DNA of 64,000 bases from Streptomyces sp. NBC_00457. GTDB taxonomy: Bacteria; Actinomycetota; Actinomycetes; Streptomycetales; Streptomycetaceae. The notes beneath the pieces are model-generated. The model saw only the letters and a program-made list of their open reading frames with translations. It was not told the DNA's origin and did no database searches. This document shows, one piece after another, positions 1 to 64,000 of the stretch (its first letter is position 1; each line of letters begins with the position of its first letter). Location: positions 2,666,001-2,730,000 of the forward strand of contig NZ_CP107905.1 of the NCBI RefSeq assembly GCF_036014015.1. Reading direction: 5' to 3'. Both the position numbers and the translations under genes were made by a program.

Positions 1-281
1 TGGCGCCGGCGGGCCCGGCCCGGCTGCGGCTGACGCATGTGGGGCAGTACGCGGCGGGCAGCTCGTACGCCCTGCCGCCGCACACCCTGCACCGCGCCTG
101 GTGCGACACCGACCGGCCGACCGTGACGCTGTTCCTGGAGACGGGAAGCGAACGGCGGCGCAGCACCGATGTGTTCACGGCGGCGGGCCCGCATCCGGGG
201 GCGGTGGCGAAGGTGCCGCTGAGCACGGCGGACTACCTGGGCGCGCTCGGCGGTCTGGCGGAACTGCTCAGGAGTTCATGA
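1..281 (+). CDS. Cupin-like protein, C-terminal fragment
   Basis: A reading frame is open from the left edge and ends at a TGA. The visible ~92 residues contain a His-rich stretch (PPHTLHRAWC) followed by beta-type sequence (TVTLFLE), which resembles the end of a cupin barrel such as in cysteine-dioxygenase-like or cupin proteins. The N-terminus lies outside the window, so family and function cannot be settled. It is convergent with the Nudix gene and the two coding ends overlap by 14 nt. Confidence 0.5.
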   Translation, partial: APAGPARLRLTHVGQYAAGSSYALPPHTLHRAWCDTDRPTVTLFLETGSERRRSTDVFTAAGPHPGAVAKVPLSTADYLGALGGLAELLRSS

Positions 282-693
282 GGGCCTGGCGTACGACGTC
301 GAGGTTGTAGTCGTCGATGTCGACCCTGGTCAGCTCGGACGGCCGCAGCCAGATGTGCTCCTGGTCGGGCTCGGGCAGGCTGACCGACCCGGACAACGGC
401 CTGACCAGGAAGTTGTCCTGCCAGTTCTTGATCTCGCGGCCCCGGTAGTCGCTGACGAAGGACGACTGGCCGACCTTCCGTACGATCTCTCCGAGCAGCC
501 CGGTCTCTTCCTTCAGCTCACGCAGCGCGCCGTCCTCGGGACTCTCGCCCGGCTCCAGCTTCCCGCACGGCACGCCCCACACCCGCGGCAGAAACCGCTC
601 CTTCTCACTGCGGCGCACCAGCAGCACCTGCTGGTCGTCGTTCATCACGACGGCGGCCGCCAGTCGCCTGTCGCCGGGGATGTCCATATCCAT
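268..693 (-). CDS. Nudix hydrolase
   Basis: A 141-aa single-domain Nudix protein that hydrolyses a nucleoside diphosphate linked to some moiety X; the substrate is unknown. The Nudix box G-x5-E-x7-RE-L-x-EE-x-G-L is complete at residues 44-66 (GKLEPGE, then RELKEETGL), so the Mg-binding glutamates are present and it should be active. The ATG at 693 is preferred over upstream in-frame codons because GAGG lies ~6 nt before it and the first beta strand starts soon after. It is a cytoplasmic stand-alone gene convergent with the left-edge cupin gene. Confidence 0.88.
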   Translation of the reverse strand: MDMDIPGDRRLAAAVVMNDDQQVLLVRRSEKERFLPRVWGVPCGKLEPGESPEDGALRELKEETGLLGEIVRKVGQSSFVSDYRGREIKNWQDNFLVRPLSGSVSLPEPDQEHIWLRPSELTRVDIDDYNLDVVRQALMNS

Positions 694-804
694 GGTTCCT
701 CGGTCCCTCGCCGGTGATGAGTACGGTGCTGAGTACAAAGGTTCTGATACCCACGAAAGCATCCACGGTACCAGCCGGGCCGTTTCCGGTCTGTGCCGTC
801 GGTC

Positions 805-1179
805 TCACGACGTACCCGCCCGCTCCCCCGCCCCTCGCTCCACGCAGAACTCGTTGCCCTCGGGGTCGGCGAGGACCGCCCAGCCGGTGCCGTCCGGATT
901 GCGGCGGTCGTCGAGCAGCGTGGCGCCGAGGGCCAGGAGCCGCTCGACCTCCTCGTCACGCGTGCGGTCCTGCGGCTGAAGGTCGAAGTGCACGCGGTTC
1001 TTGATGGACTTGGCTTCCGGCACGGCGATGAAGAGCAGGCCGGCGCCCTCGATCAGGACCTCCTCGTCGTCGGGCTTGTCGTCCTTGTGCACGGGCAGGT
1101 CCAGGACCCGCGACCAGAAGGTGGCGAGTTCGTAGGGGTGGGCGCAGTCGACGGTCGTATGGCGGATCGCGGAAGTCAT
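805..1179 (-). CDS. VOC (glyoxalase/bleomycin-resistance fold) protein
   Basis: A 124-aa protein with two beta-alpha-beta-beta-beta halves typical of the vicinal-oxygen-chelate superfamily. The first half starts TTVDCAHPYELATFW and the second ends with the hallmark ADPEGNEFCV. In Streptomyces this subgroup is usually annotated glyoxalase-like or bleomycin-resistance-like; the substrate cannot be read. The ATG at 1179 fits the family; a GTG at 1197 would add six residues (MTKNHR). Neither start has a strong ribosome binding site. It is separated from the M24 gene by ~85 nt, so probably monocistronic. Confidence 0.8.
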   Translation of the reverse strand: MTSAIRHTTVDCAHPYELATFWSRVLDLPVHKDDKPDDEEVLIEGAGLLFIAVPEAKSIKNRVHFDLQPQDRTRDEEVERLLALGATLLDDRRNPDGTGWAVLADPEGNEFCVERGAGERAGTS

Positions 1180-1263
1180 GCGGTGATTCTTGGTCACCCG
1201 GCAGGTCCGAGCAACGCAATATGGGCCAGTTGCGTCGACGGTCCTGCGGGCGACAGACGGTTT

Positions 1264-2640
1264 CTACGCGGTGGCGGTGGCGACCAGGACCGAGGAGAGC
1301 GAGAGCAGCGCGGGTGGCAGCACTGCCTGCCGGTCCGAGAGGGGAAGGACTTCTTCGGCGATCCGCAGGCCGAGGGTGTGCGTCATGAAGGTGCGGCGGG
1401 CGGTGACGCGTGCCCACATCTGCGGATAGCGCTCGGCGAGTTCCGCGCGCAGGTCGGCGTCGGCGATCGCGACGGCGTCCTCGCAGTTGGCGGCCAGATC
1501 CGGGGTGGATCCCACGGGGATGATGTCGGCTTGCAGTGACATGCCGGAGTGGACGGTGCCATGGGATCCGGCGGCGAAGGGGCTGTCGAGCCATTCGTCG
1601 ATGTGCTGCAGGTGCCCGGGGTTCAGCAGCGGGCGGATCGACGACTTCGCCAGCTCCCGCGTGGTCCGCTCGGCGATCTCGGCGGTCGACGCCCCCAGGA
1701 TGAGGCCCTGGTACCAGGTGGCGATGGCGGCGAAGTAGCCGGCCGCGAAGTCGGTCTGCCGCTGGTCGAGTTCGTCGGCGCGCAGCACGTATCCGGCGCG
1801 CGAGGTCAGTCCGCCCTGGAGCCCGACCGCGGTCGACAGCAGGTCTCCGTGCCCGATCACGCGGTCGCTGGGGCTGCACAGACCCACGATCTTGCCGGAC
1901 CCGGTGGTCAGCATCACGTGGGCGGTCAGGGGCAGACCGTTGAGGGCCATGTGCTCGGCGGTCGCCAGTTCCGAGCGTCCGGGCTCGAGAGCCTCGAGTG
2001 CGCGCCAGGCGTGGCCGGCGGCGCGGGTGGCGCGGTGCTCGTTGAGCGCGATCTGGTCGGCCTCGTTGCGGGAGCGCAGGCCGTCGATGCCCATGAGGAT
2101 CGACGTGGCGTCGGTGAGGTTCCGGGTGACGTCCAGGATCTCACCGATCACGAAGGCCGGGACGGCGTAGGCGTACGGCGAGATTGGGGAGTCGCCGGCC
2201 GTGATCTGCCGCCATCCGACGAGTCCCACGCGGGATTCCGGGCCGACGCCGGCCTGGCGCAGGGCCGCGGAGACGCGCGGCTGGACGCTGCGGTCCTGCC
2301 CGGGCAGGCTGAGCGACTGGCACAGCACGGCCGTCGCGGGGACGGGCAGACCGGGGATCATCGCGCTCGACTCGTTGCCGGCGAGGATCCAGGGTGCGTT
2401 GTCCAGGTCCAGCACCACCAGGGCTTCCTCGAACCGGGGGTCGAAGCCCGTCAGGTAGAGGCTATTGCCGGGGTGTTCCCGGTCGGCGTAGGCGATGAGG
2501 TGGGTGAGGCCCAGCTCGCGCATCCGCTCGCGCGTGCGACTGATCCGGCCGGCGTACACCTCGCCCGACAGGACCGGCTCGGGCTCGAGCGCGGACAGCG
2601 GGGGGAGTTCGACGTCGCGCAGCGTGATGTGGTCAGACAC
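1264..2640 (-). CDS. M24 (creatinase/prolidase-fold) protein lacking canonical metal ligands
   Basis: 458 aa. The N-terminal ~170 residues look like the creatinase N-domain and the C-terminal ~250 like the pita-bread fold of M24 peptidases and creatinase. In metal-dependent members five residues (Asp, Asp, His, Glu, Glu) bind two metals. Here the region equivalent to GDxxxxDxG...YxxDxTR reads GDLLSTAVGLQGG then TSRAGYVLR, so both Asp are gone, and the first Glu is Asp (LQADIIPV). A His (HIDEW) and the final Glu (NCEDAVAIA) remain. A metal-free, creatinase-like C-N hydrolase or a non-peptidase role is therefore more likely than a dipeptidase. GTG start; the first 8 nt overlap the end of the upstream cyclase gene, indicating translational coupling. 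The substrate is unknown. Confidence 0.78.
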   Translation of the reverse strand: MSDHITLRDVELPPLSALEPEPVLSGEVYAGRISRTRERMRELGLTHLIAYADREHPGNSLYLTGFDPRFEEALVVLDLDNAPWILAGNESSAMIPGLPVPATAVLCQSLSLPGQDRSVQPRVSAALRQAGVGPESRVGLVGWRQITAGDSPISPYAYAVPAFVIGEILDVTRNLTDATSILMGIDGLRSRNEADQIALNEHRATRAAGHAWRALEALEPGRSELATAEHMALNGLPLTAHVMLTTGSGKIVGLCSPSDRVIGHGDLLSTAVGLQGGLTSRAGYVLRADELDQRQTDFAAGYFAAIATWYQGLILGASTAEIAERTTRELAKSSIRPLLNPGHLQHIDEWLDSPFAAGSHGTVHSGMSLQADIIPVGSTPDLAANCEDAVAIADADLRAELAERYPQMWARVTARRTFMTHTLGLRIAEEVLPLSDRQAVLPPALLSLSSVLVATATA

Positions 2641-3391
2641 GGGAGTCTCCTTCGGCGACGACAGCGACGGCGCGGACCGGGGAGCCGGTGCCGCCCGCGA
2701 TCTTCAGCGGCAGGGCGCCGAACAGGACCACCGGGGGCAGTCCGTCGAGGTTGGTCAGGTTCTCCAGGACCAGGACGCCGTTGGGCAGGAACTCGTAGTG
2801 CGCCTTCAGGTCGGCGCCCGACACGTCACCGGGGTCGATGCTGATGCAGTCGATACCGACGGCCTTGATGTTCTTGCCGCGCAGATAGGCGGACGCCTCA
2901 CCGCTCAGTCCCGGCCAGCCGCGCAGGTAGTCGAAGCCCTCGGGGATGCGCTTCCAGTGCCGGGCCCAGCCGGTGTTGATGATGACGATGTCGCCCTCAC
3001 GGACCGGCTCGTTCGCCGCCTCCCAGGCCTGCACATCCGCCAGGCTGATGTGGTGGCTGGTGGCCTCGAACGGGCCGAACGCCATCACCACGGCGCGGCC
3101 GATCAGCTGGGACACGCTCAGGTCGGCGGTGGAGATCCGCCGGGGGTCCTCGGGATCGGGGACGAAGTGCGAGGGCGAGTCGATGTGCGTGCCGGAGTGG
3201 TCGCACATGATGAGCTGCTTGAATTCCGCGACGTCGTCCATCGACACGTAATCGGCGATGATGTATTTCGGATGCGTCGGGAAAGTGGGGATGCCGATTT
3301 CGAGCGTGTGGCTCAGGTCGACGATGTCGAAGCCACGCAGCGTATCGGCGAGACGGTCTATCTCACCGACGGCGTTTATCTGGGGAGTCAT
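2633..3391 (-). CDS. Cyclase-family (kynurenine-formamidase-like) metal-dependent hydrolase
   Basis: 252 aa. The family signature HxGTHxDxPxHF is present as DHSGTHIDSPSHF around residue 80; its His and Asp bind the divalent metal in kynurenine formamidase and isatin hydrolase. A later segment, VIINTGWARHW, is also typical. The substrate cannot be deduced; no kynurenine-pathway genes are nearby. The start at 3391 (MTPQINAV) was chosen over an upstream in-frame codon at 3427 because it leaves a proper leader and avoids the LysR promoter region. First gene of a two-gene operon with the M24 protein (8-nt overlap), divergent from a LysR gene that probably controls it. Together they suggest sequential hydrolysis of an amide or cyclic amide. 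Confidence 0.85.
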   Translation of the reverse strand: MTPQINAVGEIDRLADTLRGFDIVDLSHTLEIGIPTFPTHPKYIIADYVSMDDVAEFKQLIMCDHSGTHIDSPSHFVPDPEDPRRISTADLSVSQLIGRAVVMAFGPFEATSHHISLADVQAWEAANEPVREGDIVIINTGWARHWKRIPEGFDYLRGWPGLSGEASAYLRGKNIKAVGIDCISIDPGDVSGADLKAHYEFLPNGVLVLENLTNLDGLPPVVLFGALPLKIAGGTGSPVRAVAVVAEGDSRV

Positions 3392-3456
3392 GCGAGTAGC
3401 GAAACACGCTCGCCGGAGAGGTAACAAAGACCACTTCTCACTTACCTAAGAGGAAA

Positions 3457-3469
3457 TGGCTATAGGCCA
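3457..3469. promoter_or_regulatory. Candidate LysR operator (T-N11-A) in the divergent promoter region
   Basis: TGGCTATAGGCCA has arms TGGC/GCCA around TATAG and satisfies the T-N11-A rule for LysR-type regulators. It lies in the 108-nt gap between the cyclase operon and the LysR gene, about where the -35 of the LysR promoter should be, which fits autoregulation plus control of the divergent operon. Inferred from sequence only. Confidence 0.5.
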
Positions 3470-3487
3470 AGTCTATGACGTCGCCCT

Positions 3488-3493
3488 TAGACT
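3488..3493 (+). promoter_or_regulatory. -10 element of LysR gene, likely leaderless transcript
   Basis: TAGACT matches the Streptomyces -10 consensus (TAGxxT) and ends six nt before the LysR ATG. A transcript starting about 7 nt downstream would begin at the start codon. No clear Shine-Dalgarno precedes this ATG, which is consistent with leaderless translation. Confidence 0.5.
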
Positions 3494-3499
3494 GCCCCT

Positions 3500-4366
3500 A
3501 TGACAGTCACTCTGCGGCAGATCGAGTACGCGCTCGCTGTCGATGAAGCGGGGGCCATCTGCGCCGCCGCGAAAGCACTGCATGTCGCCCAGCCGTCCCT
3601 GTCCCAGCAGATCTCGAGCCTGGAACGCTCCCTGGGTGTCGTGCTGTTCGAGCGTACGGCGACGGGCACCTCCACCACTCCCGCGGGGCGGGCCTTCCTC
3701 GTCGAGGCCCAGCAGGCGATGCAGGCGGTCGAGCGTGCGCGGGAGGTGGCGGTCCGGGCGGCGAGCAGCACGCGCAAGGACATCATCATCGGCGCGAACG
3801 AGATGACGCCCACCCTGTGGCTGGCGAAGTCCGTGGCAACTCTGCGGGCGTCCGCGCCGAAGCTCTCGGCTCGCGTCGTGAACTTCGCCGACGCGGAATC
3901 GCTCATCGAGGCAGTCGGATCGGGCGGCATCGACGTCGGCGTCGGTCCTCTGCACGCGTCGTCGTGGCGGGAGCGAAAGCACCGCATCGGCTCACTGGAA
4001 CTCGGGATGGCCGTTCCCCACGGCTCCTCCCCCACGACTTCTGTGCCAGCCGGGAGCCTCGGTGCACAGGAATGGGTCACCTGCCCGTCGAACGCTCCGG
4101 TCTTGACCGAACTACGGAAATCGATCGGCGACACGCGCACGGACGATCCGTCCGCGGCCAGTCTGAGTGCCGCCGTCTCCTACGTGGACGCCGGCCTGGG
4201 AGCGACCCTGGTGCCCTCCGGCTACGCCCTGCCCGCATCGCTCGACCTGGTGACCATCAATCCCCCGCCGACGGTGGACGTCTATGCCTTCGCCCTGCGC
4301 AGCACAGACGCGGTGACGTTCAACCGGATCGCTCGAGAGATCACCGCGCACGGTACCGCGCCCTGA
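3500..4366 (+). CDS. LysR-family transcriptional regulator
   Basis: 288 aa. The N-terminal winged helix-turn-helix is clear (LRQIEYALAVDEAG, AAKALHVAQPSLSQQISSLE, LGVVLFER), followed by a linker helix and a periplasmic-binding-like effector domain from about residue 90. LysR regulators typically sense a pathway metabolite and act on a divergent operon; here that is the cyclase/M24 pair, with a T-N11-A site between them. The effector is unknown. A -10 element six nt before the ATG suggests a leaderless mRNA. The gene is followed immediately by a dispersed Streptomyces intergenic repeat. Confidence 0.9.
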   Translation: MTVTLRQIEYALAVDEAGAICAAAKALHVAQPSLSQQISSLERSLGVVLFERTATGTSTTPAGRAFLVEAQQAMQAVERAREVAVRAASSTRKDIIIGANEMTPTLWLAKSVATLRASAPKLSARVVNFADAESLIEAVGSGGIDVGVGPLHASSWRERKHRIGSLELGMAVPHGSSPTTSVPAGSLGAQEWVTCPSNAPVLTELRKSIGDTRTDDPSAASLSAAVSYVDAGLGATLVPSGYALPASLDLVTINPPPTVDVYAFALRSTDAVTFNRIAREITAHGTAP

Positions 4367-4410
4367 AGGGGCGCGGGGAACTGCGCGACCAGCCACAACG
4401 GACCCGCAGC
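4367..4410 (+). repeat. Dispersed intergenic repeat, copy 1
   Basis: Starts right after the LysR stop codon. It carries the shared core GGGGCGCGGGGAACTGCGCG followed by ACCAGCC and ends with CCCGCAG. Related copies lie at 39972-40022, 46019-46061 and 49095-49171, all just downstream of genes. Its GC-rich dyad could act as a factor-independent terminator or mRNA 3' stabiliser. Confidence 0.75.
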
Positions 4411-4421
4411 GTAAAACCGCC

Positions 4422-5720
4422 CTACGCGCGGCCCGCGGCCTTCTGACTGCGACGGGAGACGGAGTCGATAACCACCGCACCCAGCAGAACACCCCCAGTG
4501 ATCATGTACTGGATCGACGTGTTCATGTTCAGCAGGTCGAGACCGGTCTGGATCGACTGGATGACGAGCATGCCGAGCAGGGCGGACCAGACGGAGCCAC
4601 GCCCGCCGAACAGCGACGTGCCGCCGATGACCGCCGCGGCGATGGCCAGCATCAGGGTGTTGCCGCCACCGGCGGACAGCGTGGCGCTGGCGGTCTGGCC
4701 GGCGAAGAACATGCCGCCGACCGCGGCGAAGCCACCGGCGATCGCGAAGACGGAGATACGGACCATCGGCACGCTGATACCCGCACGGCGGGCCGCCTCC
4801 GTGCCGCCGCCGACCGCGAACACCTTCCGGCCGTAGGTGGTGCGGCGCAACACGAAGTCCATGGTGATCAGGCAGGCCAGGAAGATGACCAGCGCGTTGG
4901 AGACGCCGGCGGAGTTGTTCAGCACGGCCGCCGCGGCGAAGGACACGAGAGCCAGCAGGATGACGCGCAGCAGGATCTCGCCGGTGGGCCGGAAGGGCAC
5001 GTTCGCGGCCTTGCGGCGGCGCTGCTCGTTGACGTTGCCGACGAGACTCAGCACGACGCCGAGGCCGGCCAGCAGGTAGGCGCCGATGATGGCCTGGTCC
5101 ATGAAGAAGGAACTCTGGCCGAGCAGGTGGACCGGGCCGGAGTCGGACGGGATGTTGATGGTGCCGCTGTCGCCCAGCAGCCACAGCATCAGACCGTTCC
5201 AGCCGAGGAAGCCGGCCAGGGTCACCACGAAGGCGGGTACGCCGATCCTGGCGAAGAACCAGCCGTGCAGCGCACCGATCAGGATGCCGGTCATGATCGT
5301 GAGAGCGAGCGCGAGCCAGGCGTTCAGCCCCTGGTTTGCCACGAACACCGCGAACAGGGTGGACGCCAGACCGCTGACCGAGCCGACGGACAGGTCGATC
5401 TCGCCGAGCAGCAGCACGAACACCAGGCCGATGGCGAGCATGCCGGTGGCCGACAGGTAGTAGCTGATGTTCGCCAGGTTGTCGGCGCTCAGGAAGCGGT
5501 CGTTCTGCAGTTGGAAGATCGCCCAGATGACGATCAGGCCGATGACCACCGGCAGCGAGCCCAGCTCACCGCCCTTGATCTTCCGCTGGAACTCGGTGAC
5601 GTAGCCCTTGAGGCCCTCCTCACGGACCAGCAGGCGCGGGTCGACGACGGCGACCGGCGCGGCGGTGGGGTCGTCGGCGGCCGCGGAGCGGGGGTTCAGG
5701 GTCTTCGAGGTGTTGCTCAC
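4422..5720 (-). CDS. xylH: Xylose-type sugar ABC transporter permease (CUT2)
   Basis: 432 aa integral membrane protein of the ribose/xylose (CUT2) permease family, with about ten hydrophobic segments and a cytoplasmic N-terminus of ~50 residues. Family landmarks are FVLLLGEIDLSVGSV, the loop RRTTYGRKVFAVGGGTEAARR and AVIGGTSLFGGRGS. It forms the channel for the sugar delivered by the neighbouring binding protein. The real start is the GTG at 5720 (VSNTSKTL), overlapping the ATPase stop by 4 nt (GTGA); the frame continues upstream but that part is a shadow of the ATPase gene. Xylose specificity is inferred from the binding protein. Confidence 0.88.
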   Translation of the reverse strand: MSNTSKTLNPRSAAADDPTAAPVAVVDPRLLVREEGLKGYVTEFQRKIKGGELGSLPVVIGLIVIWAIFQLQNDRFLSADNLANISYYLSATGMLAIGLVFVLLLGEIDLSVGSVSGLASTLFAVFVANQGLNAWLALALTIMTGILIGALHGWFFARIGVPAFVVTLAGFLGWNGLMLWLLGDSGTINIPSDSGPVHLLGQSSFFMDQAIIGAYLLAGLGVVLSLVGNVNEQRRRKAANVPFRPTGEILLRVILLALVSFAAAAVLNNSAGVSNALVIFLACLITMDFVLRRTTYGRKVFAVGGGTEAARRAGISVPMVRISVFAIAGGFAAVGGMFFAGQTASATLSAGGGNTLMLAIAAAVIGGTSLFGGRGSVWSALLGMLVIQSIQTGLDLLNMNTSIQYMITGGVLLGAVVIDSVSRRSQKAAGRA

Positions 5721-6499
5721 TGTGCCGCCTCCGCGGTACGACGCCCCGCACGACGGGTCACGGCGTTGTCCGTGGCACCCGTGATCGCGGCGATGATCTC
5801 TTCGTGGCTGGTGTCCTTCACGGGGAAGGAGCCGTTGTTCCTGCCCAGGCGCAGGACGGCGACGGTGTCCGCGACCGCCTTGACGTCGGCCATGTTGTGG
5901 CTGATGAGGATGGTGCCGAGGTCGCGCTCGCGCAGCCGCTCGACGAGGTCGAGGACCTGCGCGGTCTGCTCGACGCCGAGGGCGGCGGTGGGCTCGTCGA
6001 GGATGACGACCTTCGGGTCGCCGATGAGCGCGCGGGCGATGGCGACGACCTGGCGCTGACCGCCGGAGAGGCTCGCGATCGGGATGCGCACGCTGGGGAT
6101 GCGGATGGAGAGCGTGGACAGCAGCTCGCGGGCGTTCTTCTCCATCGACACCTCGTCGATGACGCCCCGGTGCAGCAGCTCGCGGCCGAGGTAGAGGTTG
6201 CCGACCACATCGAGGTTGTCGCAGAGCGCGAGGTCCTGGTAGACGGTCGCGACACCGAGACCCTGGGCGTCGTGCGGCTTGGTGATGCCGACCGGCGTGC
6301 CCTCCCACTCGATGACGCCCTCGTCGATGGGGTGGACCCCCGCGATCGTCTTGACCAGGGTGGACTTTCCGGCGCCGTTGTCGCCCACCAGGGCGACCAC
6401 TTCTCCGGCATGGACCTCCAGCTCGACGTCGGTGAGTGCCTGCACCGCACCGAATCGCTTGGAGACTCCGCGCAACGCCAGCACGGGCGTAGCGGACAC
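5717..6499 (-). CDS. xylG: Sugar ABC transporter ATP-binding protein (single ABC domain)
   Basis: 260 aa. Walker A GDNGAGKST, signature LSGGQRQ, Walker B VVILDEPTAAL and the switch His (ISHNMAD) are all intact. Classical XylG/RbsA proteins are ~500 aa with two fused ABC domains; this one has a single domain and must act as a homodimer. The GTG at 6499 (VSATPVLAL) is the likely start: AAGGAG lies nine nt before it but abuts the alternative ATG at 6508. Followed by the permease with a 4-nt overlap and preceded by the binding-protein gene ~90 nt upstream. Confidence 0.87.
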   Translation of the reverse strand: MSATPVLALRGVSKRFGAVQALTDVELEVHAGEVVALVGDNGAGKSTLVKTIAGVHPIDEGVIEWEGTPVGITKPHDAQGLGVATVYQDLALCDNLDVVGNLYLGRELLHRGVIDEVSMEKNARELLSTLSIRIPSVRIPIASLSGGQRQVVAIARALIGDPKVVILDEPTAALGVEQTAQVLDLVERLRERDLGTILISHNMADVKAVADTVAVLRLGRNNGSFPVKDTSHEEIIAAITGATDNAVTRRAGRRTAEAAQ

Positions 6500-6590
6500 G
6501 TGAACCATCTCCTTCGCCGCTGACCGGCGGGAATACCGTGCGCGCCGGGGCGGGCGCGGTGGATGACAAGAGGTGGATGACAAGAGACGC

Positions 6591-7694
6591 CTATTCGAGG
6601 CCGGCCTTCTCGCAGGCGGCGGCGTAGCCGGCGGTGCAGATGTCGGCGACCGTGTAAAGGCCGTCCTTGACGACCGTGTCGTCGATGTTGTCCACCGTGA
6701 CCGACACCGGGGTCAGCAGCCGGGAGGGGACCTTGTCGCCGGAGCCGCTGGTCTCGGTCTGGGTGGCGAGGGCGGAGATGTCCTTGCCCCGCAGCAGGTT
6801 GACCGCGAGCTGGGCGGCGGCCTCGGCCTCGGGCTTGAAGGCCTTGTAGATGGTGGCCGACTGGGTTCCGCTTAGGATGCGCTGGATGGCGGCGAGCTCG
6901 GCGTCCTGACCGGTCAGCGGGATGCCGCTGATGCCGGCGCCCTTGAGGGTGTTGGCGATGCCGCCGGCCATGCCGTCGTTGGCGGCGTAGACGCCCGCGA
7001 TGTTCGTCGCGCCGAGCTGGGTGATCGCGGCGGACATCTTCTGCGCGGCGACGGTGTCCTTCCACAGGCCGGACTGCTCGTAGGCGATGTCGACCTTGCC
7101 GTCGAGGGCGTTGTGGGCGCCTTCCTTGAACTTGGCGGCGTTCGGGTCGGCGTCGTCACCATTGACCATGACGACCTTGGACTTCGGGGTCGCCTTGGAG
7201 CCGAGCGCGGCGAGCAGGGCCCGGCCCTGGAGCTCGCCGACCTTGACGGTGTCGAAGGAGACGTACGCCGAGACCGGGCCCTGGGCCAGGCGGTCGTAGG
7301 CGATGACCTTGATGCCCTTGTCCACCGCGGACTGGATGGAGGACTTGATCGCGGCGGAGTCCTGCGGGTCGACCACGAGGACCTTGACGCCCTTGGTCAC
7401 CATGCTGCTGATCTGCTGAGCCTGCTTGGCGGGGTCGCCGGCGGCGTTCGCGTACTCGACGGTGCAGTCCGGGCAGAGGGACGTGACCTTGGCCTCGAAG
7501 TACGGCTTGTCGAACTTGTCGTAGCGCTCGGTGACGCTGTCCGGCAGGAGGAGGCCGACGGAGTTGCCGCCCGAGGAGGAGCCGGTGCTGTCACTGCCGG
7601 AATCGTCGTCCCCGGCCTTCCCACAGGCGGCCACGGAAAAAGCCAGCGAAACCGCGGCAGTGCCTATGACGAATCTGCGCATCGGTGCGTTCAT
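6591..7694 (-). CDS. xylF: Xylose-binding-like lipoprotein (CUT2 substrate-binding protein)
   Basis: 367 aa. Signal peptide with lipobox SVAAC, a Gly/Ser linker, then a periplasmic-binding type I fold. The segment VIAYDRLAQGPVSAYVSFD followed by VGELQG closely resembles E. coli XylF, which supports xylose or a related pentose as ligand. A CPDC pair after the first strand and two Cys near the C-terminus probably form disulfides. The start at 7694 (MNAPMRR) has GAAGG ~9 nt upstream; an in-frame codon at 7778 is too far out for a signal peptide. First gene of the xylFGH-like operon. Confidence 0.85.
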   Translation of the reverse strand: MNAPMRRFVIGTAAVSLAFSVAACGKAGDDDSGSDSTGSSSGGNSVGLLLPDSVTERYDKFDKPYFEAKVTSLCPDCTVEYANAAGDPAKQAQQISSMVTKGVKVLVVDPQDSAAIKSSIQSAVDKGIKVIAYDRLAQGPVSAYVSFDTVKVGELQGRALLAALGSKATPKSKVVMVNGDDADPNAAKFKEGAHNALDGKVDIAYEQSGLWKDTVAAQKMSAAITQLGATNIAGVYAANDGMAGGIANTLKGAGISGIPLTGQDAELAAIQRILSGTQSATIYKAFKPEAEAAAQLAVNLLRGKDISALATQTETSGSGDKVPSRLLTPVSVTVDNIDDTVVKDGLYTVADICTAGYAAACEKAGLE

Positions 7695-7786
7695 TTCGGA
7701 ATGCCTTCGAGAAAGGGCCGCAAGATGGCGGCCGGCTGGGGACTGCCGTATGCCTTTAGCAGAGCAGTCAAGCCGCATTCGTCCGC

Positions 7787-7795
7787 TTGTTACAA
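7787..7795. promoter_or_regulatory. Small dyad upstream of the xylF-like gene
   Basis: TTGTTACAA (arms TTGT/ACAA) lies ~93 nt upstream of the binding-protein start in the 136-nt gap to the next gene. It could be an operator for a ROK- or LacI-type sugar repressor. The arms are only 4 bp, so this is weak. Confidence 0.25.
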
Positions 7796-7830
7796 AGACC
7801 GGTTTCCTCTTCGGCGATAGGGCGAGCCTC

Positions 7831-9519
7831 TTACCCGGGATCAGGGAAATGCGCGGATCCGTCGTGCAGCCGGACGCGCGTCTCGGTGCCGTCGCTCCAG
7901 CGGACGGTCAACTCCCCCGCCTCGTCGAGATGTACGGCGGCCGAGTCCGCGAGAGGGACCGGTTCCGGGTCGGCGGTCAGCCGGGCGAGCGCGACGAAGA
8001 GCGTGCCGTCGGTCGTCGATCCCGCGAGGTCGTCGTTCAGGCCCACCACGGGCAGGAGTTCGGCGCGCGCCCCGTCCTGCGCCGCCCATCCGGTGATCCG
8101 CACGGAGGTGCCCTCCGGAGCACCGGACACCCTGAAGGCCCTCACCTCCACCGCCCCGCGCGCCAGCACCAGGCTCGTCACCCGGGCCCCGCCCGCCGTC
8201 CGGTGCCGGGAGGCGACCCAGCCCTCCCCCACGCCCAGCGGCACGATGTCCGTGCGGCTCGGGTCGTCGTCGACGATCACGCTGTTGTCGTACGACGGTG
8301 AGGGCCGCGTCACCGTCGAGTAGGCGAGCCGGGTGTAGTACGGGTCGTAGCGGACGTCCTCGCTGCCGTGGTTGTGGAGGCGGACCAGGCCGTCGGAACG
8401 GGTGGAGTGGATCAGCCAGTTGACCGGGTGGACCGGGGTCACGGCGTCGGAGCGTTCCGCCGGTCCTGGCTCCTCGGTCGCCGTCCACACCTCGTGGTCC
8501 GGCGGCAGGAGCAGGCCGAGGAAGCCCTTGCTGGCCCAGTAGGGGGACGCCGGGCCCGAATAGCCTTGCAGGAGCGCCTCGTCGGGGCCGTGCCAGCCGA
8601 GGGTGAGCAGGCCGTTGTCGTCCACGGCACCCCGGTCGAGAAAGTAGCGCAGCGCTCCCGAGGCCAGCCGTCGGGTCTCGCCCGGTGACAGGGGGGTACG
8701 GCCGGTCAGCGCGCCCAGCCACAGCGGGGACGTCGTGGCGAACCGGTACGTCAGGGAGCGGCCCTGGTGCATGGGGGCGCCGTCGCCGCCGAACAGCCGG
8801 GCGTAGTCCTCCAGATGGCGTGCGAGCCGGCCGCCGTAGAGGTCGAGCAGTTCGGGGTCGTCGGCGAGCCAGGCGTGCAGCACCGGGTAGAGGTGCATGG
8901 CCCAGCCGTTGTAGTAGTCGAACTTGCGGCCGTCGCCGTCGGTGTACCAGCCGTCGCCGATGTACCACTTCTCGATGCGTTCCAGACCGCGGTCGATCGC
9001 CGCGCGGGACGCGTCGGTTTCGTAACCGATGTCCTGGAGGAAGCCGCCCACGGTGACCGGGAACAACTCCCAGTTGCAGGGCCAGGCTTCGGCGGTGAGC
9101 GCGTCGCCGAGCCAGGCCGCGGCGCGCTGCCGGACGCCGTCGTCGAGACGGTCCCAGAGGAGGGGGCGGGTCAGTCGCAGGGCGAGGGCGATCGAGGCCG
9201 CCTCCACCAGCGGCTGGCTGCGGTCTTCGATACGCGGCCAGATACCCGAGACGCCCGCCGCGAGACCGTCCGCGTAACGCTCCAGCGCGGTCTCGTCCCG
9301 GAGGAAGGCCGCCAGCAGCAGCGTACGGGCGTAGCCCTCCAGGCCGTCCGACAGCCGGCCGGACCAGCTCGTGCGGTCGCCGGGCAGGTGGTACAGCGCA
9401 CGGTCCTCGGTCGCGTACGGCTCGACCGCGGCGAGCAGGGCGTCGGCGGCGGCCTCCCAGTGGGCGCGGGTGTATCCGGTGTACGGGCTCAGGTCACGGT
9501 CGTCGCGGGGCAGTTCCAT
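7831..9519 (-). CDS. DUF2264 domain protein
   Basis: 562 aa, no signal peptide, so probably cytoplasmic. The N-terminal ~360 residues look like an (alpha/alpha)-barrel with many Trp/Tyr/Asp motifs (NWELFPVTVGGFLQDIG, DGDGRKFDYYNGWAMHLYP, TSPLWLGALTGRTPLSPGE), as I recall for DUF2264; the C-terminal ~200 residues are beta-rich. DUF2264 proteins commonly sit in pectin/rhamnogalacturonan loci and the barrel suggests a glycoside hydrolase or lyase acting on imported oligosaccharides. No activity can be claimed. The start at 9519 (MELPRDDRD) has GGAAGGAAAG upstream; a longer in-frame start would be inside the MITE-like element and is not real. Confidence 0.75.
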   Translation of the reverse strand: MELPRDDRDLSPYTGYTRAHWEAAADALLAAVEPYATEDRALYHLPGDRTSWSGRLSDGLEGYARTLLLAAFLRDETALERYADGLAAGVSGIWPRIEDRSQPLVEAASIALALRLTRPLLWDRLDDGVRQRAAAWLGDALTAEAWPCNWELFPVTVGGFLQDIGYETDASRAAIDRGLERIEKWYIGDGWYTDGDGRKFDYYNGWAMHLYPVLHAWLADDPELLDLYGGRLARHLEDYARLFGGDGAPMHQGRSLTYRFATTSPLWLGALTGRTPLSPGETRRLASGALRYFLDRGAVDDNGLLTLGWHGPDEALLQGYSGPASPYWASKGFLGLLLPPDHEVWTATEEPGPAERSDAVTPVHPVNWLIHSTRSDGLVRLHNHGSEDVRYDPYYTRLAYSTVTRPSPSYDNSVIVDDDPSRTDIVPLGVGEGWVASRHRTAGGARVTSLVLARGAVEVRAFRVSGAPEGTSVRITGWAAQDGARAELLPVVGLNDDLAGSTTDGTLFVALARLTADPEPVPLADSAAVHLDEAGELTVRWSDGTETRVRLHDGSAHFPDPG

Positions 9520-9606
9520 CAACAGCGCTTTCCTTCCGGCAAAGGCCTGGGGCGCTCCGGTTCCGGTCGAAGCGCCCCAGGGGCTCATCCCACCCGCACC
9601 AGGCCT

Positions 9607-9793
9607 AGGTCCTGTCTTTCGGACCAGCCCTGGGCCGCGGGGTCTGGCACGCACATCTGCCGCGTTGTCGTCAGTCGCCATGGCTCCGCCATGACTCCCT
9701 CCTCCGCCTTGCAGCTGCACGCACCAGACCCCGCTCACCCTGGCTCAAGAGGCGCCGTAGGACAATGTCGGGCCGGTCCGAAAGACAGGCCCT
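9607..9793. mobile_element. MITE-like non-autonomous element (~187 bp)
   Basis: Outer inverted repeats 9607-9625 and 9775-9793 are 19 bp with one mismatch (core CCTGTCTTTCGGACC / GGTCCGAAAGACAGG). A second nested pair, GCGGGGTCTGG (9637-9647) and CCAGACCCCGC (9724-9734), lies inside. There is no transposase. No target-site duplication could be identified with confidence. The right end forms the 3' end of the SGNH hydrolase gene. I recall similar elements in many Streptomyces genomes, mobilised in trans by an IS transposase. Confidence 0.75.
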
Positions 9794-10806
9794 GGCACCA
9801 GATGCTGGGCGACGAGTTCTGCACGGGCCAGTTCCGCATACACCGTGGCCCCGTGCACGGAGGTGTGCGTGTTGTCCCGCTTCTCGTTGTACAGGTACAG
9901 CGCCTTGGACGCCTCGACTCCCAAGGACTCCACGAGCGTCTTCGTCTTCGCCGTCAAGTCGATCAGCGGGACGTCGTGCGCGGCGGCGACCGAGCGGGTC
10001 ACGGCCGGGTGGTCGACGCCGAGGCCGTTGACCAGGAGCGCGGTGCCGTTGTTCAGGGTGCCGTCGGAGTTGAACCAGCGTCGCACGATGGGGGTCACCA
10101 GGACCGGGGTCCCGCCCTTCTCGCGTACGCCCGCGACCAGTGTCTCGAGATTGGCGCGGTATGTCGCCCCGTCGGTCGTCTTGTCGTTGTGGGCGAGCTG
10201 GATCAGGACGAGGTCGCCGCGGTGGATCAACGGCTGGACGGTGGCCCACAGTCGGGGATTCTGCAGGTAGCTGACCGTGCTCTCGCCGGAGTCGGCGTAG
10301 TTGGCGACGGACACGCCCTTGCGGAGGAACTGAGGCAATTGCTGGCCCCAGCCGGCGTACGGGTCGCCGGGCTGGTCGCAGACCGTGGAGTCGCCGACGA
10401 GGAAGATCTGGCGGGCGCGCCGGGCGGGGGTGACCTCGATGTCGGCGAGGGCGGGGGCCGAGCCGCCGATCGCCAGGTCGAGGCCCGCGGTGCCGTCGGG
10501 TCCGGTCGGTTCGCCCTCGGGGGTGCGGACGTTCACGGTGAAGCTGCGGGCGACGCGATCGCCAGCCTCGGTGGCCGTCTCGGGGAGGAGAGCGCGGCGG
10601 GTCTCGCCGGTGATGCTCGTGCTGGACGCGGTCTCGCCTCCGATGAGGACCTTCACGTCGTACGTGCCGGGCGGGAGGTCGAAGTGGCAGGCGGTGGCGG
10701 TGCAGTGGGACAGGTCCAGCGGCCGTTGGCGGGCCTGGGCGGGTGCGGCGGACAGCGCGGTTCCCAGCGTGACCGCCACCAGGGCGGTCAGGGCGAAACG
10801 TCTCAT
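9745..10806 (-). CDS. Secreted SGNH hydrolase, rhamnogalacturonan-acetylesterase type
   Basis: 353 aa. Sec signal peptide (MRRFALTALVAV to AQA), an N-terminal beta-rich ~100 residues, then an SGNH/CE12 domain: block I FLVGDSTVCD (nucleophile Ser), block II ADSGES, block III LIQLAHND and a C-terminal DNTHTSVHGA carrying the catalytic Asp/His. It should deacetylate pectic rhamnogalacturonan outside the cell. The ATG at 10806 has GGAGGAG six nt upstream. About the last 15 residues (PVFRTGPTLSYGAS) and the stop codon are encoded by the right end of the MITE-like element, so the native C-terminus was replaced near LVPG; the catalytic blocks are upstream and intact. A LacI-like site lies ~70 nt upstream. 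Confidence 0.88.
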   Translation of the reverse strand: MRRFALTALVAVTLGTALSAAPAQARQRPLDLSHCTATACHFDLPPGTYDVKVLIGGETASSTSITGETRRALLPETATEAGDRVARSFTVNVRTPEGEPTGPDGTAGLDLAIGGSAPALADIEVTPARRARQIFLVGDSTVCDQPGDPYAGWGQQLPQFLRKGVSVANYADSGESTVSYLQNPRLWATVQPLIHRGDLVLIQLAHNDKTTDGATYRANLETLVAGVREKGGTPVLVTPIVRRWFNSDGTLNNGTALLVNGLGVDHPAVTRSVAAAHDVPLIDLTAKTKTLVESLGVEASKALYLYNEKRDNTHTSVHGATVYAELARAELVAQHLVPGPVFRTGPTLSYGAS

Positions 10807-10876
10807 GCGCGGCTCCTCCGACGACAACAGCGGCAGGCTCGACAAGGCTTGGCCGCTGGACCGTATCGCGCTTGGC

Positions 10877-10884
10877 AAGCGCTT
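10877..10884. promoter_or_regulatory. LacI-type operator AAGCGCTT
   Basis: Perfect 8-bp palindrome in the context GGCAAGCGCTTTC, in the 79-nt gap between the GH43-CBM13 and SGNH genes. The same octamer occurs at 37745-37752 before the third LacI gene. Its position suggests the SGNH gene has its own LacI-controlled promoter. Confidence 0.45.
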
Positions 10885-10885
10885 T

Positions 10886-12298
10886 CTAGACCCCGCGCGT
10901 CCACTGCTGGTTGCTCGCGCCGTTGCAGGTGTACGTGATGATCGCGGCGGAGTTGGCGGTGGACGCGCCGTTCACGTCCAAGCACTCGCCTGTCGCGCGG
11001 GACTTCACGTTCACGTAGCTGCCGGTGGTGGTGAGCGACCACTGCTGGCTGGTGGCCGACGCGTTGCAGTTCTCCTGGGTGACCGTGTTCGCGTTCTCCT
11101 GGACGCACAGGGAGCTGTTTCTCACGGCCAACTGGTAGTAGCCGCTGCCCACCGACTTGAACCAGTACCTCTGGTTCGCGCCGCCGTTGCAGTCGTACTG
11201 CTTGAGCTGCGCGCCCTGCCACAGCGACTGGCTGGTCACGTCGGCGCACTTGGAACTGTGCCGGGCGATCAGGGTGTTGTACGTGGCGCTCGCGCCGCTG
11301 ATCGTGCCGGTGGCGGTGTCGATGGTGACCTCCGGCGACCAGGACATCGACATCGAGGTGGAGGTCGGGAAGGTCAGCGGCAGCCAGACGTAGCGGGAGT
11401 CGTTGACGGTGCCGCCGAAGGAGTTGCCCCAGCGGTCGCCCAGGTAGAGGTACGAGGTGGTCGACGTGCCCTGCACGGGGAGGACGTACGCGGTCTGCGA
11501 GCCGTAGGTCGTGGAGTCGCCCACGTTCTTCATCGCGGTCCACGGGCCGGTGATGTTCGTGGCGGTGGCGTACTGCTGCTGGTTGGGACTCCAGCCGGTC
11601 GCGCCCGACGTCAGCATGAAGTAGACGCCGCCCCGCTTGAACAGCGCCGGGGCCTCGCGGTGGCCGCCGTGCCAGGGGTCCGCGACCAGGGCGGCGATGC
11701 CGGTGTAGTCGCTGGTCAGGCGGTAGATCTGGAGGTCGTAGTTCTCGCGGGCGGCGGAGATCATGTAGCCGGCGCCGTCGGTGTCGACGAAGACCGTGAT
11801 GTCGCGGGACATGTGCTGGCCGAGCGGGCGGAAGCTGCCCCGCCAGGTGTAGTTGCCGTCCACGGTGTCGGAGACGGCCACGGCGGCCCGGGCCTCGCTG
11901 TAGTCGGAACCGTTCTCCTTGTGCATCCACATCACGAACTTGCCGGTGGACGCGTTGTACATGACCTTCGGGCGCTCGATGTTGGCGGTGGCGAGCTCCG
12001 GGTCGCTGGCCTCGGTCAGGACGTGGTTCCTGAACTCCCAGTTCTTCAGGTCGCTGGAGCGGTAGGCGTCGACGTAACGGAAGGTGTTGTCGGCGTTGCG
12101 GTGCTCGCCGAACCAGTAGTAGTACGAGCCGACCTTGATGACCCCGCCGCCGTGGGCGTGCACGGGGGAACCGTTGACGTCGGTGAACTGCGTGCCGTTC
12201 ACGATGGTCTGGGGTGCGGCCTGGGCCGGGCCCGCGGTGACCAGGGCGCCGGCCAGGGCCAGACAGAGGGCGAGCAGAACCGCGTACACACGTCTCAT
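10886..12298 (-). CDS. Secreted GH43-like glycosidase with C-terminal ricin-type CBM13
   Basis: 470 aa. Signal peptide (MRRVYAVLLALCLALAGAL to AQAA), a five-bladed-propeller domain from ~35 to ~325 (HGGGVIKVGSYYYWFGEHR, ANIERPKVMYN, HREAPALFKRGG), then a ~130-residue beta-trefoil with QxW-type repeats (GANQRYWF, TSQQWSL, SNQQWTRG). The propeller resembles the GH43 subgroup that includes exo-beta-1,3-galactanases, so galactan or arabinogalactan side chains are likely substrates; the lectin domain binds the polymer. The ATG at 12298 has GGAGAG eight nt upstream. It follows the other GH43 gene with a one-nt gap, so the two are co-transcribed. Confidence 0.85.
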   Translation of the reverse strand: MRRVYAVLLALCLALAGALVTAGPAQAAPQTIVNGTQFTDVNGSPVHAHGGGVIKVGSYYYWFGEHRNADNTFRYVDAYRSSDLKNWEFRNHVLTEASDPELATANIERPKVMYNASTGKFVMWMHKENGSDYSEARAAVAVSDTVDGNYTWRGSFRPLGQHMSRDITVFVDTDGAGYMISAARENYDLQIYRLTSDYTGIAALVADPWHGGHREAPALFKRGGVYFMLTSGATGWSPNQQQYATATNITGPWTAMKNVGDSTTYGSQTAYVLPVQGTSTTSYLYLGDRWGNSFGGTVNDSRYVWLPLTFPTSTSMSMSWSPEVTIDTATGTISGASATYNTLIARHSSKCADVTSQSLWQGAQLKQYDCNGGANQRYWFKSVGSGYYQLAVRNSSLCVQENANTVTQENCNASATSQQWSLTTTGSYVNVKSRATGECLDVNGASTANSAAIITYTCNGASNQQWTRGV

Positions 12299-12299
12299 C

Positions 12300-13388
12300 T
12301 CACGCACTCTCCTTCGCGGAACCGGCCGCCGTGTCGGCCACGGGGATGCCGAAGTCGGGGGTGCCGTCCGGTTTCCAGCCGAGCTTCTGGACGCGGGTGT
12401 GCCGGTTGGGGTCGTTCAGCGGGTCGCCGACGATCTCCTTGTACTGGCGGGCGTGGTAGACGATGACGTCCGTGCGGCCGTCCTCGGCGACGGTGAAGCA
12501 GTTGTGGCCCGGCCCGTACTGCTTGGTGGTGTCGTTGCTGGTGAACACCGGGGTCGGGGACTTCGACCAGTTCGCCGGGTTCATGAGGTCGGCGTCGGCG
12601 TCCACCGTGAGCAGGCCCATGCAGTAGTTGTGGTCGGTCGCGCTGGCCGAGTACGACATGAAGATGCGGCCGTTGCGCTTGATGAACGACGCGCCCTCGT
12701 TGACCTTGAAGCCGATGGTCTCCCAGTCGTACTCCGGGGTGGTGAGCCGTACTTGAGGGCCCGTCAGGGTCAGCGGGTCGGCCATCTTCGAGAGCCAGAT
12801 CGCGGTGTTGTTGTCCATGCCGGGCTCGTGCTGCGCCCAGGAGAGGTAGCGGGTGCCCCGGTGGGTGAAGGTGGTGGCGTCGAGGGAGAACGTCTCCCAC
12901 GCCGTTTTCAGCTGGCCGCGCTCCACCCAAGTCCCCTTGAACGGGTCTCTGTTGGAGTTCTCCAGGACCCAGATCCGGATGTCCCACACGCTCTCGGCGG
13001 GCGCGGCGGCGAAGTAGATGTACCACTTCCCGCCTATGCGGTGGATCTCCGGCGCCCAGATGTGCGCGCCCATGGGGCCGGTGGCGTGCTTGGTCCAGAC
13101 GACCGACTCGGCGGCGGTGGCGAGCCCGTTCAGGGTGCGGGAGCGGCGCAGGATGATCCGGTCGTACTCGGGGGCGGTCGCCGTGAAGTAGTAGTGGCCG
13201 TCGCTGTGGCGGTGGATGTGCGGGTCGGCACGGTTGCGGACGAGCGGGTTCACGAACGGCGCGGCCTTCCGGCTGGGTACGTCGGTGGCGGCGTGGGCCA
13301 CCGAGGGGGCGGCGACCAGGGCACCCGCGGCCAGGGCGCCCTTCAGCATCAGTCTGCGGTCGAGGGCATGGGATTCGTAGCGGCTCAT
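12300..13388 (-). CDS. Secreted GH43 glycosidase (alpha-L-arabinofuranosidase-like)
   Basis: 362 aa. Tat-like signal (DRRLMLKGALAAG to AHA) and a five-bladed propeller: NRADPHIHRH carries the catalytic-base Asp, GAHIWAPEIHRIGGKWYIYF is a classic GH43 segment, and FKVNEGASFIKRNG carries the general-acid Glu. YGPGHNCFTVAEDG is also typical. Expected to release arabinose from arabinan or arabinoxylan side chains outside the cell. The start at 13388 (MSRYESHAL) gives a proper signal peptide; the longer frame to 13451 does not. First gene of a two-gene operon with the GH43-CBM13 enzyme. Confidence 0.88.
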   Translation of the reverse strand: MSRYESHALDRRLMLKGALAAGALVAAPSVAHAATDVPSRKAAPFVNPLVRNRADPHIHRHSDGHYYFTATAPEYDRIILRRSRTLNGLATAAESVVWTKHATGPMGAHIWAPEIHRIGGKWYIYFAAAPAESVWDIRIWVLENSNRDPFKGTWVERGQLKTAWETFSLDATTFTHRGTRYLSWAQHEPGMDNNTAIWLSKMADPLTLTGPQVRLTTPEYDWETIGFKVNEGASFIKRNGRIFMSYSASATDHNYCMGLLTVDADADLMNPANWSKSPTPVFTSNDTTKQYGPGHNCFTVAEDGRTDVIVYHARQYKEIVGDPLNDPNRHTRVQKLGWKPDGTPDFGIPVADTAAGSAKESA

Positions 13389-13436
13389 TCGGGCTGCCTC
13401 TCGGGGGGCGAGAAGTTTGATGTGCGGCTCGTTCGG

Positions 13437-13466
13437 GATCACGAACGTCATCTGTGATTACGAACG
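13437..13466. promoter_or_regulatory. Direct repeat GATyACGAACG upstream of the GH43 operon
   Basis: GATCACGAACG (13437-13447) and GATTACGAACG (13456-13466) are direct repeats 19 bp apart, 49-78 nt upstream of the GH43 start. On the minus strand they read CGTTCGTrATC. Two copies about two helical turns apart suggest a regulator dimer or activator site. The cognate regulator is unknown. Confidence 0.4.
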
Positions 13467-13571
13467 CCGAAAAGGTATGGGGGTGCCACGGGGAGGTCAA
13501 CGGGACTGACGCGCCGAATTTTGGTCGGGCAGATTTCTGTTATCCGTCACCGACCGGCGCGTCTCCTGTGC

Positions 13572-15674
13572 GTGAGCAGCTTCCCCCACAAGACCGCAGC
13601 GGCGGCGGGCGCCTTCGCGGCCGTCGCCTTCCTGGTGACCACTCCCCCTGCCGAGGCCGCGGGCACCCGGGATGTCACCGCCGACGTCCTCGCGGACCGA
13701 GACGTGACACTCACCGGCGACACGGTCGTCACCGTGCCGTCGGGGACGACGACGTACGACGGCGCGTTCCACGGCGAGGGCACCCTGACCGTGCGCGGCA
13801 CCGGCACCCTGGTCCTGACCAAGGACAGCGACTTCACGCTGCCGAAGTCCCGGCAGCGGCAAAGGGTCACGACGCAGGGCGGCAACCACCCGTACGTCAC
13901 CACGGCCGACCCGGACCCGCCCGCGGTCACGGTCGAGCGCGGGGCGACGCTGCAGTACGGAAACGGCGGCACGACCGGGCTGATCGGCCGCTTCCCGTAC
14001 AACACCCCGGCGTTCCGGCTCAACCAGGACAACATCCGGGTCGACGGCACCCTGCGGCTCTCCCTGAAGAGCGCCTACAACCTGGGCACCATCAGCGGCT
14101 CCGGGCTGATCACCCAGCCGAGGTTCCTCTGGGGCACCTGGGACATCTCGGGCACCCACCCCTTCTCCGGGGTGATCGACAACGGCACACAGGCGAACGC
14201 CGGACGACCGGAGTACGCGACGTCACTGCCCAACATGCGCAAGGTCCTCAACCAGGGCACCTGGACCGTCGACACCCCGCTGAGCCAGACCGTCACCCAG
14301 CGCATGGACTTCTACCAGCGCGAGTACGGCAGCGACATCAACGTCCAGTCCCGGCCCGGCAGCAAGGTCGTCCTCACCGGCCAGTACAGCTGGTCGAACC
14401 AGGGCGGCGACACCGACCCGTCGCTCAGCGACCCGGCCCTGAACTGGACGCCCGCACGCAAGAACATCAACAAGCGCGGCACCAACATCAAGGGCGCCAA
14501 CGTCCAGTGGGGCGACGGCACCACGAACAAGATCTTCATGCCGGGGACCGCCGAGACCGTCTACATCAACTTGCTCGCGGCCAGGTCCCGTTCACTGCTC
14601 ACCTTCGACTACAACGGGCCGGTGACCCTGGGCGCCCCCATCGGCGGCGGCGTCTTCCACGACACGCTGTCCGCACCCGGCGCCGGCGACATCGTCATCG
14701 CCGGGACACCCGGCAACGACGTCACCTTCGCGGCCAAGCAGTACTACGACGGCTCGACCACCGTGGAGAAGAGGGCGGTGCTGCGACTCGGCTCGGGCAA
14801 GCGGGGCGGCGACGGCTCGCTGCTGACGGGCACGGAGCAGCGGCGGGTGGTGAACGACGGCACGCTCGTCGTGCGGAACGTGACCGACCCGGTGAAACTG
14901 ACGCACGTCAGCGGCAGCGGGTCGCTCGTGCAGTCGGGCGCGGCGACGACCACGCTCACGGGCGGCTCGGTGACGTACACCGGGACCACGACCGTCAAAA
15001 AGGGCACCCTGGCGCTGCGGGACGGGGCAACGCTCGTACGCAGCAGGGCGATTCGGCTCTTGTCGGAGGGGGCACGGCTGGACGCGGGTACGGGGGTACT
15101 GCGTGTGGCCACTGCCCTCTCCGGCAAGGGCACGGTGAAGGGCTCCGTGACGAACGACGGCGTGGTCGCGGGCGGTGTCGCCGTGACCGGTGACTACACA
15201 CAGCGCGCTAAGGGCCAACTGGTCCTGGCAGAAAAGCCGTTGAAGGTCGCGGGAGCGGTCAGGCTGGCCGGGGACCTCGATGTATCCGCCGCCGGTACGC
15301 GGCCCGCACGTGAGATCACCGTCCTCAACCACACCGGCCGGGCGAAGACCACCGGCACGTTCACCGGTCTGAAGGAGGGCGCCCGGCTGAAGCTCGCGAA
15401 CACGACGTACCGGATCAGCTACCGGGGCGGCGACGGCAACGACGTCGTCCTGACGACGAAGGCGGCCACCGCGAGCTCCTCCCCGACCGCCTCCACCCGC
15501 GCGGCGGCCGGCGCGGCGCCCGCGGACACGCCCACGGCAAGCGCGGAGAGCGAGACGTTCGGCTGGTGGCCGTACGCGCTGGGGCTCGGCCTGCTGGGCG
15601 GGCTGATGGTGCCGGCGACGCGACGGATACGGGGCCATGGGGGACGGCGGCGGGGCGGGCGGCACGCGGCGTAG
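13572..15674 (+). CDS. Surface-anchored beta-helix protein with autotransporter-associated-type repeats
   Basis: ~700 aa. Signal peptide (KTAAAAGAFAAVAFLV to AEA) and long Gly/Thr/Val-rich beta-solenoid sequence throughout, with repeats like those in autotransporter-associated beta-strand proteins (YTGTTTVKKGTLALRDGATL, LSGKGTVKGSVTNDGVVAGG). A Ser/Thr/Ala-rich linker, one transmembrane helix (WWPYALGLGLLGGLMVP) and an Arg-rich cytoplasmic tail follow. There is no LPxTG motif, so anchoring is by membrane insertion. The start is uncertain: GTG at 13572 gives the cleanest signal; TTG at 13521 is also open. It is divergent from the GH43 operon (~180 nt), suggesting a role in polymer binding or adhesion. 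No catalytic motif recognised. Confidence 0.7.
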   Translation: MSSFPHKTAAAAGAFAAVAFLVTTPPAEAAGTRDVTADVLADRDVTLTGDTVVTVPSGTTTYDGAFHGEGTLTVRGTGTLVLTKDSDFTLPKSRQRQRVTTQGGNHPYVTTADPDPPAVTVERGATLQYGNGGTTGLIGRFPYNTPAFRLNQDNIRVDGTLRLSLKSAYNLGTISGSGLITQPRFLWGTWDISGTHPFSGVIDNGTQANAGRPEYATSLPNMRKVLNQGTWTVDTPLSQTVTQRMDFYQREYGSDINVQSRPGSKVVLTGQYSWSNQGGDTDPSLSDPALNWTPARKNINKRGTNIKGANVQWGDGTTNKIFMPGTAETVYINLLAARSRSLLTFDYNGPVTLGAPIGGGVFHDTLSAPGAGDIVIAGTPGNDVTFAAKQYYDGSTTVEKRAVLRLGSGKRGGDGSLLTGTEQRRVVNDGTLVVRNVTDPVKLTHVSGSGSLVQSGAATTTLTGGSVTYTGTTTVKKGTLALRDGATLVRSRAIRLLSEGARLDAGTGVLRVATALSGKGTVKGSVTNDGVVAGGVAVTGDYTQRAKGQLVLAEKPLKVAGAVRLAGDLDVSAAGTRPAREITVLNHTGRAKTTGTFTGLKEGARLKLANTTYRISYRGGDGNDVVLTTKAATASSSPTASTRAAAGAAPADTPTASAESETFGWWPYALGLGLLGGLMVPATRRIRGHGGRRRGGRHAA

Positions 15675-15679
15675 TGGAA

Positions 15680-15713
15680 GAGCGGGGCGCCCCACATGGT
15701 GGGTGATCCGCTC
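15680..15713. terminator. Candidate hairpin terminator after the beta-helix gene
   Basis: GAGCGG...CCGCTC arms enclose a second stem CCCAC-ATG-GTGGG and the palindrome GGGGCGCCCC, six nt after the stop codon. There is no U tract, as usual in Streptomyces. Confidence 0.45.
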
Positions 15714-15753
15714 ACGCACTGGACACGGACGGCCGTCCGCCGCGTGCTCGACT

Positions 15754-15759
15754 AGCGTC
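15754..15759 (+). promoter_or_regulatory. -10 element of mmuM, likely leaderless
   Basis: TAGCGT fits TAxxxT and ends 5-6 nt before the mmuM ATG; no Shine-Dalgarno is visible before that ATG. Confidence 0.4.
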
Positions 15760-15764
15760 GTGAC

Positions 15765-16673
15765 ATGACCAGCGACACCTCTCTCTCCCTGGCGGACGCC
15801 CTCGCCGCCGGAACCGTCGTCCTCGACGGCGGTATGTCCAACCAGCTCGAGTCCGCCGGGCACGACCTGAGTGACGAGCTGTGGTCGGCGCGGCTGCTCG
15901 CCGAGCAACCTGAGGCGATCGTCGAGGCCCACCTCGCGTACTTCGAGGCGGGCGCGAATGTGGCGATCACCTCCAGTTATCAGGCCACCTTCGAGGGCTT
16001 CGGCAAGCGCGGGATCGGCGAGGAGCGGGCGGCCGAGCTGCTCGCGCTCAGTGTGGAGCTGGCCCGCGAGGCCGCTCGTCGCGCGCGGACGGACCGGCCG
16101 CTGTGGGTGGCCGCGTCGGTGGGCCCGTACGGGGCGATGCTCGCGGACGGCTCCGAGTACCGGGGGCGGTACGGGCTGAGCGTGGACGCGCTGGAGCGTT
16201 TCCATCGTCCGCGGCTCGAGGTGCTGGCCGGCGCCCGGCCCGACGTACTGGCGCTGGAGACGGTGCCCGACGCCGACGAGGCGACCGCGCTGCTGCGGGC
16301 GGTGCGGGGACTCGGCGTCCCGGCCTGGCTGTCGTACACGGTCGACGGGGAGCGCACGCGTGCCGGTCAGCCGCTGGAGGAGGCGTTCGCGCCGGCCGCC
16401 GACGCGGACGAGGTGATCGCGGTCGGGGTGAACTGCTGCGCGCCCGAGGACGTCGACGGCGCGATCCGGATCGCGGCCCGGGTGACCGGCAAGCCGGTCG
16501 TCGTCTACCCCAACAGCGGCGAGGCCTGGGACGCCGGGGCCCGTACCTGGACCGGCCGCTCCAGTTTCGCGCCCGAGCAGGTGCGGGGCTGGCAGGACGC
16601 GGGGGCGCGGCTGATCGGCGGGTGCTGCCGGGTGGGGCCTCAGGCGATCACCTCGATCGCGCGCTCGCTGTAG
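15765..16673 (+). CDS. mmuM: Homocysteine S-methyltransferase
   Basis: 302 aa, the usual length for MmuM-type enzymes, which transfer a methyl group from S-methylmethionine (or SAM) to homocysteine to form methionine. The zinc-thiolate site is complete: GVNCCAP near residue 225 and GGCCRVGP near residue 287 supply the three Cys ligands. LDGGMSNQLE at the N-terminus and NSGEAWD are also typical. Cytoplasmic. It looks monocistronic and is functionally unrelated to the polysaccharide genes around it, though S-methylmethionine is a plant metabolite. Confidence 0.93.
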   Translation: MTSDTSLSLADALAAGTVVLDGGMSNQLESAGHDLSDELWSARLLAEQPEAIVEAHLAYFEAGANVAITSSYQATFEGFGKRGIGEERAAELLALSVELAREAARRARTDRPLWVAASVGPYGAMLADGSEYRGRYGLSVDALERFHRPRLEVLAGARPDVLALETVPDADEATALLRAVRGLGVPAWLSYTVDGERTRAGQPLEEAFAPAADADEVIAVGVNCCAPEDVDGAIRIAARVTGKPVVVYPNSGEAWDAGARTWTGRSSFAPEQVRGWQDAGARLIGGCCRVGPQAITSIARSL

Positions 16674-16697
16674 TAACTCCTGCGAAGCATGGGCTCA

Positions 16698-16732
16698 ATG
16701 AGGACTTCACGCGCCGATGATGAAGTCCTCAT
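16698..16732. promoter_or_regulatory. Perfect 12-bp inverted repeat upstream of the amidase operon
   Basis: ATGAGGACTTCA (16698-16709) and TGAAGTCCTCAT (16721-16732) are perfect inverted repeats with an 11-nt spacer, 28-62 nt before the GTG start of the small gene. Arm length and two-turn spacing suit a dimeric repressor operator; it could also fold as a terminator for mmuM. Confidence 0.55.
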
Positions 16733-16759
16733 ACCCGTCCGCCGATCATGGAGGCAGCC

Positions 16760-17047
16760 GTGTCCGAGCCGCCCACGCAGGACCAGTTGGACGCCTATGT
16801 GAGAACCCGGCTGGCGCTGGCCGGGTTCGATCTCGCCCTGCTGCCGGAGGAGGCGGACCCCGACACCGGGGTGCCGACGCGGGCCCAGGCACTCGCCGCA
16901 CTGCGGTCGTTCGTGGCGGCCACGCCCGGCGCGATCTCCGGCTGGGCTCCGCCGGCCGACGGGCCCGAGTACGCCCAACAGGCCGCGCCGCCGCTGCTGT
17001 ACCCGTCGATCACCGAGGCCTGGACCGGGAAGGCGGACCCGCGATGA
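16760..17047 (+). CDS. Small protein coupled to the amidase, function unknown
   Basis: 95 aa, acidic, no signal peptide or membrane segment. The first half is helical (TQDQLDAYVRTRLALAGFDL) and the C-terminus is Pro/Ala-rich (YAQQAAPPLLYPSITEAWTG). The GTG at 16760 has GGAGG five nt upstream; the in-frame ATG at 16748 overlaps that ribosome binding site and is unlikely. Its stop overlaps the amidase ATG by 4 nt (ATGA), so the two are translationally coupled. It may be a GatC-like small subunit or chaperone for the Tat-exported amidase; that is inference. I do not recognise the family. Confidence 0.7.
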   Translation: MSEPPTQDQLDAYVRTRLALAGFDLALLPEEADPDTGVPTRAQALAALRSFVAATPGAISGWAPPADGPEYAQQAAPPLLYPSITEAWTGKADPR

Positions 17048-18603
17048 GCCGTGCTCTCAACCGGCGTGTGTTTCTGGCGAGTTCGATGGCCGTGGCGAGC
17101 GGAGCGGCACTCCAGGCGTCCGCGACCCCGGCGCGGGCCGCTGCAACGCCCGTACGCATCCCCGACGTCGACGTACGGCAGGCCGCCCGGACCGACCCCA
17201 CGGAGGCCACCCTCGCCGAGGCCGTCACCCTCATCAGGCGCCGCAGGCTCACGTCCACGGCGCTGACCGAGGCGTATCTGGAGCGGATCGAGCGCTACGA
17301 CGCCACCTATCAGGCGTACGCGGAGGTCACCTCAAAGGCCGCGCTCAAGGCGGCGCGTGCGGCGGACCGCGGATCGGGAGGCGCCCTGCGCGGCATTCCG
17401 CTGTGCATCAAGGACAACTACTTCACGCGAGGCGTGCCGACGCGCTGCAACTCGTACATCTTCGAGGACTTCGTCCCGGACGAGGACGCCACGGCCGTGA
17501 CGCGGCTGACCGCGGCCGGCGGGATCGTGCTCGGCAAGGGGCAGATGGGGCCGCTCGCCACGACCCGGGCCACGAAGCCGAACGGCACGGTCACCACGGT
17601 CAACGCCTGGACGCCCGAGGACCCGTCCGTCGACCCGGGCGGTTCGTCGACCGGTCCGGCCTGTGCGGTGGCGGGGCGGCTCGCGGCCTCGTCGATCGGG
17701 ACGCAGACCGGCGGTTCGATCGTCCTGCCGTCCAACCAGCAGAACCTGACGGGACTGAAGCCGACGATGGGCCGGGTGTCCGTGCACGGCGTCATCCCGC
17801 TCTCCTTCACCCGCGACCACGCGGGACCGCTCGCGCGGGACGCCATGGACGCGGCGATCATGACGCAGATCATGGCCGGGCCGGACGCGAAGGACCCCCG
17901 CACGCTCGGGCTGCCCGCCGTGCCCGACCTCGTCCGCGCCGCCACACCCGTCGTCTCCCGAAAGGGCGCGGTCCGGATGCGCCGGGCCACCCGGGTCGGG
18001 GTGCCCGCCGATTTCCTGTCCGGGCAGAAGGAGCTGCGCGGTGCGTTCCTGGACCGGCTGGAGGCGCTGGCCGGCGTGACGCTCGTCGGGGTCACGTACC
18101 CGGACGACTGGACCCTGCTGACGGGCACCTTCAACGCCGCCCGGCTCGCGGAGCGCACCGAGCCCTTCCGGCACTGGCTGCGTACGGATCCGGCCAAGTT
18201 CGGTGTCTCGCTGCTGAGTTGGCTGCAGGGCCTGATGCTGTCGGGCGACGAGTGGATCACGGCCCAGCGGGCCAAGAACCATCTGCTGCGGGAGGTGCTG
18301 GACGGGGTCATGAGCCGCTGCGACGTCGTCCTGCAGACCGGCCCGGTGCCCTTCGACATCCTCGGGCTGCCCGAGATCGCCTTCCCCATCGGCTTCGACG
18401 CCGCCGGCCTCCCGGTCGGCGCGATCCTCGGCGGCCACCCGTACGAGGAGGACCGGCTGCTGGAGCTCGCGGCGGCCTATCAGGCGGTCACCGACTGGCA
18501 CACCCGGCGGCCGGCGGATCCGGCGACGACGACGGCCCGGCTCAAAGCCACGGTGCCGCGTCCGCGACTGTCGGCGGAGGAGGCCGCGGAAGCCTCGGCA
18601 TAG
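17044..18603 (+). CDS. Tat-exported amidase (amidase-signature family)
   Basis: 519 aa. Twin-arginine signal (LNRRVFLASSMAVASG to ARA). The amidase-signature triad is intact: Lys in CIKDNYF, cis-Ser in DPGGSSTGPA, and nucleophile Ser in GTQTGGSIVLPS. Such enzymes hydrolyse amides or aryl-amides with Ser as nucleophile; the substrate is unknown. Because Tat carries folded proteins, the upstream coupled 95-aa protein could ride as a partner. It lies between mmuM and a LacI regulator. The gene is followed by three tandem 40-bp repeats. Confidence 0.88.
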   Translation: MSRALNRRVFLASSMAVASGAALQASATPARAAATPVRIPDVDVRQAARTDPTEATLAEAVTLIRRRRLTSTALTEAYLERIERYDATYQAYAEVTSKAALKAARAADRGSGGALRGIPLCIKDNYFTRGVPTRCNSYIFEDFVPDEDATAVTRLTAAGGIVLGKGQMGPLATTRATKPNGTVTTVNAWTPEDPSVDPGGSSTGPACAVAGRLAASSIGTQTGGSIVLPSNQQNLTGLKPTMGRVSVHGVIPLSFTRDHAGPLARDAMDAAIMTQIMAGPDAKDPRTLGLPAVPDLVRAATPVVSRKGAVRMRRATRVGVPADFLSGQKELRGAFLDRLEALAGVTLVGVTYPDDWTLLTGTFNAARLAERTEPFRHWLRTDPAKFGVSLLSWLQGLMLSGDEWITAQRAKNHLLREVLDGVMSRCDVVLQTGPVPFDILGLPEIAFPIGFDAAGLPVGAILGGHPYEEDRLLELAAAYQAVTDWHTRRPADPATTTARLKATVPRPRLSAEEAAEASA

Positions 18604-18610
18604 CCCCGCG

Positions 18611-18730
18611 GCCCTCCGGCGGACGGACCGCCGCACTTCTCTCGTCCCCGGCCCTCCGGCGGGCGGACCGCCGCAGCTCTCTCGTCCCCGGCCCTCCGGC
18701 GGGCGGACCGCCGCAGCTCTCTCGTCCCCG
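18611..18730. repeat. Three tandem 40-bp repeats
   Basis: Three 40-bp units (18611-18650, 18651-18690, 18691-18730): units 2 and 3 are identical and unit 1 differs at three positions or fewer. Each unit starts GCCCTCCGGCGG, contains the dyad GGCGG-GCGGA-CCGCC and ends CTCTCGTCCCCG. The array starts just after the amidase stop codon and may be a multiplied terminator hairpin. Confidence 0.85.
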
Positions 18731-18757
18731 GCCGTCCCCCACTGCTAGCCTCCGCAT

Positions 18758-18774
18758 CGGGAACCGGTTGCCGC
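18758..18774. promoter_or_regulatory. LacI operator GGGAACCGGTTGCC upstream of LacI gene 1
   Basis: CGGGAACCGGTTGCCGC, centred on the palindrome AACCGGTT, lies ~37 nt before the LacI start. The identical 17-mer occurs at 31191-31207 near the pectin ABC operon, and a perfect 14-bp relative lies at 30992-31005. Fits autorepression plus control of the importer operon. Confidence 0.65.
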
Positions 18775-18810
18775 CGTGTTGCCGCAGCTGAACAGCGGGG
18801 TGGGCGGGAC

Positions 18811-19860
18811 ATGACGAGGAAGAGCGCGGACGCGAGCCGTAGCACCATCCGGGATGTGGCGGCGCGCGCGGGTGTGTCCGCGTCGACGGTGTCGCGGGTG
18901 CTGGGCGGGGTGTATCCGGTGAGCTCGGCGACCCGGACCCGGGTCATGCGGGCGGTGGGCGAGCTGGACTACGTCGCCGACGCGCGCGCCAAGGCGGTCG
19001 CGGGGGTCGGCACGCCCACGCTGGCGTTCGTGCTGGAGGACATCACCGGACCGTCGTTCGCGCACATGGCGCACGGCGTGGAACGGGAGGCGACCCGGCT
19101 CGGCCATCTGTGCGTGGTGTGCAGCACGGACGGCGACGTCCGGCACGAGCTGGAGTTCGTCGAGATGATGCGTGCCCAGCGGGCCGCCGCCGTCATCCTG
19201 GTCGGTGGCTCCGCCGACACCCCCGAGTACCGCGAGCGCACGCGCCGGATGGCCGACCAGCTGGCGTCGGCGGGCTCCCGGCTGGTCCTGTGCGGCCGCC
19301 CCCCGCTGGGGCCGGGCGCACCGGTGACGGTCATCGAGTACGACAACGAGGGCGGTGCCTACGCCCTGGTCGCCCATGTCCTCTCCCAGGGCCACCGCCG
19401 GGTGCTGTTCCTCGGCGGCAAGCCCGACCACACCACCGCGCAGGGCCGTGAGCGCGGCTACCTCGCCGCGCACCGCGCCCGCGGCCTGGAACCCGACCCG
19501 GCGCTGCTCCTCCACGGCGACTTCACCCGCGACTCCGGCCACCGTCTGATCCGCGAGGCGCTCAAGCGGGGGCTGGAGTTCACGGCCGTGGTCGCGGCCA
19601 CCGACATGGTCGCCGCTGGCGCGCTGACCGCTCTGCACGAGGCGGGCCTGACCGTTCCCGGCGATGTCTCGCTGGCCGGTTACGACGACATCCCCTTCGC
19701 CCGCGACCTCCACCCGGCCCTGACGACGGTCCACGTCCCCTACGAGGAGCTGGGCCGTCTCGCCGTCCGTACGGCACTGGGCCGCACCTCGGAGACCCCG
19801 GACGAGCACCTGCTGCTGGGCACGCATGTCGTCGTCCGGAACTCCGTGGCGGCGAAGTAG
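18811..19860 (+). CDS. LacI-family repressor 1
   Basis: 349 aa. N-terminal LacI HTH (TIRDVAARAGVSASTVSRVLGG) and hinge helix (ARAKAVAG), followed by a periplasmic-binding-like sugar domain ending with the family motif AGYDDIPFARDLHPALTTVHVPYEELGR. It closely resembles LacI 2 (32998-34086), including the common ending GTHVVVRNSV. The presumed inducer is an oligosaccharide from pectin or a related polymer. An AACCGGTT operator just upstream suggests autoregulation; the same site near 31191 points to the minus-strand ABC/GH28/lyase operon as target. Convergent with the esterase gene, five nt apart. Confidence 0.92.
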   Translation: MTRKSADASRSTIRDVAARAGVSASTVSRVLGGVYPVSSATRTRVMRAVGELDYVADARAKAVAGVGTPTLAFVLEDITGPSFAHMAHGVEREATRLGHLCVVCSTDGDVRHELEFVEMMRAQRAAAVILVGGSADTPEYRERTRRMADQLASAGSRLVLCGRPPLGPGAPVTVIEYDNEGGAYALVAHVLSQGHRRVLFLGGKPDHTTAQGRERGYLAAHRARGLEPDPALLLHGDFTRDSGHRLIREALKRGLEFTAVVAATDMVAAGALTALHEAGLTVPGDVSLAGYDDIPFARDLHPALTTVHVPYEELGRLAVRTALGRTSETPDEHLLLGTHVVVRNSVAAK

Positions 19861-19865
19861 CCGGT

Positions 19866-21473
19866 TCAGGACCGCCGTACCGTACCCGGCAGCCGCAACC
19901 GTCGTACGACCGACCGCAGTTCCGCACCGCGCGCGACGACCGCGCCGTCCGCGGGCTCCGATTCCGGCACGGCTTCCCGAGCCCTCGCGTCGGCGGCCCA
20001 CAGGGCGAGTTCCGCATCGCGCGGGCCGAACGCGATCTCCGGCTCGCCGTCGCCGAACATGCGGACCGGATGGGTGCCGTCCCAGTGCCGCCAGCCCGGG
20101 TCGCCGTCGGTCGCGAAGCGCACCCAAGCCGAGTGCATCGCGTCCGCCAGCTCCTGCGGGGCGCCCTCGCCGGCCAGTTTCCGTGACTCGGGGACGTCGC
20201 CGGTGTCGAAGACGAAGCCGAGCTCCAGGGCGTGGCAGGAGCCGAGGTCGGGGAGGCTGGAGGGCCAGGTGAACTCGTAGACGTACGACGACCGCGGGCG
20301 GGCGTCGGCCAGGCGGAGCAGCGGCAGACGCAGCAGGTGGTCGGTGACCAGCTGGCCGACGATCTCGGCGGTGCCGGCGTCCGGGCGCAGGGCGCGGTAG
20401 CCGCGCGGCACCTCGTGACCGCAGCGGCAGCGGGCCATGGCGCCGGCCAGGGCGACAGGCCCGAGCCGGTCGACGCGCTCCAGCAGACCGCCGGGGACCA
20501 GCCACAGCCGGTACTCGTCGCGGGTCCAGCCCATCATCAGTTCGACGCCCCGCGCCGCGTCGCCCTCCACCAGGGCCTCCAAGGGGTCGCGCGGGACGAC
20601 ATCGCCGTCGACCACGATGCCGAAGGCGGGCCCGCCGAGCACGGGGCTGCTGAGCTTGCCCACGTCGGCCTGGGTGCGCAGGAGGAGTTCCCGGTCGACG
20701 TCGGCGAAGGCCGCGGCGGTGGCGGGGATCTTCAGCCGGGTGGCCATACGGCGCACCATCCGCCGTACCTTGTCCCGCTCGGCGGCCTCCGGCGGCCCGC
20801 TCTGCAGCACCGCACGCCGGATCAGGCCCTGCGCCTGCGGGGCGGCCAGCAGTGCGCCGGTGCTGATCGCGCCGGCCGACTGGCCGAACAGGGTCACCTG
20901 CGCGGGGTCGCCGCCGAAGGCCTCGATCGAGGCGTGCACCCATTGCAGTGCGGCGAGCTGGTCGCGCAGGCCGGGGTTGGCGGGGGTGTCCGGAAACAGT
21001 CCGTAGCCCTCCACTCCCAGTCGGTAGTTGACCGAGACGAAGACGACGCCGTCGCGGGCGAAGCTGCTTCCGTCGTACACCGGTACGGCGGAGGACCCGC
21101 GGGTCAGGGCGCCGCCGTGCAGCCACACCATGACCGGGAGCCGGGCGCCCGGGCCGGGTTCGGGGGTCCAGACATTGAGGTTGAGACAGTCGTCGCCGGG
21201 GACGACCGGGTCGGAGAGGTACTGGGCGAAGGCCTCGGAGTACGGCGGTTTCGGCGGGGTCGGGCCGAAGGCGCCCGCGTCCCGCACCCCGTCCCAGGGT
21301 TCCGGCCGCTCGGGCGGCCGGAACCTGCGGGGGCCGAACGGGGGCGCCGCGTACGGGATGCCCCGGAACACCGCGACGCCCTGCTCGTACCGGCCGCGCA
21401 CGGCCCCGTACGGTGTCCTGATCACCGGACGTTCCGCCGGCTCCGTCACCTGCCCCACCTGGTCTGCCGCCAT
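19866..21473 (-). CDS. Type B carboxylesterase
   Basis: 535 aa alpha/beta hydrolase of the carboxylesterase/para-nitrobenzyl esterase family. Landmarks in order: RGIPYAAPPFGPRRF, PGDDCLNLNVWTP, oxyanion WLHGGAL, nucleophile elbow FGQSAGA (Ser near residue 190), acid in MGWTRDEY and a His in GSCHALELGFVF. No signal peptide, so cytoplasmic; it may trim ester groups from imported pectin fragments, given its place behind the lyase genes. The ATG at 21473 (MAADQVGQV) has GGTGGG upstream; the frame extends to 21533 without a better start. A 96-nt gap to the upstream lyase leaves co-transcription open. Confidence 0.88.
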   Translation of the reverse strand: MAADQVGQVTEPAERPVIRTPYGAVRGRYEQGVAVFRGIPYAAPPFGPRRFRPPERPEPWDGVRDAGAFGPTPPKPPYSEAFAQYLSDPVVPGDDCLNLNVWTPEPGPGARLPVMVWLHGGALTRGSSAVPVYDGSSFARDGVVFVSVNYRLGVEGYGLFPDTPANPGLRDQLAALQWVHASIEAFGGDPAQVTLFGQSAGAISTGALLAAPQAQGLIRRAVLQSGPPEAAERDKVRRMVRRMATRLKIPATAAAFADVDRELLLRTQADVGKLSSPVLGGPAFGIVVDGDVVPRDPLEALVEGDAARGVELMMGWTRDEYRLWLVPGGLLERVDRLGPVALAGAMARCRCGHEVPRGYRALRPDAGTAEIVGQLVTDHLLRLPLLRLADARPRSSYVYEFTWPSSLPDLGSCHALELGFVFDTGDVPESRKLAGEGAPQELADAMHSAWVRFATDGDPGWRHWDGTHPVRMFGDGEPEIAFGPRDAELALWAADARAREAVPESEPADGAVVARGAELRSVVRRLRLPGTVRRS

Positions 21474-21569
21474 GCGCCCACCTGCTTCTCGCCGCGCTTC
21501 GTGCACCCTGCACATGTCAGAGCACCACATCACGATCGACTATTCCGGTGAGCGAGGTGGCCTGGAGGG

Positions 21570-22814
21570 CTATTTGGCGTACATCAGCGTGCCGAAGCCG
21601 AGCTGGTCGTAACCTCCGCTGGTGGAGCCGTAGTCGCCACCGCCCCCCTCCGGGTGGACCGACTGGGCGATGCGCTGCAGGTAGGGGACGGCCAGGTTGC
21701 GGCGGCGCCGGTAGTGGGAGTCGAGCATGGCCCACACCGGGCGGACCTGGCCGCGGGAGGCGTCGGAGATGACCGTGTGCTCCCGGTAGTCGCAGTTGAC
21801 GCCGGTTCCCCAGGTGTACTTCGTGAACGGCACGGTCTCACCGAGGTTGTACTTGGCGACGTACTGAGCGGCCTTCATGAACCGGTTGCCGTCGTAGCCG
21901 TACAGGTCCTCGCCCTGGTTCCAGGCCATCTCGCAGATGGCGCCCATCTGGCCCATGCCCATGACGGTGTGGCCCTGGTCCCGGCCCGACTCCTGCCACT
22001 GGCCGAGGTTGTCCGGGTGCAGGAACGGCACGGCCTTGCGGATGGCGCCGTTGCCCGCGCCGTTCTTGAAGTAGTTCACGGCCTGGTCGTACTTGGCACC
22101 GTCGTCGCACAGAATGCCGATGGCCAGGACGGACGCGACGTTGCACAGGTCCCAGTTCGCCCAGTAGTTGGTGATGCAGGCGCCGTTGTGCTGGGTGAGG
22201 AACTGGTTGTTCAGCGGGTAGAACACGTCGCGCATCATGTTCTGGAACCGGCCGAGGTCAAAGCCGGGGTATCCGCGCATGAGCTCGGCCGCGTTGGCGA
22301 ACTGCCAGCCGTAGATCCCGGCGGCGAGGAACCGGTCGGCGTTTCCGGTGATGGTGGTGAGCGTCGACGACCAGGCGTTGAGGATCCGCACGGCGCAGTC
22401 GGCGTTGTCCCGGGTGCCGCCCACGTGCCAGCGCAGCGCGTTCTGGTAGGCGGCGGCGATGTCGTTGTAGAGCTGGGGGTAGTTCTGGCCGTCACCGCCG
22501 CGGATGACGGTCGCCGTCGCGCGGGGTGTCCAGGTGGACTGCGAGCGGCCGTTGGCGGTCAGCCTCCGCCAGCCGGACAGCCAGGGGTCGTCGCCCGCGG
22601 CGACCCTGACCTTGGCCCGGTTGATGTCACCGGCGTTGTGCAGCATGCCGGGGTGGGTGAAGGTCGCGGGGGCCGCGCCGGCCGTGCTGCCCGTCAGCAC
22701 GGCCGTGGACCCGCCGGCGGCGAGGGCGGCGGTGAGCCCGCCGGCGGTCCTCAGCAGACCGCGGCGGCTCAACTCTGGTGTGGGGAGGTGCCGGTGGGGG
22801 GAAGTGCGGCTCAT
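21570..22814 (-). CDS. Secreted alginate-lyase-fold polysaccharide lyase
   Basis: 414 aa. Tat signal (LSRRGLLRTAGGLTAAL to AGAA) and a single alginate-lyase-type (alpha/alpha)-barrel domain. It starts FTHPGMLHNAGDINRAKVRV and carries motifs shared with the neighbouring large lyase: NALRWHV, LNAWSSTLTTITG, WQESGRDQGHT (the His is a candidate catalytic residue) and YNLGETVPFTK. The genomic setting suggests uronate-containing plant polymers such as pectin, not necessarily alginate. It is the second of two tandem paralogues; only 26 nt separate it from the upstream gene, so they are in one operon. Confidence 0.82.
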   Translation of the reverse strand: MSRTSPHRHLPTPELSRRGLLRTAGGLTAALAAGGSTAVLTGSTAGAAPATFTHPGMLHNAGDINRAKVRVAAGDDPWLSGWRRLTANGRSQSTWTPRATATVIRGGDGQNYPQLYNDIAAAYQNALRWHVGGTRDNADCAVRILNAWSSTLTTITGNADRFLAAGIYGWQFANAAELMRGYPGFDLGRFQNMMRDVFYPLNNQFLTQHNGACITNYWANWDLCNVASVLAIGILCDDGAKYDQAVNYFKNGAGNGAIRKAVPFLHPDNLGQWQESGRDQGHTVMGMGQMGAICEMAWNQGEDLYGYDGNRFMKAAQYVAKYNLGETVPFTKYTWGTGVNCDYREHTVISDASRGQVRPVWAMLDSHYRRRRNLAVPYLQRIAQSVHPEGGGGDYGSTSGGYDQLGFGTLMYAK

Positions 22815-22840
22815 TGGTGCATCTCCGTTCCGTGGAGGAT

Positions 22841-25800
22841 CTACATGGGGGTGATGCTCACCTCGTCGAACTCGGTGGTGCAGCGGGCCAGTTGGTCGCG
22901 GGAGCAGACCACGAGGCCCACGTGGTAGGGGGCGTCACCGAACCCGGGGATCTCGCCGGTGGCGAGGGTGGTCCAGGTGGCGCCGTCATCGGTGGACAGG
23001 GCAGCGGTGAAGGCGGTCCCGACGCGCTTCAGCCGCAGCAGGGAGGGCAGGGCGGCTGCCCCGTTCCCGGTGAACGCCGACCGTCCGGCGACGGTCGTGC
23101 GCAGCATGAGCTGCGCGGTGGTCCCGCCGGTGACGATCGCCCCGGCGGCCTGGTCGAACGGTGACAGCGACTTGGCCATCAGCAGGCCCACCCGGTCGGC
23201 ACTCGCGCCCGTGCGGGAGACGAGCCGGGCGGTGATCTCGCAGTCGCCGGTGACGGGCCGTCGTACGAACTGCCCTGTCATTCCCTGGTTGTTGACGGTC
23301 AGATCGACGCCCGCACCGCGCACGGTGAAGGTTCCGTCGTGGTACGACGTGCTGCCCGGCGTGCGGATCGCGACCACGCCCAGCGTCCCGAAGGCGCGCT
23401 CGTCGAGGACCGGGTCACCGAGGTCGCCGTACGTCCAGGGCGCGGGCGGGGGTGTGCCGACGGTGAGGGTGAGCGTGCCGGTGCCGGTGCCGGAGGCGTT
23501 GGCCGCGGTGGTGGTGACCCTGAACTCGCCGCTCTCGGTGGGCGTTCCGGAGACCAGGCCGGTGCGCCTGTCGAGCCGGAGGCCGTCGGGCAGCGCGTCC
23601 GCGCCGAACCGTATGGGCTCGTGCGAGGCGCGCAGGAGGTGGTGGAAGGGGATGCCCTTGTTGCCGAACGCCTCGGTGGTGGAGGCGAGTTGGGGAACGC
23701 CCGGGGTCGGCATCGGGGCGGAGACCGGTTCGGAGAGCGGGCCCCGTCCGGCGCAGTTCGTCTTCGCTACGACGTAGTGGTACGTCGTCCCGGGCGTCCC
23801 GGTGGCATCCGCGTACCGGACGCGGGTGCCGAAACCGACAGGGCCGATGCCTGTCGCGATCGTCTCGAAGGGCCCCTCGGCGCCCGTGGAGCGCAGCACC
23901 TTGTAGCGGGCGGAGAGATCGGGGTCGGTCCAGGTCAGCTCCACAGCGTCGGCGCCGGTGGACGCCTTGAGGCCGGTGGCTCTGCGAGCGGGGCGGGGCA
24001 CCGACCAGACCTCGCCGGCCGAGGCCGAGAGGACGGTGACGTTGTCGAAGGCGCCGGTGCCGGTCTCCGCGTACTCCTCGTCGACGCCGAGGCAGGAGGT
24101 GAGGACCAGGCCCGCGGCGGCGGTGCGGCCCAACTCGACTTGTGTGGAGCCGACTTCGGTCCAGCGGATGCCGTCCGGGGAGATCGCGCCGGTGCAGCGA
24201 CGGCCTCTGCGGGTCACCCGCACCCAGTAGGGCGCCCGCAGCCGGTAGCCGTCACCCGCGCCTTCGACGTACGGGGCCTGAAGCGGGGTCGCCGACTCCG
24301 GCAGGGAGCCGAGGTCAGAGATCGGGAAGGCTGCGTTCACGGTGATCGCCTGCTGCTGGGTGGGCGGCACGGGCGTGCTGCCGGTCCCGGAGACAGCGGC
24401 CCCGGTCTTGGGCCGTACGCTCCACACGCCGCTCCAGGTGTGCAGCGGCAGTCCCTGGATCAGCATCGAGGCGTGCGCGGCGTCCGCGTCGAGGGAGTCG
24501 CGCAGGGTGACGCCGATCTTGGCGTACTGCGAGCTGAGCGGAAACACGATCCGCGCGGTGATCGTGCCGTCTCCCGGCAGCGGGAGGTGGACCGAGCGGT
24601 AGGTGTCGGCGGTGCCGGACGCCTCAAGGACGAACCGTTCACCGTCGAAGGCGGCGGAACCGGGGATCTTCACCGGGCCGATGTCGTGGGTGGACCAGGG
24701 GGCGGGGAGACCGGCGGTGGCGGAGGTGCTCGCCGAATCGCCGCTGCTTCCTTGGGAGTTCGTAGCGGTGACCGTGTAGTGGTACGTCCGGCCGGGACGT
24801 ACGCCGTCGTCGGTGTGCAGTGTTCCGTCGACTGCCGACGCGATCTCCTCGTACGGCCCCTCGGGGCTGCTCGCCCGGCGGACGGTGTACGAGGTCGCCC
24901 ACGCGGAGGGCAGCCAGGCCAGGGTGACTCCCCTGTCATGGCCGGTTGCCGTGACGCCTGCCGGGGCCGTCGGGACGGTGGGGGCGGGCGCCCTGGTGCC
25001 CGCGTAGGTGAACGTACCGAAGCTCGGCAGATCGTCGTTGCTGCCCTCGACGACGCGGGCGCCGCCCGTGCCGCGGAAGACGGCCGCCTCGGTGTACGGG
25101 GTGTCGAGGCCGCGGACGCCGGCGTAGTGGGCGTAGTACATCTCGTAGATCGGGGGGATGTTGCCGCGGACGCGGTCCGAGACGGTCGTCTTGATGTACT
25201 TGCCGGTGCGGTCGAGGTCGGGGGTGAAGGGGACGTCGCCGCCGAGGTTGTAGCGGGCGGCGTACTCGGCGTTCGCGAGGATGCGGTGGTCGTCGAAGGC
25301 CCAGAGGTCGACGCCCTGGTTCCAGGCGACCTGCGCGGCGTCGCCCATCAGGCCGACGGCGAGCTGCTCGTGGCCTTGGTCGCGTCCGCTCTCCTGGCCC
25401 TGACCGGTGTCGGCGACGACTCGGTTGCGGACGCTGCCGTTGCCCGCGCCCGCCGCGGCGAACCGCAGCGCGTCCTCGAAGAGAGTGCGCTCCTCGCAGA
25501 ACACGCCGATGGCCAGGATGGACTGAAGGGCCGTCAGGTCCCAGTTGCCGTTGGCGTAGAGCATGTAGCCGGAGATCGCCGGATACCAGACGTCGAGGAA
25601 GGACCGCTCGCAGCGGGCGATGTCCGCGTCCGTCCAGCCGTCGTAGCCGCTGTGGCGGAGCAGCTCGGCCGCGTTGACGAACTTGAAGACCTGGAGCCCG
25701 GCGCCGAGTGGCCCGTCGGCTCCGGTGATCATCGTCAGGGAGGCAGACCAGGCGTTGAGGATGTCGCGGGCCTTGTCGGCGTGGGCGCGGTCGCCGGTCA

Positions 25801-26176
25801 CGCACCACATCAGGGCGTTCTGGTAGGCGGCGGCAGAGTCGGCGACGGCCTGGCTCTGGAAGTTGGTGGGGCCGCGGCCCCAGGAGGTGATCTGGCCGGT
25901 GTTCTGGATCGAGTACGTCGACTGCGAGCGGGCGTGGGCCGCGAAGGCGAGGTAGCCGTCGTGGACGGGCGACTCCTTCGCGGCGACCGCGGCCTTCATC
26001 CGCGCCAGATCGGCGGCGCTGTGCAGCAAGCCGGGGTGGGTGAAGGAGCCGGCAGCGGTCTTCTTCCCGGCCGCCCGGGCCGTGCCGGGCGCGAGCAGCC
26101 CGCTCGCGCCCGCCACCAGCAGCAGGGCGGCCGTGCCACCGAGGAAGCCCCGGCGGCTCGGGGCGGGAGTCGTCAT
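22841..26176 (-). CDS. Large multidomain secreted lyase with FnIII and lectin-like modules
   Basis: 1111 aa. Tat signal (PSRRGFLGGTAALLLV to ARA); alginate-lyase-fold domain ~40-400, paralogous to the next gene (FTHPGLLHSAADLARM, GQESGRDQGHE); FnIII ~405-490; a concanavalin/DUF1349-like beta-sandwich ~500-700; FnIII ~710-800; a putative-Ig segment (RASHEPIRFGADALPDGL, TGLVSGTPTESGEF) ~810-890; and a second beta-sandwich to the end. The two beta-sandwiches probably bind carbohydrate. The real start is the ATG at 26176, overlapping the GH28 stop by 4 nt (ATGA). Likely cleaves uronate-rich polysaccharides at the cell exterior. Confidence 0.85.
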   Translation of the reverse strand: MTTPAPSRRGFLGGTAALLLVAGASGLLAPGTARAAGKKTAAGSFTHPGLLHSAADLARMKAAVAAKESPVHDGYLAFAAHARSQSTYSIQNTGQITSWGRGPTNFQSQAVADSAAAYQNALMWCVTGDRAHADKARDILNAWSASLTMITGADGPLGAGLQVFKFVNAAELLRHSGYDGWTDADIARCERSFLDVWYPAISGYMLYANGNWDLTALQSILAIGVFCEERTLFEDALRFAAAGAGNGSVRNRVVADTGQGQESGRDQGHEQLAVGLMGDAAQVAWNQGVDLWAFDDHRILANAEYAARYNLGGDVPFTPDLDRTGKYIKTTVSDRVRGNIPPIYEMYYAHYAGVRGLDTPYTEAAVFRGTGGARVVEGSNDDLPSFGTFTYAGTRAPAPTVPTAPAGVTATGHDRGVTLAWLPSAWATSYTVRRASSPEGPYEEIASAVDGTLHTDDGVRPGRTYHYTVTATNSQGSSGDSASTSATAGLPAPWSTHDIGPVKIPGSAAFDGERFVLEASGTADTYRSVHLPLPGDGTITARIVFPLSSQYAKIGVTLRDSLDADAAHASMLIQGLPLHTWSGVWSVRPKTGAAVSGTGSTPVPPTQQQAITVNAAFPISDLGSLPESATPLQAPYVEGAGDGYRLRAPYWVRVTRRGRRCTGAISPDGIRWTEVGSTQVELGRTAAAGLVLTSCLGVDEEYAETGTGAFDNVTVLSASAGEVWSVPRPARRATGLKASTGADAVELTWTDPDLSARYKVLRSTGAEGPFETIATGIGPVGFGTRVRYADATGTPGTTYHYVVAKTNCAGRGPLSEPVSAPMPTPGVPQLASTTEAFGNKGIPFHHLLRASHEPIRFGADALPDGLRLDRRTGLVSGTPTESGEFRVTTTAANASGTGTGTLTLTVGTPPPAPWTYGDLGDPVLDERAFGTLGVVAIRTPGSTSYHDGTFTVRGAGVDLTVNNQGMTGQFVRRPVTGDCEITARLVSRTGASADRVGLLMAKSLSPFDQAAGAIVTGGTTAQLMLRTTVAGRSAFTGNGAAALPSLLRLKRVGTAFTAALSTDDGATWTTLATGEIPGFGDAPYHVGLVVCSRDQLARCTTEFDEVSITPM

Positions 26177-27705
26177 GACGCGGCGGCCGCCTCTGCCTCG
26201 GCGGTGGTGAGGAACTTGAGGTTCGTCACGTGCTCGTTGACGAACATGGGCACGCCGTCCGCGGCCAGATACCATGCCGGCTTGCCCGTGCTGTCGGCGA
26301 TCACCCTGCCGTTGACGCGGAGGTTCTCGAAGGTGACGTCCTTGATCGCGTGCTCCGCGTCGAGGCCGGCGATGATCGAGAGGTCGGCGTTCTTGCCGTT
26401 GTAGGTGAGGTCCTTGATGTAGACGGACTCGATGCCGCTGCCTGCCGAGGTGTTGTACTTCGGGTTGTACTCGACCCGCATGTGGATGAGCTGGCCCCAG
26501 CGGAAGTCCTCCACGCGGATGTCGTCGAACCTGACGTCCCGGACGATGTTGCTGTCGCCGACCATGAAGGCGATGGCGCCCTGGTACGTCACCTGCGGCT
26601 CGCGGTGGTCGAGGATGTCGATGTTCTCGTAGCGCAGGTTCTCCAGCACCTCGGGGGTGTCGGTGTTGCCGTGCACGCCGATGTTGATCGGGTGGGCGAC
26701 GTCGGCCCAGAGGGAGCAGTTCTTGACGGTGATGTTGCGGGTGTCGCCGTAGAAGTCCCAGCGGTGGGTGTAGAGGGCGACGCAGTCGTCGGAGGTGCGC
26801 AGGAAGCAGCCGTCGATCGTGACGTTCTCGGAGCAGTAGAGCTGGATGCCGTCACCCCAGCCCTGGTGACTGAAGGCACGCAGATTCCTGATGGTGAGGT
26901 TCTTGGACTCGGCGACCCTGATGTTCTCGTACCGGGGGTTGAGGATCGTGACGCCGTCGATCGTGACGTTCTCGCACTTGCGGACGAAGACAGCGCCGCC
27001 GGTCGTGTCGTAGACCACGCCGCGGCCGATCAGCCGGGCGTTCTCCACGTTCTCGAAGATCACGGCGGAGGTGAGGACGGCGCCCGCGGCCAGGTAGACG
27101 GCCGTGCCGTCGGGCACCTTCAGCGTCCGGTCGGGGTGGGTGTGCAGACCGGGCCCGAAGTACATGACCTTCTTGTCGCCCTCGGTGGGCACGTTCTGCT
27201 CGATCGGGTTCGCGAACAGGTGCAGGCAGTCGAAGATCTTGTCGTCGATCTGGACGACGAGATTGCGGGGCCGGTCCAGGGTGAAGCGCGCGGTGCTGCC
27301 GAGCACCTCGGGCTTGATGCCGTACGAGTCCGGGCGGATACGGACCTTCTCGCCGCCGCCCGGGTTGTACGTGACCTCGACCTCGACCGTGCCGGAGAAG
27401 TCGAAGGCGGCCCAGGAGGAGTTCTGGGCCCTGTTGCTGCCGGTGTTCGCGTCGATCAGCGCGAGCTTGGCGAGGTAGACGCCGAGCTTCTGCCAAGTGC
27501 CGCCCAGCGTCCGGACCTTGACGGTGAAGGAGTTGTTGACAGGCACCTTCGGAAGCGTCGGGTGGATGACCACGCTGTCGCCGGCGGTTCCGGTCTCCTC
27601 GGCTACGGCGGCCTGGGCGGTGCCCGCGATGCTGCTCGCCAAGCCGGCGGCGGCGATGACACCGGCGGCCTGGAGGGTGGTCCGGCGTGACAAGGGCGCG
27701 TTCAT
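26173..27705 (-). CDS. Secreted GH28 pectinase (polygalacturonase family)
   Basis: 510 aa. Tat signal (LSRRTTLQAAGVIAAAG to AQA), an N-terminal beta domain of ~130 residues, then a right-handed parallel beta-helix with serial repeats (NVTIDGVTILN, NLTIRNLRAFSH, NVTIDGCFLRTSDD). The GH28 acidic cluster is recognisable as WGDGIQLY and TSDDCVALY, and the GHG-like turn is IGVHGN; the canonical NTD is not seen, so it may be an exo-enzyme or act on rhamnogalacturonan or xylogalacturonan. AAGGAG lies six nt before the ATG at 27705. It follows permease B by 45 nt and overlaps the large lyase by 4 nt. Confidence 0.87.
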   Translation of the reverse strand: MNAPLSRRTTLQAAGVIAAAGLASSIAGTAQAAVAEETGTAGDSVVIHPTLPKVPVNNSFTVKVRTLGGTWQKLGVYLAKLALIDANTGSNRAQNSSWAAFDFSGTVEVEVTYNPGGGEKVRIRPDSYGIKPEVLGSTARFTLDRPRNLVVQIDDKIFDCLHLFANPIEQNVPTEGDKKVMYFGPGLHTHPDRTLKVPDGTAVYLAAGAVLTSAVIFENVENARLIGRGVVYDTTGGAVFVRKCENVTIDGVTILNPRYENIRVAESKNLTIRNLRAFSHQGWGDGIQLYCSENVTIDGCFLRTSDDCVALYTHRWDFYGDTRNITVKNCSLWADVAHPINIGVHGNTDTPEVLENLRYENIDILDHREPQVTYQGAIAFMVGDSNIVRDVRFDDIRVEDFRWGQLIHMRVEYNPKYNTSAGSGIESVYIKDLTYNGKNADLSIIAGLDAEHAIKDVTFENLRVNGRVIADSTGKPAWYLAADGVPMFVNEHVTNLKFLTTAEAEAAAAS

Positions 27706-27750
27706 GCGTAACTCCTTGCAAAAGGTTCGGTAAGAGGGGCTACTTGAGAG

Positions 27751-28596
27751 CTACTTGAGACCGGTGGTGGACATCCCGGCGACGAAGCCGCGCTGGGCGA
27801 CGAGGAAGATCAGCAGGATGGGGACGACGTACATCACGGAGCCCGCGGCAAGGAGGTTGTTGACCGGCAACCCGCCGTCCGTGACATAGGAGGTCATGAT
27901 GGCGACGGAGAGCGTGGTCCTGTCGCTGGACAGGAGCAGCATCGGAGCAATGAAGTCGCCCCAGCTCCAGGTGAAGGCGATCACGAAGCTCGCGGACAGG
28001 ACCGGCCAGGACTGCGGCAGGAAGATCCGCCAGAAGATCCCGGCGTAACCGACGCCGTCGACGATCGCGGCCTCCTCCAGTTCCTTCGGCATCCCGGCGA
28101 AGAACTGCCGGAAGAGGAAGACCAGATACGGAGCGGCCGACAGCCCCCACAGCACCCACGGCCAGTAGGTGTCGACCATGCCGACCTTCGCGAAGATGAG
28201 GTACGTCGGGAAGAGCGTGATCATCTGCGGCAGCATCATCGAGCCGAGCAGCACGCCGAACAGGACCTTCTTGCCCGGAGCGTTCAGGCGGGCGAAGCCG
28301 AAGCCGACCCAGGCGGAGCTCAGGGTGACGAGGGTGGCGTAGATCAGGGAGATGATGAGGGAATTGCGGGCGTAGCCGAGGAAGTCGATGGCGGTGAAGG
28401 CATCGGCGAAGTTGTGCCACTGGAAGTTCTCGGGCAGCCAGCGCACCGGGGAGGCCGCCAGTTCGGGCGTGGTCTTCAGACCGGTGATGACCAGCCAGCC
28501 GAAGGGGCCGAGCATCAGGCCGGTGACCACGACGAGCACGGTGTAGAGGACGAGACGGGACGTGCGTACCTTGGGGGTCACGGTGGTGGCGGTCAC
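27751..28596 (-). CDS. Carbohydrate ABC transporter permease B (CUT1)
   Basis: 281 aa, six predicted transmembrane helices, MalG-like. The cytoplasmic coupling loop reads ELEEAAIVDGVGYAGIFWR (EAA motif). It pairs with permease A and the lipoprotein to import oligosaccharides. Start is the GTG at 28596 (VTATTVTPK), overlapping the permease A stop by 4 nt; the longer frame upstream is a shadow. No ATPase gene is nearby, so a shared MsiK-type ATPase is probably used. Confidence 0.9.
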   Translation of the reverse strand: MTATTVTPKVRTSRLVLYTVLVVVTGLMLGPFGWLVITGLKTTPELAASPVRWLPENFQWHNFADAFTAIDFLGYARNSLIISLIYATLVTLSSAWVGFGFARLNAPGKKVLFGVLLGSMMLPQMITLFPTYLIFAKVGMVDTYWPWVLWGLSAAPYLVFLFRQFFAGMPKELEEAAIVDGVGYAGIFWRIFLPQSWPVLSASFVIAFTWSWGDFIAPMLLLSSDRTTLSVAIMTSYVTDGGLPVNNLLAAGSVMYVVPILLIFLVAQRGFVAGMSTTGLK

Positions 28597-29591
28597 TTCT
28601 TCGCCTCCGGGTCGACGTTGTAGAACACCACACCGGACGTGAACTTGAAGATCAGGCCGGTCGCGATGAGGATCAGGACGAAGAGCACCCACAGGAGCGC
28701 GGAGGCGTAGCCGTAACGGCCGAGCGCGAAGTACTGCGCGAACACGTGCATCATGTACATGTAGTTGGACTGCGGGATCGAAGTGACCCCCGCCGGGGTG
28801 GCGTTGGCGGCGAGCAGCATCGGCATGATGGTCTGCACCGAGGCGATCATCCCGGTCACGGCCTGGAAGAGCAGGACCGGCGAGAGCAGCGGCACGGTGA
28901 CGCTGCGGAAGGTACGCCAGGCGCTCGCGCCGTCGATCCGGGCCGCCTCGTGGAGTTCGCGGGGTACGTCCTGGAGCCCGGCCAGCGAGATGATCATGAT
29001 GTTTCCGGCTGCCCACAGGACCGTCATCAGGATCACGTAGCGGGCGTACGGGTCGTCGAGCCAGGCGATGGCGTCGATGCCGAAGATGTTGAGGACGCCG
29101 TTGGTGGCGCCGGAGTCCCGGTTGAAGAGCTGCTTGAAGATGAGGCCGGCACCCACCGGCGGCACCACGGCCGGCAGGTAGAGCAGGGTGCGCCACAGGC
29201 CGCGCGCCTTGAGCGGCCGGTTGACCAGGACCGCGAGCCCCATTCCGGCGATGATCGACAGCGGTACCGAGGTGATGGCGAACAGACCGGCGCGCCCCAG
29301 GGCGTCCCAGGTCACCGGGTCGGAGAGCAGCTCCTCGTAGTTGCCGAGGCCGACGTAGCGCCAGTTGGGGGAGATGCCGTCGAAGGTGGTGAAGCTCAGC
29401 CACAGCGCGTACGCCATCGGGCCGATGGTCAGCAGCAGGAAGCCGATGATCCAGGGCGAGGTGAACATGTAGAACGCCCGGTGCCGACGGGCGGTCATGG
29501 AGGTGCGGGGCGCGTCGCCGGAGCGTACGGCGCCGGTGCGTGTGACGGCCTTGGGCAGCTCCGCGACTTCTGGTATCTCGCCGACTGTCAT
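28593..29591 (-). CDS. Carbohydrate ABC transporter permease A (CUT1)
   Basis: 332 aa, MalF-like, with a ~40-residue cytoplasmic N-terminus and six transmembrane segments. The EAA loop is PRELHEAARIDGASAWRTF. The start ATG at 29591 overlaps the stop of the substrate-binding protein gene by 4 nt (ATGA). Part of the operon SBP - permease A - permease B - GH28 - large lyase - small lyase, which links uptake to extracellular depolymerisation. Confidence 0.91.
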   Translation of the reverse strand: MTVGEIPEVAELPKAVTRTGAVRSGDAPRTSMTARRHRAFYMFTSPWIIGFLLLTIGPMAYALWLSFTTFDGISPNWRYVGLGNYEELLSDPVTWDALGRAGLFAITSVPLSIIAGMGLAVLVNRPLKARGLWRTLLYLPAVVPPVGAGLIFKQLFNRDSGATNGVLNIFGIDAIAWLDDPYARYVILMTVLWAAGNIMIISLAGLQDVPRELHEAARIDGASAWRTFRSVTVPLLSPVLLFQAVTGMIASVQTIMPMLLAANATPAGVTSIPQSNYMYMMHVFAQYFALGRYGYASALLWVLFVLILIATGLIFKFTSGVVFYNVDPEAKK

Positions 29592-30934
29592 CCCACCTGC
29601 TCCTTACCGCGCTTCAGCTGCTCGTTGAGGGCCGAGTTGAGGCGTCCCGCCAGGCGATCGACGGAGATCTGGCCGTTCATCGCGGCCGGCATGACCTGGT
29701 TGATCAGGGCTTCGAAGGCGTCCCACTTGGCGTAGGGGGTGAAAGGAGTCACCGAGAAGTGCTCCAACTCGGCCTGCTGCACCTTGAGGACCCGCTTCTG
29801 GTAGTCCTTCTGCGGCATCAGCGGGCGCAGCGACTTGAGCGTCGGTATCCCCCAGCCGCCCTCCGCGCGCGCCTTGGCCGGCGCTTCGCCGAAGAACCAC
29901 TCGAAGACCCGCCAGGCGGCGTCCTTGTTCCGTGCCCTCTTCGGCATCCACAGGCCGGTGCCGGCCTGGCAGGAGCTGAGCCGTGGGCCGCCCTCGAAGA
30001 CGGGTGCGGGGGCGAGGCGGGAGATCTTCGCGATCTTCGGGTCTGCGTTGATCATGCCGCCGAGCCAGTAGCCGCTGCCGGACATGGCCATGCGGTTCGC
30101 GACGTACGTGGGACCGTCCCAGGTGTCGGGGTTGGGCTGGATGAGACTCGGCCCGACCCTGGTCTTGGCGTACTCCACGTACCAGGTCAGGGCCTTGCGG
30201 GCCTCGGGGGTGGTGAAGTCGACCCGGCTGAAGTCCGCGGAGAAGAGGCTGCCTCCGGCGGTGGCCGTCAGGCTCGTCAGGAGGCCGGTGAGGTTCACGC
30301 CGTTGTAGCTGCCGCCGTACACGGTCGTCTGGCCGTTCTTGCGCTGGACCAGGCGCTTGGCATTCTCCAGCCATTCCTCGTACGTGATCGGATCGGTCTC
30401 GGAGGGGTGGTCGACGCCCCTCTTGTCGAAGAGCGCGGTGTTGTACCAGAACATCGAGTCCTGGGAGAAGTCCTTCGCCATGCCGTAGCGGGGGCCCTTG
30501 CCCTGGGTCGTGCCGTCGTACCGCCACACGTCATTGGCCGGGTCCAGGTCGTCGGTCCTGAGGATGGTCGACTTGGCGAAGTACGGGTCCAGGTCCTCTG
30601 CCACACCCCGGGCGGCGAAGTACGGCGCGTCCAGGGCGCCGAGGCCGCGGACGAGGTCCGGCGGATTGCCGTTGGTGAGCATCGCGATCAGCCGGGTGAT
30701 GTCGTCCTGCACCACGGTGATCCTGACGCCGAGTTCCTTCTGGGCCTGCTGGATCAGCTCCGGGGAGATGTCGTCGAGTTTGACCATCATCGTGATGCTC
30801 TCGCCGCCGCCGAGTGCGGCTCCCGCGGTCGACAGGGCACAGCCGCTGAGGGCCGCCGATCCGGCCGCGGCACCTCCTGCGGACAGGGCGAGGAATCGGC
30901 GGCGGCTCAGGGAGGCACCGGGGCGTGGGTGCAT
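29588..30934 (-). CDS. Oligosaccharide-binding lipoprotein (CUT1)
   Basis: 448 aa extracellular solute-binding protein, family 1. The leader carries an SRRRFLALSAGG Tat motif and a lipobox LSGC, so a Tat-exported lipoprotein. The mature part has typical landmarks (TNGNPPDLVRGLGALDAPYF, MFWYNTALFDKRGV, ITYEEWLENAKRL, MPKRARNKDAAWRVFEWFFG). Ligand is inferred to be a pectin or uronate oligosaccharide because GH28 and lyases are co-transcribed. The start at 30934 has GAGAGGTGG upstream. First gene of the operon; LacI operators lie 58-120 nt upstream. Confidence 0.9.
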   Translation of the reverse strand: MHPRPGASLSRRRFLALSAGGAAAGSAALSGCALSTAGAALGGGESITMMVKLDDISPELIQQAQKELGVRITVVQDDITRLIAMLTNGNPPDLVRGLGALDAPYFAARGVAEDLDPYFAKSTILRTDDLDPANDVWRYDGTTQGKGPRYGMAKDFSQDSMFWYNTALFDKRGVDHPSETDPITYEEWLENAKRLVQRKNGQTTVYGGSYNGVNLTGLLTSLTATAGGSLFSADFSRVDFTTPEARKALTWYVEYAKTRVGPSLIQPNPDTWDGPTYVANRMAMSGSGYWLGGMINADPKIAKISRLAPAPVFEGGPRLSSCQAGTGLWMPKRARNKDAAWRVFEWFFGEAPAKARAEGGWGIPTLKSLRPLMPQKDYQKRVLKVQQAELEHFSVTPFTPYAKWDAFEALINQVMPAAMNGQISVDRLAGRLNSALNEQLKRGKEQVG

Positions 30935-30991
30935 GGGCGCACCACCTCTCACGGGGGATCTGGCCGGACAAGCGGGTGGACAACCGGGTTG

Positions 30992-31005
30992 GACAACCGG
31001 TTGTC
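30992..31005. promoter_or_regulatory. LacI operator, perfect 14-bp palindrome
   Basis: GACAACCGGTTGTC is fully self-complementary and lies ~58 nt upstream of the ABC-operon start codon, downstream of the candidate -35, where a repressor would block transcription. It shares the AACCGGTT core with sites 18758-18774 and 31191-31207. Confidence 0.7.
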
Positions 31006-31190
31006 GGGCAGTGGGGCAGAGCTTCTTCCTGCGCGGATACCGCGTCAAGACTCTGGGCGAACTTTCGAAAAGACTGAGTAACCTGGGCGACATGAGGTGG
31101 GGGGCGGGAGGGGCACTCCGAAGGACGGCTTGATCATCGTCGCCTGCGGGGCGTGGGCGGGGCGCGTGCGGGTGATCTCCGTGGAGGTTC

Positions 31191-31207
31191 CGGGAACCGG
31201 TTGCCGC
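31191..31207. promoter_or_regulatory. LacI operator identical to the site before LacI gene 1
   Basis: CGGGAACCGGTTGCCGC is identical over 17 nt to 18758-18774. It overlaps a further dyad, GGTTCC-G-GGAACC (starting at ~31187). It sits ~257 nt from the ABC start and ~205 nt from the dehydrogenase start, so it may serve either side or support looping. Confidence 0.65.
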
Positions 31208-31335
31208 GAGCGGGTTCCGGTGCGGAAAATGGAGTAACCGATTTCTGCGTTTCTGCCGCCTCGTCCTGTTCTGCATGCGTGTACGCCGCAGAAACGGCTT
31301 GGAGAGAGTGCGTATCCTCCAGTGCGTCCAACTGA

Positions 31336-31390
31336 TTGACCCGCCGTTCTCGGCAGATCTACCGTAGAAGGCGCTTTCTGAAAACGTTTC
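31336..31390 (+). promoter_or_regulatory. Promoter and LacI-type operators of the dehydrogenase gene
   Basis: TTGACC (31336-31341), an 18-nt spacer and TACCGT (31360-31365) form a SigA/HrdB-like promoter. Directly after it come AAGGCGCTTTC and GAAAACGTTTC (31380-31390), LacI-type dyads over the expected transcription start. Confidence 0.55.
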
Positions 31391-31411
31391 TATCAGCATG
31401 TCAGGAGAGTC

Positions 31412-32425
31412 ATGCCCAGCCCGCACCCGCCGAGGGCCGTGTTCGCGATGGATCCGGTGCACCTCCCCCTGCTTTTCCCTCCGCCGCTGATGGCCCGGCT
31501 GAAGCAGGCGTCCGACATCGACCCCGCCCTCGTCGTGCAGGACCTCACCGACCCAAGGACAGCCGGCGCCCTCACCCGGGCCGAGGTGCTGATCACCGGC
31601 TGGGGCTGCCCCCACCTGGACGCCGACGCCCTCGTGGCCGCGCCCGAACTGCGCACCGTCCTGCACGCGGCGGGCTCGGTCCGTTCGCTGATCGGTGACG
31701 CCCTGTGGAAGCACGGCGTCACCGTCTCCAGCGCGGTGACCGGCAACGCGCTGCCGGTCGCGGAGTACACGCTCGCGATGATCCTGCTCGCCGGGAAGGA
31801 CACGTTCACGCACCGCGAGCGCTTCCGCGCCACGCACACCTACCCGACCAACGAGGAGACCGCCTCCACCGGCAACGTCGGCCGCCGGATCGGCGTCATC
31901 GGCGCCTCGCGCGTGGGCAGACGGCTGCTGGAGCTGCTGCGGCCCTTCGACTTCACCGTGTTGCTGCACGACCCGTACGTCAGCCCCGCCGAGGCCGCCG
32001 AACTCGGGGCCCAGCTACTGTCGTTGGAGGACCTCCTGCGGCACAGCGACATCGTCAGCCTGCACGCCCCCGACATCCCCGAGACCTACCGGATGCTCGA
32101 CGGCGACCGGCTCGCCCTCATCCGGGACGGCGGCGTACTGATCAACACCTCGCGCGGCGCCCTGGTCGACCACGACGCACTCACCGACGAGCTGGTCTCC
32201 GGCCGGCTGCACGCGATCCTCGATGTCACGGAGCCAGAGCCGCTTCCGGCTGGATCGCCGCTGTACCGACTGCCCAACGTGTTCCTCACGCCGCACATCG
32301 CCGGGTCGCTCGGGAACGAGTTGGAGCGGCTGGGGCGGATTGTGGTGGAGGAGATGGAGAGGGTGGGTGGGGGGGATGCGTTGGTGCATGAGGTGCGGGT
32401 GGGGGATTTGGGGCGGGTGGCTTGA
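31412..32425 (+). CDS. D-isomer-specific 2-hydroxyacid dehydrogenase
   Basis: 337 aa, phosphoglycerate-dehydrogenase-like. NAD-binding region GRRIGVIGASRVGRRLLELL, and the catalytic triad Arg (NTSRGALVD), Glu (DVTEPEP) and His (LTPHIAGS) are all present. It would reduce a 2-keto acid or oxidise a D-2-hydroxyacid; in this locus the substrate could come from uronate or aldonate catabolism, but that is inference. The ATG at 31412 follows AGGAGAG. A LacI-regulated promoter precedes it. The 3' end and downstream DNA are extremely G-rich on the plus strand. Confidence 0.86.
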   Translation: MPSPHPPRAVFAMDPVHLPLLFPPPLMARLKQASDIDPALVVQDLTDPRTAGALTRAEVLITGWGCPHLDADALVAAPELRTVLHAAGSVRSLIGDALWKHGVTVSSAVTGNALPVAEYTLAMILLAGKDTFTHRERFRATHTYPTNEETASTGNVGRRIGVIGASRVGRRLLELLRPFDFTVLLHDPYVSPAEAAELGAQLLSLEDLLRHSDIVSLHAPDIPETYRMLDGDRLALIRDGGVLINTSRGALVDHDALTDELVSGRLHAILDVTEPEPLPAGSPLYRLPNVFLTPHIAGSLGNELERLGRIVVEEMERVGGGDALVHEVRVGDLGRVA

Positions 32426-32474
32426 GGGTGGGGGGTTGGGGGTGGGGGGTTGGGGGTGGGGGGTGCGGTCTTGC

Positions 32475-32706
32475 GGGGGCGGTGGATTGGCGCCGAGAAC
32501 CTTGCGGGGGGCGGTGCATTGGCGCCGAGAACCTTGCGGGGGCGGTGCGTTCCCGCCGAGACACCCTGCAGGCGGCGGCGCGATCACGCCGAGCAGCCTT
32601 GCAGGCGACGGCACCTTCACGCCGAGAGCCCTGCAGGCGACGGCACGATCACGCCGAGCAGCCTTGCAAGCGACGGCACCTTCACGCCGAGCAGCCTTGC
32701 AGCTGG
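32475..32706. repeat. Seven-copy 31-33-bp tandem repeat array
   Basis: The element CGCCGAG recurs at 32491, 32523, 32554, 32587, 32620, 32652 and 32685, i.e. spacings of 32, 31, 33, 33, 32 and 33 nt. The units at the right are best conserved: TCACGCCGAGCAGCCTTGC alternating with TTCACGCCGAGAGCCCTGC. Units drift leftwards. There are no unique spacers, so this is not CRISPR. Confidence 0.8.
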
Positions 32707-32748
32707 CGTGCCGAATATCTGGCTCGGTCGCCTCCGGGGGCGCTTAAT

Positions 32749-32816
32749 GCCGGTGTCGAGACGGCGATCGTGCTCGACGCTTCGCGCCTCCGCGCGTTCG
32801 CCGTCTCGACACCGGC
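32749..32816. repeat. Intergenic hairpin element with perfect 19-bp arms
   Basis: GCCGGTGTCGAGACGGCGA (32749-32767) and TCGCCGTCTCGACACCGGC (32798-32816) are perfect inverted repeats around a 30-nt GC-rich loop. Outside are GGGGGCGC and GCGCCCCC-like arms (about 32736 to 32825). I recall similar sequences in other Streptomyces intergenic regions; it may be a REP-like element or a terminator. Confidence 0.7.
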
Positions 32817-32997
32817 GCGCCCCCTGCGGCTCCCTCGCGGCCGGCGCGTGGGACCAGTGGGGGTTGGTGGGCCCTTGCCCGGGGTTGGGCGCAGGCTCAG
32901 TGGGCCGGAGTAGGCATGGGATACGGTTTCTGTACCGGTGTCTGGCAGGTGCTGGGCGTGGGTGGGACGGGGTTATGACGGTGAAGGAGCCGCAGGG

Positions 32998-34086
32998 GTG
33001 AGTCAGCGCAGGGCGTCTTCTGACGTCGGTCGGGCCACCATCCGGGACGTGGCGGAGCGGGCGGGTGTTTCGGTCGCGAGTGTGTCGCGCGTTCTGTCCG
33101 GCAACTACCCGGTGTCGGAGGATCTGCGGCGTCGTGTGATGAAGGTCGTCCGGGACCTGGACTACGTCACCAACGCCCACGCCCGTTCGCTGGCCGGCGG
33201 TGGTACGCCCACGGTGGCGATCCTGATCGACAACATCACCGGTGCGGCGTTCGCCCACGTGGCCAAGGGCGTCGAGGGCGCCGCCACGCTCCGGGGCTGG
33301 CTCTCCCTGGTCGGCACCACCGGGAACGACCCCGAGCGGGAACTCGCCCTGGTCAACCTCATGCGCCAGCAGGGCGTCGCCGCGGTGGTCCTGCTCGGCG
33401 GTGCCTATGACCACGACGAGTACCAGCTGCGGATGGCCCGTTTTGCCCGCTCTCTCGACGCGGCCGGTTCCCATCTCGTCCTGGTGGGCCGGCCGTCCCT
33501 GGAGGGCGACGTGCCGGCGACTACGGTCGACTACGACAACGAGGGCGGCGCCTACGCGATGGCGAGCCATCTGCTGTCGGCCGGTCACCGCAAGGTCCTC
33601 GTCCTGCCCGGCGACGCCGAATTCAGCACCGCCCGGGGCCGGTTGAAGGGGGCCCAGCGCGCCTTCGAGGCGTACGGCGTGCCCTTCGATCCGGGCATGG
33701 TGCGGTACGGCCCGTACGACTACCAGCACGGGTACGGGGCCGTGGAGGCAAGCCTGCGAGACGGGCCGGACTTCACGGCCGTGCTCGCCGGGACCGATGT
33801 GCTCGCCGCGGGCGCCATGCAGGCCCTGCGCGCGGCCGGGCTCAGGGTTCCCGAGGACGTGTCGATCGTCGGCTACGACGACATCCCGCTCGCCTCCCAG
33901 CTCACGCCCCAACTGACCACCGTGCACGTGCCGTACGAGGAGATGGGCCGCGTCGCCCTACGGGCGGTGGCCGACCGGCGCGAGGGCAACACCGGCCGCG
34001 GCAAGGGCAGCGACGGCGACCATCTGGTGCTGGGCACCCATGTCGTCGTACGCAACTCCGTGCAGCCGCCCGCTCGGCGCGACTGA
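32998..34086 (+). CDS. LacI-family repressor 2
   Basis: 362 aa. HTH TIRDVAERAGVSVASVSRVLSG, hinge ARSLAGG, effector domain ending VGYDDIPLASQLTPQLTTVHVPYEEMGR and the tail GTHVVVRNSV. It is a paralogue of LacI 1; the second recognition residues differ (VAS versus AST), so operator preference may differ. Likely regulates the minus-strand ABC/GH28/lyase operon or the dehydrogenase gene. Start is the GTG at 32998 with GGAG eight nt upstream; an in-frame ATG at 32938 has no such signal. Confidence 0.92.
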   Translation: MSQRRASSDVGRATIRDVAERAGVSVASVSRVLSGNYPVSEDLRRRVMKVVRDLDYVTNAHARSLAGGGTPTVAILIDNITGAAFAHVAKGVEGAATLRGWLSLVGTTGNDPERELALVNLMRQQGVAAVVLLGGAYDHDEYQLRMARFARSLDAAGSHLVLVGRPSLEGDVPATTVDYDNEGGAYAMASHLLSAGHRKVLVLPGDAEFSTARGRLKGAQRAFEAYGVPFDPGMVRYGPYDYQHGYGAVEASLRDGPDFTAVLAGTDVLAAGAMQALRAAGLRVPEDVSIVGYDDIPLASQLTPQLTTVHVPYEEMGRVALRAVADRREGNTGRGKGSDGDHLVLGTHVVVRNSVQPPARRD

Positions 34087-34466
34087 CGGAGGATGGATTG
34101 GTGTTCGTTACGTAAGCGTTTTCCGAAGGCTTTGCCGGGTCGGGGGCGGGGGCTTCGAGAACGTTGTCGACGGTCGTTCGAGGGCAGGGTGTACCGCCGC
34201 TGAGCTGGTCATTTGCCCTCTTGTTCGTGATCGCCGGGCATGCGTCCACGCATAACTTCCTGGACCTACCCGCGTAACAAAAGTTCCGCACCCCTCTTGC
34301 TATGCGCGCGGGCGTCGGCCTACCGTCCCTGCAACCGCTTACTACAGCTTCCGCTTGGCCGACCCCCCGCAACCGCGAGCCGCCGGTTTCCGGCCGCCGT
34401 TCCTGGCCAGCCCACCGAGCCGCCGCCGTTCCGCAAGAACGCCCTCATCCGAAGGATCACGGTCAG
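34087..34466. other. 380-nt promoter region of the second CUT1 operon
   Basis: No gene. It contains AAGCGTTTTC (34114-34123, LacI-like half dyad), the promoter TTGCTA-N18-TACCGT (34297-34326) and directly after it the operator-like CAACCGCTTACTA. About 140 nt of 5' leader separates the promoter from the start codon. Confidence 0.55.
34297..34344 (+). promoter_or_regulatory. Promoter plus operator of the second CUT1 operon
   Basis: TTGCTA (34297-34302), 18-nt spacer, TACCGT (34321-34326); the same spacer and -10 as the promoter at 31336. CCGCTTACTA (34335-34344) lies over the start point and shares CGCTTACTA with 37748-37756 before LacI gene 3, suggesting that LacI 3 represses this operon and itself. 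Confidence 0.5.
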
Positions 34467-35801
34467 ATGAACTTCACCATTCCCCGGAGAAGGTTCGCCT
34501 CCGCCGCCGTCGCGGGTCTCGCCCTCGCAGGTCTGCTCTCGGCCTGCGGTGGGTCCGGCTCCGGCTCCGGGGAGGACTCCTCGGGTCCGGTCACCCTGGA
34601 CTTCTGGGGCTGGGCCAACGGCCAGGAGGCCGTCGTCAAGGCGTTCAACGCCAGTCACAAGGACGTCCAGCTCAAGTACACCAAGGTCACCGACCAGTTG
34701 ACGATGCAGAAGCAGCTGACCAACGCGGTCAAGGCGGGGAACGCGCCCTGTCTGGTGCAGAACACCGGCGAGTACGTGACGAGTTGGGTGTCCCAGGGCG
34801 CGCTCGCCGACATCACGGAGTATGTCGAGGGTGAAAAAGGCAAGTTCAATCCTGGGGCCTGGACGACCGCTCAGGTGCAGGGCAAGTTCTACGGCGTCCC
34901 CACCAGCTCCTCGCCGAACTTCACGATCTACCGCACCGACATCTTCGAGAAGTACGGCATCGAGCCCCCGGCGACCTGGGACGACTTCATCGCCGCGGGC
35001 AAGGAGCTGAAGAAGCACAACGTCAAGATCACCAACTACGCCGGTGAGGACCCGAGCACCCTGGAGGTGCTGGCGATGCAGGCCGGGGCGCACTGGTACT
35101 CGATCGACGGCGACGCCTGGAAGGTGGACTTCCAGGACGCGGGGACGCTGAAGGCCGCGAAGGTGATCCAGGAGGTCATCGACAACGACCTCAACTCGAA
35201 GCTGTCCTTCGCCGACTACGCGGCCGTGCAGCGCAATTACGACAACGGCTCCACCGCGACCCGGCAGATCTCGACCTGGCAGATGGCCGGCATGGTGCAG
35301 AACTTCACCAAGTCGTTCGGCGACTGGGCGCTCTCGCCGTGGCCGACGTTCAAGGGTGAGGCGGCCAAGACCCCGGCGGGCACCAATCTGACCGCCAGCG
35401 TGACCCTGGTGACCGAGGACTGCGAGAGCCGGCAGCAGGCCGCGGAGGCGGCTCTGTGGATGTCCACCGACACCACCGCGGTGAAGACGATGGCGAGCCC
35501 GGAGACCGGGAACGGCGTGATGCCGGCCCTGGCCGACAGTGACACGTACGTCCCCGAAGCGATCTCCGAGAAGCTGCTCGGCACGAACTACGCGCCTGCG
35601 CAGAAGGTCGTCAAGGACAGCCTGGGCACCGTCACCACCGACTGGACTTTCGGCCCGAACTGGACGGCCATGTTCACGGAGATGCAGGCCGGCTGGGCCA
35701 AGGTCGTCAGCAAGGAGCAGAAGGTCACCGATCTGCTCGCGCACATGCAGGAGTGGACGGTCAAGGATCTGAAGTCCCGCGGTATCAGCGTCAAGGGCTG
35801 A
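34467..35801 (+). CDS. Sugar-binding lipoprotein (CUT1), second importer
   Basis: 444 aa. Signal peptide (RRRFASAAVAGLALAGL) with lipobox LLSAC and a Gly/Ser linker, then a family-1 solute-binding fold (VTLDFWGWANGQEAVVKAFN, QGKFYGVPTSSSPNFTIYRT, GIEPPATWDDFIAAGKEL). Ligand unknown; a plant mono- or oligosaccharide is likely from the context. The start at 34467 has GAAGGA ten nt upstream; an in-frame start at 34302 lies before the mapped promoter. It leads a three-gene operon with two permeases. A candidate LacI-controlled promoter precedes it. Confidence 0.9.
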   Translation: MNFTIPRRRFASAAVAGLALAGLLSACGGSGSGSGEDSSGPVTLDFWGWANGQEAVVKAFNASHKDVQLKYTKVTDQLTMQKQLTNAVKAGNAPCLVQNTGEYVTSWVSQGALADITEYVEGEKGKFNPGAWTTAQVQGKFYGVPTSSSPNFTIYRTDIFEKYGIEPPATWDDFIAAGKELKKHNVKITNYAGEDPSTLEVLAMQAGAHWYSIDGDAWKVDFQDAGTLKAAKVIQEVIDNDLNSKLSFADYAAVQRNYDNGSTATRQISTWQMAGMVQNFTKSFGDWALSPWPTFKGEAAKTPAGTNLTASVTLVTEDCESRQQAAEAALWMSTDTTAVKTMASPETGNGVMPALADSDTYVPEAISEKLLGTNYAPAQKVVKDSLGTVTTDWTFGPNWTAMFTEMQAGWAKVVSKEQKVTDLLAHMQEWTVKDLKSRGISVKG

Positions 35802-35812
35802 GGCACTTCCAC

Positions 35813-36697
35813 ATGATTCGCTCCCAGCGCTGGAAGGGTGCCGCGTTCACGGTCCCCTTCCAGCTCGGCTTCGTCTTCCTGTACCTGCTCCCCATCGGTT
35901 ACGCCGTCTACCAGTCGCTCTATCGCGAGCAGCAGTCCGGGCTCGGGCTCGGCGGCGCCACCGAGCAGTTCGCCGGCTTCGACAACTACCGGCAGGGTCT
36001 GACCGACTCGGCGTTCATGGGGTCCGTACTGCGGGTGATGCTGTTCGCCTGCGTGCAGATCCCGGTGATGCTGCTGATCAGCCTGGCGCTGGCGCTGCTC
36101 CTGGACGCGCTCACCTCGAAGGTGGCCGGCCGGTTCCGGATCCTGCTGCTGGTGCCGTACATGATCCCCGGCGTGGTCGCGGCCATCGTCTGGATCAACC
36201 TCTACAGCCCCGAGGTCGGCCCGCTCACCCCGCTCGGCGAACTCTTCGGCTTCGACTGGAACTTCTTCGCCCCGTCGATGGTCTGGCCGGCCATCGGCAA
36301 CCTGCTGACCTGGCACGGCATCGGCTACAACATGGTGATCATCTACTCGGCGCTCCAGGGCGTACCCCGTGAGCTGTTCGAGGCGGCGCGGCTCGACGGT
36401 GCCTCCGAGTGGCGGATCGCGCGCAGCATCAAGATCCCGTTCGTGAGGGGCGCGCTGGTCCTGACCGGCATGCTGTCGATCATCCAGATGCTGCAGATCT
36501 TCAACGAGCCCGCGCTGTTCCGGAACGTCACCCCGCAGACGGTCAGCGACACCTTCACCCCGATCATGATCATCTACAACCAGGCGTTCAACGCCGGCAA
36601 CTACCACTACGCCGCGACGCTGTCGGTGCTGCTCGCCCTGATCCTCGGTGTCGCCTCCTTCCTCTTCTACAAGCTGACCTCGAGGGAGGTGGACTGA
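35813..36697 (+). CDS. Carbohydrate ABC transporter permease (CUT1), MalF-like
   Basis: 294 aa, six transmembrane helices. The EAA coupling loop reads PRELFEAARLDGASEWRIA. The ATG at 35813 (MIRSQRWKG) lies 11 nt after the binding-protein stop, with only a weak GAGG upstream, so translation is probably coupled. Its stop TGA overlaps the next ATG by one nt (TGATG). Confidence 0.91.
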   Translation: MIRSQRWKGAAFTVPFQLGFVFLYLLPIGYAVYQSLYREQQSGLGLGGATEQFAGFDNYRQGLTDSAFMGSVLRVMLFACVQIPVMLLISLALALLLDALTSKVAGRFRILLLVPYMIPGVVAAIVWINLYSPEVGPLTPLGELFGFDWNFFAPSMVWPAIGNLLTWHGIGYNMVIIYSALQGVPRELFEAARLDGASEWRIARSIKIPFVRGALVLTGMLSIIQMLQIFNEPALFRNVTPQTVSDTFTPIMIIYNQAFNAGNYHYAATLSVLLALILGVASFLFYKLTSREVD

Positions 36698-37620
36698 TGG
36701 TGCTGACGGACAAGGCCATGAAGGACACGAAGGAGTCGGCGGGCCGTCCCGTCCGGCGCCTGAACCGGCCGGACTCCGCCGCCCGCTCCCGTGGCGGCCA
36801 GCGGTTTCTGCTCGTCGGGCTGATCCTGGCCAGCATGTACAGCCTGTTCCCGGTGTGGTGGCTGATCGTCGCCTCGACGAAGGACCGCACGGGCCTGTAC
36901 CAGTCGAACGGCCTGTGGTTCTCGGGCTGGCACCTGTGGGACAACCTGGAGCAGCTGTTCACCTACGAGGACGGCATCTTCCTGCGCTGGACGGCCAACT
37001 CGTTCCTGTACGCGGGCCTCGGCTCGCTCGGCGGCACGCTGCTCGCGCTGGCCACGGGCTACGGACTGGCCCGCTTCGAGTTCCCCGGGCGCAATCTGGT
37101 GTTCGCGGCGGTGGTCGGCTCGTTCCTGATCCCGATCGCCCTGCTCACCCTGCCGCTGTACCTGCTGTTCTCGGAGATCGGGCTGGTCGACACGCCCTGG
37201 GCGATGCTGATCCCCTGCCTGATCAATCCCTTCAGCGTCTATCTGGCCAAGGTGTACACCGAAGCGACCATCCCCTACGAACTCCTCGAAGCCGCCCGCA
37301 TCGACGGCGCCGGCGAGCTGCGGATCTTCTTCAGCATCGTGCTGCGCATGATGACGACGGGCGGGGCCACGGTGTTCCTGCTCGCCTTCGTGAACACCTG
37401 GAACGCCTTCTTCCTCCCCCTCACCGTGCTGCGCGGCGAGGAGAACTGGACCCTCAACCTGGGCCTCTACAACTGGTCCGGGAAACGCCTGGAGTCCGGC
37501 GTCGACCTGACCAGCCTGGTGCTGACCGGTGCCCTGCTGTCCATCGTCCCGATGGCGATCATGATGGTCGCGATGCGCCGCTACTGGCGGACCGGCGTCA
37601 CCTTGGGAGCCCTCAAGTGA
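36697..37620 (+). CDS. Carbohydrate ABC transporter permease (CUT1), MalG-like
   Basis: 307 aa, six transmembrane helices after a ~35-residue basic N-terminus. The EAA loop reads YELLEAARIDGAGELRIFF. The ATG at 36697 follows GGGAGG at seven nt and overlaps the preceding stop. Last gene of the importer operon; no ATPase is encoded, so a shared MsiK-type ATPase is expected. A 6-bp hairpin follows the stop codon. Confidence 0.91.
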   Translation: MVLTDKAMKDTKESAGRPVRRLNRPDSAARSRGGQRFLLVGLILASMYSLFPVWWLIVASTKDRTGLYQSNGLWFSGWHLWDNLEQLFTYEDGIFLRWTANSFLYAGLGSLGGTLLALATGYGLARFEFPGRNLVFAAVVGSFLIPIALLTLPLYLLFSEIGLVDTPWAMLIPCLINPFSVYLAKVYTEATIPYELLEAARIDGAGELRIFFSIVLRMMTTGGATVFLLAFVNTWNAFFLPLTVLRGEENWTLNLGLYNWSGKRLESGVDLTSLVLTGALLSIVPMAIMMVAMRRYWRTGVTLGALK

Positions 37621-37634
37621 CCCAACTGCCATAC

Positions 37635-37653
37635 GCGGTCCCCGGCTGACCGC
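37635..37653. terminator. Candidate terminator after the second CUT1 operon
   Basis: GCGGTC-CCCGGCT-GACCGC, a perfect 6-bp stem with a 7-nt loop, 15 nt after the permease stop. No U tract. Confidence 0.4.
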
Positions 37654-37744
37654 TGACTCCGTTCGAAGTTTCGAAAGCCCAGGCCCGTCGGATCACGCCG
37701 AAGTCCGGCCTCTTCCCGCCGAACTGTGGTGAACCTAGGGTAGG

Positions 37745-37756
37745 AAGCGCTTACTA
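37745..37756. promoter_or_regulatory. LacI-type operator AAGCGCTTACTA upstream of LacI gene 3
   Basis: The palindrome AAGCGCTT followed by ACTA lies ~72 nt upstream of LacI gene 3. The AAGCGCTT core matches 10877-10884; CGCTTACTA matches 34336-34344. Another dyad, TTTCGAAA (37669-37676), is a little further upstream and recurs at 31063-31070. Confidence 0.5.
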
Positions 37757-37827
37757 TTTCGCGCCGACTGTTTCTGCGCTGGTCGAAACTTTCATGGCCC
37801 CGCGGGCGGGCCGGAGAGGTGGGTCCG

Positions 37828-38868
37828 ATGGGCCGTACAGGGAGTGCGAGCGTGGCGGCCGGGCCGACGCTGGCCGTGGTCGCCCGGGAGGCGGGCGTGT
37901 CCGTGCCGACCGCGTCCAAGGTCGTCAACGGCCGGGAGGACGTGGCACCCGAGACCCGCCGCCGGGTCACCGAGGCGCTGGACCGGCTCGGTTATGTGCG
38001 CAGACCGAGGTTCGACACCGCGAGGGTGTCCGGGATGGTCGACCTGGTGCTGCACTCGCTGGAGAGTTCCTGGTCGGGTGCGGTGCTGCACGGGGTGGAG
38101 GCGGCGGCCCACGACGCCGGTCTGGAAGTGGTCGTGTCGGCCGGTCCGAACCGGACGCGGGTCGGCCGTCCGGAGCGCGGCTGGCTCGACAAGCTCACCG
38201 CACGCGGTTCGTCGGGCGTGCTGTTCAACCTGGCGGAGCTGACGCCGTCCCAGCACGCGTGGCTGGAGCAGCACCGCATCCCGTACGTGCTGATCGACCC
38301 GGTCCTCGATCCGCCGCCCGGCGTGGTGTCGGTGGGCGCGGCGAACTGGCACGGCGGGGTGACGGCGACCGAGCATCTGCTGTCGCTGGGCCACGAGCGC
38401 ATCGCCGTGGTCGCCGGCGGCACGCACACGATGTGCAGCAGCGCGCGGATCGCCGGCTATCGCTCGGCGCTCGTGACGGCGGGGATACGGCAGCGGCCGG
38501 AGTACGTCCGGCACGCCGGCTTCGACCAGGGCGCGGCCCGCCGCCGCACGCTGGAACTCCTCGACCTGCCCGAGCCGCCCACCGCGGTCTTCGTGTGCTC
38601 GGACCGGATGGCCCTGGGTGTCTACGAGGCCCTGGCCGAGCGGGGGTTGAGCGTGCCGTACGACCTGAGTGTCGTCGGTTTCGACGATCTGCCCGAGGCC
38701 CGCTGGACCACGCCGGCCCTCACCACGATTCGCCAGCCGCTGTCGGAGATGGCGGCGACGGCCCTGCGGCTGCTGGTCCGCATGATGGAGGGCGACCGGC
38801 CGGAGAGCACCCGCACGGAACTGTCCACGCGGTTGGTGCAGCGGGAGAGCACGGCCCCGGTCCGGTGA
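37828..38868 (+). CDS. LacI-family repressor 3
   Basis: 346 aa. HTH TLAVVAREAGVSVPTASKVVNG, then a sugar-binding domain ending SVVGFDDLPEARWTTPALTTIRQPLSEM. It is more distant from LacI 1 and 2 and its recognition helix (VPTASKV) differs, so it should read another operator; the shared CGCTTACTA site suggests it controls the second CUT1 operon just upstream and its own gene. The ATG at 37828 has GGAGAGG eight nt upstream; a GTG at 37819 is less well placed. Confidence 0.91.
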   Translation: MGRTGSASVAAGPTLAVVAREAGVSVPTASKVVNGREDVAPETRRRVTEALDRLGYVRRPRFDTARVSGMVDLVLHSLESSWSGAVLHGVEAAAHDAGLEVVVSAGPNRTRVGRPERGWLDKLTARGSSGVLFNLAELTPSQHAWLEQHRIPYVLIDPVLDPPPGVVSVGAANWHGGVTATEHLLSLGHERIAVVAGGTHTMCSSARIAGYRSALVTAGIRQRPEYVRHAGFDQGAARRRTLELLDLPEPPTAVFVCSDRMALGVYEALAERGLSVPYDLSVVGFDDLPEARWTTPALTTIRQPLSEMAATALRLLVRMMEGDRPESTRTELSTRLVQRESTAPVR

Positions 38869-38870
38869 GT

Positions 38871-38885
38871 CAACCATCACGGTTG
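38871..38885. terminator. Weak hairpin after LacI gene 3
   Basis: CAACC-ATCAC-GGTTG, 5-bp stem, just after the stop codon. Weak on its own. Confidence 0.3.
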
Positions 38886-38935
38886 TTGCATCGGAACGGC
38901 CTCTGCGCATACCGATCGACCGCGACAATGCGTGT

Positions 38936-39952
38936 ATGACTGATGACTGGCAGCAACGAATCGACGCCCTCCAGGAGGAGTTGGTCCGTCGTGACGACCC
39001 CGCCGCCTGGGTGCGGGAGGCCGACGCGATGGAGGCTACTGTGCGGTATCCCCGCATCGCCCTGCGCGGGCCGGTGTTCGGGATCGCGGCGCAGGACCCG
39101 GCCGTGGGGCCCCAGTGGCGGGTGGTGAAGCCGCTGGTGGACGGGATGCCTCAGGTGGCGCGGGACGGGCTGCAGTCGCATCTGTTCTTCACCGCGAAGG
39201 ACGACACCGACGATCCGGCCGTACGGCGTGAACTGCTGGCGGCGGTGGAGGTGTTGGAGCGGGAGCCGGCGGACGAGGTGACGGCGTGCGGGGTGCGGTA
39301 CCGGGTGGTGCGCGGGGACGAGTTCGCGCGGATGGGGGACGACGGTCTGGAGCCGCCCCGGCCCACCGACCGGGAGCCGGTGGAGCGGTCGTGGGATCGG
39401 CAGACGCGCCACACGCCCCTGGACGTGGAGTTCGTCCTCGATCCGGAGCACCTGGACGGGCCGTCCGCGGGCGCGCTGACGCTGGGGCTGCGGGACTTCG
39501 CGTACCGGGGCTCCCGCTTCCCCGCCGACGTGCGCGCGGATTCCGAGCGGGCGGTCACCACACATCCCGAACTCGTGCTGCTGCCCACGGGTTTCGGTGT
39601 GGTCGAGCGCGGTGGCGACGGCTGGCATCCGCGCAGCACGCTGCAGCCCACGCCGCATGACGCGCGGCGCGTGCTCTATGACGGGATGGCCGAGATCTGG
39701 GCCATGCTGTACCAGTTCGACGACACCAAGAAGGCCCGGTACGCGCGGGCGGCCGAGGAGTACCGGGCGCTCGGCCACGCCGACGAGTTCGAGGTGGACG
39801 GCCAGGTCTTCCGGATCTGCCGGGTGGAGCGGTTGCTCCGCACGGGTGCGGACGGGCCGGAGATGCCGCGGGCGTCGGACGTGGACGAGTACGGGCCGAT
39901 GAAGATGCATCCGACGATGGATCCCTTGGATGGCAGCCTCACTCATGAGTGA
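38936..39952 (+). CDS. DUF5954-like cytoplasmic protein
   Basis: 338 aa, acidic, no signal or membrane segment. RYPRIALRGPVFGIAAQD, VRYRVVRGDEFARMGDDG and RRVLYDGMAEIWAMLYQFDD match my recollection of the actinobacterial DUF5954 family, whose role is unknown. It is monocistronic between LacI 3 and a dispersed repeat. No catalytic motif is recognisable. Confidence 0.65.
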   Translation: MTDDWQQRIDALQEELVRRDDPAAWVREADAMEATVRYPRIALRGPVFGIAAQDPAVGPQWRVVKPLVDGMPQVARDGLQSHLFFTAKDDTDDPAVRRELLAAVEVLEREPADEVTACGVRYRVVRGDEFARMGDDGLEPPRPTDREPVERSWDRQTRHTPLDVEFVLDPEHLDGPSAGALTLGLRDFAYRGSRFPADVRADSERAVTTHPELVLLPTGFGVVERGGDGWHPRSTLQPTPHDARRVLYDGMAEIWAMLYQFDDTKKARYARAAEEYRALGHADEFEVDGQVFRICRVERLLRTGADGPEMPRASDVDEYGPMKMHPTMDPLDGSLTHE

Positions 39953-39971
39953 GGGGTGCGTAGTCGATCGC

Positions 39972-40022
39972 CTGCGGGCCGGTGGGGGCTTGTCGCGCAG
40001 TTCCCCGCGCCCCTTTCGGGGC
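39972..40022 (-). repeat. Dispersed intergenic repeat, copy 2 (inverted)
   Basis: Minus-strand copy of the element: on that strand it reads CCCCGAAAGGGGCGCGGGG, AACTGCGCGACAAGCC, ending GCCCGCAG. It lies 20 nt after the DUF5954 stop and before the VOC promoter. Confidence 0.75.
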
Positions 40023-40067
40023 GCTGCTGTGTCCGATTCTTTCAAGACCCCCGTCGCTGCGCTGCCT

Positions 40068-40073
40068 ACGGTG
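40068..40073 (+). promoter_or_regulatory. -10 element of the VOC gene, likely leaderless
   Basis: TACGGT ends about six nt before the ATG at 40079; no Shine-Dalgarno is present in this gap. Confidence 0.4.
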
Positions 40074-40078
40074 GTCGC

Positions 40079-40468
40079 ATGACTCCACGATTCGATGCGA
40101 TCGGCCTGATCGTCGCCGATATGGCTGCCTCTGTCGCCTTCTACCGCCGAGTCGGCTTCGCCTTCCCCGAGGGGGCCGAGAACGGACCGCACGCCGAGGC
40201 CCAACTGCCCGGCGGGCTGCGGCTGATGCTGGACACCGAGGAGATGGTCCGGTCGATTGTCGCCGGGTGGCAGCCTCCGGCCGGTGGTGGCCGGCATTCG
40301 CTGGCGCTGCTGTGCGACAGCCCGGGTGAGGTGGACCGGGTGTACGAGGACCTGGTAAGTGCCGGGTACGAGGGCGGACACAAGCCGTGGGACGCCGAAT
40401 GGGGCCAGCGGTACGCGGTGGTACACGACCCGGACGGACACGGGGTCGACCTGTTCTCCCCCCTGTGA
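40079..40468 (+). CDS. VOC-family protein
   Basis: 129 aa, two VOC half-domains: FDAIGLIVADMAASVAFYRRVGF at the N-terminus and WGQRYAVVHDPDGHGVDLFSPL at the end, the latter with the typical His/Asp metal-side motif. Probably a dioxygenase/glyoxalase-like enzyme or a binding protein; substrate unknown. The ATG at 40079 is preceded by a -10 element at leaderless spacing; the in-frame upstream extension lies in the dispersed repeat and is rejected. It converges on an AraC gene. Confidence 0.82.
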   Translation: MTPRFDAIGLIVADMAASVAFYRRVGFAFPEGAENGPHAEAQLPGGLRLMLDTEEMVRSIVAGWQPPAGGGRHSLALLCDSPGEVDRVYEDLVSAGYEGGHKPWDAEWGQRYAVVHDPDGHGVDLFSPL

Positions 40469-40496
40469 CGGTTCGGCAGCGCGCCCCCTAGGGTCG

Positions 40497-41180
40497 TCAC
40501 CGTCCCAGTAGTTGGCTGAGCGGCATGCCCGCCAACTCCCGCACATCCCGCGCGAGATGTGCCTGGTCGGCGAAGCCCGCCCGTACCGCCGTCTCGGCGA
40601 GGGGAACCCCATCACGCGCCAGCGCCAACGCGCGTTGCAGGCGCAGGACCCGGGCGAGCGTCTTGGGGCCGTAACCGAAGGCGACCAAAGCGCGGCGGTG
40701 CAACTGGCGGGCGCTGAGTCCGAGTTCGTCGGCGGTGGCGGCGACCGGGCGGCCGGTGTCGAGTGCCGCGACGACCCGAAGGAGCAGCGGGTCGGGCGGG
40801 TCGGTGTCGGCGGCCCGCTGCAACGCCACGTCCTCCAGCGCCGTCATGGGGTCCGCGGCCGCCTCGATACGGCCGCGCAGGCGTCGTACCTCCGTGGCCG
40901 GCCACAGGTCGGCCAACTCCACGCGCCGGTCCCGCAGTTCGTGTGCGGGGACGCCGAGGAACGCGGGCGCGGTGCCGGGGTAGAAGCGGACGCCCGCCCA
41001 GTGGCGCGGGCCGCCCTGGGGAACGTATGCCTGGGTGTCGGGTCCCGCGACGAGCAGCCGACCCTCGTTCCACAGCAGGTCCATGCAGCCGTCGGGCAGT
41101 ACGGGCCGGACGACAGGGTCCTCGATGGTCCGGCGCCACACGACCGCGCCCGGCAGCCGGGACGCCCGCTCGGTGTACAC
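40497..41180 (-). CDS. AraC-family transcriptional regulator (helix-turn-helix at C-terminus)
   Basis: 227 aa. The N-terminal ~110 residues ([40 protein letters not shown]) resemble the effector domain of small AraC-like regulators, and the C-terminal ~90 residues hold the double HTH ([45 protein letters not shown]). The effector is unknown. It starts 10 nt after the stop of the other AraC gene, so the two are probably co-transcribed. Confidence 0.87.
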
Positions 41181-41190
41181 GTACGAAAGG

Positions 41191-42129
41191 CTACGACGTC
41201 ACCCGCGTGCGATGCTCCTGCGGACTCACGCCATACACCCTCTTGAAGGCGCTGGACAGGGCGAACGCGCTGCCGTAGCCGACGTGGCGGGCGATGGCGG
41301 CGATGGTGTCGTCGGTGGTGCGGAGGCGGTCCGCGGCGAGGGCGAGGCGCCAGCCGGTGAGGTAGGACATCGGGGGTTCGCCCACGAGGTCGGTGAAGCG
41401 GCGGGCGAGGGCGGCCCGGGAGACGCCGGCCTTGGCGGCGAGGGAGGCGACCGTCCAGGGGTGGGCCGGGTCGTCCTGGACGAGGCGGAGGACGCGGCCG
41501 ACTACGGGGTCGGCCAGGGCCCGGTACCAGGCGGGGGCCTCCGCGTCGGGGCGGGAGAACCAGGCCCGCAGCGCGGCGATGACCAGCAGGTCGAGAAGGC
41601 GGTCCAGGACGACCTCCTGGCCCGGTTCGTCGCGGACGATCTCCTCCATGAGCAGCGGGGTGAGCGGGCACTGCCACACATCGGAGGTGAGGGTGATCAG
41701 CGGCGGCAGCGCGTCAAGGAGCCGGCCGCTGATCTCGCCCTGCATCGGGTAGGTGCCGATCAGCATCACCGCGGAGCCGTCGAGCCGGTCGCCCCAGGTG
41801 CGGACGCCGAGGTCCATGGAGCCGTTCAGGGAGCGGCCGTCGGGGTAGCGGCACTCCTGGCCCGGCAGGATGAGGGCCTGCGGGGCGGTGCCGGGGGCGT
41901 CGGCGCAGGTGTACGGGTCCGGGCCGCGGGCGATCGCCAGGTCGCCGGGCGTCAGGCGAACCGGCTCCCCCGTGTCCGGCAGGATCCAGGCGGCGCCGCG
42001 GACCATCAGCATCACCGTGAGCGGGGCGCGGTCCTCGATGCGGATCGCCCACGGCGGCTCGAAGCACGCACGGATCATGAAGGCGCCACGCGCACGTGGA
42101 CCCTCGAGAAGGCCTGCGAGAGCGTCCAT
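41191..42129 (-). CDS. AraC-family regulator with cupin-type effector domain
   Basis: 312 aa. N-terminal cupin-like domain ([37 protein letters not shown]), a helical linker and a C-terminal AraC HTH ([44 protein letters not shown]). It is divergent from the NmrA-like reductase gene (81 nt between starts), which it most likely controls. The ATG at 42129 (MDALAGLL) was chosen because longer frames run into the reductase gene. Confidence 0.9.
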
Positions 42130-42209
42130 GAGGCCAGCGTAGACGCGCACGTATGGGAATGAGCCGTTCAGCGATGGGCTGTTGGCGCGCGCTGCCGTTG
42201 GCTGGAGGC

Positions 42210-43046
42210 ATGACGGAGAACACGCAGAACATGACGGTTGTGGTGACCGGCGCCTCCGGGCGGACCGGCAGCCGGGTCGCCGACTCCCTGCGGGGCGCCG
42301 GCCTGAGCGTGCGCGCGGCCTCGCGCGCCCGGGGTTTCGACTGGGAGGACCCGACGACGTGGGCGGACACCCTGCGGGACGCCGACGCGGCGTATCTGAT
42401 GTACCCGTCCGACGTCGGCTCCCCGGCGGCGGCCGAGGGCATCGGCGCGCTCGCCCGGGAGGCGGTGGGGCTCGGCGTACGGCACCTGGTGCTGCTGTCG
42501 GCGCGCGGCGAGGAGCAGGCACGGGCGACCGAGGAGGCGCTGAAGTCGTCGGGGGCGGACTGGACGATCGTGCGGTGTACGTGGTTCGCGCAGAACTTCA
42601 GCGAGGGGCCGCTGGTGGAGGGGCTGGTGCAGACGGGCGAGCTGGTGTTCCCGGCCGGTGAGGTGCCCGAGCCGTTCCTGGACGTGCGGGACATCGGGGA
42701 CGTGGTCGCGGCCGTGCTGACGTCCGGGTCGCTGTATGCGGGGCGGACGCTGGAGCTGACGGGGCCGCGGCTGCTGAGCTTCCGGGATGCGGTGGCGGAG
42801 ATCGCCGCGGCCACCGGGATCGAGCTGAGGTACACACCGGTCCCGGCGCGGGCGTACGGGGAGTTCCTGACCGGCATGGGCGTCCCGGCCGAGGAGGCGG
42901 ACTTCCTGGTGGAGGTCTTCGAGGGGCTGCTGGACGGGCGCAACGCCCATGTCACGGACGGGGTGCGGGAGGTGCTGGGGCGCGAGGCGCGGGACTTCGC
43001 GGAGTTCGTACGGGAATCAGCGGCGGCCGGCGCCTGGAAACGCTGA
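42210..43046 (+). CDS. NmrA-like NAD(P)-binding protein
   Basis: 278 aa atypical short-chain dehydrogenase fold. The N-terminal VVVTGASGRTGSRVADSL is the dinucleotide-binding TGxxGxxG-type motif; no Tyr-x3-Lys active site is evident, as in NmrA/HSCARG-type redox sensors and quinone or azo reductases. LVLLSARGEEQARATEEALKSSG matches that family. The ATG at 42210 is only one nt from GGAGG, so the second ATG at 42231 (MTVVVTG) is an alternative. Regulated presumably by the divergent AraC gene. Confidence 0.85.
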   Translation: MTENTQNMTVVVTGASGRTGSRVADSLRGAGLSVRAASRARGFDWEDPTTWADTLRDADAAYLMYPSDVGSPAAAEGIGALAREAVGLGVRHLVLLSARGEEQARATEEALKSSGADWTIVRCTWFAQNFSEGPLVEGLVQTGELVFPAGEVPEPFLDVRDIGDVVAAVLTSGSLYAGRTLELTGPRLLSFRDAVAEIAAATGIELRYTPVPARAYGEFLTGMGVPAEEADFLVEVFEGLLDGRNAHVTDGVREVLGREARDFAEFVRESAAAGAWKR

Positions 43047-43052
43047 CCGGGG

Positions 43053-43067
43053 CCGAGCGGACCTCGG
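43053..43067. terminator. Weak hairpin between convergent genes
   Basis: CCGAG-CGGAC-CTCGG in the 44-nt gap between the convergent NmrA-like and BrkB-family genes. It could terminate both. Confidence 0.3.
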
Positions 43068-43090
43068 AGCCGGGGGTGTGACACGGGCTC

Positions 43091-44242
43091 TCACTGCCCC
43101 TCCGGCGTCCCCGCCTCCTCCCCCTTCGGCGCGCTCTTCGCATGGGTGCGCAGGCGTGAGGTCACGTCCTCCGGGGGGAGGAAGCGGGACCAGCGTTCGG
43201 GGAACTCGGACGGCATGTCCGGGTCGTCGGGGTCGGTGTCGCCGCGGTGGGCGGCGGCGCGGGCGACGTACTCGGCGACCTGGGCCTCGCGCATCCGTTC
43301 GTTGGCGGCGCGGGCCGCGGCGGTGGCGGCGGCCGGCCAGACCCGGTCGATGGCGGCGTTGACGGCGGCCCCGACGAGGACGGCGAAGGCGGACACGCCG
43401 ATCCACAGCATCACGGCGACGGCGGCGGCCAGCGAGCCGTAGATGGTGGCGCCCTCGACCGTGTTGGTCAGGTAGATCCGCAGCAGGAAGCTGCCCAGCA
43501 CCCACATCCCGAGGGCCACCAAGGCGCCCGGCACGTCCTCGATCCACGGCGAGCGCACCGGCACGGACACGTGGTACAGCGTCGTCAGGAACGCGATGGA
43601 CAGCACGATGACCACGGGCCAGTACAGCACCTGCACGAGGGTCTCCGACCACGGCAGGACGTTCAGCACCGCGTCCGGGCCCGCCACCATCAGCGGCAGC
43701 GCGACCGAGCCGATCACCAGGGCCACCAGGAAGAGCACGAAGGCGACCAGCCGTGTCTTGACGATGCCGCGGACGCCGTCGAGGCCGTACATCACGGTGA
43801 TCGTGTCTATGAAGACGTTCACCGCACGCGATCCCGACCACAGCGCGAACAGGAAGCCGATGGAGATGACGTCGGGACGGCCGCCCTTCATCACGTCGTC
43901 CAGGATCGGCTGCGCGATCTGCGAGACCCCCTTGTCCGACAGGACCGTGCGGGAGGCCTCCAGAAGGTTCGTCTCCAGGCTGCTGATGGTGTCGGTGCCG
44001 GTCCAGTCGTCGACGTAGCCGAGCAGCCCGATCATGCTCAGCAGCAGCGGGGGGACGGACAGCAGCGTGAAGAACGCCGCCTCCGCCGCGAGACCCAGGA
44101 TCCGGTACTCGATGCACGAGTTGACGGTGTCCTTGAGCAACAGCCAGGCGGTCCGGCGTTTGGAGACGTTCCGGTAGAGGGCACGAGCCCGGTGGAGACG
44201 GCCTGAGGGGGGCGTCTCGGAGGAATCACTTGCTGGCTGCAC
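43091..44242 (-). CDS. YihY/BrkB-family inner membrane protein
   Basis: 383 aa. About six transmembrane helices (AAFFTLLSVPPLLLSMIGLL, LVAFVLFLVALVIGSVALPL, VVIVLSIAFLTTLYHVSVP, VALGMWVLGSFLLRIYL, AAVAVMLWIGVSAFAVLVGA) with the family motif LYHVSVP. An acidic, charged cytoplasmic tail of ~80 residues follows. The molecular role of the family is not established. GTG start at 44242 (VQPASDSSE). Divergent from the AidB-like gene. Confidence 0.88.
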   Translation of the reverse strand: MQPASDSSETPPSGRLHRARALYRNVSKRRTAWLLLKDTVNSCIEYRILGLAAEAAFFTLLSVPPLLLSMIGLLGYVDDWTGTDTISSLETNLLEASRTVLSDKGVSQIAQPILDDVMKGGRPDVISIGFLFALWSGSRAVNVFIDTITVMYGLDGVRGIVKTRLVAFVLFLVALVIGSVALPLMVAGPDAVLNVLPWSETLVQVLYWPVVIVLSIAFLTTLYHVSVPVRSPWIEDVPGALVALGMWVLGSFLLRIYLTNTVEGATIYGSLAAAVAVMLWIGVSAFAVLVGAAVNAAIDRVWPAAATAAARAANERMREAQVAEYVARAAAHRGDTDPDDPDMPSEFPERWSRFLPPEDVTSRLRTHAKSAPKGEEAGTPEGQ

Positions 44243-44350
44243 GAACCAAAGGTATCCGCCGCGGGACGCTCGGGCTCATCCCCTGGTGGCGCGGCCGGGT
44301 CACCGCGTCCGTCCCCTGTGAGGCGCGTCGTGCCAGTGTGGTGACCCGCG

Positions 44351-44373
44351 CCGTACCGAGGGGTAGGTTCGCA
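44351..44373 (+). promoter_or_regulatory. Promoter fragment of the AidB-like gene, likely leaderless
   Basis: TAGGTT lies about seven nt before the ATG at 44377, with GTGACC 17 nt further upstream as a -35-like hexamer. The short gap suggests a leaderless mRNA. Confidence 0.4.
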
Positions 44374-44376
44374 GAC

Positions 44377-46011
44377 ATGTCCGGCAATACCCATACCGTG
44401 ACCAACCAGCCCCCACCGCTGGTCGGATACGACGTCTACAGCGCCGACAAGGCCCTGACCGAGGCCGTCGAACGGCACCTCGACCCCGCCCTCCTCGACG
44501 AGGTCCGCGGCGAGCTGGCGGCGCTCGGCCGCACCGCCGGGTCGGCGCAGGTGCAGGAGTGGGGCGTCCAGGCGAACGAGAATCCGCCCCGGCTGCGCAC
44601 CCATGACCGCTACGGCCGTCGTATCGACGAGGTCGACTTCCATCCGGCCTGGCACCGGCTGCTCGGCAAGGGCGTCTCAGCGGGCCTGACCGCGGCCTGG
44701 GGCCGGCCCGGCGGACATCTGCGGCGGGCGGCGGCGTTCCTGGTGTGGACACAGGTCGACGCGGGCAACTGCTGCCCGCTGTCGATGACTCATGCGGCGG
44801 TGCCCGCGCTGCGCACCGACCCGGCGCTGGCCGCCGAGTGGGAGCCGCGGCTGACGTCCATGATCTACGACCGTGAGCTGCGCCCGGCGCCGTTGAAGGC
44901 CGGGGCGCTGTTCGGGATGGGCATGACGGAGAAGCAGGGCGGCAGCGACGTGCGCGCGAACACGACGTCCGCCGTGCCGCTGGCCGAGGACGGGAGGTAT
45001 GCGCTGACCGGGCACAAGTGGTTCTGCTCGGCACCGATGTCCGACGGTTTTCTGGTGCTGGCGCAGGCTCCGGAGGGCCTGACCTGCTTTCTCGTCCCGC
45101 GTGTGCTGGAGGACGGCACCCGCAATGTGTTTCTCCTCCAGCGGCTCAAGGACAAGCTGGGCAACCGGTCGAACGCCTCCAGCGAGGTCGAGTTCGACGG
45201 GACCTGGGCACGCCGGGTCGGCGACGAAGGGCGCGGAGTGCGCACCATCATCGACATGGTGGCCGCGACCCGGCTCGACTGCGTCCTCGGCTCGGCGGGC
45301 CTGATGCGGCAGGCCGTCGTACAGGCGGTGCATCACTGCACCCACCGCGAGGCGTTCGGCGGGAAGCTCCTCGACAAGCCGCTCATGCGCAACGTACTGG
45401 CCGATCTGGCCCTGGAGTCGGAGGCGGCGACCACCCTCGCGCTCCGGCTCGCGGCCGCCTACGACGACGGCGGCGAACAGGAGCTGGCACTCCTGCGGTT
45501 GGCGGTGCCGGCCGCCAAGTACTGGGTGACGAAGCGCTGTACGCCGGTGACGGTGGAGGCTGCCGAGTGCCTGGGCGGAAACGGTTACGTCGAGGAGTCG
45601 GGGATGCCCCGTCTGGTGCGCGAGTCTCCGCTGAACTCGATCTGGGAGGGCGCGGGCAACGTCCAGGCCCTGGACGTGCTGCGAGCGCTGCAGCGAGAGC
45701 CGATGGCCCTCAACGCCTATCTGCAGGAGGTGGGTCAGGCACGCGGTGCCGACCACCGCCTGGACGCGGCGATCAAGGACCTGTTGACGGAACTTGCCGA
45801 CCTGGAGAACATCGAGGCCCGTGCACGCCGACTGACCGAGCGCCTCGCACTGGTACTCCAGGGCTCCCTCCTGGTCCGCCACGCCCCACCGGAGGTAGCC
45901 GACGCGTTCTGCGCCGCACGCCTGGGCGGCGACGGCGGCGCGGCGTTCGGCACGCTGCCCCACAGCCTCGACCTGGCGGCCATCGTGGACCGGGCAACGC
46001 CGGTGACCTGA
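44377..46011 (+). CDS. aidB: Acyl-CoA dehydrogenase, AidB-like
   Basis: 544 aa. It has the longer build of AidB rather than ~380-aa acyl-CoA dehydrogenases. Key segments: FGMGMTEKQGGSDVRANTT (FAD/substrate region), GHKWFCSAPMSD, KLGNRSNASSEVEFDG, THREAFGGKLLDKPLMRNVL and AAECLGGNGYVEESGMPRL followed by LNSIWEGAGNV (carrying the catalytic Glu region). AidB in E. coli belongs to the alkylation response and has isovaleryl-CoA dehydrogenase activity. Whether this one repairs damage or oxidises branched acyl-CoA cannot be told. Probably leaderless; followed by dispersed repeat copy 3. Confidence 0.85.
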   Translation: MSGNTHTVTNQPPPLVGYDVYSADKALTEAVERHLDPALLDEVRGELAALGRTAGSAQVQEWGVQANENPPRLRTHDRYGRRIDEVDFHPAWHRLLGKGVSAGLTAAWGRPGGHLRRAAAFLVWTQVDAGNCCPLSMTHAAVPALRTDPALAAEWEPRLTSMIYDRELRPAPLKAGALFGMGMTEKQGGSDVRANTTSAVPLAEDGRYALTGHKWFCSAPMSDGFLVLAQAPEGLTCFLVPRVLEDGTRNVFLLQRLKDKLGNRSNASSEVEFDGTWARRVGDEGRGVRTIIDMVAATRLDCVLGSAGLMRQAVVQAVHHCTHREAFGGKLLDKPLMRNVLADLALESEAATTLALRLAAAYDDGGEQELALLRLAVPAAKYWVTKRCTPVTVEAAECLGGNGYVEESGMPRLVRESPLNSIWEGAGNVQALDVLRALQREPMALNAYLQEVGQARGADHRLDAAIKDLLTELADLENIEARARRLTERLALVLQGSLLVRHAPPEVADAFCAARLGGDGGAAFGTLPHSLDLAAIVDRATPVT

Positions 46012-46018
46012 CCAACCC

Positions 46019-46061
46019 AGGGGCGCGGGGAACTGCGCGACCAGCCCCCACCGCCCCGCAG
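46019..46061 (+). repeat. Dispersed intergenic repeat, copy 3
   Basis: AGGGGCGCGGGGAACTGCGC, GACCAGCCCCCACC and CCCCGCAG follow eight nt after the AidB-like stop codon, in the same orientation as copy 1. Confidence 0.75.
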
Positions 46062-46240
46062 ACGCCAACGAAACCGAGAGCCACACCCCCGTAGGCGCAA
46101 CGCGGCCCAACCGCCGGAGGCAGGGGTGGTGCTGCGCCGACACGGCACCACCCCCGCCATTGGCCCATTCGAGGCCACGAACGCCGCCCGAAAGCGACGC
46201 GCTGCTCAAGTTTCAGTCAGGGCGCGCGCAGACCACCAGG

Positions 46241-46258
46241 GTTGCAAGGGGTTGCAAC
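46241..46258. promoter_or_regulatory. Palindrome GTTGCAA-GGGG-TTGCAAC upstream of the GAF regulator
   Basis: Perfect 7-bp arms with a 4-nt spacer, 82 nt before the start codon. A likely binding site for the GAF regulator itself or another factor; a third TTG half-site (ACTTGTTGAC) follows. Confidence 0.5.
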
Positions 46259-46339
46259 TTGTTGACGTCTGTGTGCGGAGGACATCCCTCCGCTCGCCGT
46301 GAACGGCACTATAAGACGAACATTCAACAAGGGACGCCG

Positions 46340-47620
46340 ATGAACCTGACCCAACTCGCCGCCGTCGACGCGGCGCAGGCGGCGCGGGTGCTCAGCGAGG
46401 TCCGGGACGCGACCCTCGCCGGGCAGCGCACCCGCCTGCCCCCGCGCCCGGTGATCGGGGAGTCGTGGGGACGCATGCTGCGCGGCGGTGTCGACCCGGA
46501 CCACGACTTCAGGTCCGGGCTGCTGAACACCGAGGAGATCCAGCGGCGCCGGGAGGACTCGCCGCTCAGGCATGTGCTGCCGGTGCTGCGGGAAGGGCTG
46601 TTGTCGGTCGCGGACGTCGCCCACCACATCATGGTGGTCGCGGACGCGGAGGGCAGGGTGCTGTGGCGCGAGGGGTCTTCGCCGGTGCTCCGCAAGGCCG
46701 ACGGACTCGGCTTCGAACTCGGCGCCGACTGGCGCGAGGACGTCGTCGGGACCAACGGCGTGGGCACACCGGCGGTGGTGCGCCGGCCCGTACAGGTCTT
46801 CGCCGCGGAGCACTTCGTACGGTCGCACGCCTCCTGGACGTGTACGGGCGCCCCGATCACCGACCCCAGGGACGGCCGCCCGATCGGCGTCGTCGACGTC
46901 AGCGGCCCCTTGGAGACCATGCATCCGGCCACGCTCGCCTGGGTCGATTCGGTGGCCAAGCTCGCCGAGGCCAGGCTGCGCGAACTGCACCTGGTGTCGC
47001 TGGAGCGGCTGCGCGCGGTCGGGGCGCCGGCGCTGGCCCGGATCGCCGGCCGGGCCCTGGTGGTGGACCGGGACGGCTGGACGGCCGCGGTGACCGGGAT
47101 GCCGTACACGGACCGGATCGCGCTGCCCAAGTCCCTGTCGCCGGGCCGCCGGTGGATGCCCGCGCTGGGCTTCTGCGCGGTGGAGCCGCTGGCCGAGGGC
47201 TGGCTGGTGCGGGCCGACGACGAGCCCGTGGCGCACGGCGGCGCACGGATCACGCTGGATCTGACGCAGCCGCGCCGCTGGTCGGTGACGGTGACGGCGT
47301 CGGGCGGCGCGGGCTCCTGGACCCATGAACTGAGTCCCCGGCATGCCGAGTTGCTCTATCTGCTGGCCCTGCACCGCACCGGCCGCAGTGCGGCCGGGCT
47401 GGCCGAGGACCTGTTCGGCGATCCGGGCCGCACGGTGACGGTCCGCGCCGAGATGTCGCGCGTACGCCGCTATCTCGGCGGGTTCCTGGAGCACCGCCCC
47501 TACCGCTTCCGCGAGGACGCCGAGGTCGACATCGTGCTACCGGACGATCCGCATGCGGTGCTGCCGCACTCCACGGCTCCGGCGGTGGCCAGGGGACGGA
47601 TGTCGATTCATGTGTCCTGA
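46340..47620 (+). CDS. GAF-domain transcriptional regulator (AcoR-like N-terminus)
   Basis: 426 aa. The N-terminal half matches the sensor part of AcoR-type activators: RPVIGESWGRMLRGGVDPDH, then a GAF domain (HHIMVVADAEGRVLWREG, GADWREDVVGTNGVGTP, HASWTCTGAPITDP). The central AAA+ domain and sigma54 HTH of AcoR are missing; instead the C-terminus has a winged-helix-like segment (LSPRHAELLYLLALHRTGRS, VRAEMSRVRRYLGGFLEHRPY). This is the usual actinobacterial form; it often controls alcohol or aldehyde metabolism genes, which are not next to it here. The ATG at 46340 follows AAGGGA. Confidence 0.85.
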   Translation: MNLTQLAAVDAAQAARVLSEVRDATLAGQRTRLPPRPVIGESWGRMLRGGVDPDHDFRSGLLNTEEIQRRREDSPLRHVLPVLREGLLSVADVAHHIMVVADAEGRVLWREGSSPVLRKADGLGFELGADWREDVVGTNGVGTPAVVRRPVQVFAAEHFVRSHASWTCTGAPITDPRDGRPIGVVDVSGPLETMHPATLAWVDSVAKLAEARLRELHLVSLERLRAVGAPALARIAGRALVVDRDGWTAAVTGMPYTDRIALPKSLSPGRRWMPALGFCAVEPLAEGWLVRADDEPVAHGGARITLDLTQPRRWSVTVTASGGAGSWTHELSPRHAELLYLLALHRTGRSAAGLAEDLFGDPGRTVTVRAEMSRVRRYLGGFLEHRPYRFREDAEVDIVLPDDPHAVLPHSTAPAVARGRMSIHVS

Positions 47621-47776
47621 GGGGGACAAGAGGTGGCATCTTCCGCATAATTGCAGGGTCTTCGTCATGGGCGGCCACGGACTGCCGTAGCATCCCTGTA
47701 CGGGCCACACCCCACCTGCTCCTCGGTCAACGCAAGGACCAACAGGCGCAGTTGGCTCGCGTCTGGAGGTTGGATG

Positions 47777-49093
47777 ATGAGTCGCGGCCGACACCGCCGA
47801 CGCAATCGGGGCAGGGCGCTGCGCGCTGCCCTCGCCGGAACCGCCCTCGCGCTGACCGCGGCCGCCACCATTGTCAGCGCCTCACAGGCCGACGTCGGCA
47901 AGGAGACCGGAGCGCTGAAGCCGCTCGCCTCCGCCGCGGACACCGACCCGCTCCGGCTCCAGGAAGACCTCGTGCCCGCGCGCACGCTCGACCGGCTCGC
48001 CGACGAGATGGGCAAGCCCGTCGGTGTCGGAGCCGTCCTCGACAGCGCCGACCGCACCCTGCGCACCGCCTCGGGCTGCACGGCCGCCGAGCGCACGGCA
48101 CTGCCCGTCGAACCGGCGGCCACCCGCGCGTACTGCTGGGACGAGGCCGACACCCTGGGCTGGCAGCCCGGTGCGGTCACCTCCTCCGGGGACGCCGACG
48201 ACGACGGCTGGTGGGGCGGGAACCGGGCGATCCTCTCCGGCTGGAGCGGATCCGACGCCGCCGGCGCACAGGGCCTCGCCCGGGTCGCCTTCGTCGACGC
48301 GAACGACCTGGGCCGGCTCAGCTACACCTGGGCGCTGCTCGCCGTGCCGGTCGACGGCGGACGTGACTACCGCGCCCTCGGCTCGCGGCTGTCCGGCATG
48401 GTCTGGTACCAGGACAAGCTGCTGGTCACCGCGGACGGCGGGGACAGCACCGCGCTGTATGTGTACGACATGGACCGCGTCCAGCGCACCACCGTCACCA
48501 GTGCCGCGGTCGGCCGGGTGCATGGCGGCTGGTCGGCGCACGGCAACCGGTGGGTGCTGCCCGCCGTCGCCTCGTACCGCCTGACCGGCGGTGCCTGCGA
48601 CTCGGACACGGACACCGGCATCCCCTGCCTCGGTGGTATCTCCCTCGACCGCAGCTCCACGCCCGACAGCCTGGCCGTGAGCGAACGGGCCGGCCCGGAC
48701 GACGACCGGCCCACCCGCCTGTGGCGCTACTCCCTCAGCACCGACCCCGCCCGCACCGGGCTGCTCGCCACCGACCCGGCCGGGCGCGTACACGCCGACG
48801 AGGCGTACCGGACGAAGACGGCCGGCATAGGGGGCGTCCTCTCCCACCAGGAGGCCGGCGCCGCCCGCGCCGACTGGTACCTGGCCGGCACGGGAGCCGG
48901 GCGCGGCACGCTGTGGCGACAGAACGACGAGGACGCCCGGGCCACGGAATGCGGGGCCGACGAGACACACCGCTGCTGGAGCGCCCACACCGCGTCCCTC
49001 TCCTACTGGGAGGCGCTGGGGGAAGTCTGGTCACAGTCGGGCCGAGTGCTGTTCGCACTGCCGCTGGCGTCAGTAGACAGATCGCTAGGCTGA
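47777..49093 (+). CDS. Secreted protein of unknown function (beta-propeller-like)
   Basis: 438 aa. Very basic N-terminus (SRGRHRRRNRGRALRAALAG) and a signal peptide/TM core (TALALTAAATIVSA), then an extracellular domain with scattered WSG/WYLAG-type strands (NRAILSGWSGSDAAG, LVTADGGDSTALYVYDMD, VHGGWSAHGNRWVLP). Eight or so Cys suggest disulfides. It may be a beta-propeller but I do not recognise a named family. GGAGG lies seven nt before the ATG at 47777; the adjacent ATG at 47774 is only four nt away. Confidence 0.75.
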   Translation: MSRGRHRRRNRGRALRAALAGTALALTAAATIVSASQADVGKETGALKPLASAADTDPLRLQEDLVPARTLDRLADEMGKPVGVGAVLDSADRTLRTASGCTAAERTALPVEPAATRAYCWDEADTLGWQPGAVTSSGDADDDGWWGGNRAILSGWSGSDAAGAQGLARVAFVDANDLGRLSYTWALLAVPVDGGRDYRALGSRLSGMVWYQDKLLVTADGGDSTALYVYDMDRVQRTTVTSAAVGRVHGGWSAHGNRWVLPAVASYRLTGGACDSDTDTGIPCLGGISLDRSSTPDSLAVSERAGPDDDRPTRLWRYSLSTDPARTGLLATDPAGRVHADEAYRTKTAGIGGVLSHQEAGAARADWYLAGTGAGRGTLWRQNDEDARATECGADETHRCWSAHTASLSYWEALGEVWSQSGRVLFALPLASVDRSLG

Positions 49094-49094
49094 A

Positions 49095-49171
49095 GCGCCC
49101 CGAAGGGGCGCGGGGCTGTATCAATATGCGGCTCCGCCGCGCGGGCGCGACCAGCCACAACGAACCCGCAG
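49095..49171 (+). repeat. Dispersed intergenic repeat, copy 4 (extended)
   Basis: Begins with the hairpin GCGCCCC-GAA-GGGGCGC (49095-49111), continues CGGGG, then an inserted ~32-nt stem-rich segment (CAATATGCGGCTCCGCCGCG) and resumes with GCGCGACCAGCCACAACG ending CCCGCAG. It is the longer variant of the element and, with the hairpin, a plausible terminator for the secreted-protein gene. Confidence 0.75.
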
Positions 49172-49212
49172 CCGATCGACAGCTCCCCCACCCGGATGAT
49201 TCCCTGGCCGAC

Positions 49213-49785
49213 ATGCCCAACATCGCCGTGACCACCTGGTCCCTGGAACAGACCGCACCGACCGACCTCCTCCCGGCCCAAGCCCCGCAGGGCGACGTGA
49301 AAGTCGTCCGCGCCGAAGTCCCCTCCCCCGAGTTCAGCCGCTTCCTGTACACATCCGTCGGCGGAGACATCCGCTGGACCGACCTGCTCGGCTGGACGTA
49401 CGCGCAGTGGCAGGAGCACCTGGACCGGCCGGGCGTGGAGACCTGGGTCGCCTACGACCGGGGCACGCCCGCGGGGTATGTGGAGCTGGTCCCGCAGGAC
49501 GACGGGGTCGTCGAGATCGAGCACTTCGGGCTGATCCCGGCCTTCCGCGGACGGCGGATCGGCGGGTATCTGCTGTCGTACGGCACCGCCCGCGCGTGGG
49601 ATCTCGCAGACCGCTGGCCGGGGCGGGCGCCGACGAAGCGGGTGTGGCTGCACACCTGCAGCAAGGACGGCGAGTTCGCGATGGACAACTATCAGCGCCG
49701 GGGCTTCAAGCTCTTCGACACCAAGGTCGAGGAGGAGCCGGCGGTGGCCGCGCCGGGCCCCTGGCCTGGGGCGCACCCCGCCTGA
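49213..49785 (+). CDS. GNAT-family N-acetyltransferase
   Basis: 190 aa. Acetyl-CoA-binding motif A is present as IEHFGLIPAFRGRRIGGYLL (Arg-x-x-Gly-Ile/Arg-Gly), followed by VWLHTCSKDGEFAMDNYQRRGF (motif B). Substrate unknown. The N-terminal part (TTWSLEQTAPTDLLPA) is typical of a subgroup in Streptomyces. Start at 49213 is uncertain because no ribosome binding site is visible. The gene is followed by a very strong hairpin. Confidence 0.86.
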   Translation: MPNIAVTTWSLEQTAPTDLLPAQAPQGDVKVVRAEVPSPEFSRFLYTSVGGDIRWTDLLGWTYAQWQEHLDRPGVETWVAYDRGTPAGYVELVPQDDGVVEIEHFGLIPAFRGRRIGGYLLSYGTARAWDLADRWPGRAPTKRVWLHTCSKDGEFAMDNYQRRGFKLFDTKVEEEPAVAAPGPWPGAHPA

Positions 49786-49847
49786 GGCCTTCGGCGTACC
49801 CTGTCTGACCTGGGCAGACACCGGCTGTTTCGGGCCATGTGACCGAC

Positions 49848-49882
49848 GACACCCTTGTCCCACGATGCGGGACAAGGGTGTC
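49848..49882. terminator. Strong 14-bp hairpin, terminator between GNAT gene and sulfur operon
   Basis: GACACCCTTGTCCC (49848-49861) and GGGACAAGGGTGTC (49869-49882) pair perfectly with a 7-nt loop ACGATGC. It lies 62 nt after the GNAT stop. No U tract follows, as is common in Streptomyces. Confidence 0.75.
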
Positions 49883-49898
49883 CGCATGATGGACGAAG

Positions 49899-49913
49899 CT
49901 GGACTGTGTCCAG
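49899..49913. promoter_or_regulatory. Operator-like dyad CTGGAC-TGT-GTCCAG
   Basis: Perfect 6-bp arms with a 3-nt centre, 23 nt upstream of the leader ORF, probably within or next to the sulfur operon promoter. A sulfur-responsive regulator could bind here; which one is unknown. Confidence 0.5.
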
Positions 49914-49935
49914 ATCGCCGTGACACGCTTCCATC

Positions 49936-50019
49936 ATGTCTGGAACTGGAATTGCCTTGGTGAGTCGGCGGCACGTCGACCTCGGCCGCATGTCCAGCGC
50001 CATCTGTCCGGCCCGCTGA
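49936..50019 (+). CDS. Sulfur-operon leader peptide (putative Cys attenuator)
   Basis: A 27-codon ORF: starts MSGTGIALV, continues SRRHVDLGRM, ends SSAICPAR-stop, 124 nt before the sulfite reductase gene. From memory, short peptides with this SRRHVDLGRMSSAIC core occur ahead of sulfur-assimilation genes in streptomycetes and are annotated as putative leader peptides. The Cys codon (TGT, residue 24) near the end would let translation sense charged tRNA-Cys, with stalling changing the fold of the downstream RNA. An inner GTG start at 49960 (VSRRHVD) is also possible. Confidence 0.75.
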   Translation: MSGTGIALVSRRHVDLGRMSSAICPAR

Positions 50020-50072
50020 GAGCCCAGCCGCGCCGACATCCCCCAGTTCCATCCGATTTCCCGCGCAATGTC

Positions 50073-50103
50073 GCGCACGTATGCCCATGCGCCGTACGCG
50101 CGC
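50073..50103 (+). promoter_or_regulatory. Hairpin between leader ORF and sulfite reductase
   Basis: GCGCACGTA (50073-50081) and TACGCGCGC (50095-50103) pair with one mismatch. It lies between the leader stop and the GAAGGA ribosome binding site, so it could be an attenuator or an alternative structure controlled by ribosome position on the leader. Confidence 0.4.
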
Positions 50104-50143
50104 AGGTCAGAGCCGCTTCCCGCCTGTCCGAAGGACTACCACC

Positions 50144-51841
50144 ATGGCCGCCACCCCGCAGAACCCTGCCGCCGCGACTCCCCGCCGCAAGGTGAGCCGT
50201 CACCGCGGTGAGGGCCAGTGGGCCGCGGGGCACTTCACCCCGCTCAACGGCAACGAGCAGTTCAAGAAGGACGACGACGGTCTCAATGTGCGGACACGCA
50301 TTGAGACGATCTACTCCAAGCGGGGCTTCGACTCGATCGACCCCAACGACCTGCGCGGCCGGATGCGCTGGTGGGGCCTGTACACCCAGCGCAAGCCCGG
50401 GATCGACGGCGGCAAGACCGCGATCCTGGAGCCGGAGGAGCTGGACGACGAGTACTTCATGCTGCGCGTCCGCATCGACGGCGGCCGGCTCACCACCGAG
50501 CAGCTGCGGGTGGTCGGTGAGATCTCGCAGGAGTTCGCGCGGGGCACCGCCGACATCACCGACCGGCAGAACGTCCAGTACCACTGGATCCGGATCGAGG
50601 ACGTGCCGGAGATCTGGGAGCGGCTGGAGGCGGTCGGCCTGTCCACCACCGAGGCCTGCGGTGACACCCCCCGTGTGATCCTCGGCTCGCCCGTCGCCGG
50701 TATCGCCGAGGACGAGATCATCGACGGCACCCCGGCGATCGAGGAGATCCACCGCCGGATCGTCGGCAACAAGGACTTCTCGAACCTGCCCCGCAAGTTC
50801 AAGTCCGCGGTCTCCGGCTCGCCGCTCCTCGACGTGGCGCACGAGATCAACGACGTCGCCTTCGTCGGCGTCAACCACCCCGAGCACGGCCCCGGCTTCG
50901 ACGTCTGGGTCGGCGGCGGGCTGTCCACCAACCCGAAGATCGGTCAGCGCCTCGGCGCCTGGGTCCCGCTCGACGAGGTCCCGGACGTCTACGAGGGCGT
51001 CGTCTCGATCTTCCGCGACTACGGCTACCGGCGGCTGCGCACCCGCGCCCGGCTGAAGTTCCTGCTCGCCGACTGGGGCGTGGAGAAGTTCCGCCAGGTC
51101 CTCGAGGACGAGTACCTCAAGCGCAAGCTCATCGACGGCCCGGCGCCCGCCCAGCCCGTGGAGCGCTGGCGCGACCACGTCGGTGTGCACCGGCAGAAGG
51201 ACGGCCGTTTCTACGTCGGTTTCGCCCCGCGCGTGGGCCGCGTGGACGGCACCACGCTGACGAAGATCGCCGAGCTGGCCGAGGCCCACGGCTCGGGCCG
51301 GGTGCGGACCACCGCCGAGCAGAAGATGCTCGTCCTCGATGTCACCGAGGAGCAGGTCGAGTCGCTGGTCGAGGGCCTGGAGGCGCTGGACCTCACGGTG
51401 AAGCCCTCGCCGTTCCGGCGCGGCACCATGGCCTGCACCGGCATCGAGTACTGCAAGCTCGCCATCGTCGAGACCAAGGCGCGCGGCTCCGCGCTGATCG
51501 ACGAACTGGAGCGCCGTATCCCGGACTTCGACGAGCCGATCACCATCAACATCAACGGCTGCCCGAACGCCTGCGCCCGTATCCAGGTGGCGGACATCGG
51601 TCTCAAGGGGCAGCTGGTCCTCAACGACCAGGGCGAGCAGGTCGAGGGCTTCCAGGTGCACCTGGGCGGCGCGCTCGGTCTGGAGGCGGGCTTCGGCCGC
51701 AAGGTGCGCGGTCTGAAGGTGACGTCGGACGAACTGCCGGACTACGTGGAGCGCGTGCTCAAGCGCTTCGAGGCCGAGCGCGAGGAGGGCGAGCGGTTCG
51801 CCGCCTGGGCCTCGCGGGCCAGTGAGGAGTCCCTCTCATGA
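50144..51841 (+). CDS. Assimilatory sulfite reductase (ferredoxin-type, siroheme)
   Basis: 565 aa. Reduces sulfite to sulfide with six electrons. Two homologous nitrite/sulfite reductase halves: ITDRQNVQYHWIRIEDVPE in the first and RTTAEQKMLVLDV in the second. The four [4Fe-4S]/siroheme ligands are Cys431-x5-Cys437 (ACTGIEYC) and Cys473-x3-Cys477 (NGCPNAC). Siroheme-anion Arg/Lys positions look conserved (RTRARLKFLLADWG). Position ahead of cysH and the ferrochelatase-like gene favours sulfite over nitrite. The ATG at 50144 follows GAAGGA. Its stop overlaps the next ATG by 4 nt. Confidence 0.93.
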   Translation: MAATPQNPAAATPRRKVSRHRGEGQWAAGHFTPLNGNEQFKKDDDGLNVRTRIETIYSKRGFDSIDPNDLRGRMRWWGLYTQRKPGIDGGKTAILEPEELDDEYFMLRVRIDGGRLTTEQLRVVGEISQEFARGTADITDRQNVQYHWIRIEDVPEIWERLEAVGLSTTEACGDTPRVILGSPVAGIAEDEIIDGTPAIEEIHRRIVGNKDFSNLPRKFKSAVSGSPLLDVAHEINDVAFVGVNHPEHGPGFDVWVGGGLSTNPKIGQRLGAWVPLDEVPDVYEGVVSIFRDYGYRRLRTRARLKFLLADWGVEKFRQVLEDEYLKRKLIDGPAPAQPVERWRDHVGVHRQKDGRFYVGFAPRVGRVDGTTLTKIAELAEAHGSGRVRTTAEQKMLVLDVTEEQVESLVEGLEALDLTVKPSPFRRGTMACTGIEYCKLAIVETKARGSALIDELERRIPDFDEPITININGCPNACARIQVADIGLKGQLVLNDQGEQVEGFQVHLGGALGLEAGFGRKVRGLKVTSDELPDYVERVLKRFEAEREEGERFAAWASRASEESLS

Positions 51842-52017
51842 GCGAGCGCGCGGCTCCCTTCTACTGCCCCTACTGCGGCGACGAGGACCTTCGTCCCAGC
51901 GAACAGGGCCACGGCGCGTGGGAATGCGCGGCGTGCAACCGCGCATTCCAGTTGAAGTTCCTCGGGCTGCTTGCCCGGGGGCTTCGGCAGACGGAGTCAG
52001 GGGGAGAGCAGATATGA
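51838..52017 (+). CDS. 59-aa Zn-ribbon-like protein of the sulfur operon
   Basis: A small gene coupled on both sides: its ATG overlaps the sulfite reductase stop (ATGA) and its stop overlaps the cysH start (ATGA). It encodes two CxxC pairs, Cys10-PY-Cys13 and Cys30-AA-Cys33, in the order YCPYCG and WECAACNR, a rubredoxin/Zn-ribbon knuckle arrangement, with a basic/hydrophobic C-terminal helix (FQLKFLGLLARGLRQ). I do not know a demonstrated function. Location suggests a role with the two reductases: electron delivery, Fe-S assembly or docking. Confidence 0.85.
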   Translation: MSERAAPFYCPYCGDEDLRPSEQGHGAWECAACNRAFQLKFLGLLARGLRQTESGGEQI

Positions 52018-52724
52018 ACACCGTTCAGGAAGAGCGCACGACCGACGATCTCAAGGCGCTCGCCGAGCAGGCGGGCCGTGACCTGGAGGACGCCTCGGCG
52101 CTGGAGATTCTCCAGTGGGCCGCCCGTACCTTCGGTAACCGTTTCTGCGTTACCTCTTCCATGGAGGACGCGGTCGTCGCACACCTCGCCTCCCGTGCGC
52201 TGCCCGGTGTTGACGTGGTGTTCCTCGACACCGGCTATCACTTCCCGGAGACGATCGGGACCAGGGACGCGGTGGAGGCGGTGATGGACGTCAACCTCAT
52301 CACCCTGACCCCGCGTCAGACGGTCGCCGAGCAGGACGCGGAGTACGGCCCCAAGCTGCATGACCGCAACCCCGACCTGTGCTGCAAGCTGCGCAAGGTC
52401 CAGCCGCTGGAGGAAGGCCTCAAGGACTACGCGGCCTGGGCGACCGGACTGCGCCGCGACGAGTCCGAGAGCCGGGCCGACACCCCCGTCGTCGGCTGGG
52501 ACGACAAGCGCCAGAAGGTCAAGATCTCGCCGATCGCCCGCTGGAGTCAGGACGACGTCGACGCCTACGTCGCCGAGCACGGCGTCCTGACCAACCCCCT
52601 GCTGATGGACGGCTACTCCTCCATCGGCTGCGCCCCCTGCACCCGTCGTGTCCTCGAGGGCGAGGACGCACGCGCCGGCCGCTGGGCGGGCCGCGCCAAG
52701 ACCGAGTGCGGGCTGCACCTGTGA
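52014..52724 (+). CDS. cysH: Adenylylsulfate (APS) reductase
   Basis: 236 aa. Reduces APS to sulfite using thioredoxin. The Fe-S ligands that distinguish APS reductases from PAPS reductases are all present: Cys123-Cys124 (DLCCKLRK), Cys206 and Cys209 (IGCAPCTRR). The catalytic Cys232 is in TECGLHL at the C-terminus. Substrate-binding segments SSMEDAVVAH, LDTGYHFPET and TGLRRDES are intact. So the operon probably bypasses PAPS, and the adjacent cysC would serve PAPS-dependent sulfation. 4-nt overlaps link it to the Zn-ribbon gene and (via GTGA) to a possible cysC start. Confidence 0.95.
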   Translation: MNTVQEERTTDDLKALAEQAGRDLEDASALEILQWAARTFGNRFCVTSSMEDAVVAHLASRALPGVDVVFLDTGYHFPETIGTRDAVEAVMDVNLITLTPRQTVAEQDAEYGPKLHDRNPDLCCKLRKVQPLEEGLKDYAAWATGLRRDESESRADTPVVGWDDKRQKVKISPIARWSQDDVDAYVAEHGVLTNPLLMDGYSSIGCAPCTRRVLEGEDARAGRWAGRAKTECGLHL

Positions 52725-52750
52725 CCATCAACCCGACCCTGGAGATGCAA

Positions 52751-53287
52751 GTGACGACCGGAGCCACCGTCTGGCTCACGGGTCTGCCGAGCGCCGGCAA
52801 GACCACGATCGCGTACGAGCTGGCCGGCCGGCTGCGCGCGGAGGGCCACCGTGTCGAGGTACTCGACGGCGACGAGATCCGCGAGTTCATCTCGGCCGGC
52901 CTCGGCTTCAGCCGCGAGGACCGGCACACCAATGTGCAGCGCATCGGCTTCCTCGCCGAACTGCTGGCCCGTAACGGCGTCAAGGCCCTGGTCCCGGTGA
53001 TCGCGCCGTACGCCGACAGCCGCGAGGCGGTGCGCAAGCGCCACCAGGAGAGCGGGGCGCCGTACCTGGAAGTGCATGTGGCCACCCCGGTCGACGTGTG
53101 CAGCGAGCGGGATGTGAAGGGTCTGTACGCCAAGCAGGCGGCGGGCGAGCTGACCGGGCTGACGGGGGTCGACGACCCGTACGAGGAGCCCGAGTCGCCC
53201 GACCTGCGGATCGAGTCGCAGAACCAGACCGTGCAGGAGTCCGCGGCCGCGCTCCACGGCCTGCTCACCGAAAGGGGACTGGCATGA
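52751..53287 (+). CDS. cysC: Adenylylsulfate kinase
   Basis: 178 aa. Phosphorylates APS to PAPS. P-loop GLPSAGKTT at ~residue 11, DGDEIREFISAGLGFSREDR (APS binding), and GLYAKQAAGELTGLTGVDDPY (lid region with the typical Lys/Leu-Thr-Gly motif). The GTG at 52751 (VTTGATVWLTG) has GGAG six nt upstream; a GTG at 52721 that overlaps the cysH stop (GTGA) would add ten residues. Its stop overlaps the cysD start by 4 nt. Because CysH is APS-type, the PAPS made here may mainly feed sulfotransferases. Confidence 0.94.
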   Translation: MTTGATVWLTGLPSAGKTTIAYELAGRLRAEGHRVEVLDGDEIREFISAGLGFSREDRHTNVQRIGFLAELLARNGVKALVPVIAPYADSREAVRKRHQESGAPYLEVHVATPVDVCSERDVKGLYAKQAAGELTGLTGVDDPYEEPESPDLRIESQNQTVQESAAALHGLLTERGLA

Positions 53288-54219
53288 CGACCGTGGTCAC
53301 GACGCAGGAGGGTACGGACACCCCGTACGCCCTGTCCCACCTCGACGCCCTGGAGTCGGAGGGCGTGCACATCTTCCGGGAGGTGGCGGGCGAGTTCGAG
53401 CGGCCGGTGATCCTCTTCTCCGGGGGCAAGGACTCCATCGTCATGCTGCATCTGGCGCTGAAGGCGTTCGCCCCCGCGGCGATTCCCTTCTCGCTGCTGC
53501 ACGTGGACACCGGCCACAACTTCCCCGAGGTGCTGGAGTACCGGGACCGTACGGTCGCCCAGCACGGGCTGCGGCTGCATGTCGCGTCCGTGCAGGACTA
53601 CATCGACCGCGGTGTCCTCAAGGAGCGCCCGGACGGGACGCGGAATCCGCTGCAGACGCTGCCGCTGACCGAGAAGATCCAGGCGGAGAAGTTCGACGCC
53701 GTCTTCGGCGGCGGACGCCGCGACGAGGAGAAGGCCCGCGCCAAGGAGCGGGTGTTCTCGCTGCGGGACGAGTTCTCGCAGTGGGACCCCCGCCGCCAGC
53801 GCCCCGAGCTGTGGAACCTCTACAACGGCCGCCACGCACCCGGCGAACACGTCCGCGTCTTCCCGCTGTCCAACTGGACCGAGCTGGACGTGTGGCAGTA
53901 CATCGCCCGCGAGGGCATCGAACTGCCGGAGATCTACTTCGCACACGAGCGTGAGGTGTTCCAGCGGGCCGGAATGTGGCTCACGGCCGGCGAGTGGGGC
54001 GGGCCGCAGGCGACCGAGACGGTGGAGAAGCGGCAGGTCCGCTACCGCACCGTCGGCGACATGTCCTGCACCGGCGCCGTCGACTCCGACGCGACGACGC
54101 TGGAGGCCGTGATCACCGAGATCGCCGCGTCCCGGCTCACCGAGCGCGGCGCCACCCGCGCCGACGACAAGCTCTCCGAGGCCGCGATGGAAGACCGCAA
54201 GCGCGAGGGGTACTTCTAA
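53284..54219 (+). CDS. cysD: Sulfate adenylyltransferase subunit 2
   Basis: 311 aa. With CysN forms ATP sulfurylase, making APS from sulfate and ATP. PP-loop VILFSGGKDSIVMLHLALKA near residue 45, then LLHVDTGHNFPEVLEYRD, VFGGGRRDEEKARAKER and PLSNWTELDVWQYI, all characteristic of CysD. The ATG at 53284 overlaps the cysC stop (ATGA). cysN follows after two nt. Confidence 0.96.
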   Translation: MTTVVTTQEGTDTPYALSHLDALESEGVHIFREVAGEFERPVILFSGGKDSIVMLHLALKAFAPAAIPFSLLHVDTGHNFPEVLEYRDRTVAQHGLRLHVASVQDYIDRGVLKERPDGTRNPLQTLPLTEKIQAEKFDAVFGGGRRDEEKARAKERVFSLRDEFSQWDPRRQRPELWNLYNGRHAPGEHVRVFPLSNWTELDVWQYIAREGIELPEIYFAHEREVFQRAGMWLTAGEWGGPQATETVEKRQVRYRTVGDMSCTGAVDSDATTLEAVITEIAASRLTERGATRADDKLSEAAMEDRKREGYF

Positions 54220-54221
54220 CG

Positions 54222-55577
54222 ATGTCCAGCACCACCGAACCCACCGAGCCGCTGTCGGTCGAGCAGCTGTCGGAGACCACCCTGCTGCGTTTCGCGACGG
54301 CGGGCTCGGTCGACGACGGCAAGTCCACGCTCGTCGGACGGCTGCTGCACGACTCCAAGTCGATCCTCACCGATCAACTGGAGGCGGTTGAGCGCGCGTC
54401 GGCCTCGCGAGGTCAGGACGCCCCCGACCTCGCCCTCCTCACCGACGGCCTGCGCGCCGAGCGCGAGCAGGGCATCACCATCGACGTGGCCTACCGCTAC
54501 TTCGCCACGCCCAAGCGCCGCTTCATCCTCGCCGACACGCCCGGCCATGTGCAGTACACCCGCAACATGGTGACGGGTGCCTCCACCGCCGAGCTGACGG
54601 TGATCCTGATCGACGCGCGCAACGGCGTCGTCGAGCAGACCCGCCGGCACGCGGCGCTGGCGGCGCTGCTGCGGGTTCCGCACGTGGTCCTCGCCGTCAA
54701 CAAGATGGACCTCGTCGACTACAAGGAAGCCGTGTTCGCCGCGATCGCCGAGGAGTTCACGGCGTACGCGACCGAGCTGGGCGTCCCCGAGGTCACCGCG
54801 ATCCCGATCTCGGCGCTCGCGGGCGACAACGTGGTGGAGCCGTCCGCGGTCATGGACTGGTACGGCGGCCCGACGGTGCTCGAGCACCTGGAGACGGTGC
54901 CCGTCGCCCACGACCTGAGCCACTGCCACGCCCGGCTGCCCGTGCAGTACGTGATCCGGCCGCAGACCGCCGAGCACCCGGACTACCGGGGCTACGCGGG
55001 CCAGATCGCGGCCGGTTCGTTCCACGTCGGCGAGCAGATCACGGTCCTGCCGGCCGGCCGCTCGACGAAGATCAGCGGTATCGACCTGCTCGGCGAGCCC
55101 GTCGACGTCGCCTGGACCACCCAGTCGGTGACGCTCCTGCTCGAGGACGACATCGACATCTCGCGCGGCGACCTGATCGTGCCCAGCAAGGACGCCCCGC
55201 CCACCACGCAGGACATCGAGGCGACCGTCTGCCATGTCGCGGACGCCCCGCTGACCGTGGGCCACCGGGTGCTGCTCAAGCACGGGACCCGTACCGTCAA
55301 GGCGATCGTCAAGGACATCCCGTCCCGGCTCACCCTCGACGACCTGTCCCTGCACCCGCACCCGGGACAGCTCGTCGCCAACGACATCGGCCGGGTGAAG
55401 ATCCGCACCGCCGAGCCGCTGCCGGTCGACTCCTACGCCGACTCGCGCCGCACCGGCTCGTTCATCCTGATCGACCCGAACGACGGCACCACGCTCACCG
55501 CGGGCATGGTCGGCGAGTCGTTCGCCTCCCCGGAGCCGGTCCGGGACGAGGGCGACGACGACGGGTGGGACTTCTGA
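54222..55577 (+). CDS. cysN: Sulfate adenylyltransferase subunit 1 (GTPase)
   Basis: 451 aa. Regulatory GTPase subunit of ATP sulfurylase, EF-Tu-like. G1 TAGSVDDGKSTLVGRLL at ~residue 28, G2/switch EREQGITIDVAYRYF, G3 ILADTPGHVQYTRNM, G4 VNKMD and G5 ISALAGDN, followed by two beta-barrel domains. No APS-kinase fusion at the C-terminus, consistent with a separate cysC. The start ATG at 54222 lies directly after cysD. It drives APS synthesis by GTP hydrolysis. Confidence 0.96.
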   Translation: MSSTTEPTEPLSVEQLSETTLLRFATAGSVDDGKSTLVGRLLHDSKSILTDQLEAVERASASRGQDAPDLALLTDGLRAEREQGITIDVAYRYFATPKRRFILADTPGHVQYTRNMVTGASTAELTVILIDARNGVVEQTRRHAALAALLRVPHVVLAVNKMDLVDYKEAVFAAIAEEFTAYATELGVPEVTAIPISALAGDNVVEPSAVMDWYGGPTVLEHLETVPVAHDLSHCHARLPVQYVIRPQTAEHPDYRGYAGQIAAGSFHVGEQITVLPAGRSTKISGIDLLGEPVDVAWTTQSVTLLLEDDIDISRGDLIVPSKDAPPTTQDIEATVCHVADAPLTVGHRVLLKHGTRTVKAIVKDIPSRLTLDDLSLHPHPGQLVANDIGRVKIRTAEPLPVDSYADSRRTGSFILIDPNDGTTLTAGMVGESFASPEPVRDEGDDDGWDF

Positions 55578-55579
55578 CC

Positions 55580-55684
55580 ATGAACTCCCCCGATGTCTAC
55601 TCCACGTTCGCGAAGGAGGGCGGCCGCGTCGGCAGCGGCGCTCTCGGCAGCGGGCAGGGCGGGGTGGCGCGATGTGCGTGCTGA
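55580..55684 (+). CDS. Possible 34-aa ORF after cysN with terminal Cys codons
   Basis: Starts two nt after the cysN stop, with GGTGGGA nine nt upstream; begins MNSPDVYSTF and ends GVARCAC-stop. A second overlapping short frame (55672-55761) starts MCVLTY. Cys codons next to the stop could act as a sensor for the transporter genes downstream, or this may be a small conserved protein or a chance ORF. Low confidence. Confidence 0.35.
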   Translation: MNSPDVYSTFAKEGGRVGSGALGSGQGGVARCAC

Positions 55685-55800
55685 CGTACGCGCACCGCTC
55701 GCGCGCCCTCACCCCCCACCGCCGTAGACGAAAACCTGCCGCCCTCCCGGCCGCGACCTGAGAGACCGTGACCGCCGGGCCTCCGAGAGGAACCCCTCCC

Positions 55801-56904
55801 GTGCCTGCCACATTCGCCGTACGTCGCACCCTCGCGGTGATCGCCGCGCTCCCCCTCCTCACCCTCGCCGCCTGCGGCTACGGCTCTCAGGCCGAGGACG
55901 ACGGCACCGCCAAGGTGGCCGCGGGAGCGGAGAAGATCGACGGTCTCGACTCCGTCCGGATCGGCTACTTCGGGAACCTGACCCACGGGACCGCGCTGGT
56001 GGGCGCGAACAAGGGCTACTTCCAGAAGGCGCTCGGCGCGACCGAGGCCCAGTACCAGATCTTCAACGCCGGTCCCTCCGAGATCGAGGCGCTGAACTCC
56101 GACTCCATCGACATCGGCTGGATCGGCCCCTCCCCTGCGATCAACGGCTACACCGCGTCGGGCGGCAAGAACCTGCGCATCATCGGCGGTTCGGCGTCCG
56201 GCGGTGTGAAGCTGGTCGTCGACCCGGAGAAGATCAAGTCCCTGAAGGACGTCAAGGGCAAGAAGATCGCGACTCCTCAGCTGGGCAACACACAGGACGT
56301 GGCGTTCCTCAACTGGGTCTCGGAGCAGGGCTGGAGGGTCGACGCGGAGAGCGGCAAGGGCGATGTCTCCGTGGTCCGCACCGACAACAAGATCACGCCG
56401 GACGCCTACAAGTCCGGCTCCATCGACGGTGCCTGGGTGCCGGAGCCGACCGCGTCCAAGCTGGTCGCCGAGGGCGGCAAGGTGCTGCTGGACGAGTCGG
56501 ACCTGTGGCCGGACAAGAAGTTCGTGATCACGAACATCATCGTGCGGCAGGAATTCCTCAAGGAGCACCCGAAGGCCGTCGAGGCGGTGCTGAAGGCCTC
56601 GGTCGAGGCCAACAAGTGGATCAACGCCAACCCGGACGAGGCCAAGGCCGCGGCGAACAAGCAGCTGGAGACGGACTCGGGCAAGGCGCTGCCCGCCGAG
56701 GTCATCGACCCGGCCTGGACGTCGATCCAGTTCACCGACGACCCGCTGGCCGCCACCCTCAACACCGAGGCGGAGCACGCGGTCAAGGCCGGCCTGCTGG
56801 AGAAGCCCGACCTCAAGGGCATCTACGACCTCACGCTGCTCAACAAGGTCCTCAAGGCCGAGGGCGAGAGCACCGTCGACGACGCCGGTCTCGGCGCGAG
56901 CTGA
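55801..56904 (+). CDS. Sulfonate/nitrate-type ABC transporter binding lipoprotein
   Basis: 367 aa. Signal peptide with lipobox LAAC. SsuA/TauA-like: SVRIGYFGNLTHGTALVGANKG, SIDIGWIGPSPAINGYTASGG and GSIDGAWVPEPTASKLVAEGG. Likely binds an organosulfonate or sulfur compound because it follows cysN; nitrate or thiamine-precursor binding proteins share the fold. Start is the GTG at 55801 with GAGAGGA nine nt upstream. Leads a three-gene importer operon. Confidence 0.88.
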   Translation: MPATFAVRRTLAVIAALPLLTLAACGYGSQAEDDGTAKVAAGAEKIDGLDSVRIGYFGNLTHGTALVGANKGYFQKALGATEAQYQIFNAGPSEIEALNSDSIDIGWIGPSPAINGYTASGGKNLRIIGGSASGGVKLVVDPEKIKSLKDVKGKKIATPQLGNTQDVAFLNWVSEQGWRVDAESGKGDVSVVRTDNKITPDAYKSGSIDGAWVPEPTASKLVAEGGKVLLDESDLWPDKKFVITNIIVRQEFLKEHPKAVEAVLKASVEANKWINANPDEAKAAANKQLETDSGKALPAEVIDPAWTSIQFTDDPLAATLNTEAEHAVKAGLLEKPDLKGIYDLTLLNKVLKAEGESTVDDAGLGAS

Positions 56905-56940
56905 CCGAACGACCCGATGAGTTCCCAGGAGGTGACGACC

Positions 56941-57735
56941 ATGGCCACGACCACGACCCTCGCCAAGGCCGCAGACGACGCCGCGACGGCCGCACACGCC
57001 GCCCGGATCGAGCACGTCTCGAAGTCGTTTCCGGGCCCCGCCGGGCAGCAGCTCGTGCTGGACGACATCAGCATCGATGTCGCGCCCGGCGAGTTCGTCA
57101 CGCTCCTGGGGGCCTCGGGCTGCGGCAAGTCCACGCTGCTGAACCTGGTGGCCGGGCTCGACGCGCCCACCGCCGGGTCCATCACCACGGACGGCCGCCC
57201 GGCCCTGATGTTCCAGGAGCACGCCCTCTTCCCGTGGCTGACCGCGGGCAAGAACATCGAACTCGCCCTCAAACTCAGGGGCGTCGCGAAGAACGAGCGC
57301 CGCGACAAGGCCGAGGAACTCCTCGAACTCGTCCGGCTCAAGGGCGCGCACGGCAAGCGGGTGCACGAGCTGTCCGGCGGTATGCGCCAGCGCGTCGCCC
57401 TGGCCCGCGCGCTCGCCCAGGAGAGCCGGCTGCTGCTGATGGACGAGCCGTTCGCGGCGCTGGACGCCATCACGCGGGACGTCCTGCACGACGAGCTGAC
57501 CCGGATCTGGGCGGAGACCGGGGTGTCCGTTCTCTTCGTCACGCACAACGTGCGTGAGGCGGTGCGGCTCGCGCAGCGCGTCATCCTGCTGTCGTCGCGG
57601 CCCGGCCGGATCGCCCGCGAGTGGACGGTCGGCATCCCGCAGCCCCGCCGCATCGAGGACGCGCCCGTGGCGGAACTGTCCGTCGAGATCACCGAAGTAC
57701 TGCGTGGGGAGATCCGCCGTCATGGCCAGCACTGA
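56941..57735 (+). CDS. Sulfonate/nitrate-type ABC transporter ATPase
   Basis: 264 aa, SsuB/TauB-like. Walker A LGASGCGKSTLLNL, Q-loop MFQEHALFPWLT, signature LSGGMRQRVALARAL, Walker B LLLMDEPFAALD and switch His FVTHNVREA. The ATG at 56941 (MATTTTLAK) has GGAGG eight nt upstream; an in-frame ATG at 56917 lacks one. It overlaps the permease gene by 14 nt. The pathway position supports import of a sulfur source. Confidence 0.9.
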   Translation: MATTTTLAKAADDAATAAHAARIEHVSKSFPGPAGQQLVLDDISIDVAPGEFVTLLGASGCGKSTLLNLVAGLDAPTAGSITTDGRPALMFQEHALFPWLTAGKNIELALKLRGVAKNERRDKAEELLELVRLKGAHGKRVHELSGGMRQRVALARALAQESRLLLMDEPFAALDAITRDVLHDELTRIWAETGVSVLFVTHNVREAVRLAQRVILLSSRPGRIAREWTVGIPQPRRIEDAPVAELSVEITEVLRGEIRRHGQH

Positions 57736-58606
57736 CTCGAAGACGACGGAGGACCCCGGGAGCATCGAGGCGGGCCTCGACGCGCTGGAGACCTCGGTCA
57801 GCGGCCGGCCGCCCTTCCGGCAGACCCTCCGCGAGAAGATCCTGCCGCCGGTCATCGCCATCGCCGTGGTCCTCGTCGTCTGGCAGGGACTGATCTCCCT
57901 GAAGATCGTCGACGACCCCGCGAAGCTGCCCTCCCCCGGTGCCGTGTGGGCCGAGGTCGAGGACGCGTGGCTGAAGGGCACGCTGCTCGACTACATCTGG
58001 ACGAGCGTCTCGCGGGGCCTGTTCGGCTTCGCGCTCGCCCTCGTCATCGGCACGCCGCTCGGCCTGCTCGTGGCCCGGGTGAAGTTCGTGCGCGCGGCGA
58101 TCGGCCCGATCCTGTCCGGGCTGCAGTCGCTGCCGTCGGTGGCGTGGGTGCCGGCCGCCGTGATCTGGCTGGGCCTGAAGCCCGAGATGATGTATGCGGT
58201 GATCCTGCTCGGCGCGGTGCCGTCGATCGCCAACGGTCTGGTGTCCGGCGTCGACCAGGTGCCGCCGCTGATCCTGCGCGCGGGGCGGACGCTGGGGGCG
58301 ACCGGACTGCGCGGTACCTGGCACATCGTGATGCCCGCGGCGCTGCCCGGCTATGTGGCGGGGCTGAAGCAGGGGTGGGCGTTCTCCTGGCGCTCGCTGA
58401 TGGCCGCGGAGATCATCGCGCAGGCACCGGACCTGGGCGTGGGACTCGGCCAGTTGCTGGAGGTGGGCCGCACCAACAGCAGCATGGCGACGGTCTTCCT
58501 CGCCATCCTGCTCATCCTGTTCGTCGGTATCGCCATCGATCTGCTGATCTTCAGCCCGCTGGAGCGCTGGGTCCTGCGCACCCGCGGTCTGCTGGTGAAG
58601 AGCTGA
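57722..58606 (+). CDS. Sulfonate/nitrate-type ABC transporter permease
   Basis: 294 aa, SsuC/TauC-like, about six transmembrane helices after a ~45-residue cytoplasmic N-terminus. Coupling loop: DQVPPLILRAGRTLGATGLR, then HIVMPAALPGYVAGLKQGW. SLPSVAWVPAAVIWLGL is a family motif. It starts inside the ATPase gene (14-nt overlap) and ends five nt before the chelatase gene, so the three transporter genes and the chelatase are likely co-transcribed. Confidence 0.9.
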   Translation: MASTDSKTTEDPGSIEAGLDALETSVSGRPPFRQTLREKILPPVIAIAVVLVVWQGLISLKIVDDPAKLPSPGAVWAEVEDAWLKGTLLDYIWTSVSRGLFGFALALVIGTPLGLLVARVKFVRAAIGPILSGLQSLPSVAWVPAAVIWLGLKPEMMYAVILLGAVPSIANGLVSGVDQVPPLILRAGRTLGATGLRGTWHIVMPAALPGYVAGLKQGWAFSWRSLMAAEIIAQAPDLGVGLGQLLEVGRTNSSMATVFLAILLILFVGIAIDLLIFSPLERWVLRTRGLLVKS

Positions 58607-58611
58607 GTCCC

Positions 58612-59361
58612 ATGCACACGATCTCCAAGAAGCCGGTCCTTCTCGTCATCGCCCACGGCAGCCGCGACCCGCGGCACGCCGCGACCGTCCATGCCCTGGT
58701 ACGCCGGGTACGGTCGCGGCGGCCGGGGCTGCGCGTGGAGACCGGCTTCCTGGACTTCAACGTCCCGTCCGTCCAGGGCGTGCTGGAGTCCCTGGCGGCG
58801 GAGGGCGTCCGGGACGTCGTAGCCCTGCCGCTGCTGCTGACCCGCGCCTTCCACGCGAAGGCCGACATCCCCGCCGTACTGCGGGACGCCCCGCCGCGGC
58901 TGCGGATCCGCCAGGCGGAGGTACTGGGCCCGTCCCCGCTGCTCCTGCAGGCCTTGGAACGGCGGTTGTACGAGGCGGGACTGACGCCCGCCGACAAGTC
59001 CTCGACCGGGGTCGTGCTGGCCTCGGCGGGGTCCACAGACCCGGAGGCGATCGCGGTGATCGCCGACATCGCGCGGGAGTGGTGGCACACCGGTTGGTGC
59101 GCCGTGCGACCCGCGTTCGCCTCCGCGGCCCTGCCCCGCACCGAGGACGCGGTGCGGGAACTCAGGTCCCTGGGCTGCTCGAAGATCGCCGTCGCCCCGT
59201 ACGTCCTGGCCCCCGGCTTCCTGCCGGACCGCATCGCCCGCGGCGCGACCGAGGCAGACGTACTGGCCGACGTGCTGGGCCCGGCACCGGAGGTGGCGCG
59301 GGTACTGCTGAAGCGCTACGACGCGGCACGCACGCCGATGCCGGTGGCCGTGGGCGCCTGA
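58612..59361 (+). CDS. Sirohydrochlorin chelatase (CbiX/SirB-like)
   Basis: 249 aa with two CbiX-like halves. The metal-binding motifs are LVIAHGSRDPRHA (His10-equivalent) and LLLTRAFHAKADIP (second His). It would insert Fe into sirohydrochlorin to make siroheme for the sulfite reductase upstream, a strong functional fit; a Co-chelatase role for cobalamin is the alternative. The last 46 nt overlap the convergent DUF4440-like gene. Confidence 0.88.
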   Translation: MHTISKKPVLLVIAHGSRDPRHAATVHALVRRVRSRRPGLRVETGFLDFNVPSVQGVLESLAAEGVRDVVALPLLLTRAFHAKADIPAVLRDAPPRLRIRQAEVLGPSPLLLQALERRLYEAGLTPADKSSTGVVLASAGSTDPEAIAVIADIAREWWHTGWCAVRPAFASAALPRTEDAVRELRSLGCSKIAVAPYVLAPGFLPDRIARGATEADVLADVLGPAPEVARVLLKRYDAARTPMPVAVGA

Positions 59362-59747
59362 GCCCGTTCTGGGGGGAACGCCTGAGAGCAGTACGGTGTC
59401 GCCTGGTGGAAGTACAACAGCCACCGCTCCCCTGCCCGTCGCCACAGTGAACTGCGGTGTGCCCGGGTGCCGTTGCTCTCCGTGTCGTAGGTGAGGTGGA
59501 CCAGGTCGGGGGCGAGCTGGACGCCGTGCAGGTGGGAGGGGACGACGTGGCGGGAGCTGGGGTCCGTACCGGAGGTCAGGGCGGTGATGATCGAGGCGCG
59601 GTCCCAGTGCCGTCCGGACGCGCCGAACTCGTGGAAGTCGGGGTGCAGCAGCGCCCCGAGCAGTTCGGGCGAGCGGCGGACGTCGGGGGCGAGCAGCCTC
59701 AACTCGCCCTCGATGGCCGCCTTCACTGCGGAATCGTGCTCAGTCAC
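59316..59747 (-). CDS. NTF2-like (DUF4440-type) protein
   Basis: 143 aa. NTF2-like fold: AAIEGELRLLAPDVRRSPELLGALLHPDFHEFGASG, GVQLAPDLVHLTYDT and RSSLWRRAGERWLLYFHQATP are typical of the DUF4440/ketosteroid-isomerase-like superfamily. Probably a small hydrolase or stress protein; function unknown. It overlaps the convergent chelatase gene by 46 nt and the upstream DUF1697 gene by eight nt. Confidence 0.8.
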   Translation of the reverse strand: MTEHDSAVKAAIEGELRLLAPDVRRSPELLGALLHPDFHEFGASGRHWDRASIITALTSGTDPSSRHVVPSHLHGVQLAPDLVHLTYDTESNGTRAHRSSLWRRAGERWLLYFHQATPYCSQAFPPERAQAPTATGIGVRAAS

Positions 59748-60285
59748 TGGTCATTTCCACGAGCTTGACGACCGTGTTCCAGTTGCGGGACGTGGCGATC
59801 ACGCCCTTGTTCAGCCGGGGCTTGGAGAGGTGCTCGGCGAGCTTGGAGCGGCCCAGGCCGTTCGGCGCGTACAGGTACAGCGCGCGGTCGCCGAGGCGGA
59901 ACTCCTCGGGGAGGTAGGCGGCCTGGTCGATCTCGGCGAAGCGGTCGAGGCCGACCGGCGCGGAGAAGTAGGTGACGTGCAGCTGTTTGGCCTCGAGGTC
60001 GGCGGCCGGGAACGGACAGGCCTCGGCGACCGCCTTCAGATAGGCGTGGTCGCGCACGATCACGTCGACGCCGAAGCCGAAGTGCTTCTCGATCGCCCGC
60101 GTCAGCTCCGCGGCGAGGGATTCCTCGTCGCCGTGGCCGCTGGAGAACACGGCCTGGCCACTCTGCAGATAGGTGCGTACGCCGTCGTAACCGAGGCCCT
60201 CCATGAGCGTGCGCAGCTCGGCCATCGGGACCTTCCTGCTGCCCCCCACGTTGATTCCGCGCAGCAGCGCCGCATATGTCGTCAT
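59740..60285 (-). CDS. DUF1697 family protein
   Basis: 181 aa. TTYAALLRGINVGGSRKVPM at the N-terminus, GYDGVRTYLQSGQAVFSS, YLYAPNGLGRSKLAEHL and TSRNWNTVVKLVEM near the end are the conserved DUF1697 blocks. The biochemical role is unknown. ATG at 60285. It overlaps the next gene by eight nt, so both are in one operon. Confidence 0.88.
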   Translation of the reverse strand: MTTYAALLRGINVGGSRKVPMAELRTLMEGLGYDGVRTYLQSGQAVFSSGHGDEESLAAELTRAIEKHFGFGVDVIVRDHAYLKAVAEACPFPAADLEAKQLHVTYFSAPVGLDRFAEIDQAAYLPEEFRLGDRALYLYAPNGLGRSKLAEHLSKPRLNKGVIATSRNWNTVVKLVEMTSD

Positions 60286-60513
60286 CCGCCCAGCTTATGC
60301 GGCTGGGGCACCCTGGGCCCCGCCCCCGAGAACTCCGAGTAGATGTAAGGGACCACAGTCCTCCCCAGTGGTGAGACCTCGGTATCCGAAGTGATGAGTC
60401 GCGGGCAGGGCACTTCACCGGGCAGCACGACGAGATGGCTTTATCCGGCCCATACCTTCGAAGTGGAGGTGACGGCAGGGGGCCGGCACCGTTGACGAGG
60501 GGGCAAGCCCGTC
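60286..60513. other. 228-nt divergent gap, no clear feature
   Basis: Contains the divergent starts of the DUF1697 and MMPL genes. No strong promoter or dyad was seen; TTGACG (60493-60498) and a GGGGG stretch lie just before the MMPL start. Confidence 0.4.
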
Positions 60514-62769
60514 ATGGGGAACGGAGATATACGGGTGCGGGGCATCGCCGCCCGGGCCGGCGGCTGGAGCGCCCGGCACCGATGGGCTGCCGTCGGTATC
60601 TGGGTGCTGTTCGTCGTCCTGGCGATGGGGCTGGGGTCGGCCGCGGGCCGGGTCGACGTCAAGGACAGCGATCAGCTCAAGGGCGAGACACACACCGCCG
60701 CCAGGATCATCGAGGACGCCGGGATCGACGAGCCGGCCGGTGAGACCGTCCTGATCCAGGCGAAGGACGGCGGCGTCAAGGCCACGGACGCTGACTTCCG
60801 GGCCGCGGTCGAGTCCGTGGTCAAGGCGGTCGAGGGGACCGGTGAGGTCACGGACGTGACGTCGCCGTACGAGAGCGACACGATCTCGAAGGACGGCCGC
60901 AGCGCGCTCGTGCAGTTCGACATTCGCGGGGACGCGGAGACCGCGGGCGAGCGGGTCGAGCCGGTCCTCAAGGCCGTCGAGGACGTTCAGAAGGACCATG
61001 AGGCGCTGCGGATCGAGGAGATCGGCTCCGCCAGCATGATGAAGACGTTCGACGACGCGTTCGGGGACGACTTCAAGAAGGCCGAGTTCTCGGCGGTGCC
61101 GGTGGCCCTCGGCATTCTGCTGATCGCCTTCGGCGCGCTGGTCGCGGCGCTGCTGCCGGTGCTGCTGGCGATCACCGCGATCATGGCGACGATGGGTCTG
61201 ATGGGCATCGTCAGCCATGTGATGCCGATGAGTGAGACCGCCAACTCCGTGATGCTGCTGGTCGGTCTGGCCGTCGGCGTCGACTACTGCCTGTTCTATC
61301 TGCGCCGCGAGCGCGAGGAGCGGGAGGCCGGCCGGGACGCGCAGACCGCGCTGCGGATCGCCGCCGCCACCAGTGGGCGCGCGATCATCGTCTCGGGTGT
61401 CACGGTGTGCGTGGCGATGGCGGGCATGCTGTTCACCGGGCTCGCCGAGTTCGAGGCGATGGGCCTGGCCTCGCTGATGGTCGTGGCCGTCGCCATGGTC
61501 GGCTCCGTGACCGTCCTGCCCGCGCTGCTCTCGCTGCTCGGCGGACGGGTGGAGAAGGGGCGGATTCCGTTCCTGCGCCGCCGTCAGCGCAAGGGCGGCG
61601 GCTCGGACAGCCGGTTCTGGACCGCCGTCCTCAAGGGCGTGCTCGCGAAGCCGCTCGCCTCCGTCGTCGTCGCGGCCGGTGTACTGCTGGCGATCGCGGC
61701 TCCTGCGGTGGGCATGAAGACGCAGAACCTCACGCTGGACCAGGAGTTCGGCGACTCGCTGCCGATCGTGCAGACGTACAACCGCGTCAACGACGCCTTC
61801 CCCGGCGGCTCCGAGCCGGCCGAGGTGGTCGTCAAGGCCGACGACATCAACGCTCCCCAGGTGCAGGCCGCGCTCACGGACTTCCGTGAGCAGGCGATCA
61901 GTTCGGGGGCCTCGCGCGGCCCGGTGGACATCAAGCTGCACGACGCGCAGAACGTCGCCTTCGTCTACGTCCCGCTGGTCGGCGGCTCCGACCTGGACAA
62001 GGCGGGCGCGAGCCTGGACAAGCTGCGCGACGAGGTACGGCCGGCCACGCTCGGCAAGGTCGACGGCGTCGAGGCGCCGATCACCGGACAGGTCGCCGGT
62101 TCGAAGGACTTCAACGACCAGCTGGCCGGAGCGGTCGTCCCGGTCTTCGTGTTCGTCGTGGTCTTCGCCTTCCTGCTGATGCTGCTGTGCTTCCGCTCGC
62201 TGACCATCGCGATCACCTCGATCGTGCTGAACCTGCTGTCGGTGGGTGCGGCGTACGGCATCCTCGTCGCCGTCTTCCAGCACGGCTGGGGCGCGTCCCT
62301 GGTGGGCGCGGAGGGTGTCGGCGCCATCATCACCTGGCTGCCGCTGTTCCTCTTCGTGATCCTGTTCGGCCTGTCGATGGACTACCACGTGTTCGTGGTC
62401 TCGCGGATCCGCGAGGCGCGACTGCGCGGCCGTACGACGAAGGACGCGATCGCCCACGGTGTGGTCACCACGGCCGGCGTCGTCACCAGCGCCGCGGTCA
62501 TCATGGTCGCCGTGTTCGCGATCTTCGGGACGCTGTCCATGCAGTCCATGAAGCAGATGGGCGTGGGCCTCGCGGCCGCGGTGCTCATCGACGCGACGAT
62601 CATCCGGGGCGTGCTGCTCCCGGCGGTGATGGCACTGCTGGGCGAGCGCAACTGGTATCTGCCGAAGTGGCTGAACCGGATGCCGGATCTCACGCACGAC
62701 GAGGCGCCCGAGGCCGTGACGCGGGAAACGCCGTCGCGGGACGACGAGGGCGAGCCGGTGAGGGTCTGA
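60514..62769 (+). CDS. MMPL/RND-family membrane transporter
   Basis: 751 aa. Proton-driven exporter with two repeated MMPL halves and about 11-12 transmembrane helices. The helix-4-type motifs GLAVGVDYCLFYLRRERE and GLSMDYHVFVVSRIREA carry the Asp-Tyr pairs that relay protons in MmpL3. A second-half end DATIIRGVLLPAVMALLGERNWYLP is also typical. Large extracellular loops lie between helices 1-2 and 7-8. The substrate is unknown: lipids, siderophores or drugs. Ends at a strong shared terminator with the convergent glycosyltransferase gene. Confidence 0.92.
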   Translation: MGNGDIRVRGIAARAGGWSARHRWAAVGIWVLFVVLAMGLGSAAGRVDVKDSDQLKGETHTAARIIEDAGIDEPAGETVLIQAKDGGVKATDADFRAAVESVVKAVEGTGEVTDVTSPYESDTISKDGRSALVQFDIRGDAETAGERVEPVLKAVEDVQKDHEALRIEEIGSASMMKTFDDAFGDDFKKAEFSAVPVALGILLIAFGALVAALLPVLLAITAIMATMGLMGIVSHVMPMSETANSVMLLVGLAVGVDYCLFYLRREREEREAGRDAQTALRIAAATSGRAIIVSGVTVCVAMAGMLFTGLAEFEAMGLASLMVVAVAMVGSVTVLPALLSLLGGRVEKGRIPFLRRRQRKGGGSDSRFWTAVLKGVLAKPLASVVVAAGVLLAIAAPAVGMKTQNLTLDQEFGDSLPIVQTYNRVNDAFPGGSEPAEVVVKADDINAPQVQAALTDFREQAISSGASRGPVDIKLHDAQNVAFVYVPLVGGSDLDKAGASLDKLRDEVRPATLGKVDGVEAPITGQVAGSKDFNDQLAGAVVPVFVFVVVFAFLLMLLCFRSLTIAITSIVLNLLSVGAAYGILVAVFQHGWGASLVGAEGVGAIITWLPLFLFVILFGLSMDYHVFVVSRIREARLRGRTTKDAIAHGVVTTAGVVTSAAVIMVAVFAIFGTLSMQSMKQMGVGLAAAVLIDATIIRGVLLPAVMALLGERNWYLPKWLNRMPDLTHDEAPEAVTRETPSRDDEGEPVRV

Positions 62770-62783
62770 CCTCACCCCGAACG

Positions 62784-62820
62784 GAGGGCCCGTTGGCTAC
62801 AGGGGAGCCAACGGGCCCTC
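62784..62820. terminator. Bidirectional 15-bp hairpin terminator
   Basis: GAGGGCCCGTTGGCT (62784-62798) and AGCCAACGGGCCCTC (62806-62820) pair perfectly with a 7-nt loop ACAGGGG. It lies between the convergent MMPL and glycosyltransferase stops (15 nt and eight nt away) and is followed by TCTCCT. Confidence 0.9.
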
Positions 62821-62828
62821 TCTCCTGC

Positions 62829-64000
62829 TCACTTCTTCCGTGGCAGCTCCGCCTCGATGAGGTCCGCCGCCCGCCGCGTGCCGCCCTCCTCGGCCATCTC
62901 GGCCTGGAGGCTCCGCAGCCGCCGGGCGACCTCGGGATCGTCGACGAGCGCGAGGGCGGCGGTGCGCAGCGCCTCGGCGGTCGCCTCCTCCATGGGAAGG
63001 TGCCGGGCCACGCCGAGCGACTGGAGCATGTCCGCGTTGCCGAACTGGTCCACGGCCTGCGGTACGGCGATCATCGGCGTGGCCGTCGCCATTCCCTCCT
63101 GGCTGCCGCCCGCCCCGGCGTGCGTGACGAACAGATCGGCCTGCTTGAGGACCGCCAACTGCGGGACCCAGGACCGTACTTCGACATTGTCCGGTACGGC
63201 GCCCAGTTCGGCGGGGTCCACGTGCCTGCCGATCTGGAGGACCAGGTGCCAGCCCGGCAGCTCGCCGAACGCCTTGACGCACTCGCGGTAGAAACCGGGC
63301 TGCTTGGTGAAGGACGATCCCAGCGACACCAGGACCACCTTCTCCGCGCCGGCCGGCCGCTGCCAGTCGCCCTCGTGCGAGCGGTCGCCCTGACAGGCGC
63401 CGACGAAGGTGTACACGCTCTCGTCGACCCGGTCGGCGTGGGGCTGGAGGGCCTTCGGGATGAGGACGAGGGAGCGGGCGGGGCGGCCGACGAAGGGGTC
63501 GGGGTGCTCGGTCATCCCGTTCTCCTGCAGCCAGTTGTGGAACTTGGCGTAGTAGGCACGCCCGCGCTCGGTCTTCTTCGGCTCCTCCCACATGGGCTCG
63601 GCGACCTCCTGCTCATAGCCTTCCCAGGCGACGAGGTTCGGGGAGAGCGAGATCGCGGGCACGCCCCAGCGGTGAGCCAGGACGCGGGCCGGGTAGGCGG
63701 TGATGTCCTGGAGCACGAGGTCCGGTTCGTCGCCCTCGTACGCGGCGATCAGCTGGGGCAGCGCCTGGATCGCGTCGTTCAGGAACGGCTCGACGTGGTC
63801 CAGGAGGGTGGTGCCCCAGGCCTCCGGATCGGCGTCGGGGCCGGGCAGTGTGGAGTTCCAGAGCTTGGGCTCGGCGCCCGTCCCGGCCACCTTCTCGGCG
63901 AAGGCCGGCGGAATCGCGTACGTGACCCGGTGCCCGCGTGCCACGAGCTCGCGGATCACTTCGAGGCTCGGGTTCACGTGGCCGTGGGCGGCGATGGAGA
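62829..64000 (-). CDS. mgt: Macrolide glycosyltransferase (MGT family), N-terminus off the edge
   Basis: At least 390 codons; the frame is still open at the right edge, reading [18 protein letters not shown], so only about a dozen N-terminal residues are missing. It is a GT1, GT-B-fold enzyme that inactivates macrolides by transfer of glucose from UDP-glucose. The sugar-donor motif near the C-terminus is [21 protein letters not shown], then [25 protein letters not shown]. The sequence strongly resembles my memory of S. lividans Mgt and the OleD/OleI enzymes. It is convergent with the MMPL gene; there is no macrolide biosynthesis cluster in view. Confidence 0.93.

Follow-up and report, generated by a model that had tools for sequence, protein, structure and literature searches.

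A conserved UGU codon in a putative cysteine attenuator leader upstream of the sulfite reductase operon in Streptomyces

Cysteine attenuation in Actinobacteria has so far been described as stalling in Cys-rich tracts. The mycobacterial poly-Cys leaders are leaderless short ORFs that Canestrari 2020 (10.1111/mmi.14498) reportedly described, and they are said by citing papers to include Ms4527A, the Cys-rich leader of NCBIfam model NF042936. For M. smegmatis, passages of one study describe Cys-rich uORFs with ribosome occupancy (PMC4633059), and passages of three citing papers place Cys genes of this species under translation attenuation (PMC13236596, PMC13091356, PMC13098245). Seliverstov 2005 (PMC1262725) predicted Cys leaders before cys genes of Actinobacteria with no obvious terminator and suggested Rho-dependent control; the taxa named there are Mycobacterium, P. 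acnes, and B. longum, whose leaders contain runs of Cys codons, and the single-Cys Streptomyces leaders are not among them. In Rhodobacterales, the short Cys-codon uORF uORFC-8-2 before cysS is read as ribosome-mediated attenuation in excerpts of PMC8632094. It combines tandem Cys codons, mostly UGC, with an intrinsic terminator, whereas the leader described here has one UGU codon and no terminator in the region scanned (see below).

The locus lies in the window, by which we mean the whole 64,000-nucleotide stretch of DNA analysed; positions are numbered within it. The leader ORF has 27 codons, encodes the peptide MSGTGIALVSRRHVDLGRMSSAICPAR, and has a single Cys codon, TGT. Like the leaders of Seliverstov 2005, it stands before cys genes: the ATG (50144) of a nitrite/sulfite reductase-family gene (here sir) is 124 nt 3' of the leader ORF, and this gene is followed by a 59-aa Zn-ribbon-like ORF, cysH, cysC, cysD, and cysN. 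The features are as follows.

49850..49880, no strand assigned: hairpin with a perfect 12-bp stem and no U-tract, possibly the terminator of the preceding acetyltransferase gene
49900..49905, + strand: TGGACT, probable -35 element; 70 to 72 of the 72 distinct sequences agree at columns -36 to -31
49924..49929, + strand: CACGCT, probable -10 element, 6 nt before the ATG; columns -12 to -7 each conserved in at least 67 of 72
49936..50019, + strand: leader ORF of the putative attenuator family
49966..49989, + strand: peptide core RRHVDLGR, conserved in its residues with synonymous variation
50005..50007, + strand: Cys codon UGU, 11 residues past the core His
50008..50008, + strand: base 3' of UGU, here C
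50103..50116, + strand: conserved element CAGGTCAGAGCCGC between leader and gene
50126..50136, + strand: small hairpin GTCC-GAA-GGAC over the Shine-Dalgarno sequence, with base pairs retained in 55 to 62 of the 63 sequences
50144..51841, + strand: sulfite/nitrite reductase-family gene, the operon's first (PF01077, 2e-61; PF03460, 5e-42)
52014..54219, + strand: cysH, cysC, and cysD by NCBIfam and Pfam matches, starts approximate

The 59-aa ORF between the reductase gene and cysH (51838-52017) has a Zn-ribbon-like pattern of Cys pairs, and its family matches were all below cut-off. In S. coelicolor, SCO6102-SCO6097 appear to correspond to the operon genes, and passages of PMC4340878 report that NdgR binds upstream of cysI; thus, transcriptional control would coexist with any action of the leader.

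The earlier note, made from this DNA alone, had proposed that a leader ORF with one Cys codon precedes the sulfur operon. A search with the reductase protein yielded 581 relatives, and the best 80, all titled Streptomyces, were kept. The leader ORF was present in 79 of these 80 sir loci, and the 80th has just 116 nt upstream. The 79 loci and the window gave 80 sequences with 58 distinct ORFs, and alignment across these best-matching loci found the reading frame conserved, with a pN/pS of 0.17 in the ORF frame vs 1.91 and 2.56 in the shifted frames (codons 5-24, 600 random pairs). By these ratios the frame is coding-like and under purifying selection. Ten further genomes, drawn evenly from the genus, all carry the leader ORF with TGT (10/10). 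One Cys codon is found in 50 of the 58 distinct sir leaders, two in 7, and three in 1. The proposal was borne out. Outside Streptomyces, a motif-bearing leader was upstream of the reductase gene in 33 of 59 regions; the other regions may lack a leader, be cut off, or have been missed by the motif. In one genome (G105), an NF042936 profile match that the motif did not catch lies before the reductase gene.

The peptide matched NCBIfam NF042934 (cis_reg_atten, 'putative leader peptide') with 33 bits against a cut-off of 27. It is like other members in core, length, and its place as a short ORF ahead of a sulfur or Cys gene, and no difference was found. By score and gene context, the sir leader is a member of this known family of putative attenuators. 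The earlier note was right that a Cys leader ORF lies before the sulfur operon. It did not foresee that the leader belongs to a named family, has companions in its own genome, and has a sister model, NF042936, matching before the same gene in other genomes. Its own score against NF042936 was 28.2 bits, below the cut-off of 45; this model was over cut-off in 5 of the 148 genomes of a class sample, in all five 102 to 250 nt before a reductase gene.

Nine NF042934 matches at E 0.001 or better were found in the genome of the window, eight of them over cut-off. Some of the leaders precede the sulfite reductase operon, a ThiS-like gene with cysteine synthase, a cysteine dioxygenase gene, and a sulfurtransferase-like gene. 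The others precede an alkanesulfonate monooxygenase-like gene, an SsuC-like permease gene, two genes of SsuA/NMT1-type binding proteins, and a flavin reductase gene. Eight of the nine thus precede genes with sulfur-linked family matches, several of these assignments being below curated NCBIfam cut-offs, and the ninth precedes the flavin reductase gene, which alone is not a sulfur gene. The leader before the Cys-consuming cysteine dioxygenase (L002, G000:C1:3187273) has two or three Cys codons, as have four leaders with similar peptides elsewhere (L130, L154, L228, L232). In a census of the genus, all 101 genomes had NF042934 matches, 2-13 each. The class sample had matches at E 0.001 in 110 of 148 genomes (59 of 81 genera) and over cut-off in 96 of 148. 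Spread beyond the class was rejected, since the 12 matching genomes of a 198-genome phylum sample (E 1e-4) all belong to the same class.

When the core His is numbered 1, the Cys is residue 12, eleven residues after the His. The residue-12 codon was TGT in all 58 distinct sir leaders, while their 9 other Cys codons were all TGC. The genus census comprised 79 loci, 78 with the motif and 72 distinct cores, at least two of which are sir leaders, and TGT was found at residue 12 in 72/72. The 117 loci of the class sample consisted of 26 without the motif, 12 duplicates, and 79 distinct leaders; 73 have Cys at residue 12, spanning 25 family codes and including two Streptomyces loci, and 72 of them use TGT. 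Merging the census and the class sample and dropping three wrong ORFs left 147 distinct cores, 144 with Cys at residue 12 (one identical to a sir core). Their residue-12 codon was TGT in 143 and TGC in 1 (L282), and the other Cys codons of the same peptides were 36 TGT and 127 TGC (36/163 TGT); these leaders are related sequences, and a Fisher value on such counts is not a true probability. As background, TGT made up 5/406 Cys codons of sulfite reductase genes in Streptomyces and 2/93 in others (17/19 loci used), and 11/116 in CDS-like ORFs of the window. In 76 distinct Streptomyces leaders, the codon-choice excess was 4.78 bits at the residue-12 codon vs a maximum of 1.17 elsewhere in positions -7 to 16. 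The synonymous constraint that the earlier note suggested looking for thus sits exactly at the Cys codon, and its view of this codon as the likely sensing point holds at sequence level.

Poly-Cys leaders of the mycobacterial type, assigned by profile match, also have TGT at residue 12 (L239, L241, L242, L267, L268, L270). They share the core and the position of UGU with the sir leader, and its gene context in the five genomes with NF042936 over cut-off, but they have a Cys tract where the sir leader has one Cys codon. From the core onward, 39 of the 144 leaders carry a single Cys codon. The single codon is not peculiar to the sir operon, and across these samples it shows the family's minimal form. 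The profile used in the protein search is blind to TGT vs TGC but favours Cys at that position, and the fixed UGU is a family property that the protein model NF042934 cannot show. No mention of an invariant UGU was found in the literature searched, though Canestrari 2020 and Barth 2021 may mention one. As far as these searches go, neither the fixed UGU nor its context or distance from the core has been described.

The base after UGU is also biased. In the 144 leaders it was C in 103, T in 28, A in 12, and G in 1, with 41% G expected from the window genes; the sir leaders had C in 57/58 and T in 1/58. A pyrimidine 3' of a codon is a weak reading context in suppressor work. Many different residues follow UGU (Arg, Pro, Cys, Leu, Gln, Thr, stop, Met, and others), and a residue preference, such as for Arg, Pro, or Cys, is a possible alternative reason for the scarce G. 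The length from UGU to the stop ranges from 0 to 11 codons. In the core, codons vary synonymously across leaders (for example, GTC/GTG/GTA/GTT and CGC/CGT/AGG/CGG), suggesting that the residues and not the codons are kept there. The spacing from His to UGU was fixed in 144 of 147 distinct leaders, the exceptions being L166 (TGT at 13), L195, and L291. Both profile and motif preferentially recover peptides with Cys at this position, so the search itself contributes to the fixed spacing, but it does not account for UGU being used instead of UGC. L291 (G112) and L195 (G118) are leader-like ORFs with the core and without Cys at position 12. On these comparisons, the UGU codon, its 3' context, and its spacing from the HVDL core look selected, including in the poly-Cys leaders of mycobacterial type.

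In arrest peptides of the TnaC and SecM type, nascent residues are conserved at a set distance from the codon where the ribosome pauses. The sir leader shares such a residue-to-codon distance, with the search bias given above, while in sir leaders the identity of the codon also appears to be selected. With UGU in the A site, HVDL would sit some 7-10 residues behind the P-site residue, a region in which arrest motifs are often found. The suggestion of the earlier note that the peptide might help a single codon to sense Cys gains a hint from the conserved core at fixed spacing.

The genome has 71 tRNA matches, 70 of which were typed by ARAGORN. Both tRNA-Cys genes found have the anticodon GCA, and thus UGU would be read by G-U wobble. 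The two genes are divergent (G000:C1:6658791-6658865 and 8705735-8705805, both on the - strand). The orphan one of the two was matched in 9 of the 11 genus genomes of the class sample, the own genome included, with 85-100% identity. A second tRNA-Cys dedicated to reading UGU is not required, as the 2 of 11 genomes with no match at E 1e-4 still have leaders. For mycobacteria, citing papers report cleavage of tRNA-Cys by VapC4, with an effect that resembles Cys starvation (PMC13098245, PMC13091356).

The conserved promoter-like elements end 6 nt before the ATG, which we infer to be consistent with a leaderless mRNA. A scan with the sigma-70 consensus found no promoter at these elements. In S. 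lividans, passages of PMC8079986 give TAnnnT as the -10 and nTGACn as the -35 element, a leaderless share of 17% among transcripts, and eight leader peptides, for none of which Cys dependence is described. The sequence TGGACTGTGTCCA (49900-49912) had been taken for an operator dyad, but only its left half is kept: TGGAC (-40 to -27) was found in 72/72 distinct sequences and GTCCA (-35 to -18) in 39/72. An operator dyad over the promoter was thus rejected, and conservation of the left half alone is as expected of a -35 element. Between 49880 and 49905, another conserved copy resembling TGGAC lies upstream of the -35 element together with a GTCC-N7-GGA dyad, and this may be a regulator site. The strong hairpin that had been noted upstream is present, but since it lies upstream of the promoter-like elements it is probably absent from the leader mRNA.

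Taken together, we consider the sir leader to be a Cys-tRNA-sensing leader ORF in which the nascent peptide and a slow wobble codon make one codon sufficient, with a probability of about three in four. A leaderless mRNA would be translated from its first codon. The ribosome would make the core L-V-x-R-x-H-V-D-L-x-R and then meet one UGU, eleven residues after the His, which would be read by tRNA-Cys(GCA) via G-U wobble in a weak context with a pyrimidine 3'. The nascent core, by then in the upper exit tunnel, may slow the ribosome further. When charged tRNA-Cys is short, the ribosome would wait at UGU and, by analogy with the reported mycobacterial Cys-rich leaders, raise expression of sulfite reductase, cysH, cysC, cysD, and cysN. 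The nine leaders of the genome would act together on sulfur genes. That one of them precedes cysteine dioxygenase argues against simple induction by low Cys.

The same reading may be extended to the whole family, which would then be a nascent-chain-gated single-codon sensor, where the core makes a wobble-read UGU in a weak 3' context the rate-limiting, Cys-tRNA-sensitive step. This extension is tentative and may well prove wrong. Within it, the poly-Cys tracts of the mycobacterial type would be amplifiers of the same UGU core. The tRNA-Cys thio-modification is ms2i6A37, and sulfur status could even be read through it, with a greater expected effect at UGU than at UGC.

Ordinary hungry-codon attenuation would require the Cys codon alone, leaving the core as a relic and UGU favoured merely as a slow wobble codon. 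Decoding alone would explain both UGU and the weak 3' context, and the further Cys codons of the mycobacterial-type leaders fit such a scheme. However, leaders of 25 family codes, standing before unrelated downstream genes, retain the core residues with varying codons, and the spacing from His to UGU hardly changes, although the search itself favours the core. We regard this explanation as unlikely. In a TnaC-type, metabolite-induced arrest, the ribosome with the nascent core would bind free cysteine or another sulfur compound and arrest regardless of tRNA charging. A set of conserved residues held at a constant distance from a single codon is a feature of arrest peptides, but this explanation leaves the invariance of the codon, beyond that of the residue, and the near exclusion of G after UGU unexplained, and it appears quite improbable. 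The fixed UGU codon, the context in which it stands, and its spacing from the core favour sensing at the tRNA level helped by the nascent chain.

In another explanation, UGU is an RNA signal, such as a pairing partner or a nuclease or protein site, unrelated to decoding. UGU followed by a base other than G can be read as a four-base motif, and in sir leaders a pairing of UCUGUCC with the conserved GGUCAGA element would be possible with a single mismatch. However, no compensatory changes were seen for this pairing, and the flanking bases beyond the next one vary far more. Complementarity between the UGU region and the spacer was not consistently beyond shuffles in five leader groups, with a mean z of -0.66 in cysO-type (n 28), -0.38 in ssuD (n 4), +0.34 in ssuA-like (n 2), -0.41 in Tat-type (n 6), and -0.27 in sir leaders (n 76); the comparison excluded 36 leaders with no assigned family, along with duplicates and spacers that were too short or too long for the limits set. 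Nor does pairing of UGUCC with GGACG at the Shine-Dalgarno sequence account for UGU, which is also kept in 28 cysO-type leaders with a different Shine-Dalgarno sequence. A role as RNA signal is thus very unlikely. A trans-acting role of the leader peptide as a small protein is hardly credible, for in spite of strong peptide conservation in sir leaders, one genome has many copies that lie in cis to sulfur-linked genes and differ in their N and C termini, and the identity of the codon matters.

The step that would transmit waiting at UGU to the operon was not obvious from RNA folding. A classical transcription attenuator, with a terminator after the leader ORF, was rejected because no intrinsic terminator was found at 49780-50200. 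The leader RNA fold was not unusually stable (z = +1.14). No Rfam riboswitch or leader was found at the locus, and the sole match over gathering score in the whole window was the Streptomyces sRNA Scr6106 (RF02827, 70.2 bits), elsewhere at 46117-46200 (-). When the Cys-codon region was blocked, the mean computed cost of opening the Shine-Dalgarno sequence went from 4.64 to 4.56 kcal/mol in sir leaders (n=79), being lower by 0.5 in 16/79 and higher in 10/79, and from 5.24 to 5.35 kcal/mol in cysO-type leaders, being lower in 2/28 and higher in 4/28. Unmasking of the Shine-Dalgarno sequence by a ribosome at the Cys codon thus had no mean effect computed in the 79 sir and 28 cysO-type leaders, and a reading of the flanking hairpins as an obvious attenuator is not supported. 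The local hairpin over the Shine-Dalgarno sequence was weakly beyond shuffles, with a mean z of -0.50 in sir leaders, -0.78 in cysO-type leaders, and -0.04 in window genes. Translation attenuation, as reported for M. smegmatis, and Rho-dependent control, as in Seliverstov 2005, are candidate transmitting steps.

An experimental test of such leaders in Streptomyces was not found in the literature searched. Nearly all sampled leaders, with single Cys codons as well as poly-Cys tracts, share one synonymous codon at one distance from the core, which reduces the question of what the leader senses to a single base, UGU vs UGC. If the proposed reading is true, nascent-chain effects and wobble decoding would be linked in an amino-acid sensor that apparently controls sulfur metabolism across a large bacterial class.
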